64,000 nucleotides of DNA, taken from contig OY783219.1 in the NCBI GenBank assembly GCA_963678705.1, positions 9,238,001-9,302,000 on the forward strand, written 5' to 3'. Shown here piece by piece: positions 1 to 64,000 of the stretch. Origin of the DNA: Panorpa germanica (Eukaryota > Arthropoda > Insecta > Mecoptera > Panorpidae). The translations under genes were made by a program, and so were the position numbers. The notes beneath the pieces are model-generated. The model ran no database searches, was not told the DNA's origin, and saw nothing but the letters and a program-made list of their open reading frames with translations. Position 1 is the stretch's first letter, and the number at the start of each line of letters is the position of its first letter.

Positions 1-533
1 TATATTATAATATATTATTTAAAAATAAGATAATGTTTTGAAGAGTATAAAAAGGTAAAAAATATCTGCTCTTATGTCTTTGAAACCACTGAAATAAGAA
101 ATAAAATAAAAGCATTAAAAATAATATTGTTTTATTAATATAAATCTATATACATATTATTAAAGTATTTGTGTAGATTAACTAGTGCTTATAATCTATC
201 TAATTGGTTCGCATAATTCACAATATTGCCCAAAAGAACATATTTATTATTTAAAAGATAATTTTATCAGAAACAAGCAGGCACACACAATCTTCGAACC
301 TACACCGCCTGCTTTAATAAGAAATACTTCCCTACTTGCAGCTAAACATATGATAGTAAGTTTGAGGCTGCGCTTACTATATTTGACATAGTGATTTCTA
401 GTAGTAAGTAGGTACTATCTTACAGTTAAACTTACTGGCTTACTTTAAATGTGATGAAAACTAATTAGTGTGATTAAAACTTATCAACTTTGAATAATCG
501 CTACTATGAATATGTAATAATAGTTTAAGGCAG
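1..533. other. AT-rich flank downstream of mARC gene 1
   Basis: No supported gene. The stretch is AT-rich 3' flank of the minus-strand mARC gene whose stop codon is at 534-536. The 68-codon plus-strand frame at 185-391 has no recognisable domain and no splice context, so I treat it as noise. Confidence 0.6.
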
Positions 534-3500
534 TTATTCTTCTCCAACGTATATTTGATCTCCAAGTTTGACTTTTCCATCAATTTTGCACCCTACGTTA
601 ATTCCCATAACAGGAGAGTCACCAGGAATATTAGGGAATAACCGGTATCTGTAAAATAAATGCAGGACTAATTGTTATTCATCCCTACAAGAATTGTAAT
701 ATATATAGTCATCTACTTACGATTTTAGGGTCTTCAATGGCTGATGATTTTGATCTCTGTCACCAGTTTCTGGATCAACATTTGTGAATATGCACCTGAA
801 ATATTTTTCAAAATCATAACTTACGAAATAATTGATATATTACAAAATAAATGAAATATTAGTAACCCATCAGATCAATCCATCGGAAAGACATAAAAGA
901 AAACTACATTTTAGAATGAAATACAAATTATTAATTACAAAACTAATCGATTTTATATGAAAGTACCTTGTGCATGGTTTTAAATGCCTAAATATAGCAG
1001 TTTCACCAATTTTAATCCACTTCCATGTGTCTTCATCGAATGCTTCAGGTCCTTTCACTACAAAATTTGGTCTAAATTGTTGAGGAGTGACTGGGGATCT
1101 TGAAAGCCGTGCATTTAACTCTACTATAGAACTCTCATTTATTAAATTGAAACTTGTAGAATCATGCAGCGCTCCCTGTAATAAGAAAATTGTTTCATCA
1201 AACATGGTTACTATAATTGCATACACATCTGGCGTTATGTGAAATGTCTTATTAATAAAATGAGTAAGTATTGTTGTATAAGGACCAGACAGATTACGAT
1301 TTTATATTTGTTTACACAACAGAAATATATCTCTATTAACATTTTCAGAATAAAAATGAATTCACTTACACTATCTGTTTTTGTAAGATCCTTAAACATT
1401 TGGTTCTTAGGCCTGACTTCTCTCTGCGTATAAGAATTGGGATAGTACACCAACCTTAACCCAGTATCTTCACTGAGCAAAAATCTGAAATTAAAACAAT
1501 GTATGCTTATTCCAATTATATTCTAAAAGAGCATGTTTATTAAGGTCAGAGATGTGCACAAATGCTTTTCAAAAGCATTTAAATACAAAATGCAAATACC
1601 TTGTTATTTTAAATACAGAATACGTATTTTAAAAATACTTCTGAGGAAATAGAATACTCTTTAAGTTACTAATATAAATGTTATTTTTTTTAATAATTAT
1701 TATGTTATTTATGTCATGGATTTTAATACCACTATTTTTTCAAATAATATATCATTCCACCAAACGAAAAGAGACGTTCTACTGGGGCAGAACTTGGCAA
1801 ACAGGTGTTGTATTTTAAAAATATTTTCTTTATGTATGGATAATTAATTAAAGAATCTATGTTAGTATTATTGTCTTTTAAATACTGCAATGTTTCCAGT
1901 TCTATGGTTGCGTTACCATGGTCACTGGCTGTCGAAGAGTCCAAGTCATCCACAAACATATAATAAGATTCGTTGTTTTCGTTTTTCTTATTAGTTGTAT
2001 ACAGTTTTCATATCTTCTTGTTTTATTTTTCTTACTTCAAAAAACTAACAATTCTTTTGCGTATTCCTTGTTTGACTTCGGCACCCATTTAAGTTTAAAA
2101 AATTGATAATGGATAACTTAAATATAGGCAGGTAGTTTTAACAGATAAAATAAAATATTTATATGTAGTTGGGGTAGTTTAGGGATTAAAGCGGACAAGT
2201 GTTAAGGTTACTAGGTAAAGTAATATATATTTCAGTAAGGAAGTGGAGTGATTGTCTTGTAGTAAAACAAATAATGAACGAGAAAATATGATAAACAAAT
2301 TTAGGTAAACGAAAATCAGATGTCTTATGGTGGGGGTAACAGAAAGGATAATAAAATAACAGGTATCTAGCATTTTAAATTAGAATTCTAAGACAATTGT
2401 GCAGATACTTTTAGATCATAGATGGTGCTAATGTTGATTTACGCTATGAAGTTTCAAAAATGAAAAAAGTATTTTGTATTTTCCAAATAGGAAATAGGTT
2501 TGTAAAAGTTTTCAAATAAAATATAAAATTCTATACTCTTAAAAGATATTTAAATACAAAATAGAAAATAGGTATTTACTATTTTGTATTTGCATTTTGA
2601 GTATATGCATTTGAAAAACGCACATCTCTGATTACATTTATGTTCTATCAACCTAGAAAGCCATTTGGCGGCTTCTTCACCGCAGTCCACGGCGTCGACA
2701 GTTTGTCCCCAAACTGCTGCTTTGATCGGCGCCAAAGTATGAAGACGAGCTATGTCCACCTCTACATCTATCATCCCTGGAGCTGAGAGAATGAGGGCAT
2801 CATCTGTGATTTTTGGTTGAACCAGAACCATTTTTGGATGAGTCCGACCAGTTACAAATTGACCTTCCATTGATATAACCATGAAAACTCTGCAAAAAAT
2901 ATGATTCTCTTTAAAATAAAAGGTATATATTACCACGATGATCTTTGCCGATTGTTAGATTCATACATAAGTTGCGATGAATGCATAATCATTTAATTGA
3001 AGGTCGACGTGGGTCGAATCATAATTTATCTTTACAAAGATTGGCTTTAATTATTTAATTAAGATGGTTTGAAGTATATATTACGCAGTTGTTAATATAA
3101 TCTTCATTTAATTAATTGATTGATAAGTTTATTGATAAATAAAAGCAAATACCAGTTATATACAAATTTGTAACTAGCTGGTATACAAACCTGACATCTA
3201 TGAATCAATAGCTGAAACAATACCCTAATTGGAGCATTATTTAAATATGTACTGCATAAAAACACATGAGCAGATATTTCTATTGTATTTGTAAGTATAT
3301 TGAAGTAATTATTTAAACGTATTCAAACTCTATTCAAATTAGTAAGCTATATTTAAACAAGTTAATAAAGAAACTATAAGCGAAATTGACCTGTCACGCA
3401 AGCGACCTTTTTGTAGCCCCAGGATATTACAATCCATCTCCTGAGTTCGAATAGCACCTCCAGACTTCAATGGAAAACAAATTAAATCGCTCAACTCTCC

Positions 3501-6500
3501 AACACGGCGCCATCTGCAATTAAGGAATCGATTTTGTGTTATTTATGTATATATATTTGTTTCGCAAGAAAACACACGCATGCCAAAATGTTATATGGCG
3601 TGTAAGGAAATGTCAACTTACTTTGTTGGTATTTTTTCTGTGTATTTGATTTTCCACCACAAAGCAAGGCCTGCCAATGTTGCCAACCCAACACCAATTC
3701 CAACGCTGACATTTAATCGAGACTGAACTGTAACAATTTAAAAATTATTATATTTCGTAAAGTACTTTTACAAATTATTAATTATAAAAAACAATATTAT
3801 ATTTAATCATTTAAGTACATATTGAAATCGTAATGACTCCTGAATATTCTTCTTCTTTAATTCTTAATTCTATGAACTTGTAGTAAATATTGATTTGATT
3901 CATTATTTTTTGATATTTCTTCTTCTTCTTCTTTTAGTAGGAATGAAAAATTCAAACTACAACTTAACAAATAAATAATAATCTTTCTGATTATTATCGT
4001 AAATAAATTAATTCATGCGTCTATAAATAGGCTATAATAACCTTTAATATAATTTCATAAAGTGCAACATAAAAGATAATCCAAATTAAATTTTAAATAT
4101 GAAATTCATTATTTAAAATATTAAATTGATTAATGCACTAAAACCTAAATGTTGAAAAGGTGGCAGCACTAGTAGTATAATATTTAATTTGTGGAATCGC
4201 ACTGCGCAAATTTCTGATTTTTTATCTTTGTACATTTACTTATAAAGTGTATTTAGTATATATAGATACAGTTAGTGTCTGGAAAAGTTTACTTATATCG
4301 TGTGTTATATTTACAATTTATTGATTTATTTTAAGCTAGAACTTTGGTTCGCAACCTTTGTGTAGCGCAGGGACATTAAGCTGCGTACACATACGTGCGA
4401 CTAAAACATGCGACATCCAACATTTGTTGTAAGAAGTTCTTCAACACGTCCTAACTAGTGCGACATGCAACTTAATACGTCGGAAGCTTAAATATTTCAA
4501 ACGAATTCCTTCAACCTGCTTTACAAAAAAAAGTAATAAAACTCAACTATTTAATAAGATCGTTGCAAACTCGTGATTACCCTTGTGAAACTCAGTTTGG
4601 CATAGACAGTTCAGGTCTATTTTTATTTATTTACCAAACACAACTAAAAAAACGTGAACACAATGAGATCATATTCAAAACGCTAATTTCTTTGATGTAC
4701 CGACATACCTTTGAAACATTTTTGTTTCATAAAAATACTTTTAATATGTGTTGGCACCAATGTGATGCCCGCAAACACCTGATTAGAAATCCCTGAGCTA
4801 CACCTCCCATTGTTGATACTGCAATATACAATTTTTTCACAAACAAATGAGAAAATAACATATGTAAATTCCGCATCATAAGTACTAATTTCACCCATTA
4901 TATTGTAATTTAATGCTTTTAATTATAATGCAACGATTATTACTTGAATCAGTTACAATATGTGCGTGTGATATTGGCTTTCTTTACTAATTAATAATCC
5001 GTGTAATAGGTAATTTACATTGTAATTAATTTTTTTACATATTTTTTTAATGATACATTGTTCCATTTTTAACATTTACTTAAAGATTTTTAAAACTACT
5101 AGGGCACCATACTAGAGCTCTGAAGAATTATATTGCTATAAATAGAACAATTTTTTTATGATTCCAATGATAATAAACATACAGCAATGGCAAGAAATGG
5201 ACTACAACGGGCGGTGCTACAGACTTCGCAGACGCTTCCTGTTAACACCGCCTTTTTTGGTTGAGAAACCGAAATTTATAACAGCAGTATTGGATACAAA
5301 GTATAAGAAGAAGCAGATTATATTAGGGGCGATAAAAGGCTACGTGCCTAGGAAGCCCGAGAAACTATATTAAAAAAAAAAAATGATAATAAACAAAGTA
5401 AGCCAGTATGTCCCAGTAAACAATTTGATGAAGTGTCCTGTTTTGTGACGTTTCTATCACTATTGCACTTCAATTATAGTTCACATCAACTTTATCTGCA
5501 TTTGTATTCCGACAAGTGGAATGGTTTCGCCATTTATAGCCGATTAAAATAGACATTTCATATGAGCGACTGTGAGAAACTGAACTTTAAATGAACTCTT
5601 TCATGACAAAAAAATCATACGCATCTTCAAAGTAATTCCAAAATGTTTACTGGGGCGCAACTAAAATCTAAAAATACTTCCACTATTTCTATTTGTATTA
5701 TTATGTATTAGAAAAAATTAGTGAGATTAAAATGAACTTTTTATTTTTTATCTTTTGCCTAAATTTACTTTGTCCTTCAAAATCATTTATCAGTTGACTA
5801 CCAGAAGATATAATTCGCAGATTCTAAGATAGATTCAGTTACTATTTTGTTTATTTAATGATAAAAATAAACGGAAATTATATAAAGATACAAAGATCGT
5901 TGCTACAAGTATCGCCTGATTTGATACTGGAATTCTTATACTGCAAACGCAAATAGTTAAGATTGGTGCAACATAAACATGCTACATCCAACTATATACT
6001 TTCATTCATATGTTGACATTATTTAGACATGAGTGTACTAAATGTGTTGTACTTTTAACGTACAGATTAGTGCGACTTAAACATGCGACACTAATAAAAC
6101 CCTTACTTAAGCTATTTTTTAAAATTCTAGGTAGTATTTTTATGAAACAAAAATGTTTCAAAGGTATACATCAAAGAAATTAAGGTTTTAAATGTGATCT
6201 CGAACAGAAAGATCGAGTACCTACTAAGTCTCCAGTATAATCTTATTGTGCGTTGACATTTTTTAGTTGTGTTTAGTAAATAAATAAAAATAATTGAAAA
6301 TGGTGTTTAAATGGACAAATGAAATAGACGTGAACATGAACTGAGTGTTTAGGTTTCAACTATTATTTTCATTTTTTTTCATTTATTTATATTGATGTAG
6401 AACATATTAATTTTATTGTGCAAAAATTTGAAGTCGATTGGAGTAAAACTGTCGGAGATATAGAGTTTTATGTCTTCACCTCTCTGATACTCCAAACTCT

Positions 6501-7502
6501 TAAACGCGTTTTTCTCACACATCACTTTTTTAAAGTCGGTGCCCTCTCTAGCTCAAAATCTACTGAACCGATTCTTTTGAAATTTTGCACACTCTTTCTT
6601 TACATAAATGCCGAGATAACGTTGTCGAGTTTTTTCTTTAATTTTAACGTATTTTAAAATAACAAAGTTTCTGTTCTTTTTTTCATGAAATTTTTTTCAT
6701 GAAAACTCGATATTTTACTTCTAAGTGCTGTAAGAAATTGAAAAGTAAATTTTAAAAAAACTCGACAGAGTTACCTGCAGAAACCTATTAACTAATGAAA
6801 TCAATTTGGTTTTTTGATTTCAAATAATCCAGTAATGAGTTATGAGGAACACCGCAATGTTACTTTTTTTGTGACGTCTGCGAAGATTCGTTGTCAATGC
6901 CTCATTTCTTGATATTTATTTATATTTCACAAAGTATTCTCTAAATGTTATTTTATCATGTAGTAAATATATGTAGAAATAATTATATATTATCTGTGTC
7001 GTCAAAAAACAATTTCACAAATTTAAACTTATATTTAAGTATTCGGCTAAGGCATTTACAATTTGTTAATACAATTATAGTAAAATAGATATGTATTTAA
7101 GTTTATTTTTTTATAAAACAAAGTCAAAACTTACGAGGAATCGCTCTGTAACTTTCGCAGACCAGAATAATAATAACAAATACTTTGGCTTTCATAACAA
7201 ACTTGAAAAAATTACACAAATATTTAAAAACAACAATCATTTATAATACTAATGATAACAAACAAAGCACGTCCTTAAAAAACAATTAGAAGTAATAAGC
7301 CGATAGAATTTATACCATGTGTTAATTCAAAAACAAGTTCTTTACTAGTGGTTCATAAAACTAAAAATCAAGACCGCAAAACGCAGTACATTGAACCAAA
7401 AATTACTTAAAATATCAATACTTTAATAAAATAACAGTAGTTTTAATTGAATCATGTACTTAATTTTTATAATGTATGTATGTAATTGTTATTACCTGAC
7501 AT
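534..7502 (-). CDS. mARC-like MOSC-domain molybdenum protein, copy 1
   Basis: Eight coding exons, minus strand, in transcript order: 7496-7502, 3622-3727, 3391-3513, 2653-2889, 1370-1484, 967-1175, 721-795, 534-648. All have GT-AG borders and consistent phases; the total is 987 nt, 328 aa. Order of parts: a short N-terminus, one membrane segment ([19 protein letters not shown]), a MOSC N-terminal beta-barrel region ([19 protein letters not shown]), then the MOSC domain with [10 protein letters not shown] and [17 protein letters not shown]. The last motif aligns with the cysteine-containing molybdenum-cofactor site of animal mARC proteins, which are outer-mitochondrial-membrane enzymes that reduce N-hydroxylated compounds with cytochrome b5 and its reductase. 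A second possible first exon lies at 7135-7195. A hAT element sits in the intron between the fourth and fifth exons. Family assignment is firm; substrate is unknown. Confidence 0.9.
1547..2630 (-). mobile_element. hAT element with transposase remnant, in mARC intron
   Basis: The ends are inverted copies of CAGAGATGTGC, followed by shared A/T-rich TIR sequence. The flanking 8-mers are ATTAAGGT and ATTACATT, an imperfect 8-bp target duplication. Inside, on the minus strand at 1732-1959, a 75-codon frame contains [19 protein letters not shown], which is the conserved hAT C-terminal dimerisation signature. The element is about 1.1 kb, too short for a complete transposase, so it is a deletion derivative. 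It lies wholly within an intron and ends just outside the exon at 2653-2889. Confidence 0.75.
4590..6310. repeat. Element with ~150-bp imperfect inverted repeats
   Basis: Sequence at about 4590-4750 recurs inverted at about 6120-6310. Both arms share the block TTTGAAACATTTTTGTTTCA and a nearby CTAATTTCTTTGATGTA-like block, with indels. The interior holds a CCCAGTAAAC MITE (5412-5655) and a 71-codon plus frame (5158-5373) containing [14 protein letters not shown], vaguely hAT-like but too weak to name. This fills most of the first long intron of mARC copy 1. It looks like an old DNA transposon of unknown superfamily. Confidence 0.5.
5412..5655. mobile_element. MITE with CCCAGTAAAC ends, copy 1
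   Basis: The element starts CCCAGTAAACAATTTGATGA and ends with AAATGTTTACTGGGG, inverted copies of each other. Internal sequence matches the copies at 21530 and 39579, for example GTGACGTTTCTATCACTATT. It has no coding capacity. Confidence 0.7.
7135..7195 (-). CDS. Candidate alternative first exon of mARC copy 1
   Basis: On the minus strand, ATG at 7195-7193 opens a 20-codon frame beginning [16 protein letters not shown], ending in phase 1 at a GTAAGT donor (7134 downward). This matches the acceptor phase of the exon at 3622-3727, giving a 346-aa protein instead of 328 aa. The peptide is hydrophobic with an early lysine, so it resembles a signal peptide, whereas the other first exon adds only Met-Ser. 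Its use would change the N-terminus ahead of the membrane anchor. No transcript evidence is available. Confidence 0.5.
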
Positions 7503-8996
7503 TTTAACACAATTTTATTAAAACATTCACGCGTACACATGCACTGAACACACAAAAGAACTGAGCTGGAACATCTAACGGTTGAAGCAGAGCAATCAAA
7601 CTAATCTAACTGAATGTGTGTATGTGCGGTGCGGCCGGTTCACTTGATGGCTGATTCGATATAGAAGTTGAGACTGTACTGGCGTCTCTTTCTAATGTAT
7701 ACGCAGACGCGATGGTAAATACGCTTTCGAAATATCAAAACAGAAAAAGTAATAAACAAAAAAAAGTAATTTCTTTTTTTTGTAGAGTCGATATTCTAAC
7801 CCATTAAATATAGTTACATATATGTAAGATTTAGTTATCATGAAAAAAATATAATAATAGTTATGTAATCTTACATTATATTAATCTAAAAACTTTATGT
7901 AACAGGTAAACGTCATTTTTTTCAGCAGGTTAGTAAGGGAGGACAAGTGCTTTGTTTGCTACAAAGACCCCCCCCCCCTGCTGTTGAAATTTTACCCAAG
8001 TCCTTCTATAAACAATAACATTATAACCATTATAACATTTTTGAACTGTTTTTGAACGGTTTTTAAGATATTAAGATTTGCTATCGTTAAATTTATTTAT
8101 TTGGTTCAAGCATATATAAATATAATTTTGAATGCGCCTTTATAGTGTACAGTCTTTGCTATAAATAAATTCGCAATTAATAAACAAGCAATGCTTTAAA
8201 TTGGTCCCATGATAATATTTTATGTAAACACGATAAAAACAGTTTTATATAATATATTCATACGCATTTCAATTTAAACCAAAATACATTATATAACAAA
8301 GATAAAAAGCAACCTATCAACCTAAGTTAGTTATTAGCTAAATATAATGTTACGCCTCGAATATGGGCCACACCATTAACTCTTATTAATATATGATTAT
8401 ATTTTCGAACAAACAAAGAAGCCGAGAAAAAACTTATTCATAGTGGTGTATTTCAAATAAAAACAGATCACGTTGATTCTTGATAGCGGACTTCAGTAAC
8501 TTCAGGTTTGATTCCTAGATTAGTAGTTGTAAAGTGTATATAATGGTAAAGATTAGGCAGTGATGTAATACAGATAAGAGAGAGACCACGACACCATACA
8601 TTTTTGAGCACAAATAAATTAAATTAAAACAAGTAAATCACAAAGTAAATAAAATATATTTATTTTATCAAAAATATTTTATACAATCTTTTTCTTTCCT
8701 TTCAAAGTACAACTTTGGCTTAAAATAAAAATATCACCACTTTTCACAAAAATATTGCGTCTTTCTGTTGATTTATAATGACAGCTCTTGTTGAAAGACC
8801 CCTATATGGAATATATTAAGGTAAAAATGTTGTAGCCTTAGTATTGAATTACTTGAATTGGATTTAAATATGTGCGTATATAACTGTAATAAAGACAATA
8901 TGCAAATTATGCCAGGATACCCAAAGAATAAGTTCTTCTCGAGCAAAGATCCAGACAATTCACATACGAGTATAGTTACATGCAACACTAATTTAT
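7503..8996. other. Intergenic region between the two mARC genes
   Basis: About 1.5 kb between the first exon of mARC copy 1 and the stop codon of copy 2, so it holds the promoter of copy 1 and the 3' end of copy 2. A run of nine C residues lies near 7971. The plus and minus frames at 8773-9055 overlap the last exon of copy 2 in other frames and are not genes. Confidence 0.5.
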
Positions 8997-9289
8997 TTAG
9001 CTTCTGTCATCAACATAGATGGGATCACCAATTTTTACACGGCCCGGTACTCTAATTCCAAGATGGATGCCTAATATCGGTGATTTTCCCGCTTGTGGTA
9101 TTAAACGATATCTAAAAAATACAATACGTCATTAATTCAAATCTATAAATGAAAATTAACTAAACTTTGAAAACTTACTTTCTCAGTGTAGCCAACGGTT
9201 CATTCGTTTTATCCCTAGCAGCTGTCAAAGGATTTATTGTAGTAAAAATACACCTACCACAAAATATAATCATAAATATAATATATAAA

Positions 9290-9985
9290 TAATGGAAGAA
9301 TTAAAAAGGGACATGATGAGAAAATGAGTAACGCTGAAGATGAAATCATAAGGAACAGGAGGATGGGGGAGGAGGGCCGAAAAAGAGCAAGGAGTATTAC
9401 GAAAGGAATGGAATAGCGACAGAGGTGGCAGAGAGAAGAAGAGAAGTAGGCACAAGTGTGGAAGAGGAGCTAAAGAGAAGAGACAGGGAGATACAACAAC
9501 AGGAAAGAATGGAAAAAAATGAGAAGAGCAATTACAACAAAAGATATAAAAGGATTTGGGAGAGAGAGAGATACCAGAATACTTAACAGAAAGACACAAA
9601 AAAACATGAGAAGGATTTCCAGATTCAGATTGGGAAACGAGGAGAAAGGAAACAGATACCCGGGGATAAATAGCAGGGTGTGCGGAACGGAGATAGAAAC
9701 ATTGGAGCACATTAAGTTTTCATGTGAGAAAAAGGTAATAAGCGAAAAAAATATTGATCAGTTATTATAAGGAGGCAGTGAAGGAAAGATGTGGATGGCG
9801 AAGATAGAGAAAAGGAACGAGAAAAGAGAAGGAATGGCAGAGTAGAAACAGCAGGGGGAGTAGCAGGAGGGGCGAAGCAGAAGCAGTAGCAGTTTTATTT
9901 TTATTTTCATAAGGATTTTTTTTTTCTTTTGGTTGGAGTGAGAATGTTTAGATATAATAAGGATCAAAAATGAATTAAGCGCAAT
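9290..9985 (+). mobile_element. LINE 3' fragment, copy 1
   Basis: A purine-rich plus-strand stretch. The frame at 9519-9770 ends with RFRLGNEEKGNRYP and [19 protein letters not shown], which resembles the Cys/His tail found at the C-terminus of ORF2 in several insect non-LTR retrotransposons. Related sequence recurs at 23700, 45240 and 63090. The 5' part is missing. It lies in an intron of mARC copy 2. The long minus-strand frames across it are reverse shadows. Confidence 0.6.
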
Positions 9986-10004
9986 GACATGTAAATAAAT
10001 GAGT

Positions 10005-10492
10005 TAAGGTGAAACGATACTTCGCTATTTTTTCTCGCGAAATATAGATGGCGATACTATACAGCAGGTTAAATATTATCAAAGAAAACATGTTTTTTTA
10101 TGTTTAAATCGTTTTATGTAAGTAACTATAAACGCGAATCAAAATCTAAAGCTGCAATTAGTTAGATGAATAACGTATCTACATTTTAAGCTTTCTTCCA
10201 CTGACTTTTAACAAGTTGGAAACGCAAAAATAAGTTTTGAAAATGAATATTACTATATTTTCTAGTTAAATACCAATTTTTATATGACTGGTAACATTTC
10301 TAAGGGTTTGTTATAAATAAAGGTTATAAAATTTATGACAAACCTATAGAAATTTTGATTCGCGTTTATAGTTCCTTACATAAAACGATTTAAACATGAA
10401 AAAACATGGTTTTTTTGATATTATTTAACCTGCTATATAGTATCGCCATCTATATTTCGCTAGAATAAATGGCAAAGTATCATTTCACCTTA
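10005..10492. mobile_element. Fold-back MITE, copy 1
   Basis: Long inverted arms: TAAGGTGAAACGATACTTCG at the left and its near complement at the right end, extending over GAAATATAGATGGCGATACT and further inward to GTTTTATGTAAGTAACTATA. Each arm is well over 100 bp, so the transcript could form a long hairpin. No ORF. A second copy is at 24453-24803. Confidence 0.8.
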
Positions 10493-11280
10493 GGACACAA
10501 GAATGTATCTATAGCATATTCATATGCTATACCATAATATACATATGGTTCATAAATATCTATATAGCAAATTTTCGTATTGCATCATCACCAAGTTATA
10601 CCTATCACACGGTTTCAAAGTTCTAAAAACTGCGTCTCCAATTTGAACCCAATTCCAATTATCTTCGTCGTATGGTTTTCCTCCTTTAACCACAAAATTC
10701 GGGCGGAATTGAAGAGCGATCAAAGGATCATCTTCTTTCTCTAATAATTTGTTAAGGTCGTCTAGAGACGCCTGGTTTATCATGTTGAAACTTGTTCCAT
10801 CATGAAGAGCACCCTTAAGATAAATGAAAGCATTTCTAAAGTTATTTCTTCGACTGTAATTTGTATCTTCTAGTGCTGTATTCTAAGGAATATAATCAGC
10901 TAGAATTCTCCAATTACTTACACTATCAATTGCATTCATTTCTTTATAAACTTTGTTCCTGTCGTTGACATATCTTTGAGAATAGTTGTACGGGTAGAAA
11001 ACTAACCTCACGCCTGCGTCATCATTCAATAAGTATCTGAAATTTAAATCAGTTCATCATCTTCGCATATACACATGTTTAAGCTTTATTTAACATAAAA
11101 AAGTTACATAATATTTTTTAGGTTATAATATAAAGTACGATTATATAGCAAAAGTTATCCTTTGACATAAATTTTTGTTTTCTGACGTTAATAAATTTAG
11201 TACGAAAGATCTTTTAACAAGGACGATCGAAATTTATTAAGTTGTAGCAGCTAAGGTGACTTCTGTCACAGTTGTTGTCA

Positions 11281-11690
11281 ATGGGCTTGTGACCTATGTC
11301 TTAATTTCAGTTCTACATAACAGTTCTATATATTGATAAAGTTGGTTACTAGAACCTCAAATGAGCAATTATTTTTTAATAACTTCTTATATGTTAGGAG
11401 ATATTAACAATTAAAAAAGTCATTTTGTTATTAGAAGGATTCAACGTTATAGAAAATTCCAAGCTATGTGACATCACGTCCGCTAAGTTGCTATCTCTTT
11501 TATACAACAGAGCGTAAAAGAAATAACATATTCAACACATAACTCTTATCCATAGAACAAATAACTGACCTACTCTTAATAGTAGACATGTTACGTCATA
11601 AATATGGCCGACATTTGTAGCGCTAAAACTAAAATTCGAATTTTTAATTGCTATATCTCCGTCAACATTTAGATATTTATTAATATTTGA
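11281..11690. mobile_element. MITE with AATGGGCTTGTGTCCT ends, truncated copy
   Basis: It begins ATGGGCTTGTGACCTATGTC and shares internal sequence with the full copies (GCTATATCTCCGTCAACATT, AGCGCTAAAACTA). The distal inverted repeat is missing. It lies in an intron of mARC copy 2. Confidence 0.65.
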
Positions 11691-12267
11691 GGGCAAGCTT
11701 ATTTCGTGGGATTTAACCCGTTTAGACGTCTTTCATTTTGGGGCTATCGTAAATCGCAGGCATATATGAATAAAGCGCAAACAATTGGCCTACTTTGAAA
11801 ACCATTTAGCTGCATCATCTCCACAATCTACTGTATCAACTGGCTGTCCAAAAACTGCTGCTTTCGATGTATCTTTTGTTTTTAGTTCTTCAATATTTAT
11901 TACTATATCCTCCGAATTTGGTGCAGATAATTTCATCTCGTCTCCAGTAATTGTAGGCTTGACTAAAACCAATTTTGGATGCATCCTTCCAGTTATGAAT
12001 TGTCCTTCAATTGTTACCACCATAAACACTCTAAAAATGAAATCCTGTTAAATACAACAATTACAATTCTAAATAATTAAATCTAAGTATTAGATAACCA
12101 TTTGTGGTGATAGCCAATTAAAATATATTAGTTTTACTGGTGTCAGCAGCATTTTGCAAATACGCCCTCTAAACACAGTTACGTGTATTTAAGCTTTATC
12201 TAACATAACAAACAAGCACTTGAAGGTAAAAATAAGAACATTACTTCCCTTTTTCGAGTAAAGTATC

Positions 12268-12782
12268 ATTCACACTCACTGCTCTAATTTAATTTTGTAT
12301 TTAATTTAAATTGTTTAGCATATGGCAAAACGCGTAGTCATTTACAGTACCATTTTTAATTTAATTTATTTTTTAAGTGTTCGAGTTTTTTTAAAACCTT
12401 ACAAGGTCCAATGTTTTAAATTAAAAATATTAAATTAAGAAAAACTATATTATATTATAACCTCCAAAATGTGACAATCTGTCAAATTGCAGTAGGATTT
12501 ACTTTTAAAATAAGTTTAATGTCAGTTTTTGAAAAATATAGAAGAGAAAACAATTTCTATTACTAATTGTTATTAAAAATAGCAATTTTAATTATTTCAC
12601 ATACAATTTTGTCGAACAGTTAAAATTTATTTATTACTAACGATGCACACGCACCAACTAAATTAGCTAAACTTAAATTAAAACACAAATGTGAAAAGGA
12701 ATGCTTAAACGAAAACCTGAAATCTAGATTACAATATTAAGTAAAAACAGTAAATTAAATATCAAAACAGTGAGTGAGAATG
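12268..12782. mobile_element. MITE with CATTCCCACTCACTG ends, copy 1
   Basis: The left end CATTCACACTCACTG and right end CAGTGAGTGAGAATG are inverted repeats. The internal sequence is shared with the copy at 38053, for example AATTGTTTAGCATATGGCAA. Non-coding; in an intron of mARC copy 2. Confidence 0.7.
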
Positions 12783-13554
12783 AAGGTTTAGATACTTATA
12801 AACCTTCTTAAAAATAATTTTTAAAGACTTTAATATCTTTTACAGTAAAGTAATAAATAAGACCCTTTTTACTTAGGGGTCATCCATACATTACATCACA
12901 AAAATTAGATGCGCCTAGCTCTAGATTGGATCCCCTAATAACAACTAGATTTAATATAACTCACCTATCACGCAGATTTCCTTCCTCTAATCCAAGGACA
13001 GTGCAGTCCAAATCATTTTTATAAACAGGCCCAGCAGATTTAATAGGGAAACACATTAATTCACTCAATTCGCCGACATGTCGCCATCTGTAATAAACAA
13101 CTTGAATCATATGTACTCCAAGTACAAGTACATAAATTTAATAAAAATGAAACAATGATTAGAGTTAAAAAATCGATAAATAAAAGTAGGAAAGAAAATT
13201 AGAAAAGCGTTTTACCTAGTTGGAATCTTCTCCTTTCTGGTTTTCCACCAAACCGTAAGGCCTACTAACGACACAACTCCAACACCAATTCCTACGCCGA
13301 GATTAACTCGACATTGAGCTAGAAAAAGGTGAACAAAACGTGTCAGCAAATCGAATGTGCAATAACTTCCATGCTCACATATAAACGCATATCTCTTATA
13401 ACATTAAAGTAGTAGTTTGCACTCATGATAAACGCAATACTGCAATCAATACTATTGTAAACTCGTACTTACAAATAAATTACCATAGATAAAGTTTATT
13501 AATATACGAATAGCTTGACAGAAATGAATTTATTTACTGTGTTATTATAGTTCA

Positions 13555-13965
13555 GTGTGTATAAGAATATTTCAATTGTTGTTTAAACTTGATGTTAATA
13601 AATGTGTATTGGCGTTTCTATTTTAATAAATATCTAAATGTTAACGAAGTTATAGCAATTAAAAATTTGAATTGTAGTTTTAGCGCTACAGATGTCGGCC
13701 ATATTTATGACGTAACATGTCTGTACTATTGTAGGTCAGTTACTTTTTCTATGGATAAGAGCTCTGTGTTGAATATGCTATCTCTTTTACCCTCTATTGT
13801 CACATGTCTTGAAATCTTCTATAACGTTAAATCCCTTTTATAATTAAAGGGACAAAATAAATAAGAATTTATTAAAAATAATTGTACATTTGAGGTTCTA
13901 GTAATCAACTTTATCAATATATAGTACAGTTATATAGAAATTAAGACATAGGACACAAGCCCATT
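13555..13965. mobile_element. MITE with AATGGGCTTGTGTCCT ends, copy 2
   Basis: The right end reads GGACACAAGCCCATT. The interior matches the family in inverted orientation relative to the truncated copy at 11281. The left terminus is degraded, so that boundary is approximate. Confidence 0.65.
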
Positions 13966-14628
13966 AAATGTGTTTTCTATTACAACCATCTGTTTCATTA
14001 GTTTGCAAAAACAATAACAAAAACATTAGGAAAAAAACAACAACGTAAAAGCAACAGAAAATATATTTTAATAAGCGATTTAAGTATATTCAAGAATGGA
14101 GTTCAATGTATTGATAACTTTAAATTAATAATTAGATAAGAAAAGAATAAGATATTTAGAGAACCTCATTGATATCTATTTGAATTACTTTTTCTTTGCT
14201 CTTACTCCATTAGCCATAATTTAATTGCACTTAAAGCTGGGGTTATAGGTATACTACATAACATTTCATAAAAATTATCAAAAACGATTAAATAGAACAC
14301 ACATACAAAATCACTAACACACCTATGTATAGATAAAGACAAACACTAATAATTAAAAAAAATAATCTTTGAAACCGTTTAAATTTAGTCTTATCTTTAC
14401 AACCAAAACATTCTTATATCATATTCAACTTTAATGTATAATATTTGAAAACATTATTTTTAATATTATAAAAAAACGCCTTGTTGTATGCAATACTTTT
14501 AACCAGATGAATTATTATGTCATCGTTGTATTTAATACGCACTTTATAACATTATATGAATGTGTAGACATCTATGTAATCTAACTTATTTATTATATTC
14601 TAATTTGATTTATCAACATACCTGCCAT

Positions 14629-16964
14629 TGTGTTATATTAGTAGATGAACGTACCCACTGAAATCTATTTTAACACGTATTTATCAAATAATATCACAAT
14701 ATAACTTTGGAGCTATCTTTGAATGCGTGTTTGCTGTGGTTATCCAACACTGAATGGCTGTGTTGTGCATCGAACTAGACAAACAGATACCGGGTCAGTG
14801 TTTACCGACCATTCACGTCGCAATTTGCGAGTCATTTATTATTTATTATTATAATGTAGTTTTTTTAGATAAATACCAAAATATTTAAAAATAACACTGT
14901 TATCAGAGTTTTTTAGAATATACTGGGCAATATCATAATTACAATAATACTCAGTATTCATTTTATAAAATTTTATACGTATAATTAATATACCGTATTA
15001 TTTTCATTGTACTTAAAATATTAAATGCTGTTATTATTTTAGACGTTTAAAGGTCTAAATTTACTTAGCGGTATATACTATATTTATGCACGCAGTGGCG
15101 TTACTAGATATTTAGAGAGTAAATGTTGAAACAAATTTTTCTGGAGCCTCTACTTCTACACTTCATAAATTTGTTCCCAATAAAACAGTAAGACATTCAA
15201 TTTATACATTCTATTCATTATAAAGTAACATTACCTTTTATCCAAAGAATATATTTTACATTTTTGGTAATTGTTTTGTTTTGAATCTTACCCAGCTAAA
15301 CAAATTTATCGAATATCCACCATACGTTAAAAAACGTATTCGCCTTGCAGTGGCGCATAGTATTATACGTTATCTTTCACACGACGTGACTTTTATCGAA
15401 TAGTAACCGAACAAGAGTTTAGTGGTGAAGTATGATAAAAAAAACTGCGACTATACGTTTTTACAAATAAAAATTTACCGTCTGAACATCCCGCTGATTA
15501 TACGTTTTAAATCGAATACAGTAAAAAACGTGCAGTACAATGCCGTGTGAAAACAGCCTTATAATATTAAATTGAAATAAGCATTTGACATAGATTAATT
15601 TTTTACCGTCTGTCTTGGGGCATCATTATTTCGGGTGCTCTGGTTGCTGCAGGCATAGTTACGCCCCAGTATGTACACCTATATTTATATCTGTATATGT
15701 GTATTTCTATTCTATTTTACATGTGACCTTGAGGACTAACTGTCCTCAAAACTTTTATCAACACACAAATGCTTTCCACAGTAGGCCCAGTGACGGATTT
15801 TCATAAAGGTGCGCCCCAGGCCTCATAAATTTAATGGGTCTCAAAGATTAGCTCTTAAAATGAAAGAAAAAAAATTACCCTCTGTTTTGAGAACCTTTTT
15901 GTCTCGTGTGGCCCGGGGCATTACATTATAATTTTACTCATAATGTATTATTAAAATATATTTCAATAAAAACATAAAAAAATGTTTTAAAAGAAAGTGC
16001 GCAAGATCATTAAAACAATTCTATTGAACATATGTAAATTTAATAACAAAAGTTGTGTCAAGTAGGAATCGTATTAAAATAATCCCAATACTTTCTGACT
16101 ACACACATAAAAACACAAATCGTGCAGCGGAAACGCAATGACCTTCAAAGGACGGCAGGAAAATGAAGGGTGTAGTCTAGTTTATCATTTAGTAGTAAGA
16201 ATGTTGCATAAAATATAACTAAATGACTTTAATGCAACCCTGGTGTTTAATATAATGCGACTGCAAAAAAATGGTTTTTAAATCTATAAATAAATTCATT
16301 CAAATCGTAAATAGTAAAATATGAAAGAGACAAGTTGTTTACAGTTTTAATTCATAAATAGTAAAAGATGAGTTAGAGGATTCAAGTATTTAAGAAGAGG
16401 ATTTCATTTAGTTTTATGGTTAGATATAAAGAAAATGATCGGAAAGTACAGTATTATTGCTGAGATTGACCCGTACTAAACAATAGACCCTGTCAACCTT
16501 CGTCAAGAAGGATCTATTGTTAAATAATTTGTTAAAGGAAGTCGTTCGAAATATCAAAGGTTCCGACGTATTAAATTGTATGTCGTACTAGTGTGGATGT
16601 ATTGTAAAACTTATTACAACAAATGTTTTATGTCGCATGTTTATGTCGCACGTATCTGTACAAGCCATAAGACCTGTTGCTGAGATTAAAAATTAAGATT
16701 ACTATAACAATAAGGAACATTAATAAAACATGATTTCTGTTGTATGCTAATAAACTTTATATTTCATTTGTTTTGAATTTATAGCTTCAATTATTTTAAT
16801 AAAAATGCAAAGTGAAAAATAGAAAAACTCGAAATGAATTTATAAAGTGAAAAAGTTTTGTTAAAGCGATAGTTTACATATTTTTAGGTATTTTTAATAA
16901 TTATTGTTTTGCTATATTTCTAAATGTTTTCTGATAATTGTTGTTTTTTTCTAATCTTCTATTT
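14629..16964. other. Intergenic region between mARC copy 2 and COX6B cluster
   Basis: About 2.3 kb without a supported gene. It contains a degraded hAT-like element (15093-15669) and, near 16600-16665, sequence matching 4390-4435 (the CATGCGACAT / ATTTGTTGTAA block), showing another dispersed repeat. The short plus frame at 15615-15806 has no recognisable domain. Confidence 0.5.
15093..15669. mobile_element. Degraded hAT-like element
   Basis: The left end CAGTGGCGTTACTAG and the inverted right end CTGGGGCGTAACTATG match at 11 of the first 14 positions. Flanking 8-mers TATGCACG and TATGTACA match at six of eight positions, as expected for an old hAT target duplication. No transposase remains. 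Confidence 0.45.
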
Positions 16965-19782
16965 TTATGATTGAATTTTGAATGGGAAGGTTCCTGCATC
17001 CATTTGATCTTGCCATTTTTGTATCCACTCATTTGGACAGATCGTTTCATAAACATGCCGGTAGTAGTGACATCTATAAACGTCGTCCCCAAGTTTGGCA
17101 GCACATCTGTGATAGTCCACGAACATGAAGAAACACTGTTTGGTCTGAAAAAAGTTTTTACACAAAAATCATAAAGAAGCACATCTTAGTTATTACTACC
17201 CTATTTCTGATATCTATATTAACGTGCTCGTGTCTTGTGTCGTCATTTTTTAGTGGTCGATTTTTCAATTGTTGATTGAAATTGATGTTAATAAATGTGT
17301 ATTGACGTGTCTATTTTATTAAATATCTAAATCTCGACGGAGATATAGTAATTAAAAATTTTAATTGTAGTTTTAGCGCTGGAAATGGTCGGCCATTTAT
17401 ATGACGTGAAATGCATTTTATACTTCAGTTATTTGTTGAGTAGGTCAGTGCTGTGGTAATGTTTTGTAGCTGTTGGTAGTCAAAATAATCAAGTCAAGTC
17501 AAAGAATAATAAGTTTTTATTTTATTTAACCCTGTTACGGCAGACATAATATTGAAATTTTATTGTTCCTTGAAATAGCTGTAAATAATATTTGATATTT
17601 TGATATATAAATACATATAGCTGAGATTTATGAGCTGTAAGGTTGGTAACCTGTAAACTTGTCAGAGTTCTGTTAAGAATATATCTCTTTTACGCTCTGT
17701 TGTATAAAAGAGATAGCAACTAGCGGTTCTGATGATGGAATGTTGTACAACGTCCAATCCCTTTAATAATTAAAGAGACAAAATTACTTTTTTAATTATT
17801 AATATCTCCTGAAATATAAGGAGTTATTAAAAAATAATTGAACATTTGAGGTTCTAGTAACCCACTTTATCAATATATAGTACACTTTTATAGAAATTAA
17901 GACATAGGACACAAGCCTATTCATTCGGTACTTCGAACACTGAATACTTGAAATTAAAAGGGAGGTACGAGATAGCTCATATTAGGCAACACTATTCACT
18001 ACTGTTTACAGGAAGATTATACAACTTCACATTGCATAAAAAGTAATCTAAGATTCTGTAAAGTATTACAATTTAAAATCTTATTTATTTACACATTTAA
18101 AATCATAAGAGTATCATTATTATACTTTATACATTTTTGGTAGGTTGACTTTTCGTCCTTAAAGAAACCTGACCTCCATGTATCTTACCCAATTTAAAAA
18201 TGACTTCACGACGGAACCCAGTTAACATTTTGGAGTAAATTCTATTTTATTTCTATTACATTTTTTTTCTCATGAACGAGTTTGTTTTCTATTTGTTAGC
18301 TACAGACGGCGCAACGAATAAAAGCGACTCCTGTAACAGGTAGGGAATCAATTTGAACTAAAATTGATTTTTTGTATGTTGCTCCAACTTGTAAAACGTT
18401 AGAATTGAAATGTACGACTGACTAGAACTTCACCTAGCCATTTTATTTCACCAAATGTTTACTGAGAAGGATCATACCTGATTAGCATTAGGATGTCTTG
18501 TTTCAAACGGTGCAGTGCCAGGCAAACCGTCCTTCTTACCAAACTCTCCGTGATGGTAATGGTTGAATCTGTGATTGATTGTAATATTTGCACTGGCGTT
18601 TAAAATAGCTTCGTCCGCAGCTTTTGATACCTCTGGTAAAGCACCCGGACCATCGTCGGCATCATCTTCATCAAAGAAATCATCTGCGTCTGCTTTACTC
18701 CATACATCTTGCGGCACTGCACCATGTCTGCGGAGTTGTGCCTTTTTCTCTTCTTCAGCTTTCTTTTTTTCATCTACTTCTTCACCTTCAGTCCCTTCTT
18801 CTTCTTCTTGATGTTCTATATGGTCATAATGATCTCCATGTTTTTTGCGTTTGCTATCCTTACATTCTTCTCCTTCTGTAGGTTCCTCACCTTCTTTACA
18901 TTCCTCACCTTCTTCCTCTTCCCCTTCTGCAGGAACCCTTATCCCATGATGTCCACCATGTATGACTTGAGGTTCTTGTTCTTCCTCCTCCCCTTCACCA
19001 GCTGCATCACCTTCAGCAGCATGTACAACGTAATCATTAAATGGTTTGTTAATGATGTTATCACAGAATACTGTTGAAAGCATCTGTCCTTTATCTTTAT
19101 CTTCATCATCACCCTCCGTGTCATCACCTTCAGCACTGTGAACATCGTATTCATCGAGTGGTTCTTTTATCTTAGTTGATTCAACATTTTCACAGTTTTT
19201 GATTGAAACCCTTCGACTGACATAATCATTCATTTCATTGTCAAACTGTGTGTAAATGTAACCATGAGGTGTAAAAACCTCTTGATGGTGTTCAGCAGCC
19301 TCTGGATCATTGTTGCTCTGCAATTTATTGTCCAAAAAGCGACACTCATGACCTTCATGTTGATTCAGTTCAATTGCATCAGCACTTTCATTTTTAGTTC
19401 CGAAATTTACGTACAATTCGTCATTAGTTTTAAAACTTTGTAATTCGGAATTATCAAAGTCACTCTCTTCCCATATATCATTCCCATGATCATCATGGTA
19501 GCGATTTTTTCGTTGTCCATGTTGGTTATGAGCAATATCTAATAGGTAATTTGCAAGATTTGTGTATTGATTATCAAACCAGTGTTTCAGATTTAGTGAT
19601 GTTCTCTCGTTACCAGACTCATATTTCTTCGAATTGTTAAGGAACAAGGCAGGATCGCTTCCCTGTTGCGTTATCCCTAATCGACAGTTGCTTGGTAAAA
19701 AATATTTCTGGGAGATATATCTTAAAACAGTTCTCACAAAAATATTACAAGTAGGTTCTGTATACGAATCACCTCTAGTCAT
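16965..19782 (-). CDS. COX6B paralog C with a ~420-residue acidic extension
   Basis: Two coding exons on the minus strand: 18478-19782 (435 codons) and 16965-17144 (59 codons plus stop), joined in phase 0 at CAG|GTATGA and TTTTTTCAG|ACC; predicted 494 aa. The last part is a normal COX6B: GLPGTAPFETRHPNANQ, then QCFFMFVDYHRC (CX9C) and CHYYRHVYETIC (CX10C), WIQKW and GTFPFKI. COX6B is a small (~80-95 aa) subunit of cytochrome c oxidase on the intermembrane-space side, bridging the dimer. The N-terminal extension is unlike any COX6B I know. It has a conserved head (EPTCNIFVRTVLRYISQKYF), a middle block (GHECRFLDN) and long Glu/Asp/Gly/His runs with an internal repeat (EYDVHSAEGD and DYVVHAAEGD). 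It could be a sex- or tissue-specific form, since duplicated COX subunits of flies are often testis-biased; that is inference. Confidence 0.85.
17224..17921. mobile_element. MITE with AATGGGCTTGTGTCCT ends, copy 3
   Basis: Nearly full-length copy, ending GGACACAAGCCTATT, in the single intron of COX6B paralog C. It carries the internal palindromic block around ATATCTCTTTTACGCTCTGT seen in other long copies. Confidence 0.75.
18217..18466. mobile_element. MITE with CCCAGTAAAC ends beside a splice donor
   Basis: Ends CCCAGTTAACATTTTGG and CCAAATGTTTACTGAG are inverted repeats. The interior matches the copy at 39265 in reverse. Its right end lies about 11 bp inside the intron from the donor of COX6B exon C (donor at 18477). 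Confidence 0.75.
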
Positions 19783-20044
19783 ACTATTTATTAAATATTC
19801 GAAAATTTAATTAATTTAGTTTTTTGAATTTTTATTGCATATTTCCATTTTACCTATTTTTATTGAAACAAATGTTTTACGATATCTTTTCATGGCTGCA
19901 TGGATTAAAAAAAATATATTGTTAAATAATGGTATAGTTTGTAGAATACTAGATTAGCTAGACTTGAAATTGTGTCCAAAATGTGTGCGAGAGAGAAAGG
20001 TATATGTTCCTATTTGTTCTCTATGCACATGCGTCGAAAGTAAA

Positions 20045-20205
20045 TGACCAACACTATCAGCACTTCCTTCTTCATCAAAGAATTAATCTGCTTCTTCCTT
20101 CATTATAGTACGACAGCAGAAAGCTTCTTGGTTTTCTTTCTTTTCATTACATTTCCCTACATTACGAACAGATTTTCCTCTATGATGTTCTCAATGGTGT
20201 TTTGG
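20045..20205 (-). pseudogene. Relic of a further COX6B-extension exon
   Basis: The minus-strand reading KEEAD*FFDEEGSADS resembles the KADADDFFDEDDADDG block of exon C and KADEDDFFDEDD of exon B. It is preceded by a His-rich piece (HH*EHHRGKS) as in exon B. Stop codons interrupt it and no start or splice sites remain. It lies between exons B and C, as expected for a decayed tandem copy. Confidence 0.55.
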
Positions 20206-20618
20206 AACTCCCAATGAAAATGAATTTTGGATTCCCCATTATTGGTAAATATACACAAGTAAGTCCTCAATACACACCCTAAATTTCATCCTTATATCTA
20301 TTCTAGTTGAGGAGAAAAGATATTTATAGCTTTCCTTAAATTTGGAAGTTGTTAAGGGCATACGACAACATCATGTTTCTCTTTTCATAGTCCTAAACAC
20401 CGTGCATTTAGAGACGCATGATACTGTCGGGACAACTTGACTTCCACTTTCGAGATAATTAATAAATTCACAGCAAAATAAGTAACAGAATTAATAAAAT
20501 GACGTGTAATAATTACATCTAGTGTAAATTCGAAAAATCTTGTAGTCGGCAAAAGAATAAACACGCTAGTAATAACTTATACTTCTATCAATATTTAAAA
20601 AAAATAACCCAAAAGTAT

Positions 20619-21253
20619 AATGGGCTTGTGTCCTATGTCTTAATTTCTATAAAAGCGTACTATATATTGAGATAAAGTTGGTTACTAGAACCTCAAATGT
20701 TCAATTATTTTTTAATAACTTCTTATATGTTAGGAGACAATAACAATTAAAAAATATCGTTTTGTCTCTTTAATTATTAAAGGGATTCAACGTTGTACAC
20801 ATTCCAAGTGCATGTGACATCACAATCCTTGTGTAAGGTTACCAACCTTACAGCTCATAAATCTCTGCTATATGTATTTATATATCAAATATTATTTACA
20901 GCTATTTTAAGGAACACTCAAATTCCTATATTATGTCTGCCTTAGTAGGGTTAAATAAAATAAAAACTTATTATTCTTTGACTTGACTTGATTATTTGAC
21001 TACCAACAGCTACAAAACATTACCACAGCACTGACCTACTCAACAAATAACTGACGTTAAAATGCATTTCACGTCATACAAATATGGCCGACCATTTCTA
21101 GCGCTAAAACTAAATTCAAACTTTTAATTGCTATATCTCCGTCAATATTTAGATATTTAATAAAATAGACACGTCAATACACATTTATTATAACTTCAAT
21201 CTCAATCAACAATTGAAAAATCGACCACTAAAAAATGAGTGCACAAGCCTATT
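20619..21253. mobile_element. MITE with AATGGGCTTGTGTCCT ends, copy 4
   Basis: Starts AATGGGCTTGTGTCCTATGT and ends GCACAAGCCTATT. A near-complete family member between COX6B exons B and C. Confidence 0.8.
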
Positions 21254-21529
21254 TTCAAGCCGTCACGAATATCAATTGCTCTTGCACTAGTAGTCGGCTG
21301 CAAGGCCCCTATTTTATAACTCTTTTCAACATCATTCAATATTAGACGGTACTATTTTGAGGTACAAAGTTGAGCTACTAACAACACCATCTAATCTTAA
21401 ATGGTCACAATAAAAGGGCCTAAGCCACAAAGCAAACAATATTGCTTGCAAATAAATTGTTATAGAAAGAGTTGAAAACTTTTTTTTAATAAAATTTAAT
21501 CCGCTAATATTATTTAACAAAAGCTGGAA

Positions 21530-21737
21530 CCCAGTAAACAATTTTGTGAAGTGTCCTTTTTTGTAACGTTTCTATCACTATTTAACTTCAATTATCAACT
21601 TTATCCGACAGGTGGAGTGGTTTCGCTATTTGTAGTCGATAAAATAGACATTTCATATGAACAACTGCAACTGCAAATGAACTCTTTCATGGCAAAAAAA
21701 GTCATGCACATCTTCAATATGATGGCGAAGTGATGTT
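21530..21737. mobile_element. MITE with CCCAGTAAAC ends, truncated copy
   Basis: The left end CCCAGTAAACAATTTTGTGA is intact. The interior matches the copies at 5412 and 39579, and the right inverted repeat is lost near 21737. It lies about 50 bp from the donor of COX6B exon B. Confidence 0.6.
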
Positions 21738-21791
21738 TTTGTAGAAAACCTTCTAACCGTATTAAATAGTATTAACAGATTGAATGTTTAC

Positions 21792-23153
21792 CTGATTAGC
21801 GTTGGGAAACCTGGTGTCAAACGGAGCAGTCCCAGGTAAACCATCCTTCTTACCAAACTCTCCGTGATGATAATGAGTAAATCTGTGTGCAATTTCAATA
21901 TCAGAATGAATTTGGTGTTTATGTTGGTGTGTTATAACATCTTCCGCTATTTCTGACACTTCTGGCATATCTGCGGCATCATCATCATTATCGTCTTCAT
22001 CAAAGAAATCATCCTCATCCGCTTTTTGCCATTCATCAACGTCCTCTACACCATGATGATGTAGTCCCCAATGTTCATCTTCCTCTTCTTCCTCACCTTC
22101 ACCACCTTCACCACCTTCTTCTCCATGATGCACTTCAATATGATGATGGGCGTGGTGTTCCCCAGGATGTTCGCCTTGGTGTGGAGCATGATGTCCATGG
22201 TATTCTTCTTCATGGTGTCCACCATGGTGTTCTTCATGGTGTTCTTCATGGTGCTCTCCATGGTGTTCTCCATGATGTCCTCCATGAAGTGATGGATCAT
22301 GATGTTCTATATGATCCACATGGTCTCCATGCTGCGCCTCCCCTTCTTCACCTTCTTCGCCTTCCTCATGCTCATCAGTGTGATGTCCAATATGTACGAC
22401 ATGATGCTCTTCCTCTTCCTCTTCTCCATCTCCCCCCTCACCTTCATCAGCATGAACAACATAATCATTGAATGCTCCGCTTTCTTTAATTGTTTCTTCA
22501 TTCTGGCAGTTCTTGATTGTAAGCGTTCTACTGTCATATTGATTCCTTTCATCATCGAATTCTGTATAAACGTAACGGTGACGAGTAAACACCTCTTGAG
22601 GTGCTTTAGGACCGCCACTGCTTTCCAATATATTGTCCAAAAAGCGACATTCATGACCTTGAAAATTAAGTCCTATGTTATCAGCACGCTTATCATTAGG
22701 TCCAAAATGTATGCTCAATTCGTCAGTGTTATTTCCAAGGATTTGAACGTCGGGACCATTTGTAGCGCTGTGACCTACTCTGTCGATATTCAGTCCCTTT
22801 CTACGAATACTCCTATCATCGCCATGATTCTCATGGTCCCGATTATTCCGATGACGATTTATATCATGAGCCATAATGAACTTATTATTTTCCTCTTCGT
22901 TAAATAGGTATTTAGCACGATCTACATATTGACTGCTACTTCCGCTGCTACTTTTCTTACGATCTATGCCATATCTACGTTTCTTCAGGTTGTTCAGGTA
23001 CAAGGTGGGATCACTCCCTGCTTGGGTTATTCCCAATCGACTATTGCTTGGTATAAAATATTCCTGCGAGATGTATTTAAGAACGAGTCTGACGAAGAAG
23101 TTACAAGTCGGTTCTGCAGACGAATCACCTTTCGTCATATTACTCGTTGTCAT
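21792..23153 (-). CDS. COX6B paralog B first exon, His/Glu-rich extension
   Basis: A 454-codon exon on the minus strand, starting at ATG 23153 and ending in phase 0 at CAG|GTAAAC. It ends FGKKDGLPGTAPFDTRFPNANQ, the COX6B N-terminal motif, so it needs a downstream CHCH exon. I find none between this exon and exon C, so the likeliest partner is the CHCH exon at 16965-17144. It would then share that exon with paralog C as an alternative first exon, giving 513 aa. The head (EPTCNFFVRLVLKYISQEYF) and GHECRFLDN block match exon C. The middle is extremely His- and Glu-rich (for example EHHEEHHGGHHEEEYHGHH), a composition that can bind divalent metals. Either a separate gene with an unseen second exon or an alternative first exon is possible. 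The start may be ATG 23153 or the in-frame ATG five codons later (MTKGDSS), which matches exon C better. Confidence 0.75.
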
Positions 23154-23699
23154 TTAATAAATCAGAAATACGGTAATTAGTAATAGTGATTGAAATATTT
23201 TTTTTTTATTTTTTTTTTTTTTCTATTACTTAAAATTTACATTTTAACTAACTGGAGGAAGTGCATTACGATAATTTTCCATAACTGATTGAAAAACAAA
23301 AAATATTAAGCAATGTACATCTCTTGGAATACTAGATTACACATTTTTTATAGTTATCGTTAAACACAGTATTTTTAAGAAAAATTCAGCGCATTTTAGA
23401 ACTGCAGTATTAAAAAAAATTTCATATACCGTTCATTGCAATACAAGTGCATTAATTCTTTTTAAAAGTCATTTGTGTATGCCCTTATATAAATGAAATC
23501 CACCGCTGCCTAAAATAAGCTTTCTGGTTTACAATAGTCTTTACTTTGTTTACATTAGTAACTTTGCACGCTGAAAAACCAATGCCGTGAAGCAAAGACA
23601 TGAACCAAAGACATGAATTTTCTTACCGTAAATAGATTTTAAATATAATTTTTAGACAAAATGTGTACAAAAGTAATTACAATTAATTATAAAAGTAAT

Positions 23700-23813
23700 A
23701 AGCGAGAAGAATGTTGTGCAGCTAATAAAGGGAGCCAGTGAGGGAAGAGTTGGATGGCGGAAATAGAGAAAAGGAACGACGAAAGAGAAGGAACACCAGA
23801 GCAGAAGTGATTT
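23700..23813 (+). mobile_element. LINE 3' tail fragment, copy 2
   Basis: A short purine-rich piece sharing GAGCCAGTGAGGGAAGAGTT- and GATGGCGGAAATAGAGAAAA-type sequence with the fragments at 9770 and 45240. It ends exactly where a small MITE begins at 23814. Confidence 0.5.
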
Positions 23814-23891
23814 CCCAGTAAACATTTTGGAGTCACTTTGTCACTAAAAACGTCACTAAATAGGGCAGTTCACCAAATTGTTTACTGGGTT
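23814..23891. mobile_element. 78-bp CCCAGTAAAC MITE
   Basis: Only about 78 bp between CCCAGTAAACATTTTGG and CCAAATTGTTTACTGGG, a minimal internally deleted family member. It lies between COX6B exon B and the CHCH exon of paralog A. Confidence 0.7.
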
Positions 23892-24186
23892 TAATCAGAA
23901 GAGATATCTAATAATAATCATCCTGTTTGTTACACAACTTTGCATTACTTCTTCTGTTTGATGAAAACACATTTGTTAAAATATTAAATTTCTCAACTTT
24001 TGTATAATTTTTAAAAATAACTAATCAGCACAATTCACTACGAAAATTTAATTCTAAATTATTTTTAAATATATTTTTCTTATTATTAATCATATTTTCT
24101 TAACTTTATATTTATTTTCAACAGAAATTTTGCAATATTTTTAAATTCGTATGTGAGTGTTGTTACTTTTTTATTTATTTTAAAAT

Positions 24187-27100
24187 TTATTTCCTATATA
24201 TTCTTGGTTCCAATTGTTCCCATTTCTTGGAACAATTGGATTCAATATGTTTGAAGAAATACCAAGGCGCCTGCCCGCCATCTGTTTTCTGGTAGCGATG
24301 AAAGTCAACAAGTCTCACATAAATATCGTTTATCTGGAAATAGAAATATTAAGAATCATTATTTTAATTATTAACATCTCCTATGACGTTGATACATATC
24401 CCAACTTTATCAATATTTCAATATTTTCAAGATTCATTATATAAACAAAATCTAGGTGAAACGATACTTGGCCATTTTTTCTAGCGAAATATAGATAGCG
24501 ATACTATACAGCAGGTTAAATATTATCAAAAAAACCATGTTTCTTTATGTTTAAATCGTTTTATGTAAGTAACTATAAACGCGAATAAAAATCCAAAGCT
24601 GCAATTAGTTAGATGAATAACGTATCTACATTTTAAGCTTTCTTCCACTGACTTTTAATGAGTTGGAACCGCAAAAATAAGTTTTGAAAATGAATATTGC
24701 AATATTTTCTAGTTAAATTCCAATATTAATTATATTTAACCTGCTGTATAGTATCGCCATCTATATTTCGCGAGAAAGAATGGCCAAGTATCGTTCTGCC
24801 TTAATATCTCCTAACACATTAGTACATACTAAAAAATAATAAGACCAAGTACCCAACTTTATCAATATATAATACACTTTGATAGAAATTAAGACATGAT
24901 TTCAAGCCTCATTACCTAAACAAAATCTAGTAATATTTATTCCAAAAAGATTCCAATTATGTCCCAAATCGATTATTTTATTACATTAATTCATTTCAAT
25001 ACTTTAACTACTGAAAAGATCTTCTTAAGAGTTGAATAACCCAAAAGAAGAATTTTTATGATTCTATTCATCTGAATGGACATTTACTGATGATTCTGAT
25101 AGCGGTAAACTAACGCTAATTAAAAACTGATGATTTTTCAGGATGAATATTGAATAAAATCTACATTCTTATACCCCCAATGCGCGTGTAAATGAACTTT
25201 AATTGTGCAATTCTTTTGATTTCATGAAAGAAATATTAATTCAACCAAATATAATACAATGACTAGTACTTTTAGGAAATTGTTTCTCATACCTGATTTT
25301 CCTTGGTAGAGTTGTACCCTTTTCCCGTTGTCTTCCATTGTGACGCATAATTTTTGCTTGATTCTATCGATGAATTACGAATATCATTTCCTGTAATAGT
25401 TTTCTCAATAATCTTTCTGTAGTTACTAATATTTAAATTTTTAATACTGTTATCTTGATCTTTCTTTATTTTATTTAGTTTTCCACATTGTCGTGTAGGT
25501 GGTTTAAAAACCTGAGTTTCAAATTCCTTGTTTGTATGCAGCTTACATTTTTTACGATTATTTCTTTTCTTTCTATTATGGGCATATTTGTTCTTTGCAC
25601 ATTCATAAGAACACTTTGAATCATTCTTTCTACCTACTATTTCCTTCTTGATCAAGGCTTCTGCTTTATCATTATCCATTTTACGTATTTCGTACTTCAA
25701 ATCATCTTTAACATCGCCCCACAGTCTCCTAGATTCCAAATCCTCCATTTTCTTCTTGTCGTCATAAAAGAAATATGTATTCACTTCTTCATCTTTAACA
25801 GTAGTTTCGTTGCTAAATTTGCTTACAGAAAGTGGCTTTCGCTCATAGTCTTCACGCTCTGAGTCATAAACTGGTCGTACTATTTTCTTATTTTCTCGAA
25901 ATTTCTTTTCAACAAACTGAGCAAAGTTATTATGTAATCTTCCTTTCAGACTTTTATCTACGCACTGTTTCAATTGGTTTAAATTTACAGGGTTTTCGAT
26001 TTCTGTAAATTCATAGGAACGGTTTCTTTTAGAAGAATCCCCCGAATCATCTTTGCTGCAATAAATCTTAAAGTATTCGTAGCCGTAAACATCGCCCCGC
26101 CTGTTATAGTCTAAGATAACGTTTGCTGCGCTTTTAAATCGCTTTGATTCTTCAGTTTCCCATGCATTATTTGCAAAAGCTTTCTCTTCATTTATACAAT
26201 CTTCACTACAAAATTTTCTATCCTTGTTTTCATCTTTATTCATTAATTCTTTATGTTCAACTTTTTTAATATTAATTTTGCTATATTTTTTAAAAGTTTT
26301 CGTACTTAGGTTTTTGTTTGTATCTTGACTTTCTTCTATTAAAGAACTGCATATGAAGTCTTTTTCTATTTCTATTAACTCTTTTTGAAATTTCTCATTA
26401 ACATTTATTTCTTTGGACGAGTTTTTTATGCCACAGTTAGAGTTTGACTCAATATTTTGTTTGTCAAGTTCATTATTTGGTGTTTTGAATGCAGTAATCC
26501 TTGAAGGATGGCGTCGTTTCCTTCTATGGTTTTTACTATTCCTAGAACTGGGGTATTCTACAAGAGCATCACTATTAATATTGTCACTACTTATACTCAG
26601 AATACTATTTTTTTCTTTGATTTCATAATTGTTACAGACTTCGCAAGAAGGGAATTCTTTTCTTAGCTTATCCTTCAACAAATCATGATTAGCCTGATGA
26701 TATTTTTTATTTCTTTTAAGGTAGTGAATTTCTCCATTATTTTCCTGCAAATTAAGAGAACTATTACGTTGACAATATTGATCATTATCTTTTCCTAAAA
26801 CATCAACAGCATTTTCAAGAATAATAGATGAGCTTCTGGTTAAATTTATGATATTCTGGTCTATTTCACGATATTCTTCACACACTTTGCTAAGATAACC
26901 ATCATCCAATCGTTCATCACCATCGCTATCATCTTCTGCAAGGCCGTATGTTCTAGGTTTTAACATATTATAAACTTTTGCGCGAGGTCTGCTATGTATT
27001 TTAAATTTGACACTAAATAACGGTTGCTTTATACTGCCAGAGTTCTGTTTACAATAAATAACTTTTACTGGCCGTGCCTTTAAATTATACGAATCACCGT

Positions 27101-27410
27101 CTTCCTTACTATAACATCTCCTCTTACTACGTGTAAGATCGATTACATTTTTATAAGCACCTCTTTCGATTATGTCTAATCTCTCCTCTGAACTATTTTG
27201 TCGTTTAACTTTGGCTGCATCTTCCGACTTTGCCTTTTCATCAGAATTTGAATTATTACCTCCACTTTCAGTAATCTGTACAAAATCTTCAGATATGTCA
27301 GGTGATTTATCAGTTTTCTTAGACTTAAATGAAAACCGTTGAGTTATAAATTTAAAGAATTTTGTAAGAAAACTTACTTGTGGTGTAGTATCTTCCATTT
27401 GTTCTTTCAT
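24187..27410 (-). CDS. COX6B paralog A with 706-codon extension and degenerate CHCH
   Basis: Two exons on the minus strand: 25293-27410 (706 codons) and 24187-24333 (48 codons plus stop), joined in phase 0 at CAG|GTATGA and TTTCCAG|ATA; predicted 754 aa. The second exon aligns with COX6B along INDIYVRLVDFHRYQKTDGG and WYFFKHIESNC, but the first three of the four CHCH cysteines are replaced (Ile, Tyr, Pro), leaving one. The extension is Lys/Asn/Ser-rich and mostly basic, without the His runs of exons B and C; its head (FLTKFFKFITQRFSFKS) is a distant match to theirs. The usual PGTAPFD motif before the junction is gone, though the exon still ends in Asn-Gln at the same intron position. Without disulfides it probably no longer folds as a true COX6B. 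The open 2.1-kb frame in AT-rich DNA argues it is under selection. Confidence 0.7.
24453..24803. mobile_element. Fold-back MITE, copy 2
   Basis: Left AGGTGAAACGATACTTGGCC and right inverted GGCCAAGTATCGTTCTGCC. It is clearly related to the copy at 10005 but internally shortened. It sits in the intron of COX6B paralog A. Confidence 0.8.
24830..24925. mobile_element. Fragment of AATGGGCTTGTGTCCT MITE
   Basis: Contains CCAACTTTATCAATATATAA and GAAATTAAGACATG followed by CAAGCCTCATT, the degraded right end of the family. It is immediately beside the fold-back element. Confidence 0.5.
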
Positions 27411-28320
27411 TTTATTTTAAATTGCCTTTTCAAACGGAGTAAAAAAAGTGAACTAAAATTTGAATTTGATGGAAATATCCATATTTTCCTTCAGATTGTG
27501 AAACTGAAAGTCTGTTTTGAGGTGAGAAATTTATGGCATGGTTATTTTAAAGACACACTCGATGGTTATGTAGGTCTTGAATTTGTTTATTTGGTGACAA
27601 CTAGATTTCTGGTGTCATGCCATTTAACTATCCGCTTAGGAACAGTTGAAAATTTAAGTCCATATAAGTAACCATAAATATTTACAAAGTAAATACAGTT
27701 AATACATACAAAAAGTAAATTTCTTTATTTTTAACAATACAATATTGACATTATTTAACAAATTTTAATTCATATCCTATTTTCTATATCCTCATATTTA
27801 TATATATTACATAAATATATAACTATAAAAGTAAAAATTTAAAAACAATTTCTAATCTGAGAACTACCTTGTGAGATTTTACTGAATTTTGTTTTCATTT
27901 TCTCTGCATTTATAAACTTTGAAACTAAGATTAAAGGTAGATTATACAGAATATATTATTAAAAACAGTAAATTGCATAGAAAAATAATTTCAAATAATC
28001 TCACGAGGCAAATGGTGTCGTCTCTTACAAACTAATTCAGATAAAAAAATAGTACAAAAGCAAATGCTTTTTGTTTCTTTAAAAGTGCCACATTACGTTT
28101 AACATTTAACTACACAGTTTTTTAGGTATCATAGTTTCAGTTCCAGTTTCCAACGAATAGATTATCAAAAAAATAGATTTTTATAAAGAATTATGTGCAG
28201 TGACTGGTTGTGATCAATGATTACCATCATTGATTGCTTTTTACTATTAAACCATCATTATAATATAACACAACTAAGCGATACAATATCTATTAAACTA
28301 TTAAATTTATTCAATTATTC
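27411..28320. other. Intergenic, COX6B cluster to CRAL-TRIO gene
   Basis: About 0.9 kb of AT-rich sequence that contains the presumed promoter of COX6B paralog A and the 3' flank of the CRAL-TRIO gene. The plus frame at 27339-27671 overlaps the start of paralog A and has no recognisable domain. Confidence 0.5.
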
Positions 28321-31300
28321 TTAATCTATTTCCAGGCGATTAAAACTTTGTTCCGATGAGGTTTTTGCTTCTACTTTGGATGCTACTCCTTTCCGTTGCT
28401 CTTCCTCAGCTTCGAAATACTTCTGAAGATAGTTCACATCAGACCAAAATAATTTTTGTAGTTTTTGTGAGTTTTGGAGAGTCCCACCGAAGTCAGAAGG
28501 AAGACCACTTTTTGGTATTATTTTGTAAAATTCTTCCATCTCATTTACTTTATGTAAGTGTAACTAAAAAGATTGGAAAATGTTTAATGAAGAAGTTAAA
28601 TAAAGAAATTAATTGCTAATTAAAACCAAATGTTACCGGTACCCCAGTTGTGTAAATTAAGAACTTATGTATCCTTAATTTAAATTATAGAGCCGGGGTT
28701 CCGGTTATATTTGATGATTGATCGTATTTAAATTTACCATTGCTAAAATTTCTTTCTTCATGAACGGTTTAATAAGAGTTAAAATTTTATCAAAGAATGG
28801 TACTACGTTCAGAACGTGAATTGCCTGGAAATAAAAAATTAATTAAGTAACAATAAGTACAAATAAATAATAATTATGAAGTAAACTTTTAATTGGAATT
28901 ACTCTTAGTTTAATTGGCAGTGCTTCCTGCAGATATTGGAAGAATTTACGCATAATTCCTATGCGTAATCTTGACAAATGTCCTAATGAAACTCCTGTCA
29001 TGTCAAACACGAATACAAGTCCGGACCCTGCACCATAGGTGTACAGACAAGCATCTGAAAATAACAGAATAAATTATATTTAAGAGTCAAAGGTATTGCA
29101 TACCTTATAGGTGTAAAGTAATAATTGGTTATTATATTATATTAGAAATTGTTTGATATTCTTTAGGAAAAAATCATTTCTTTTTACATAAATATTTAGT
29201 AGAAAATATTCACTCGATTTTATTAATACAAAATTAATTCTTGTCTATTTATCAAAAAGCTAAAATGATTAGTAAATTTGTTTTTGCTCTTGAACCAAAT
29301 TTATAATTAAAAATTTAAAAAACTAAATCATATTTATTAGCATTTCTAATAGAAATTATGCATAAATTATTTGACCATTGTTTTGAATATTTATTGAGAG
29401 TACAAAATAAAATTGTTGCCGTTTACGATTTGAAATAAAGTGGCCTGATTTTGTAACTGCTTACCTGACGTCTGTTAACTTCTGACGATTTTTCAAATCC
29501 CTCTAATTTACAAATTAGGTTACTTATGCCAGTTTCAAGGTATGAGATCCATTTTGCTCTTTATTTAAGATCTTCTAATAGTTTTGTGTAAACTAACAAA
29601 ACTTGGTTTAGAAAATATAGGCCTTTGAAAAATCGTCAGAATTTAACAGACGTAGGTATTAAATATAATAATTTTATTATATACAAATGCGTTAGAAACT
29701 GCAAAAAAGTCAAACGTAATACTGTGGCCCCATACTCGTAATTTCCAAGTCAAAATTAAAGTTAACAAAGAAAGAACAATCGTTTCCCAATTATAATCAT
29801 TTTAAATCAAAGTCAAATCAAAAAAATAATTTAAATACATTGTGTATAACTTTTAATAAAGTTTTAAAAATCTAAAAAAGTAATGGGAAGTTATATAGAA
29901 CAATACATTATAGCTTGTAATCCTTGAACTGTAGCTTTATAGCAATAAACCATAAAAATCCAGAATATAATTTTAACTATTACTGCTTTTATTGTTTTTT
30001 TTTTATACCAAGCGCACTACGACCTTCTGCTATCATTGGCCGTCATCTTTTGTACGTCATTCAGGAGGCGCATAAATAGTAATTCATATTCTTCTAGCTT
30101 GTCTTATATTTCTATTGCTTGTATATTAGTTGTTAACATTGACTTTTAAACCTTAGAAGTTAGTTAGGAATGTAATATTGAAATGATTTGCATGTATTTA
30201 TATTACCATTAATTAAAAAAGTAGAACTTTATACGCATTACCATAAATACAAGGCTATATAAAAACCATTGCAGACATGCAAAGTAATTCCGGCATATAT
30301 ATTATTGACAATGAAATATGAACAAAAGTAATTAATAAAAAAAAACTAGTTAAGCCAAGATACAAACCCACAAATATAGCATGTTCACTAGAATACTGAA
30401 AGGTTTGAAAAAATGATAATTTAAAAACATGAAAATAGAAAAACAACTTAGCATAACTTTACATAATAAAGCAGGTTATTTAACGACTGTAGTCATCGGT
30501 GATAGGACTCAGCATCGGATTAACGACCGTGTTCTTAATTATTACGTGCGCAATATTCGAATAATTATTTTTAAAATCATTTTAAGGTTTTAGTTAATTA
30601 TCCATTTATGTCATAAAAAGAAACATACCAATTGTCATAAAAAACACTTGTACAGCGTTCTTGAAATTATATTCTGCTGGCAGAGGATTATACAGCCGGT
30701 GACACATCACAAGATGACCTTCTGGGGAATTAGGTAACTGGAAGTACTCCCTAAAAGAGAAAATAATAATTATTCGAGATTTATACCTTTATCTTTTAAG
30801 TCAGAGGTGGCAGCACACTACATACAATTTATTTATTTTTGTATCTTAATAACTTTAAATATATCGATCGCCTCGTTCAATAATGAAGTATTTTCGAAAT
30901 TTGAGTTATGAGATAACGAAGAAGATCTACTACTGTCCCAAATACAATTTTTATTTTAATAATTAGGTCTGACATCTAATTTACATCTTTAACTGATAGA
31001 GTTGTACTTTCTCTTTGGACCTTTTTTGAGTTCAACTCTTTAAGGTCCCACATGCAGTTTATTGGAGCCCTAGGCTACCTTATGGCTTTAATCCAGAGGT
31101 GAATTGGTCATAATGTCATATAAAACCATATTTAACTTACTGTGCAGCTAAGCATTGCTGGATATCCGGTTTGTCTATATTTCTGTTGTTGAATAATTCA
31201 GGAGTTGAGTTCCGGATGTCATAATAAAGTTTGAGGACGGCTCTTGCCGATTTCACATCATCACAGGCGTTTAGAAACAAAATTAGCTGAAATTAAAAAC

Positions 31301-34027
31301 AACATATTAGCAATTATTCTTAGTTTAATAATAAATCTAACGATACTTTGCAAATAACTGTTGCACTAAATCTTAGCCTATTATTTTTTCTAATTAATAT
31401 TAGCTAATTATTTTTTAATAACTCCTTATATTTCAAGAGATATTAACAATTAAAAAAGTCATTTTGTCTCTTTAATTATTAAAGTGATTCAACGTTGTAC
31501 AATATTCCAAATGCATGTTAGCTAGTTGCTATCTCTTTTATACAACAGAGCGTAAAAGAGATATATTCTTGAGAGAACTCTGACAAGTTTACAAGTTACC
31601 AACCTTACAGCTCATAAATATCTGCTATATGTATTTATATATCAAAATACCAAAAATTATTTACAGCTATTTCAAGGAACAATAAAATTTCAATATTATG
31701 TCTGCCGAAACAGGGTTAAATAAAATAAAAACTTATTATTCTTTGACTTGACTTAATTATTTCGACTACCAACAGCTACAAAACATTTCCACAGCACTGA
31801 CCTACTCAACAAATAACTGACGTTAAAATGCATTTCATGTCATACAAATATGGCTGACCATTTCTAGCGCTAAAACTACAATTCAAACTTTTAATTACTA
31901 CATCTCCGTCAACATTTAGATATTTAATAAAATAGACAAGCCAATACACATTTATTAACATCAATTTCAATCAACAATTGAAAAATCGACCCCTAAAACA
32001 TGAGGACACAAGCCCATTATTTAAGTGAAGCATAAATATGTCACAAAATGTTGTATATTAGGTAAAATAACAAAAGTTATGTTAAATAAACTTTAAATAC
32101 ACATAACTGTGTTAAACGGATATACTAACGACGCAGTCACACAAAGTATACATTTAAAATAAAAAGTAAGGCTTTGCCGAAAACTGCTCTGTGACTAAAA
32201 CATAAAATTGAAACTAAGACATAAATTTAAAACTGATACCACGATTTCAAGATTCACAGTTCAACAAATTATTAATATATAAATACCCAAACCAATATTG
32301 ACTAATGGGTTATAATTTTGAAGTGCATCAGCTCTGTTAAAAGAATTAGTTTGTAAATAAAAAATATCCACTTGCCCAAAAACTACAATTTCTTTAATTT
32401 AATGGACGATCCGTCTCTGTGTTTGCACTTCCACGTCTTACTTTCACTTGGTTGTTAAGTACATACTTTCCAATAAGTACAATTAGCTACTTGGTACTAA
32501 ATACAAGTATTTTACTCTCTTAGCATAATCTTAAAACATAGTTAAATATTTGTTTTATATTTTATTCTCCTTAGCGCAGTATGGCGGTATCTATCTACAA
32601 TATACTGACTGTGACGAAGGTCGGGTATTAGAAATATTATTTCCACTTTCATATATTGAGCGCAGTACTAAAAAGTCAAAATTTTCAATTCGGAGTTTTT
32701 TGTCAAAAAATTTTGACCTTCTTTTCTTTTTTCTCCTAATACTAGTTCTAGGACTTTCGATAGTTATTAGCAATCTTAAAGAGGATAAAATTCTGAACAA
32801 ATTTTACCTTTACAACTTTTTCTTAAACGCTATAATAAGCGCGCTGTAGTGTAGCGAAAAGTTGGCGAAAAAAACACAAAATTCAATTTTCTGAAACCAT
32901 TGCTCATATGGTATTAGGGTATTAATTTATTAAGAGAGCAAATATAGGGACCCACTCCGAATGACAGCAATTTTAATTTTTAGACAGATATTAGTCAGTT
33001 TATTTGCAACTAGAGTCGCAAACGACGTCTTCATAGCGTGTATGATTCAATAAAATAATTTCATTTATGCGTTATTTGACCAATTTTATTTCAATATTTG
33101 TGAATTTATCTTTCGATTCGTACATTAGGTATCAAAATTATCCAACATACAAAATTTCAACTTTCTAGCACAATTCTTACCCTCGGCAAACACTGCCCCC
33201 GTGCCCCAAAAGAAAGTTTTGAAATTTTAAATATTCTTTTATTAATATACTTAAATATTCTACAATCCATAATATGAACTTTCTCTAAAGTTACCTACCA
33301 GCCCCCGAATTTTTTCAACCCCTACTTTTTCAATTTCTAATTTTTGAAAAATGTCAGCATTGAATACCTTAATAAACATGCAAAATTTCAACTTTCTATC
33401 TTTCACAAATTAAAAGTTATACAGGAAAAAGTGATTATTTTTTTCCTGTTTCTCCAAAATTACGGGTTTCCAGGAATTTCAAGGGAAAGTCCGGGGACGC
33501 GGATTTTTTCTTAACATTAAAATTTTTTGTGTTACCTGCTTATCTGTAATAGCCTCTGGAACGCCGTTGATGGGAGGCTGTCTAAGACAATTAAGATCAT
33601 CTTTCGTGAATCCAGTTTTCTTCAATGCTTCATTTAAGTCGAATCCTAATTCCACTGGCCTGGAACAAACAAATAATAATAAGAAACATTCCTCAAGGAA
33701 GATGTTGGCAACCACTATGCCTAAAATCACCTGCCGAAGCAAGCATTTTTAAGATTCCTATTATGTTTAAACATTTGCTGATCTAGCACACTTAAAGCCG
33801 AGGCCGTCTAGAATTTTGTGAGAGTCATAGTTTTGATACTGATTTACAAAGAAATTGCTACAAATTTTGGCTTTTACTTGGCGAAATTTCTTTTGTTTTA
33901 TATAACCTAACGTCAGCACCACATATTAAATTATATTTTTAAAATTAGATAATTTGAAAATGTTTTCTTTGCTGTTTTATTATTACCTTAATTTTTCCAC
34001 CTGATTAAAATCTGCGCCAAAAGCCAT
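28321..34027 (-). CDS. CRAL-TRIO (Sec14-like) lipid-binding protein
   Basis: Seven coding exons, minus strand, in transcript order: 33987-34027, 33536-33659, 31141-31286, 30629-30750, 28903-29054, 28738-28824, 28321-28563. All have GT-AG borders, phases agree, and the total is 915 nt (304 aa), typical of the alpha-tocopherol-transfer/clavesin-like insect family. The N-terminal helical region (CRAL-TRIO-N) spans roughly residues 15-110, with KTGFTKDDLNCLRQPP and LILFLNACDDVKSARAVLKL. The lipid-binding domain follows: GSGLVFVFDMTGVSLGHLSR, AIHVLNVVPFFDKILTLIKP, and the closing LPSDFGG motif (family LP-x-x-[FY]GG). These proteins carry a hydrophobic ligand such as a retinoid, tocopherol or phospholipid between membranes; the ligand here cannot be told. 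Several repeats lie in its introns. The start is ATG 34027, giving MAFGADFNQVEKLRP. Confidence 0.9.
28630..28705. repeat. Short hairpin with ACCGGTACCCC / GGGGTTCCGGT arms
   Basis: ACCGGTACCCC and GGGGTTCCGGT flank about 50 AT-rich bases in the last intron of the CRAL-TRIO gene. The inverted arms also share AATTAAG/CTTAATT. It is probably a small MITE remnant. Confidence 0.4.
29462..29658. mobile_element. 197-bp MITE with TACCTGACGTCTGTTAA ends
   Basis: The left end TACCTGACGTCTGTTAACTT and right inverted end TACCTACGTCTGTTAAATT share an extension TCTGACGATTTTTCAAA. Non-coding; in an intron of the CRAL-TRIO gene. Confidence 0.65.
31390..32018. mobile_element. MITE with AATGGGCTTGTGTCCT ends, copy 5
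   Basis: The right end reads TGAGGACACAAGCCCATT. The left terminal repeat is lost. The interior is nearly colinear with the copy at 36136. It lies in a CRAL-TRIO intron. Confidence 0.75.
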
Positions 34028-34488
34028 ATTCAAAAATAAGCGCCAAAAATTGATTAATAACTGTTTGAATTTTTATTAGGTTTACTTGAAAAAACATTAC
34101 GAGCTCGCAGGTGACGTAAAATTATGGCATATTTTTTATATGGCAGTATTATGGCATTTTTTAGAAACACTTTCTTGCAAAATGTTTCCTTCATTGAAGA
34201 TTATTCATGTTTTTGTTATTTATTTCTACATTTTGATAATAAATATTGACATTATTTGAAATTTACATCATTTTTGTTTTTATACTGCACTAAACTCTAT
34301 CTAGCATGTTGAAAGAGACTAATGTAAAAAGTTAAAATGTACAATGTACATATTCGATTACTTATTACATTCTACATTCTCAATGACGTCGAAAACATTA
34401 AACGGTAAAACAAAATTCAAACTTTAAATAGAAAAATCTACATCAAACGCAGATATGTACTAACTATCCTATATTTCAATAAAAAATT

Positions 34489-34978
34489 GAGCTTGTGTAC
34501 TCATTTTTCAGTGCTGGATTTTCTAATTATTGATTGAAAGTGATGTTAATTAATATATATTGTCGTTTTTATTTTAATACATATCTAAATGTTGACGGAG
34601 ATATAGAAATTAAAAATTCAAATTGTGATTTTAGCGCTACAGATGTCGGCCATATTTATGACGTAACATGTCTGTACTATTACTGGTCGGTCAGTTTTTT
34701 TTTCCTATGGATATGAGTTCTGTGTTCAATATGCTTTCTCCTTTACAATCTGTTGTATAAAAGAGATAGTAACTTAACAGACGTGATGTCACATGTCTTG
34801 GAATGTTTTAAAACGTTGAATCCATTTAGTATTTAAAGTGAAAAAATGACTTTTTTAATTGTTGAACATATAAGGAATTATTAAAACAGGATTGGACATT
34901 TGAGATTCTAATAACCAACTTTATCAATATATAGGACAGTTTTAAAAGAAATTACGACACCGGAGACACAAACCTATT
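34489..34978. mobile_element. MITE with AATGGGCTTGTGTCCT ends, copy 6
   Basis: Begins GAGCTTGTGTACTCATTTTT and ends GGAGACACAAACCTATT. A diverged family member about 460 bp upstream of the CRAL-TRIO start codon. Confidence 0.65.
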
Positions 34979-36135
34979 GCCGTCAATAATTTTATTTACT
35001 TTATATGCATCTTATTATATATTTATATTAAATTCAAAAACAAAATGCTCATGTGAAAATACTCATGCGAATACTTGAAACTTGACTCAATTTGTTGTAG
35101 AAATGATACCCTGTGATTAACTTTATGATATAATTAACATAATAAATTTAAATATTGACAGATGTAATATATGAAATTTTTCGAGCTGCTAACTTTATAG
35201 AAATGAAAATGGCGCGCAATTTAAGCCGGAGTGTTTACGGTGATAATCTAACTAAGTACGATAGTTCGGCGGTGACTTATACTTAAAAAGGGTTATAAGA
35301 GCGGTTTAAATCTATAATACGATAATGAATTTTATCTTATTCGTTTCTATATGCATTATAGAAAAATAATTGAGTCAGTGTTTTTTAGTTATATCGGCAG
35401 TTTGTACCCCACAACTTGTTTTAAGTATGAGTCGCCGCCGAACTCTCGTAATTTGAACTATATCTGTATATATTAAACACACGTTACTTTCCTACGTGTT
35501 AAAGAGCTTTGTAATGTTTATATATTATGTCATTAAGTCTCTTGTCTCATTACATGTCAACATTCTGTCAAAACGTGTTGACAATTTTGAATTTCGATTA
35601 TTTACTCTTTTCGTATGTATATATACATGTGCTTTATATATTTAGATTCTGATCTCGTTCACATTTTATTGTTATACAAAATTTCTTTCATGGCCTTGAA
35701 TTTATTTTAATAAAATTTAGTAAAATACTATTTTTAGTCGCCACTGGCCCATTATGAGGATGGGTATAGCAGCTGGCTTTCAGAAATACCAATAGTGGAA
35801 AAATAAAAACAATAATTGATGAATCAGATCTGTTGTTTGGGAACATAAAAACATTCCAATACTTTTTCAAATTCGTTGTCTCATTAGATTCGATTTGGTA
35901 TTACCTTACATTAATGTCATATCTTAAGCAAAACCTAGTTAACTTTATAATGGTGTTATGTTATTATCTTCAAGCTATTCTATAAACCTTTAATCTTTTA
36001 AAAACCCCCCCTAGTACGTTAATGTATTACAAGGTAGATTTTTATTTTCAAACATTGTAAAATAACTACATTGTATAATAAACGTTCTGTATTAGGTAAA
36101 ATCTTTTATTAAAATAAGTAATTTATTGTAAAATA

Positions 36136-36818
36136 AACTTGTGTCCTATGTCTTAATTTCTATAAAACTGTCCTATATATTGATAAAGTGGGTTACTAGA
36201 ACCTCAAATGTTCAATTATTTTTAAATAACTCATTATATGTTAGGAGATATTAACAATTAAAAAAGTCATTTTGTCTCTTTAATTATTAAAGGGATTCAA
36301 CGTTGTACACATTTCAAATGCATAGGATATCACAACCGCTAGTTGCTATCTCTTTTATACAACAGAGCGTAAAAGAGATATATTCTTAACAGAACTCTGA
36401 CAAGTTTACAGGTTACCAACCTTACAGCTCATAAATCTCTGCTATATGTATTTATATATCAAAATATCAAATATTATTTACAGCTATTTTAAGGAACAAT
36501 AAAATTTCAATATTATGTTTGCTGTAACAGGGTTAAATAAAATAAATACTTATTATTCTTTGACTTGACTTGATTATTTCAACAACCAACAGCTACAAAA
36601 CATTACTACAGCACTGCCCTAATCAACAAATAACTGACGTATAAATGCATTTCACGTCATACAAATGGCCGATCACTATAATTTAAATTTTTAATTGCTT
36701 TATCTCCGTCAACATTTACATATTTAATAAAATAAAAACGCCAATACACATTTATTAACATCAATTTCAATCAACAATTGAAAAATCGACCACTAAAAAA
36801 TGAGGATATAAGCCCATT
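36136..36818. mobile_element. MITE with AATGGGCTTGTGTCCT ends, copy 7 (full length)
   Basis: Runs from AACTTGTGTCCTATGTCTTA to TGAGGATATAAGCCCATT, about 680 bp. It is one of the longest copies and a good reference for the family. No ORF. Confidence 0.8.
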
Positions 36819-38052
36819 GTAAAATATAACACATCTCTCAATAAGTTCGTCGAATGACATATAGATGGCGCCACTATTGACAAAACCATATGAATTTTAC
36901 ATAATGCCAACCTTCAAACAATATGTGTTAACATTTCCTGACATTCCGACTATTACTTTATGACCAACTCCGCCTCTGTTTATTAGAATTCATTTTCAAT
37001 ATTATCTTGACATTTGTTTGACGTTATTAGCATTCATTTTAACATTATCTTGTTATTTTTTGATGTTCGTGTTCATTTATGATTTCATAGAAGAATACTA
37101 TACTAATTGCATATTAAAATCGTGTCAAAATTGTTGAAATTCTTGACTAATAATAAAAATAGTTGATAAGAAATATTGGCTCCTATTGGTCGAAAGTAAT
37201 CAACACGTTTATTTTTGCGCCAAATGTTTAATTATACAAACAAGATTATCGAGTTTATGTAGATTAAAATCTCTAACAACCCCAGAAAGCGTACCGTAGG
37301 AAGCGGACCAGATTCTACTTGTAAATAGGCCCCCAACAACTGTGTTTGAAACCAATAGATAAAACAAATTTCGCAAGAGATTGAAAGGAGGTTCTAGTCC
37401 GAATATAACCCAATAATAACGGTTTTGATAAATTGATTTCGCGTCGGAATTAAAATTAAAAAGGTGCACCTATTGAGTACCACCTCAGACCCAGAAAAGC
37501 TTCATTCCGAAAAATAACAGAATAATTTTGCAAGTATTTTTATGTAAGGAGGAACTAGACCGAAAATGTAAGACGCTTATATCTCGGTAATACGAAATAC
37601 AAAATATATGAGGGATGAATAAATATCGAGACGGTACCTCAAATAAATGATTTTTTGTTTGTTAAAATTATTTTTTGATGTCAAATTTATTTTTATTGCA
37701 TTTCAATTCAATACTATGAAAAAGTAATAATAAGTTTTATTTAATTATTTTCAAAAATATGTATCCTTGTGATAATTATCTTTTTTTTAATAGTTTCAAA
37801 AATGATTTTTTTACACACACACTGAGCTAAGACTTATGATATATATGGAAATTGGTTATTTTTAATCATTTTAAAAAGGAAAATATGACATAAAACCTTA
37901 GGTCACTAAAATTTTGAAACAGCATGTATTTTAACTATTTTTATAGACCCTCCAAATTTGACGACAATTTCATAATTTACGTAAAGGTCTTGTACCTCCT
38001 TAAAGATGTAAAATTGTAAAGAAAAATGGCAATTTAAGACACTATCAGGTAT

Positions 38053-38533
38053 TATTCCCACTCACTGCTTTAATTTAATTTTGTATTTAATTTAAATTGT
38101 TTAGCATATGGCAATACGCGTAGTCATTCACAGTACCATTTTTAATTTAATTTATTTTTTAAGTTTTCTTAGTTTTTTAGAACCATACATCATGGTCCAA
38201 TGTCTTAAATTAAAAATATGAAATTAGGAAAAACTATATTATATTATAACCTCCAAAATGTGACAATCTATCAAAATGCAGAGAAAGAATTTAATATCAG
38301 TTTGTCAAAAATAAAGAAATAAAAATCCAATTTCTATTACTAATTGTTATTAAAAACAGAAATTTTAATTATTTCACCTTCAATTTTGTCCAACTGTCGA
38401 ACTGTCAAAATTAAACTAAACTCAAATTAAAACACGAATGTGACTAGGAATGCCTATTCTGAAAACCTGAAATTTAGATTAAAATATTAGATAAAAACAG
38501 TAAATTAAATATCAAAACAGTGAGTGGGAATGA
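38053..38533. mobile_element. MITE with CATTCCCACTCACTG ends, copy 2
   Basis: ATTCCCACTCACTG at the left and CAGTGAGTGGGAATG at the right. The interior is shared with the copy at 12268. Confidence 0.75.
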
Positions 38534-38807
38534 GGCTTAAATCCTTAAAAAGGATTTGTGATTTTAATAATCTAAAAAGTACCGTTTTATAATTCTATTA
38601 ATCCAAAAGAAATTCATTTTATAATTCTACTTAGATACTCTTAGATAATATATTTAAATAAATGTTTGTTTAATTAGTAATTTGCATTTATTTACATTAT
38701 TTGCACACTCAGTGAAACGCATACCTTGATTTATTATAAGTAATAAAATATTATAAAAAGCATTACATGTTAGATATGTTTTAGTTTCTCAGTTTGCAGT
38801 TGCACTG

Positions 38808-39029
38808 TCACTTTCCTTGCACTACTAACTTTACAAGTAAATCTCTTGTTACTTCCAGTACTATAAGGTACAACGGTCGCGTAATACGATCTCTGAGAGT
38901 TTCAGCTGTTGTTGCTGATTGTGCCGTAGTGCCGGCAATACTGAGAACTGCAAGAATTGCGGCATCCACGTGAACGTAAACTACATTTGCTAACTGGTCA
39001 ATGAATTTGTAAGGAAACATATAGAGCAC
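38808..39029 (-). CDS. Small unrecognised ORF (73 codons)
   Basis: The minus-strand frame MLYMFPYKFIDQLANVVYVH continues through an Ala/Thr-rich middle to a stop. It is less AT-rich than the surrounding sequence and its residue use looks protein-like, but I recognise no family and see no convincing upstream exon. It could be a single exon of an unidentified gene, a decayed copy, or chance. No function is proposed. Confidence 0.2.
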   Translation of the reverse strand: MLYMFPYKFIDQLANVVYVHVDAAILAVLSIAGTTAQSATTAETLRDRITRPLYLIVLEVTRDLLVKLVVQGK

Positions 39030-39264
39030 TTACAGTAAGCGAACACGCGAAAGACGCTCTAGTCTTACACAACTGTTAACACAGCTTCGTAATAACACAA
39101 TGAACAAACTGACGATGCTAACAATAAAGACTGTTGTAAAACGGTCTTGTTGAAAAACTACACGGCTAGAACAGACGCCTTAGATTTATCGTATGTAACG
39201 TTATGCGATAATTACAGTGCATTAGATACAAACCAGTCTTAAACTGATTCAAATGTTTAAATCA

Positions 39265-39540
39265 CCCAGTAAACATTTGGTGAAATAGAATAGCTAGTTG
39301 AAGTTCTAGTCACTCGTACATTTCAATTCTAACGTTTTACAAGTTAGAGCAACGCACAGAAAATCAATTTTAGTTCTAATTGATTCCTTATCTGTCACAG
39401 GAGTCGCTTTTATTCAACAGTGAGCAGTCGTTGCTCATAAAAGAGACAAACGACTGAATAAAAAACAAACGCGTTCATGACAAAAAACTCATGAAAAGTA
39501 ATAGAAATGAAATAGAATTTACTCCAAAATGTTTACTGGG
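39265..39540. mobile_element. MITE with CCCAGTAAACATTT ends, subtype 2
   Basis: CCCAGTAAACATTTGGTGAA and CCAAAATGTTTACTGGG are inverted. The interior matches the element at 18217. The same family recurs in tandem from 39579. Confidence 0.8.
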
Positions 39541-39578
39541 TTATCTGCTAAATTTATTAAAAATTGGTATGGAACATA

Positions 39579-39840
39579 CCCAGTAAACATTTAGTGAAGT
39601 GTCTCTTTTTGTGACGTTTCTATCACTATTTCACTTCAATTAAAGTTCGCATCAACTTTATCTTCATTTGTATTCCGACAGGTGGAGTGGTTCCGTCATC
39701 TGTAGCCGATAAAACAGACATTTCATATGAACGATTGTGAGAAACTGAACTATAAATGAACTCTTTCATGACAAAAATATCATACGCATCTCCAATATGA
39801 TGTCAAAGTGACTCCAAAATGCTCCAAAATGTTTACTGGG
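39579..39840. mobile_element. MITE with CCCAGTAAACATTT ends, subtype 1
   Basis: CCCAGTAAACATTTAGTGAA to CCAAAATGTTTACTGGG. The interior matches the copies at 5412 and 21530 (GTGACGTTTCTATCACTATT). Only 38 bp separate it from the preceding copy. Confidence 0.8.
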
Positions 39841-42800
39841 TAGTCTCGTATATGATAATTGATGTCACAAAAGAAGAAACTGAAAAGAGGGCAAGTAACA
39901 TAGGGAAAAGAGGCAGTAACTCGTGGATGCCTACATAAGCATATTAGTATTGTATGATTTAATTATTTAATTCATTAGTATAATAAATGTTTTGATAATT
40001 TTTTAGTAAACTTTTAAACTTTTGTGATATCTGCAATTACATACGCTAATGTAATTTAAATTGTATTACTGGCCAGAAACTTTCATTTATACATTTTATT
40101 GTATTAAATATAAATAAGTTTTATCTGCATTTTATTCATAATAATATGGTTCAAGTAACAATATATTTATTGTTTACAATCTTTGAACAATCAGATAATT
40201 ATTACTGTATTGTTGTTAGTGGTATTGTGTTATCATGGAAGTTGTGAGTTACCTCGCAAATAATGATATTACGGCACTCGATTACAGATTTATATAGCTT
40301 GATCTTGTTTCTATGCGTGCGATAAAATAAATGATTACGCTAAATAAGAGGTAGAAGGTTGTGGAAAAAGCATTTAGTATATTAGCGCATAAGCATGGGC
40401 GCCTAGAGAAATATACAAGAGAGTTGCACCACCTCTCCCATTTGCAAGCTTGTTCGTGTGTTTTCATCGCCCACAATAATTGACATTCGATATCCTTTGA
40501 TGGTTTGCGGGAGGAAATGTGTCACTCTCAAAGAGTGGAAAAGCATGTTGACAGAAGGAGAAGTAAGCGGCAAAACCAGTGTTTGCCTAACTAGAAATCT
40601 TAAAACACATCAAATTTGACTTGTTTTAACTTGTCCTATTGAGCTAACTTTTCGCAAGTCGTTTCATTGCAATGATATTAAATTCTGACAACTCTTATCA
40701 TTTCATTCGGTCACAATCGTTGCCCTTCGTTTCGTTTCGCATTTGTGACGCGATTATTACAAATAATTATCTCACCAATTATAAAAATGGTAGCTTAAAT
40801 AAAAATTTCCAGTGTCGTTCCTATTTTATATTTAAGATTTATTGAACATAAAAAAGTTTACATGTTACATAACATTTTTAAGTTATTATAATGTAACTTT
40901 ATATAACAAAATAAAAATTAATAACGCTTTTTATGCTAGATTATATAATGTTACATATTAAACTAATATATTTGTAAAAGATTTTTAATGTCTGTGTTAA
41001 ACTTCGTTAAATAACAAAACTTGTTAAATAAAAATATTACGTAAAATAATAGACAGGTTTATGTTTGGTATCTTAAGTTTGAATCTCGGAAGATAATACT
41101 TTTTAAACGAAGATTAACGCAAAGTTTTAATTTTTTATATCTATTAAAGATATGGTCAACTCATATTATAATATTATTATTTGACAACTATTGTTTCAAA
41201 ACCTGTATTAAAATATGTTATAAGTAATTAAGACAGATCTGCAATTAATGTTGTGAGCAGGGGCGGCTGTAACTTGAAAAAGATAAAAGAATCACAAAAT
41301 ATAATATAATACCCCAATCAAATATTGGCTTTATACTTAGGAAGTTGCAAGGAATTAATTTAATCACCGAATTAATTAAAACTCGATGTAATATCGCTCG
41401 AAGAAATATTGCGGTCTTCACAGCGCACGTAGCTGCTCAATATAACTATTATGGCATTGATTATTAATAAATAAATGTTATATAGCTATAGCTATGACTT
41501 TTAATTGAGAGAACCCTAACAATATTTCCTTCCAGTACTTTAATGTTGAACTGTGTATTTACTTTTCATTAGAGACTTTAAATTTACGAAATTGTAACTG
41601 GATACAATTAAATTTGGCAAAAACATTCGTTGACCACCATTTTAATAATTAGTAAATTGTGACTAGACGTAATTGAGTTAAGAGCCTCGAAAATATAATT
41701 TACTTCTTGTGTTCCTCCTAGTTTTTTTCAGAGTTATTGTATACACATATAGGCATTAAATACACGTACGGAAATTTAATACAAAGCAATTAAAACATAC
41801 TTGACTTTTATCTGCGACGATGTCATAAAAAAAAGTATAATTAAATTTTATCTCTTGTAATTTTCTGCCATGATAATCAGATCGAATCAAAACCAGAGAT
41901 CCCAAATCTTCTATAACATGACAGACCATATTGCGATATGTCAAACCGATTGTAAATCATCAGAAATGGTTGATATTCTTTTCTATTTCGTTGGTGCGGA
42001 TCGTAGTTTGAGAACTTGTGATATCTGTGATACAATGTGCAAATGTTTAATCAGTCGACATCTGCTATAAACTTAATGCTACAACAAACACAACTAGATA
42101 TGTTATGGTAATGAAAAACAAACAGCATGGAAACAGCTATCGTAATTTGACACAAAATGGTTCGCGTTGATTAAAATGTCATATTTAATGGAGCAATTTC
42201 CGTTGTTCTAGTCCTGTCTCATCAGCATTCGTTTTAGGATCTTATATTTATGACACATAGAACAAATACTCTTAAGGAATCAATAAAAATGTTCAGCTTC
42301 TCCGATCTAAAGAGTGATCTGTAGCGAAGTGGAATAGGTAACTGGATCCTGAATATATGTGTGTTCGGGTACAAATGGTACGGATTGCACGCATACTTCG
42401 TGTTCACAGAGTAAAGAATCGGTATTCGTGTGTGAATACGAATGCTTTCGCTTTAATAGCGGTAAATAATACTCATCAAAATGTACAAATCTGACAATCG
42501 ACAAAAACACGAATAAGCGAACACGCATGTAGAGTAATATGAAGGTGCGAACAATCTATATGAGCACTCAAAGCACTATTTGCCTATCGCTAGAAAAACT
42601 ACGCTTCTTTTGCGATTTAAAGTTCCTTCTTCACCACGTTGGCATCTATGGAGCTGGAGTTTTACAATGATTACTTTTGATTCTGATTATAGTTGATATA
42701 ATTTTGCGGGACTCATTTCTGAACCATCTTTTCCTACTTAAATTTGGATGTAACTTATAATAATCTCTTCCTTTTAACTGACTTTTGTTAATGAAATCTT

Positions 42801-43102
42801 GATTTCTTAAATTGAAGTTAAATTTTCTGATTATATTAAAAATAAAATATATTATATTGCATAATATTATATATTGAATTCTGATTATTAAACATATCTT
42901 TTTTTGAGCTTTTGTAACGTTGCAAAAAAAATTCCACTTCGAGTAGATAAGGAAAAATTAAAAAATAACCTTAGAATTACAAGGAGGACATAGCAACATA
43001 AAATGAATGTTTCGCAAATCTTACTAATTTCTAAATTTATAAAAATATCTTTTATAGTGCTCAAAAGACGTTTCTGCGCTGTGGCTCGAAAATCATTGAC
43101 TC

Positions 43103-43350
43103 CATTTCCACTCACTGTTTTTAGTTAGGTTAAGGTTTTAACCTTAAGGTAGAAGGTATGTAATTTAGAGCTAGTGAAATCATGCATAATGCGTCAGTAA
43201 TATACATTATTTTGTAATAATTACTATCTTTAGTTAATATAAATTATTGTATTTAATATAATTAATTTTATTTATTTATATTTCACAAGATGAAACTTAC
43301 ATTTTAGGTTTAAACTTTAAATTAACACTAAAACTCAGTGAGTGGGAATG
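43103..43350. mobile_element. MITE with CATTCCCACTCACTG ends, copy 3
   Basis: CATTTCCACTCACTG at the left and CAGTGAGTGGGAATG at the right. The interior differs from copies 1 and 2 but resembles a piece near 59570-59690. Confidence 0.65.
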
Positions 43351-44184
43351 AGATTTTATATTAACAAAATAAATATTTTCGGTTATACTGACTTAAAATG
43401 TAAATACATAGTCTGTTTTAAATGTATCATATTAATTTACATATATTAACAACACATTGATATTAACATAATAATTAAAAAATACAGAAACCACGAATTT
43501 AGAGAATTTAAAGAAATGCAGTAATTAAATACGATAACGCGCCTGGATGATATGCAACACTACTTACTTTTTCTATACATATTAAATATGATATATTCAA
43601 AACATTTCTGTCAAATGAAAAATGATATCGTTATTATAGCTACGTTCTTGCATTAATTAAAATATATATTATTATAAGACAAAGCAACGTCAAAAACAAT
43701 GACAAAAGTTAAATAAACATGACTTACGGAACCATAAAATTATCATTAAATGAATGCAAATGAAAGGAATCTCATTCACAGCGTTGACCCGATAAACTTT
43801 ATAATTATAAAACTGTGTTATAGGAATTATTATGATGTATATTATAATTTATTTCATTCCGTCACTAAATACCTCAAACTTATCAAGTACTACTTACATA
43901 CTACTGTCTTTCCCGCTAGTAGCATTGTAGTACACTAAAAGAAAAATAATAATTTGAATATTTATAGTATATTTATATATAGTAGTAATAAGAACCGGTA
44001 AATGTCATAAAGGTAATAGGTATAACACGTAATCTTACGTCTGACTTCGATTTTATTCAATATTTTAATGAAATATTTTAATAGCTCGTTTACAACAATG
44101 GAACTATTTAAATTTGCTGCCACATATATAGTAGAAAGGCCTCGGTGATAGGACTCAGCACCAGAAATAGACCGACGTTACATA

Positions 44185-44729
44185 AATGGGCTTGTGTCCT
44201 CATTCCTTAGTGGTTGATTTTTCAATGTGTATTGGCGTGTCTATTTTATTAAATATCTAAATGTAGACGGAGATATAGTAATTAAAAATTTGAATTGTAG
44301 TTTTAACGCTAGAAATGCATTTTAACGTCAGTTATTTGTTGAGTAGGTTAGTGCTGTGGTAATGTTCTGTAGCTGTTTATAGTCAAATAATTAAGTCAAG
44401 TCAAAGAATAATAAGTTTTTATTTTATTTAACCCTGCTAAGGCAGACATAATATTGAAATTTTATTGTTCCTTGAAATAGCTGTAAATAATATTTGATAT
44501 TTTGATATATAAATACATATAGCAGAGATTTATGAGCTGTAAGGTGGAATGAGTACAACGTTAAATCCCTTTAATAATTAAAGAGACAAAATGACTTTTT
44601 TAATTGTTAATATCTCTTAACATATAAGGAGTTATTAAAAAATAATTGAACATTTAAGGTTCTAGTAACCCACTTTATCAATATATAGTACACTTTTATA
44701 GAAATTAAGACATAGTACACAAGTCCATT
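44185..44729. mobile_element. MITE with AATGGGCTTGTGTCCT ends, copy 8
   Basis: Runs from AATGGGCTTGTGTCCTCATT to GTACACAAGTCCATT, with both terminal repeats present. Confidence 0.8.
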
Positions 44730-45234
44730 AAATAATAACATAATAAAAAAGAATAAAAAACATTGAGGTAATAAATTTTTGTTGACTGACGTGAAATATG
44801 AAAATGCATTTGTAGCTGAATTTGTTTGTTTGCTGGACAACCTCTCAACACACTTTCTCTACATTAGAAACTAAAAATAACTCCGAGTATTAATAGCACT
44901 TCATAATATAAACCATCTTAATTTTATTGACTAAATTGTGAGAAACCAGACGCATGCGTCGAGTAAATAACGACGGCAGGACGCCGTATGACGTCAATTG
45001 AGCGTCAGAAATTGTAAGGCATAAAATCAGAAAAAAATAAATGTTGACAATTTTAAAAAACAAATACCCAAAAATCTATCAAGTATTTTTTTGTTTTTTT
45101 CTTTTAAAATACACCATACTTGGCCAACATCAGTTAATATCAAAATTTTAGCTTATTAATGAACATAATTTTTAAATAGATTTAATAATATTTGTGGAAA
45201 AGAATAATATAATTTTATTATTTTTTTAATATAA

Positions 45235-45480
45235 TTAAAAGGAGGCAGTGAAGGGAATTGGTGGATGGCGGAGATAGAGAGAGTAGAGTAGAAACAGTTA
45301 AACTTAGAGGAAACTTAAAGCGGAGAGGAGATAAGGAAGATAAGAGGTGGAAGAAAACTAGTAAAGGAAAGAGAAATAGTAAAAGATGAGAGCCAAGAGA
45401 AATAGTAAAGGGAGAGAAACAATGAGGAGTAGGAAGCAAGAAAATATAGGAACAAGAGTATAAAAATCAAACATTGCTGT
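45235..45480 (+). mobile_element. LINE 3' tail fragment, copy 3
   Basis: AAAAGGAGGCAGTGAAGGGA and GGATGGCGGAGATAGAGAGA match the 9770 and 23720 fragments. The following purine-rich sequence is the untranslated tail. The minus-strand frame at 45218-45439 is its shadow. Confidence 0.55.
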
Positions 45481-46491
45481 TGGAATTATTAAAAATGTTA
45501 GAATAATTTTAAGTTTAGGTTGACAATGAGATGTAATTACGTGATTTAATATTCAAAGAATTTAAAGTCTAACGACACACACATTAAATTAATAAATAAA
45601 AATATAAAACTAATTGTTGTTATTAAATCAGTAAAAATATGAATTCTATTTTAACTTTAGCGTATTTTTCATCAACGAAGTAATTAATTTCTCAAGCTTT
45701 CCAACAAGGACATCTCTCTCTTTGTGTTTATACAATACTTGTTGCTGTACTACTTTCTTCTTATGTTCTAAAGTGACCTCTGTCCTCTATACAGGCTTGC
45801 AGTTCTATCACACACGTACATATATATTTGTGGTAGGCCTGTGTTGAAGACCATCCATTAATTATGTCATACAAACGAGAGAGGAGTGGGTCCACAAAGT
45901 GTAACAAGAAGGAGGAGGGGAGACACAAATTTTAAGACGTCACATCTAATCTAAAATTCGATTTCCTGAAAATAAAATCAAGATCGAAAACAAAATAAAA
46001 CCAAAACAGGGGGATCTACAATATGGGACAAGACGTGACAAATGAGACGTGGTCATGAAATTTGTGTGACTTAATTTATTCGGGAGGCGACACAATAAAG
46101 TTTTGTTCCGACACAGAACCTCACACGCTACGACTTTTTAAAAAAGGAAATTAAGCTGCCGCACCACGGATGTGCCTGCATTATAAAAACAAATATTAAT
46201 TTTTTGATTCGTACAATTATTTTTGGTTTTATTAAGTTTTCGCCGAGGACGAATATAATATTATTTTATAATAAAAATTGTAATACTTGTATTTGTTACT
46301 TTATTGTTAAATTGTAATATTTTATAAATATTAGAAGGAAATATCCACTTTACTTCCGCTTAATTCCGATACCAGCTGCAGTTGATAGCAGTCATTAGAT
46401 AAAAGTATCGTCATCTTTACTTGCTCAAAAACAGAAAGTTTATTTTAAATACATTTATACATCAGCATTGGAACTAAACAAATCTTTTTCA

Positions 46492-49400
46492 ATGAAGACT
46501 CTATTATTATTTCTACTAAATTTATTATTATTTTACTTTACTTTTGGTGAGGTCACGAAATCTAGTAGTGGTAAGTTTTTATTTTAATATGTTTCCCAAT
46601 ATTTGCCCATTCTTATGCGTCCACAAATTGGGACAAATTAAACGGTATTTAACTAAACTAAGTTTTTTCTTTTTTCATAATTAATTTATTTATATTGCGA
46701 TTACAATCGTATCTATTTATTATTTAAGAAGATAGTCCTGTCTTCAATTAGATTGGTCACTAGAAATATATTTGGATAGTTCACTACTCGGTCTTTGTAT
46801 TTAACTATTTTAGTATAACCATGGTGTAGTCTTTCGCTTGTAGTAAACTAAACTAACTAAATATTATACACTACATTCAGGACTACATTTTCGTGCAATT
46901 TGTTTTCTTTTCTTATGTTATCTTTCATTTAAATAATTTAAATACAATTTATATCCCAAAGATGTTTCAAAATGCAAATTCCACCATTCCAAAGATGGTT
47001 ATGCATACAAACAGTTCTACAAATTGGGAGAACTGAAAAATTCTAAAAAGGTAAACGCGAATGGGACCTACAATATAGTGGATATGCACTTTAAAGTTCA
47101 GGCCCCACGAGATGCTCATCTTCTGCTTTCTCAAAAAGAAAATGCTGCTGGAAAAGAGCCTGTTTATGAAATTGGTAAGACGAAAAGAATTTCTTATATA
47201 CATAATTTGACTTTAGTCATTGTATAAGGTGTACCAATAAGAACTGACTGTTTTGTTTATTGAATAACATGTAAAATTTTGAGAATATTTTAATTATTTT
47301 TTATTTGTTGTAAAGCTAAGAGATGGGAATTACTTTTGTAATAGATTAATTTGATAGATGACTATGTTTCCAATGACATTCTTTAATATTTTGAAGATGA
47401 AGCGTCGGATATAATATTTTAGCTCAGCAATCGTTGTGGAATTATAATCGTCCGCTAAACACAAAACATAAATATTACATTACATTTCTGTAATATCTTA
47501 CTAAAGCAAAACCTAGTAATATTTTGTTGTAAAATTGTGTCGTATTGTCGTTCTGGAGGAGATTACTCAGCTTACTAGTACATTCTGCAGGGATGCTAGC
47601 TTCTGGTAGTAGATTCTTCAGTTGACGACTTCCAACACCAATTACAGTAGTAATCGAATATCTTTCTTAAGATGATTAATAAGGATTCTTGTTCAGACGG
47701 TGTATTGTTGCAATTAGAGAATACTTGAGCGGTCTAAAGTAACCTCGTTGCGACATGCGACGGTTGAACAATTAGTATCTTTTTATTACTATTAATACAA
47801 ACACTTTTATTAAAATATATCATTTATTCGTTGTAATATTATATCTGCTTACTTAATTACAATAGTATTTTATTAGATTAACGAAGATGACAGATATAAA
47901 ACAAAATGTAATTCTATAGTGTTATAATTTAATTAATAGTTGAAATGTGCTCACTATTCAATACGTACGAAGTTGCGAATAGTAATGCTTGCTTTGAGAC
48001 TCAGGAGAAGACTGGCTTTCAGCGTCTTGTGCAATTTAATATATAATAATTTATTTCACATCACAGAACGCCAATACTGAATTACCAGCATTAAATCAAT
48101 ATTAATCTCCACAAACCAGAGACAATATTTATAAGCGCTAAACTTAAATAATTATTCTTTACAATCTTAATACTAATACAAAAACTGTTTACATAATATA
48201 ATTCTATTACATAATTAACATTTAATATTATTAAAAATAAAAGGTAAGTGCGACATATGCGTACTTACAACACTCCTCAACCAAAGAAAAGGAACGCATA
48301 TAAAACAAAACATATGCGTTTCTGCTCTAAGGAAAAGAAAAAGGAAAAAATTGTGATAGGGGAGATGTCGTACATATCACAACACCCCCTTTCAAAAAAA
48401 AAGGGACACGTATAAAAACAAAATATACGAGTTACAATTCTAGAAAAAAACAAAAAGAGAAGCAAAGTGTCGACAACGATTCTGATCCCATCGTATAGAG
48501 TTAACACTGCTCCACAAAACAATCATCCCTGACAAAATCCATTTCATTCGTCAAGTTTTTATTCATTGGTACAAAATCTCTTCAACCTATTATTATGAAC
48601 TACCGTATGTTTTTTACCAATTAGTATTTCTGTATTAACAGGGGATATAATTTTAGTAACTTTATACGGTCCTACGTATAAGGGTAAAAGTTTTTTTGAC
48701 TGTCCTTTAGTTGGTAACTGTTCATTTCTTAATAAAACTAGTTCGTTTACTTCAGGTGTGAAAAGAGAATTGACCCTTTTATCAAAATATAATTTTGTTT
48801 TTTCTTTGCTTTTAACCAAGTTATTTATAGCAAGTTCCCTCGCTACTTGTAACCTGTGTTTGAGTTCTACTATAAAATTATTATAAGTATTTACCTCAAT
48901 TGGTTCTTTATAAAAAATTGAAGGCAGATTTGCCTTATGTCCATAAATTAGTTCGAAAGGAGTAAAACCGGTCGCTGTATGCGGAGTTGTGTTATACACG
49001 AACATTGCATAGGGAATCCAATTTATCCAATCATCCTGCTTTTTACAAAAATTCCTTAGATACTCGGCAAGGGTTCTATGAACTCTTTCTAAGGCACCGT
49101 TGGTTGCTGGTCTAAATGCTGTTGTTTTTAATTGTTTAATTTTTAACAATTTGCATATATCTTTAAAAATTTTTGACATGAAATTTGTTCCTTGGTCTGT
49201 TAAGATCATATTAGGAACTCCGTACCTACAAATAACGTTAGTTACTAATGCTTTCGCGACAGTATTTGCCTCCTGGTTTATAATAGGAATAGCTTCCGTA
49301 AATTTAGTAAGGTCATCCTGTATTGTTAGTAAGTATTTGTATTTGTCGTTGTCGTCTTTCTTGGGAAGATATACTATGTCCAAAGCCAACCTTTCGAAAC

Positions 49401-52400
49401 TATGTTTCGAAGTCGATGTAATTGTTAATGGGCATTTATTTAATTTGCACACTTTATTCTTTTGACATGATACACATTGTCTAATAAAATTTTTAACTTT
49501 TCTAATCATACTTGGAAATTTAAAGTGTGATTTTAATCGTTTAATTGTTTTAGAAACTCCTAAGTGGCCTGCTGTGGGATTAACATGAAATTCCGAAATT
49601 ACATTGTTTATTAACTCAGGGTCACTAATTTTAAGTATATTGTCATTATAAATGTGTACTATTATATTTGTTTTATCAAAGATATGTCTGATCATAGTTC
49701 GTAACTGGGCAAAATCTAATTTACTTAGTTCAGACTCGAACCTGTTCATAGCTATGTTAGTAATTTTGTGTAAAGTACAAAAGTTTTTCAGATTCACTAA
49801 TGCCAAAAATATTTCTTTATAATTTGGTAGATTAAAATGAAATTCCTTAATTATTAAACAGATAATAAATCTAGTATCAATTTCAACATATGCAATTTCT
49901 GATACTTCTTTTTCTTGTATTAGAAATGCATTGATACTACTAAATTTATTGATTAATTCAGGAGAATTTCCAATTGAATTTTTAAAATCTTTTGATACAA
50001 AATCTACTAATGAAAATGACGTCGGTGCGTCATATAAACTTTTATCATGTTCAATTACTTTATTGTTTATGATAATTTTATTTTTAATTATTTCTAAATA
50101 ATTTTCGTATGTGACATCCATTGTTTCAACCTGAAGTGAGTATACGCGACTTAGGGCATCTACGTGTGGAATCGAACTACCTGGTCTATATATTACTTCG
50201 TAATTATATTCCTCTAGTTTTATCCGCCAACGCATAAGTCTAGAACTCGGGTCCTTAATACTCATTAACCAAGTCAAGGCTTGATGGTCTGTTACGATAC
50301 TAAAAAACTTTCCATAGAGATAGGGTCTAAAATGAGCCACAGCCCATACTACTGCTAATAACTCACGTTCAGTAGTTGTGTAATTTTGTTGTGCCTTATT
50401 TAGAGTTCTTGAAGCATATGCTATTGGGTGGCTTTCCTTAATAGTACCTTGTGAAAGGACTGCACCTATAGCATATTTACTTGCATCCGTGGTTACAACG
50501 AAATTTTTACTAAAGTCCGGGTATTGCAAAACAGGTGATATGGTTAATTTATTTTTTAAAGTTTTAAATGATTCGTCGCATTGGTCTGACCATTCTAATA
50601 CTTTAACATTACTGTTTGCTGCATTATATAGTGGTTTGGCTATCTCTGCGTAATGCGGTATATGTCGGCGATAATAACCAGACATACCCAAAAATGTTTT
50701 AATTTGTTTAGGACTGTTTGGAATGGGGAAATTCTTTATTGCTTCTACTTTAGAAGGATCTGGTAGAATACCTGTTTCATTAATAACGTGACCTAAATAA
50801 ATCAAATCTTTATGTAGAAAGTTACATTTGGATGGTTGGAGCTTCAAATTATGTTCCCGTAATTTAGAAAAAACGTTTTTTAATCTTTGGTTGTGCTCAG
50901 AAATGTTTTTTCCAAAAATGACTACATCGTCCAGATAGATTAAGCAATCTATTCCTTGCAAACCTGTGAGAACGTGAGACATAAGTCTCTGAAACATGGG
51001 GGGGGCTCCTTTAAGTCCGAATGGCATTCTTACAAATTGATAGTGTTTAAAGTTCGCACTAAATGCTGTTTTCTCTTTATCTTCGGGAAGCATAGGGACC
51101 TGGTGAAAACCGCTTGCTAAGTCAAGGGTAGAGAAAAATTTTGCACCACTAAGTTGGTCCAGTATATCATGTATAAGAGGCAAAGGATAGGCGTCACTTG
51201 TTGTCTGCTCGTTAAGTTTACGGAAATCGACTACTACGCGGAATTGTTTATTACCTAACGCATCTGGTTTTTTTGGTACTACTAATAAAGGTGCGTTATA
51301 GGGTGAGTCGCTTTCTTCAATTATGTTGTTGACCAACAGTTCCTGAATATGCTTTTCCACAATCTCTTTTTGCGCATGGGGCAATCGATACGGTTTAACG
51401 TTAACGGGTTTAGAAGAATTAATCTTTATCTTATGACTTAATGCGCTCGTACAAGATAACTTGTCTCCCGGTAAAAAAAATATGTCATTAAAGCTGTCAC
51501 AGATTTCTATTAATTCTGTTACTAATTCTGAATTGACATGTGAAAGATTTAAATTGTTTAATAAAAGTTCCTTACGGTTGTTAGGACTTGATTTTGAAAA
51601 ATGGTAAATACTAAATTGATCTATCGGTATGATATTCGGTTTGAAATTACTAAGTATTATATTTTTTATTGAAGAATTTATTATTGAAATATAGAAAATA
51701 TTTTTGACGGGCTTGATTAATGCATTAGCTAAAAAAACTTCAGGTAACAATTCCCTGGCTACACAAACTCCTACTGTAGAACCTGACATAGGAATTATCT
51801 TCCTCGTACGTGCTGGTAAAACGATATTGTTTATATTTATAAGTGGGAGCTCAATTACTTTGCCACATTCTGAGAATTGTACACTGTTCATTTTTAGATT
51901 AATTACTGCATTTAGTTTCCGTAAAATATCTAACCCTATAATTCCATCGTGTTTAATGGGGAAATTTTCTGACACAACCTGTAAAGTTTGTTTCGACTTA
52001 TTACTATCTAAAATTATAGAAGTTTTCAGTGAACCTAAGGTATAAGGCGTGCCTTCAGAAATACCCTTCAATAGAATTTTAGATTTATTATTAATTCTGA
52101 CATTGTTATTTAAAATATTTTGTTTAATCAAGGAGATTTGAGAACCAGTATCTAATAAAAATGATACGGTTTTAGCTTTGGCTGCGACCATCTTGAATTG
52201 GATAGTGTCAACTGTTTGCTTAGCCTTAACATTTTTATTTTTACTGACAAAACTTAGAATATCATTACTATTTTGTAAATTACCCGTATTGATCTCATCA
52301 AAATCATAAAAAAAACATAATTCATTATTTGAATTGTGTTGTGTCTTGTTAGTAAAAGATACTTGAGAACCATCAGATATAAGATGTTTCGATCTTTCAC

Positions 52401-55400
52401 AACAAGTAGAAGGTTCTGATAAAATTGTGGCCTCCCTACAAGTATTAACTTGAGCAATAGGGTTACCCGTATCTAGATTTTCCTTCTTAATAAAACAATA
52501 CTTTTCTGTATGACCACTTTTCTTACAATGGTTACAGAACAAATTTTTAGTTTTTGTTTCGACCTTATTAGGAATTTGCTTGCTTGAAACTGGTTTACTA
52601 TTAGAATTAGGAACGCTTGGATATGTTTTGACTTTAATATGCCTTCTTCTTTCTAGATTGCGCCACCGTCTCTCCAGAAACTCTGTAAATTCATTTAAGG
52701 TTGGTAATTCAGAATTATTTCTGTTTTCCCATTCCTTTGACGAATTAAAATCTAATTTGGTCTTTAAAATATGTATTAACATAAAATCTGAATGATTAGA
52801 ATATATCCCCAATTCGGTTAATGCTCTAATCGATTCATTAATTTCATCTAGTAGTTTTTTGATATTGATTTCGGACTCTAAACGTATAACATTGTAGTTT
52901 ATTAAATTGTTTAAACAGGTTTCAATAAGTGCTACCTTGTTATCATAACGTTTACAAAGGATGTTCCAAACAATTTCGTAATTATCATTTGTTAAAGGAT
53001 AATTCTTTATGAGTTTGAGTGGTTCTCCTGACAAATTTAACTTTAAATAATGCATTTTTTCAATGCTTGATAGTTTACTATTATTACGAATTAAATTTGT
53101 AAATAATTCCATAAAACTTTGCCAATTAATATATTCTCCATCAAAAACGGTTAGTTGCATTGGACTTAAGTTCAGATTTTTTATTGAATCTATACTTTTT
53201 GAGTCGTCTACAATATGTGTATCATTCTCAAATGTTTGCTTATAATTCAACAAGTAAATAAGAGTGTCGTCATAAATACTTTCAACTTCCATAGACTTAC
53301 TAACGATAGCCGAAGCTTCTTCATTTTTTAGAGTTGGAAGCAATGCTTCTACGATACTACTATATTTAACCCAAGCTTTGTCTAAGTTTTTGATTTTTAA
53401 TTCAACTATTGTTAAGGATGTTGATTGGACTTCTAGATTTTTTGAAAACTCATTAATTAGATTGATTGTATTCTCAACTAGTGTGAGTGAATGAACGTTC
53501 GGTGCCATAGTACTTAATTAAAGTTATATATAATATACAGACTAAAGATTATTTTGTACCAATAAACGACTCTCCGAAAAATAGGATTCTGACAAGGAAA
53601 AATTGTTAGCGAAAACAGTAACTCACTGGAAATTTCCGATGGGGCTCAGACACCGCAGTTGTAACAGGAAGGTAGTCTCTCTGATTGAACAGACTGCTAT
53701 CTAACTGCTTCAGCTCTTTACTTCTCCTTTTCAAAATTCTTTCTCGTTCATAAAGATGTTCTAAAAATATTAAACATGAATTAATATAATTGTAGAAACA
53801 ATTATAGGAAATATTATAGTAGATATTCAAAAGTATTGGATATAATACTAAAAATATTGAACAATGATGCTACAAAATTGTTATTTTATAACAAATATTC
53901 AAAAGTATTGAATATAATACTAAAAAATAATAGCTTCAATGAATTACAAGGATGCTACTAATAGATAGGTTATAGCAAATATTCAAAAGTATTGAATATA
54001 ATACTAAAAAAATAATAGCTTCAATGAATTACAAGGATGCTACTAATAGATAGGTTATAGCAAATATTCAAAAGTATTGAATATAATACTAAAAAAATAA
54101 TAGCTTCAATGAACTACAAGGATGCTACTAATAGAAAAAAATACAATTATCAATTTATGATAATAATTGTATACAAGATAAAAAGATACTGTCTTATTAT
54201 ACTTAACAAAAAAAACTTTCGATTTTGATCTATGTACAGCTGTGTGCAGGGTTCTGGAAACGATTAACATCAGTTTAGATTATTCCATTTGTTCTAGAAG
54301 CATCCATCCATTCGCTGGGGGCAAAAGATTTCTTTTTTTTTCTGGTTCAGCGGGCTGTTGTTTTACATCCACCGGACTTGTAGAAAAATTATGTGAAATA
54401 CAGATGAATTGACGTTCTATCTCGTACTCTTCGGCAATCTTGGAAATAATCGATCGACGTAGTGGTATCCAGAATAATTGATCTGCATCCAGGTGTAGAA
54501 TATATAGAAAAAAATTTTGGGCGTACCTCTTGGATATTTATGTGTAGGAATATCTCTTCGAGACCCCACCTGACACCAATGTTGTAAAATTGTGTCGTAT
54601 TGTCGTTCTGGAGGAGATTACTCAGCTTACTAGTACATTCTGCAGGGATGCTAGCTTCTGGTAGTAGATTCTTCAGTTGACGACTTCCAACACCAATTAC
54701 AGTAGTAATCGAATATCTTTCTTAAGATGATTAATAAGGATTCTTGTTCAGACGGTGTATTGTTGCAATTAGAGAATACTTGAGCGGTCTAAAGTAACCT
54801 CGTTGCGACATGCGACGGTTGAACAATTAGTATCTTTTTATTACTATTAATACAAACACTTTTATTAAAATATATCATTTATTCGTTGTAATATTATATC
54901 TGCTTACTTAATTACAATAGTATTTTATTAGATTAACGAAGATGACAGATATAAAACAAAATGTAATTCTATAGTGTTATAATTTAATTAATAGTTGAAA
55001 TGTGCTCACTATTCAATACGTACGAAGTTGCGAATAGTAATGCTTGCTTTGAGACTCAGGAGAAGACTGGCTTTCAGCGTCTTGTGCAATTTAATATATA
55101 ATAATTTATTTCACATCACAGAACGCCAATACTGAATTACCAGCATTAAATCAATATTAATCTCCACAAACCAGAGACAATATTTATAAGCGCTAAACTT
55201 AAATAATTATTCTTTACAATCTTAATACTAATACAAAAACTGTTTACATAATATAATTCTATTACATAATTAACATTTAATATTATTAAAAATAAAAGGT
55301 AAGTGCGACATATGCGTACTTACAACAATTTAAACGTTCTTATTCTAGAGCTAAGGGCATTTTAAGATGTTTTATGATTATCCTAATCAACAAAAAGGTG

Positions 55401-58400
55401 AAGTTATTTTTCAAAAAGCATAAAATAGCTTACAAAACTTTGTATATTAGGTATAATTTACGTTGGTTACGTAAGAGGTAATTTTTATTATGTTATATAA
55501 ACCTTATATATATTTAACAGTGTTTAGCGGGCGTATACTTTATTTTTAAAGAAAATCAAAAAAATAATTCTCACAAAGAAATTACGAGAAAGTTTCTCGA
55601 AAGACGAGCTTGAAACCAACTAAAGAAATATAATTTCTTTACATGTATTTTATTTTTATATCTTAATAGAATAATAATATTTATTATATCTAGACAGCTG
55701 TCACTTTCGAAGCATGCGCATAGAGAACAAATAGGAACATATACCTTTCTCTGTTGCACACATTTTGGTCACACTTTTAACATATAGGAAATATAGGCTA
55801 TTTACACTCGATATAAATATGCTCTAAGATTCAATCACTATTTTAAAAGATTTTCTTCACACTTTTTTGTTTATTATAGTTTTAGGAGCTGGTAGAAACA
55901 CGTATTCTGAAATTCGTCGATCGCGTCGCCTTGATAGCAGAGCGTCGAGTCGAACCACAAATTTGTTATCACCATCTGTCTATACTTCATTCTGGGTCCG
56001 AGTTGTCTCAGGTTTCTCTTACAACTTTAAATTACGTACATAATAATTGACCATCTGCAAAAAGTCTATCAATCAATAATTTACTTTTAGATGGTCGTGT
56101 TGAAGTCGGCAAGGAAGATGAGGATAAACCGCTGCTGTCTTTTGTTGATCCCAATCCTCTTAATATAACTCATTTTAGTTTCGCTACTTGGGATAAAGTT
56201 GAAGCGAATTGGTATTATGATTGTCCGTCACCTAATGAAGATGTTAATATAGGTAATAGTTCACTTGTCAAAAGCTAAAAATAATTGTTGATTAATGCAA
56301 AATAACTGCGCTTTTGGTGTCTGGGTTTAGTTGTGTGATTATTTAGATGGGAGAAGAAGTCATTGAATTTGTGATATTACTCTAAATGTAGACTTCAAAA
56401 AAATTATATTTAGATCAAGAAACAAAATAAAACTTAAAGCAATTTTTTTTCAAATGTGTGACAATGGGGACGAGTACGCTCCACACTTTTATTATTAAAC
56501 TATATAATAAATTCATTTTTTTTTAAAGAAATTAATCTTTCTAATTAATTTAAAAATAAATTCCGATGCTTAGTGTTATCGCTGACAAACTCCTGCTATA
56601 TGTTGTCTGTTTTTTTTTTTTTTTTTTTTTTAATATTTATTTATTTATAGTGCATCAACTATTGAGTTATTAGCACTTAAACTAATATATATTACATTTT
56701 ATCAACAGTTGTCTGTTTTTATGATGTCGTGGCCTCATATATGTCTACTACACCCAGTGGCGTAGCTAGGTAACCAAGGGCCCCGGTGCAAAAAAAAAAA
56801 AAAAAAAAAAAATCTGGGCCCCTGAGAAATAAACATCTGCCTTTTCTGTATATTGTTAGCGATATTGCGTTCTAAGACTCTAAGTACAATCCTGCAGCTA
56901 CTTTTGTTTTTAGCTTATTCTCAACATAAACAACTCTAGAATGCGTACTTCTGCCTGAGAGAATTACGTAATAGACTTAGACCTTTGCCTGGTCCATGCT
57001 TCCCCCCTCCCTCATGTTCAGCGATAAATTTGTACACAAGTGAGTATGAAATACACTCTCAATAAAAAGAATTCATTCCTATTTAGAATTTTTGTTATTG
57101 TTTATGTTTTTGTTATAAAAGTTTTGTAAGCATTGTCGGGAATAACTATTTACTAAGAGTTTTACTTCACTGTGAAACCGTTAAAATATAAATATAAGTT
57201 ATAAAAGTCCGAGGGCCCCGGTGCACTGCACCGACTCGCCCATACCTAGCTACGCCAGTGACTACACCGTTGTTTCATAAGAGTATGACTATGTATGTAC
57301 ATAATTAATTTAATTTAATAACAACCAAACCTAGAAAAATTGACAAATCGCCTCTTCGATATTTATCATAATTTATGGGTATGACTTTCTTGTTTCACAG
57401 ATTCTACCGTTGTTGAAAGAAGTAAGTCATCAATGGAAAAATTAAGGGATAATTTACTTGAAGGTAGAGATCCATTTAGGGCTCCCACTCATCCTACAAT
57501 ATCGATGATAAAGGTAACATTGCAGCTGCAAGCATCCCATGTCACTATTGACCCCAAGAAGACAATGATGACTGTTCGATCGAAGGTTATTTTGGTAAGG
57601 TAGTATTTATCTTGATATAATATTGTTAGCTGTGGCTAAAGACAGTCTTGTTAATGTATGACAGTTAATGTATGATAGTTGATCAACAAAATCGAAATTT
57701 AAGAACTTTTTTTTAATAGAGTTGATCATTTTTTTAGTGATTTAACAAAAGTTTGATTCAGTCCATTCGTCATCTCCTTCCTTGCATAATTCTACTTTTA
57801 TAATTCTACTTTATTTATTTATAAATGGATAATTCGCAAAGGTTATTATTATATCATTGGCCGACTAACTTAAATCGTGAGAAGGCGGGTTTTTCAAAAT
57901 TATTCAGCCCGGATTATATATTACATACGTTGACACTTGCGTGTTCGAGTACAATTATATTCGGCTTTTGACGAAGACGCATTCGGCAAACATTTAGAAT
58001 CCGTATCCGTACACGCAGACGAGCTACAGATGAAAGCATCCGAATGTTTGCTTGAGTCATGTTGAGACTAAAGCCGGCCCAAACGATGCGATGAACGTTT
58101 GATTCAATGTTCCAAAATATGAGTCAAATATTGGAAGATTGACATGGCAAAGTTTCCTACTACACGGTGGAACGAATGTTTGATCCGAATAATTTATTTA
58201 TTTTATTCATTTGTTGATATTATTGACACTGAAACTGTTTAACAAATACTTTCAAGTAAATAAAGAAACTTACAAGTATAAAACCTTCCTTTGGTGGACG
58301 ATTCGTGCAGCAGTGCATGACATGTGGATCAAGTGTGAGATGGGAGTAGAAATATTCCTTTTGACGCGGGTCAAAAGACCGACAACAGCCCGAACTTCTT

Positions 58401-61400
58401 CCAACATGAACGTTGCACACTTAGCCGACTTATGACATTAAAATGCTCAGTATGAACGTATCAGAACGTTTATTACCCATAATTACCAAATTTTTCCAAG
58501 TATTTATGGTATAGTAAACAAGTACATCTTTATAACCTAACTTTTATTTTGCCATAAATGTATAAAATGTTGAATATTTATACCGTATTTTAAAAACAAG
58601 CAAAATCAGTACACAGTGTTAAACTGTTAACACGGCTTTTTGCTCGTTTCTAATATGCATCCGGGTTGAGAATCAAATGTATAAATATTATATTAATTTA
58701 ACTATATTTAGAAATTGATTTCTAGAAATGGATCGATTACAGTTTGAAGTGGAATGCGTCATCCTTTGAAAATACCACACACGTTCGATTCAACAAAAAG
58801 CAGATTTGGCAACCTAATGTAGTTCTTCAAAAGTAAGTACAACTTTTACTATAATTTCAATACAGTATATTCACTACCACGACTACTTGCGACATCTGTA
58901 TTTTTCAGTAGGGTATAGTCGCATTAGTACTCTTTATCATGAGAGAAAGTTTTTATTTTAATGTTTATCAATACACCACTGTATTAAAGAAGTGTGTATT
59001 TTATATGTCCGTATGATAACATAGTGGGTGAGAGCATGAATGCTTGACGTTGATTGCTGCGTCTTCGGGATCGATCTCCGGGTTAGAGTTATATTTTCTA
59101 AGTTTGGTTGTTATCAAGTTAAATTGTTTATGTACATACATAACCATAAACTTATCAGGCAGCGATGTAGTACACGTTTATGTTCCTTCATTTTATGTTG
59201 TATACAGTACATATTATATAATAACCGTATAAAGTGAAGGCGGCACTTTGATCTACATATGTAAACCATAAAATGAAGACGGACCCTTTATATGGGTATA
59301 CAATACATTTAATACAATAACCGTATAAAGTTAAGGTGGCACTTTGATCTACATATGTATGTAACATAAAATAAACACGGACGTATGAACTAAGGATTAT
59401 TTGACAACAGTGGTGTACTGATAAACATAAAAGTAGAAACTTTATCTCATGATAACCTGTATTAATGCGAAACAACTCTAATACACTCTACTCGTAAGTA
59501 GGCGCTTAAATTGTGAGAGTCCCTTATGGGGAAATCCCACCTATTGTTTTCGTTTTATTATTTAGCATCAGTAAATTACACTATTTTATAGTAATTATTA
59601 TCTTCAATCATTAGAGAAGGTTATATTTAATATAAATAATTTTATGTCTTTATATTTCACAAGCTGAGGTTAAGGTTAAAACGTAAAATATTTAAAAGTA
59701 AAACTTTCGAGATGTAGTAAAAAAGTGTAACTTTTTATTTTATTAAAGGCTCATTATTACTTTTATAATCATTGTGAATACTAATAGCGTATATTAATAA
59801 ATTAATCATTGCCAAATAAATTTTACACATACAAATGTCGTACTCGAACCAATGTTTTCATACGAGAGCGATAAAGCCCACATACCATAGCCACTGGACT
59901 ATTCGGACTCGGGAGAATATGTTGGAGATACGCATGCCACAGTCGATGTATCACGTATATCAGGTATCCGAGAATGTTTGGTGTTTGCATTAACAGATGG
60001 TGCGTGGGTGCTAAAAATACCGCGCGCATTTCAAATTGTTTAAAAAGTTGAAAGTCTGAAAGTTAATACTTTCTTTAATTATTATAAGCACTAATTTGTT
60101 TAAGCACGTTTTTTCATTGAGGAAATGTCAAATGTCAAACTTTTATTAATTATTTTTATATTTTTTTTAGTTCTGCATCGAGTCCAAATGAACCAATTCT
60201 CAGTATAAATCAAATATTGGTTCAAAGTTCTGGAGAAGTGATTTGGTATCCCCAAGCAAGTTTCCAAGTTTTATGCCCATTAAATTTTGGCCTAGTGGAT
60301 TGGCCCCGTGATTACCATGTCTGTGACGCCATTTTGTTAGTCTGGGGAAACGGAAATGCAGTTGATCTAGTTGCTGGAAAAGAATCTAGTGTAAGTACTT
60401 ATCATTTTGTTATAAATTTATCACAGTATACCTCATTATTTAAAACAGAATTCGTGGAAACTTTAATTTAACATAAATAAACATTTAGTGAAGTCGAACT
60501 CATATGGAATTCGTAATAAATTCTCAGTACGAACAAGAGTTCATATTGAATTTATTATTATTTCACAAAGAACTCTAGTTTCATTCTTGACACTATTTCT
60601 AATTTTTAATTTCTTTTTATATATATAAGACTCCAGTTCTATTATGTCTTTAGTTTTATTAGGAATTATAAATTTTAATTAAACTCATCTGTTGCATACA
60701 TATTTTAATAATTACATTGTTTAAATAATGCTACTACATAAATTAGCCAATATTAGAAATAAATAAGTTGTATACGAAAAGCGCGCAAAATTCAAAATTT
60801 CGAAGATTTTTTATTCAGACGTAGTTCTGTAAACAGGATTACAGTACAGTCTCTGGTTGGGATATCACAAGCACTTCGTTAATTGAAGAAAAATTTGAAG
60901 CCAGTCAAGGAACAACGCAAGGTCTTCGCCTAAGAATATCTCTCCAACGAAGGTCACGTTTGTACGAAGAAGTCTTTTATACAATATTTATTGGTAAGTA
61001 GAAACACTATCTAGACTTTCTGAAATTAATGGGCTTGTGTCCTCATTTCTTAGTGGTGGATTTTTCAATGTCCTACCTATTTTTCAGTGTACAACGTTGA
61101 ATCCCTTTAATAATTAAAGAGACAAAATGACTTTTTTAATTGTTAATATCTCTTAACATATAAGGAGTTATTAAAAATAATTGGACATTTGAGGTTCTAG
61201 TAACCAACTTTATCAGTATATAGTACACTTTTATAGAAATTAAGACGTAGGACACAAGCCCATTATTGTATTTTCATACTTAATTATTTTAGCAAGCGGA
61301 ATATTTTGCCTTCTTTCGTTGTGGTTAAACCAAGGAGTTCGCATTGTCCTTGTCTGCGGTAGTATTATTCTTCTATCTTTATCCATGGCTGTTCTCATTA

Positions 61401-61875
61401 GCGTAATTCCATCTCATCGGGTTCATGTTCCAAGGATTGGTAAGTTTTGCCGATAAGTTACTTTAGCGGATAATCAAACCAAATCATAACCTTATATATT
61501 TCCTAGTTTCGTTTCACGCATGGGGATTAATCTGCTCTTGGATTGTCCTTGTGGTGACTATTGCAGTTTGCAGACTTCGAAAGCATCCTCCTAAAAACCC
61601 ACCATGGAATTGGTTGGTTGACTTCTTAGATTCTTCTGTGGTTCGTTACATCATTTGTTTACCAGGAAATAAGGTAGGAATCTTGGATAAATAAAAAATC
61701 AAAATATATTTATGTAGTTAATTAATTTAATTTTGTTTTATTTTAGTGGGGCCCTTATGACACAATGACCGATACATCTGATGGATCGTGGACTCTCATC
61801 ACTGATTTTTTGGAGAAAGTTTCTTTCTACATCATGTTTATTTTGTTTTGTGTTGCTATATTTACTCTTCACTGA
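46492..61875 (+). CDS. FAMeT-like domain fused to a divergent Cys-loop receptor
   Basis: Eleven coding exons: 46492-46570, 46962-47174, 55880-56011, 56091-56252, 57401-57594, 58726-58832, 60171-60390, 60837-60993, 61293-61439, 61507-61673, 61747-61875. Phases agree and the total is 1707 nt (568 aa). Residues 1-20 are a signal peptide (MKTLLLFLLNLLLFYFTFGE). Residues about 27-190 match the farnesoic-acid-O-methyltransferase-like domain: FKVQAPRDAHLLLS, YEIVLGAGRNTYSEIR, SFWVRVV, VEVGKED and FSFATWDKVEANWYYDC. From about 200 the pentameric ligand-gated channel follows: KWIDYSLKWN, KKQIWQPNVVLQNSA, a Cys-loop (CPLNFGLVDWPRDYHVC), three hydrophobic segments (about 415-495) and a last one (FYIMFILFCVAIFTL). 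The loop between the third and fourth segments is only about 45-50 residues, short for a nicotinic receptor. No adjacent Cys pair of alpha subunits is seen. The donor of exon 3 (GTTTCT) is weak. Ligand unknown; a surface receptor or non-channel role are both possible. Confidence 0.85.
47525..48272 (-). repeat. 3' LTR (element orientation)
   Basis: 748 bp bounded by TGTTGTA and TACAACA on the plus strand, the usual TG...CA LTR ends. It matches the copy at 54580-55327 throughout as far as I can see. Confidence 0.92.
48273..48282 (-). promoter_or_regulatory. Candidate polypurine tract
   Basis: On the minus strand GGTTGAGGAG abuts the TG start of the 3' LTR, the expected place for the plus-strand primer. 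It is short and imperfect. Confidence 0.5.
48559..53508 (-). CDS. Gag-Pol polyprotein of the Gypsy-type element
   Basis: One uninterrupted frame of 1649 aa. Domains by approximate residue: a Gag region with LTVFDGEYINWQSFMELF near 120, like the DUF1759 Gag of BEL/Pao elements; a CCHC knuckle CNHCKKSGHTEKYC near 320; an aspartic protease FLLDTGSQISLI near 453; reverse transcriptase with LDLASGFHQVPM and YLDDVVIF near 856; RNase H (TTDASKYAIGAVLS near 1008, TDHQALTWL later); integrase with an HHCC finger ending CVSCQKNK near 1347, the core DQGTNFM near 1438 and GALERVHRTL; and a C-terminal GPY/F-type module (LYVGPYKVTKI near 1610). The polymerase order RT-RH-IN places it in Ty3/Gypsy. No frameshift separates Gag and Pol, which is less usual for the group. 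All catalytic motifs are present. Confidence 0.95.
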   Translation of the reverse strand: MAPNVHSLTLVENTINLINEFSKNLEVQSTSLTIVELKIKNLDKAWVKYSSIVEALLPTLKNEEASAIVSKSMEVESIYDDTLIYLLNYKQTFENDTHIVDDSKSIDSIKNLNLSPMQLTVFDGEYINWQSFMELFTNLIRNNSKLSSIEKMHYLKLNLSGEPLKLIKNYPLTNDNYEIVWNILCKRYDNKVALIETCLNNLINYNVIRLESEINIKKLLDEINESIRALTELGIYSNHSDFMLIHILKTKLDFNSSKEWENRNNSELPTLNEFTEFLERRWRNLERRRHIKVKTYPSVPNSNSKPVSSKQIPNKVETKTKNLFCNHCKKSGHTEKYCFIKKENLDTGNPIAQVNTCREATILSEPSTCCERSKHLISDGSQVSFTNKTQHNSNNELCFFYDFDEINTGNLQNSNDILSFVSKNKNVKAKQTVDTIQFKMVAAKAKTVSFLLDTGSQISLIKQNILNNNVRINNKSKILLKGISEGTPYTLGSLKTSIILDSNKSKQTLQVVSENFPIKHDGIIGLDILRKLNAVINLKMNSVQFSECGKVIELPLININNIVLPARTRKIIPMSGSTVGVCVARELLPEVFLANALIKPVKNIFYISIINSSIKNIILSNFKPNIIPIDQFSIYHFSKSSPNNRKELLLNNLNLSHVNSELVTELIEICDSFNDIFFLPGDKLSCTSALSHKIKINSSKPVNVKPYRLPHAQKEIVEKHIQELLVNNIIEESDSPYNAPLLVVPKKPDALGNKQFRVVVDFRKLNEQTTSDAYPLPLIHDILDQLSGAKFFSTLDLASGFHQVPMLPEDKEKTAFSANFKHYQFVRMPFGLKGAPPMFQRLMSHVLTGLQGIDCLIYLDDVVIFGKNISEHNQRLKNVFSKLREHNLKLQPSKCNFLHKDLIYLGHVINETGILPDPSKVEAIKNFPIPNSPKQIKTFLGMSGYYRRHIPHYAEIAKPLYNAANSNVKVLEWSDQCDESFKTLKNKLTISPVLQYPDFSKNFVVTTDASKYAIGAVLSQGTIKESHPIAYASRTLNKAQQNYTTTERELLAVVWAVAHFRPYLYGKFFSIVTDHQALTWLMSIKDPSSRLMRWRIKLEEYNYEVIYRPGSSIPHVDALSRVYSLQVETMDVTYENYLEIIKNKIIINNKVIEHDKSLYDAPTSFSLVDFVSKDFKNSIGNSPELINKFSSINAFLIQEKEVSEIAYVEIDTRFIICLIIKEFHFNLPNYKEIFLALVNLKNFCTLHKITNIAMNRFESELSKLDFAQLRTMIRHIFDKTNIIVHIYNDNILKISDPELINNVISEFHVNPTAGHLGVSKTIKRLKSHFKFPSMIRKVKNFIRQCVSCQKNKVCKLNKCPLTITSTSKHSFERLALDIVYLPKKDDNDKYKYLLTIQDDLTKFTEAIPIINQEANTVAKALVTNVICRYGVPNMILTDQGTNFMSKIFKDICKLLKIKQLKTTAFRPATNGALERVHRTLAEYLRNFCKKQDDWINWIPYAMFVYNTTPHTATGFTPFELIYGHKANLPSIFYKEPIEVNTYNNFIVELKHRLQVARELAINNLVKSKEKTKLYFDKRVNSLFTPEVNELVLLRNEQLPTKGQSKKLLPLYVGPYKVTKIISPVNTEILIGKKHTVVHNNRLKRFCTNE
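53822..54135. repeat. ~85-bp tandem repeats in the retrotransposon leader
   Basis: Units beginning CAAATATTCAAAAGTATTGA start at 53892, 53976 and 54061, a period of 84-85 bp, with a partial unit from 53822. They lie in the leader between the Gag start and the 5' LTR and have no coding function. Confidence 0.85.
54558..54579 (-). promoter_or_regulatory. tRNA primer-binding site
   Basis: Reading the minus strand just inside the 5' LTR: TTGGTGTCAGGTGGGGTC. Its complement ends ACCCCACCTGACACCA and is preceded by TTCGAG, which looks like the T-arm and acceptor 3' end of a tRNA, most like tRNA-Leu. The tRNA identity is inferred from the general form of insect and vertebrate tRNA-Leu 3' ends. Confidence 0.6.
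54580..55327 (-). repeat. 5' LTR (element orientation)
   Basis: 748 bp, same ends as the other LTR; it should carry the promoter for the Gag-Pol transcript running toward lower coordinates. Confidence 0.92.
55700..55770. repeat. Dispersed repeat shared with 19980-20045
   Basis: GCGCATAGAGAACAAATAGG and ACATATACCTTTCTCTGTTG here recur inverted near 19980-20045. This explains the 62-codon minus frame at 55571-55759, which is not a gene. Confidence 0.5.
56755..57260. mobile_element. hAT-type MITE with perfect 8-bp target duplication
   Basis: The left end CAGTGGCGTAGCTAGGTA and inverted right end CACTGGCGTAGCTAGGTA flank 506 bp. The 8-mers on both sides are ACTACACC (56747-56754 and 57261-57268). 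The interior has a long poly-A run and GGGCCCC motifs repeated in the right arm. It is in intron 4 of the fusion-receptor gene. Confidence 0.85.
57595..58725. other. Intron 5 of the fusion-receptor gene
   Basis: 1.1 kb without exons. Paired frames near 58211-58435 (both strands) show no domain, and repeat-like blocks such as AACGATGCGATGAACGTTTG / ACGGTGGAACGAATGTTTG suggest a degraded transposon. Confidence 0.5.
59015..59130 (+). repeat. Possible tRNA-derived SINE head
   Basis: GTGGGTGAGAGCATG followed about 30 bp later by GGGATCGATCTCC resembles the A and B boxes of a pol III promoter, as in tRNA-derived SINEs. No clear tail is visible, so this is tentative. It lies in intron 6. Confidence 0.35.
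59206..59380. repeat. Two-unit tandem repeat, ~97-bp period
   Basis: ATAACCGTATAAAGTGAAGG at 59221 and ATAACCGTATAAAGTTAAGG at 59318, each followed by GGCACTTTGATCTACATATG. Intronic. Confidence 0.75.
61028..61264. mobile_element. MITE with AATGGGCTTGTGTCCT ends, 237-bp deletion copy
   Basis: AATGGGCTTGTGTCCTCATT to GTAGGACACAAGCCCATT with both ends nearly perfect but only 237 bp, against about 680 bp for the longest copies. It sits in intron 8 of the fusion-receptor gene, 35 bp from the donor. Confidence 0.85.
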
Positions 61876-62903
61876 ATTTTATAGTACTAGATCCAGTTGC
61901 GTGACTACTACGTCCATTTGTTTTTTAATCAAAGTACAATTGTTATAGATAATTATTAATAGAGAAATACGGTATATTGCCTATCAAATTCTATATGATT
62001 GCATGTACTTCATTAGAAATTAATTAACAATTTCGTTCACATGTTTTAATTCCTTTCAAAGAGAGGTATTTAAAGAACTTAAAAAGTTTAAGTATCGATT
62101 TTTTTAAAAGAAGTTCTGTTACACTTTTCTGCACATACAAAACAAGATTATCCTTTTCAACTCCATTTTATAAATAGAAACTTTAAAATTAAAATAATGA
62201 TAGCTCCAGCTAGGTTTATTTAAAATGGACATAAGAAATGTTTAATAAATGTACTAAAAATTAATATATCTATAAAAATACTTTAATCTCTTGCACGCGT
62301 AATAGTTTTAAAACGACAGGCAGATGGCACACTGCATCCTTGTCTGATGAACGGTGTGGTACGCTAACTCTGTCTCACTCTTATGTATCCTTTACAGATA
62401 GCAACCGCTATTTACCGAAATTTTTACATAAGCAACCATACCCCATTGCGAGATAGAAATTAGCTTTAATTTTATATATAATTTATTAAGATATGTTAAA
62501 TTTAACGATGTTTTACATGGTTGATAACACGTTGCGGTCAAGTGAGAACCGGCAAATTGCATTTTGATTAAAAAACAGATGGACGTAGTAAGAAGGGAGT
62601 TGGATTGTAGCCTATTACAAAGGGTGATCACTAAAGGACTTTTACAAACACATGTTTCACAATTAATGAATTTTTTAGTGCTACAAGTGTAAAACAACAT
62701 CTCTCAAATAAGCACCATTTTTTTACTTAGAAATTATGATTTTTTTAAACTCTTTAATCTTCCCGTAATCACCTTCCATGACTAATAAACTTTTTATACA
62801 TAAATATACCAGTACTTTGCCCCATTCAAAAGCAAATTGTCTAATATGTTTCACAAATTTATATAACACAAGAAAAATAAAATGTTTTTACTTATTGTAT
62901 TAT
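61876..62903. other. Convergent 3' region of two genes
   Basis: About 1 kb between the stop of the receptor gene (plus) and the stop of the fibrinogen-domain gene (minus). An AATAAA near 62240 is a plausible poly(A) signal for the receptor gene. The 102-codon minus frame at 62392-62700 has no recognisable domain. Confidence 0.5.
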
Positions 62904-64000
62904 TTATTTTTTCATAAGTTTTTTATATGATATATGATTTTTTTTTCTAATTAGCATTTTACTGCTTTTCAATAGTTCTACGGTGAAAGTGGTCCATATC
63001 ATTCTCGTATTTACATCGCCTGTGTATAAACCGTTCAAGTTGCTGTAATAAATAGAAAAATGTGTAATAATATATTTTATTATACGAAGAACAAGAGGAT
63101 TTAGGAGAGAGAGAAATCGTAAGATTTAGATTGGGAAACAAAGAGAGAAGCAGCAGATACTGAGAAAATAGATAGGAAAGGATGTGCAAGGTGTGCTGAA
63201 GAGAGATAGAAACTCTGGAGCACATTAATTACTCATGTGAGAAAAGAGTAAAGAAGATTGTGCAGTTATAAAAGTGAAATATAAAATTATTATACCTAGT
63301 ACGACAGTCTGTGTACCACCAAGCTCCAGAGCCAACTGCGCAATTAGCAGGATGTAAATCTTGATCTTTATCGAAAGTTGTAAACCTCATTCCATTATGT
63401 GAAGCAAGAGAATCACCTGAAATTAAAAAATAGATAGAAATAATATATTACATTAATTTAAAGATGAATCTAACAAACCTGCGTCGCCAATATATCCTGC
63501 TACTATCAACCGATAGCCATCATCTTCACCGCAAATACTAAAGTCTTTATACTTTGCAAATTTAGTCACATTTTCGTGATCTGTTAATTCGACATACAGC
63601 TCATAATCACCGTGGTGTACTATCTGAAAATAAAACGCATTAGATAATAACCTCAAAATATTTCTGACATTCAAAATTATATAAAAATATCACTACCAAA
63701 TTCTGCACTTACCCTATGTATTCTTTCAAGCCCTAACCAGTGTTCTCCATCTAAGTTTCCAAAACCATTTTGGTAATACCTATAATTTTGATAGAAATCT
63801 ACCTTACCTTCAAATCTATGTTGTATAACCTAAAATAAAATTATTATTTCTTTGATTTTCTTTGGATATACATGTGTAAATAAATATAATGCAATATTTA
63901 ATAATATACATACCGTCCATTTCTGTTCTTGGAAATTTAAATCACAATAAACAGAAAATGGTTCACTGGAATGCAAGGGTTTAATTTCATATATGCCGGA
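62904..64000 (-). CDS. Fibrinogen C-terminal domain protein (partial at right edge)
   Basis: Five exons seen on the minus strand, in transcript order: 63914-64000 (cut by the window edge), 63713-63829, 63479-63623, 63296-63416, 62904-63042; phases agree. Translated pieces follow the fibrinogen-related domain in order: SGIYEIKP with VYCDL, then [62 protein letters not shown] and SNLNGLYTG. The [18 protein letters not shown] stretch corresponds to the calcium-binding loop and the CAV...WWYTDC stretch to the ligand pocket of ficolins and tachylectins. In arthropods these are secreted lectins of innate immunity or matrix-like proteins. The N-terminal part lies outside the window. The C-terminus is Lys-rich (KKLMKK). 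A LINE fragment occupies the last intron. Confidence 0.88.
63090..63265 (+). mobile_element. LINE 3' fragment, copy 4
   Basis: AGGATTTAGGAGAGAGAGAA, TTAGATTGGGAAACAAAGAG and CTGGAGCACATTAATTACTC match the fragment at 9540-9740. It lies in the last intron of the fibrinogen-domain gene; the minus frame at 62959-63225 mixes this and the last exon. Confidence 0.6.

Follow-up and report, generated by a model that had tools for sequence, protein, structure and literature searches.

COX6B with a very long first coding exon in Panorpa germanica: one well-supported paralog and a likely second

COX6B is a small, conserved subunit of complex IV, on the side that faces cytochrome c. Enlarged forms have been described: the long COX6b-1 of Arabidopsis comprises 191 residues, against 78 in the short forms, and is reported from the 300 kDa but not the 210 kDa complex IV (PMC5877523), and a COX6B with a calculated mass of 33.0 kDa is listed among the subunits that mass spectrometry identified in Euglena complex IV (PMC6018760). 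In Drosophila, many duplicates of nuclear mitochondrial genes are described as testis-biased, including COX4L (PMC8950493), which resembles the case presented here in that an insect has duplicated a gene for a subunit of complex IV, but the subunit is a different one. A further source places an extension on QCR6 rather than on COX6B (PMC12350165). The locus of Panorpa germanica described below resembles the plant gene in that COX6B carries a long N-terminal extension, a likeness of length and of the CHCH domain (the PDB chains set against the CHCH exon included 7jro_g, a plant long COX6B of 181 aa); the plant protein, however, has 191 residues in all, against about 494 and 513 predicted here. 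The Euglena protein, likened by size, is also much enlarged, but it is from a protist and is shorter than the cluster proteins. An earlier note on this DNA knew of no described family like this one, which is true in part: a long N-terminal extension of COX6B is already known as a principle from plants and Euglena, but for an animal the size of the extension, its sequence and the layout with a shared exon seem to be new. At title and abstract level, the literature on COX6B paralogs, N-terminal extensions, testis or sperm duplicates and alternative first exons yielded no such animal gene of this size.

The window, by which we mean the whole stretch of 64,000 nucleotides analysed (C16:9238001-9302000 of a 464-Mb assembly), carries three very long exons on its minus strand, in the region 27410-16965: exon A (25293..27410; 706 codons, from an ATG to CAG/GTATGA, the slash marking the exon boundary), exon B (21792..23153; 454 codons, ending GLPGTAPFDTRFPNANQ/GTAAAC) and exon C (18478..19782; 435 codons, ending GLPGTAPFETRHPNANQ/GTATGA). 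As the earlier note had it, all three end in phase 0 directly after Asn-Gln, each at a CAG/GT donor, and the codon counts agree. Such open frames are far from what the composition of the window would produce: among 60 simulated 64-kb sequences that kept its dinucleotide frequencies, the longest stop-free frame had a mean of 122 codons and reached 209 at most. Exons B and C are acidic, with net charges of -66 (B, which is His/Glu-rich) and -56 (C), and both carry a TAPFDPRFPNxNQ-like linker; ordinary arthropod COX6B shares this linker with them, and the four-cysteine CHCH domain with the CHCH exon that follows C. The motif GLPGTAPF, in which two of the exons were said to end, is standard in its TAPF part, but GLPG lies outside the motif in the eight COX6B sequences compared. 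The extension of exon A is basic (net charge +28) and contains 16 cysteines; the exon ends in STKENQ, without the linker, and a Pfam profile search gave no family above cut-off for it. Exon C also contains an internal duplication (19005-19053 and 19122-19170, minus strand, 76% identical) that matches 22436-22484 in exon B as well (76%). Elsewhere in the window lie minus-strand exons with MOSC_N and MOSC domains (873-2954), presumably as in the mitochondrial amidoxime-reducing component, a 1652-codon open frame (48562-53517, minus strand) whose polyprotein, of an LTR-type retroelement, comprises protease, reverse transcriptase, RNase H, integrase and DUF1759, and a plus-strand exon (60121-60468) for the ligand-binding domain of a neurotransmitter-gated ion channel; a search of the 64 kb against Rfam gave no match.

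It had been proposed that a COX6B CHCH exon follows each long exon, and this describes C well, A only in degenerate form and B not recognisably. The intact CHCH exon (16965..17144, minus strand; 59 codons and a stop, phase 0, acceptor CTTTTTTCAG/ACC) lies directly 3' of exon C only. It matches PF02297 with an E-value of 3e-14 and has four cysteines in a Cx9C-Cx10C pattern; its acceptor is pyrimidine-rich, and its phase and sites agree with the donors of A, B and C. After exon A, an exon at 24187..24333 (minus strand; 48 codons and a stop, phase 0) retains one of the four CHCH cysteines. It has no Pfam match at E-values up to 1, but its COX6B origin can still be recognised: it aligns to the canonical COX6B of this genome (L001) with a score of 59 that none of 5000 shuffles equalled; 12/5000 shuffles did as well against the CHCH exon of the window and 6/5000 against L003, a further COX6B paralog. 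Between B and C, tblastn with three queries recognised no CHCH exon. A stretch at 20494..20559 (minus strand; FADY...RCNYY) sits about where the intron length of exon C would put such a remnant. When the CHCH exon of the window served as query, matches as good turned up in 27 of 300 simulated regions and in 16 of 1000 simulated local stretches; with L003 they did so in 151/300 and 59/1000, L001 matched elsewhere, and the DNA alignment was not significant (99/1000 with soft scores, 168/1000 with hard scores). We regard this stretch as suggestive and do not claim it as a remnant of the CHCH exon of B. A repeat that resembles a mobile element, about 630-690 bases long and with CTTGTGTC-like ends, occurs in opposite orientations in the intron of exon C (17234-17921) and after exon B (20619-21247), with a partial relative in the intron of exon A (24818-24897).

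The relationship of B to C is clear. Over 370 aligned codons the two are 57% identical, and the regions upstream of them are related as well (score 55, equalled by 0/1000 shuffles), so that the two exons plus some upstream sequence are, on their alignment, tandem duplicates. Similarity fades past the donors: 15 of the first 40 intron bases match, and the 5' intron parts have only a 21-base local match in common (35/1000 shuffles as good). Differences per codon position are 0.27, 0.23 and 0.42, highest at the third position, and the NG86 estimates (dN 0.29, dS 1.12, dN/dS about 0.26) indicate purifying selection on the pair, as a single pairwise comparison that says nothing on which branch was constrained. 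The first 53 codons of C, compared with their counterpart in B, give dN 0.15 and dS 1.19, and the constraint is strongest in the last 32 codons before the CHCH fold, which correspond to the COX6B linker (dN 0.054, dS 1.066). In simulations of neutral change, B acquired a mean of 3.7 stops at 0.05 substitutions per site (8/300 runs stop-free) and of 7.0 at 0.1 (0/300), whereas the real exon has none. B and C therefore look like two coding exons kept by selection, and the open frame of B together with its constrained linker indicates that B was, until recently at least, a coding exon with a COX6B linker, though one with no recognisable CHCH exon. One could also suppose that the long exons are open by chance, or are pseudogenes, and that only inspection by eye has linked them to a COX6B exon. 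The degenerate CHCH exon of A and the missing one of B speak for this idea, but with frames far longer than any simulated, dN/dS near 0.26 overall and a linker dN of 0.05, we consider it highly improbable.

We favour a model, with a probability of roughly 55%, of a cluster of duplicated COX6B genes in which the CHCH domain lies in a 3' exon and one very long 5' exon replaces the short N-terminus, B and C being alternative first exons onto a shared CHCH exon. The features above give good support to C as a COX6B paralog whose N-terminal part is encoded by one very long exon, and B is likely such a paralog too, through the selection on its COX6B linker. The CHCH exon of B would have been lost or never copied, and B would be spliced over C to the exon at 17144-16965; because B has no recognisable CHCH exon and is kept as a coding exon with its linker, sharing is the simplest arrangement that we can infer. 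The related upstream regions suggest in addition that each exon could have its own promoter. Counting against sharing, the splice from B would have to span about 4.6 kb and pass over exon C. Alternatively, only C makes the CHCH fusion and no exon is shared, B being a truncated or separate gene, or one that is starting to decay or is spliced to an unrelated exon: no intact CHCH exon is recognised between B and C, the frame past the donor of B stops at the tenth codon (a 463-codon frame), and the loss of its CHCH exon could be recent, with B now dying. We think this unlikely, as B retains both linker and donor, and its last 32 codons show 10 synonymous differences from those of C but only 3 that change the amino acid.

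Exon A is a different matter. Its extension gives one local blastp match to that of B/C (pairwise E-value 4.5e-4), hhalign assigns a probability of 0.6% (E-value 0.094), and the resemblance between the N-termini falls short of significance (428/5000 and 235/5000 shuffles as good). We do not claim homology of the extensions; given this weak and mixed relation, A is treated as at most a diverged member of the cluster, by its last exon only, and its role as a COX6B has probably been lost. The proposal that 370-700 residues were added to a respiratory subunit consequently fares well for C and, via the linker, is likely for B, but it does not extend to A, which is diverged and whose CHCH exon has decayed.

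PF02297 occurs at six places in the assembly (L001-L006): the canonical COX6B (L001), the paralog L003 (C16:5787594, on the contig of the window), which has an acidic N-terminal exon, the CHCH exon of the window (L005), a weaker place (L006) and two (L002 and L004) that by eye we take to resemble COA6. L001 is an ordinary COX6B, 79% identical to the 90-aa COX6B1 of Zophobas morio; it has 24 residues through the NQ junction, compared with 435 and 454 in C and B, and no intron there. L003 shares with the cluster an intron at the same place (junction NANQ/TK), the motif FMF[IV]DYHRC, FPF near the end and an acidic N-terminus, but it has only about 60 N-terminal residues (from an inferred start Met) against 435 and 454. 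It is possibly an intermediate state. Its acidic stretch itself, with the TAPY..NQ motif removed, is not significantly similar to the B/C extension (121/2000 and 136/2000 shuffles as good), too often for homology to be claimed. In a FastTree phylogeny of 35 sequences (30 chosen among the best 120 of 230 L001 homologs, four sequences of this genome and human COX6B1), the CHCH domain of the cluster is sister to L003 with weak support (0.81), apart from L001, and the degenerate exon of A falls at the base of cluster plus L003 (0.80) on a very long branch. Together, cluster and L003 group with honey bee COX6B (0.84) and not with L001, which may be a long-branch effect. The long branch of the CHCH domain bears on another possibility, that the product of the long exons and the CHCH exon no longer belongs to complex IV; it could, for instance, be a structural protein of the intermembrane space or of sperm in which the CHCH fold serves for import and retention only. 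The domain ends in FPFKI, against FPGRI in L001, an ordinary COX6B persists in the genome, and the CHCH copy of A is without three of its four cysteines, yet its 706-codon exon is still open. But the shared exon keeps all four cysteines in Cx9C-Cx10C and scores 53.3 bits for PF02297 against a curated cut-off of 26, and we judge a place outside complex IV somewhat unlikely.

How far the family reaches beyond this genome was addressed by searching 5.8 billion proteins. The joined protein of C and the CHCH exon had no match at E-values up to 0.001 among the 8000 candidates to which scoring was limited, nor did the first 240 residues of B at E-values up to 1 (520 candidates scored), in a search that needs shared 5-residue words and similar length and would miss shorter or more diverged extension relatives. 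As a control, L001 retrieved 230 proteins from the same collection, and many of the best 120 of these 230 are named arthropod COX6B. Within this genome, the extension of B was found at B and C only (two candidates scored). The description of the family as lineage-specific fits these two protein searches with the extension, which gave no relative although the collection is rich in arthropod COX6B; A would be at most a diverged member.

What would such proteins look like? The predicted products have about 494 residues (C) and about 513 (B), and would consist of an N-terminal block, an acidic arm (His-rich in B) and then a standard Cx9C-Cx10C domain. A helix in the N-terminal block is possible, in an AlphaFold model of the B extension that was built on the two-row B/C alignment and is very poor (mean pLDDT 32.7). 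By analogy with ordinary COX6B, the CHCH domain would be imported and folded by the disulfide relay of the intermembrane space. The long protein would dock on complex IV, either next to the ordinary COX6B or replacing it, with its acidic arm reaching out into the intermembrane space; the charge of the arm could attract basic proteins, for instance cytochrome c, or hold adjacent complexes together. A fuller scheme is distinctly doubtful: in it, two giant alternative first exons and one CHCH exon give two 6B versions with acidic arms of 430-450 residues, and in a specialised mitochondrion, for example in sperm, these arms hold on to cytochrome c or link complexes. Its sperm component is a guess, by analogy with the general testis bias of many Drosophila mitochondrial-gene duplicates.

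If the favoured model is true, an animal lineage has extended a respiratory subunit by an arm that is under selection, is about five times as long as the subunit itself and is swapped by the choice of first exon. Panorpa would then offer a natural test of what is tolerated at the intermembrane-space face of complex IV, and of how tissue-specific respiratory complexes originate.
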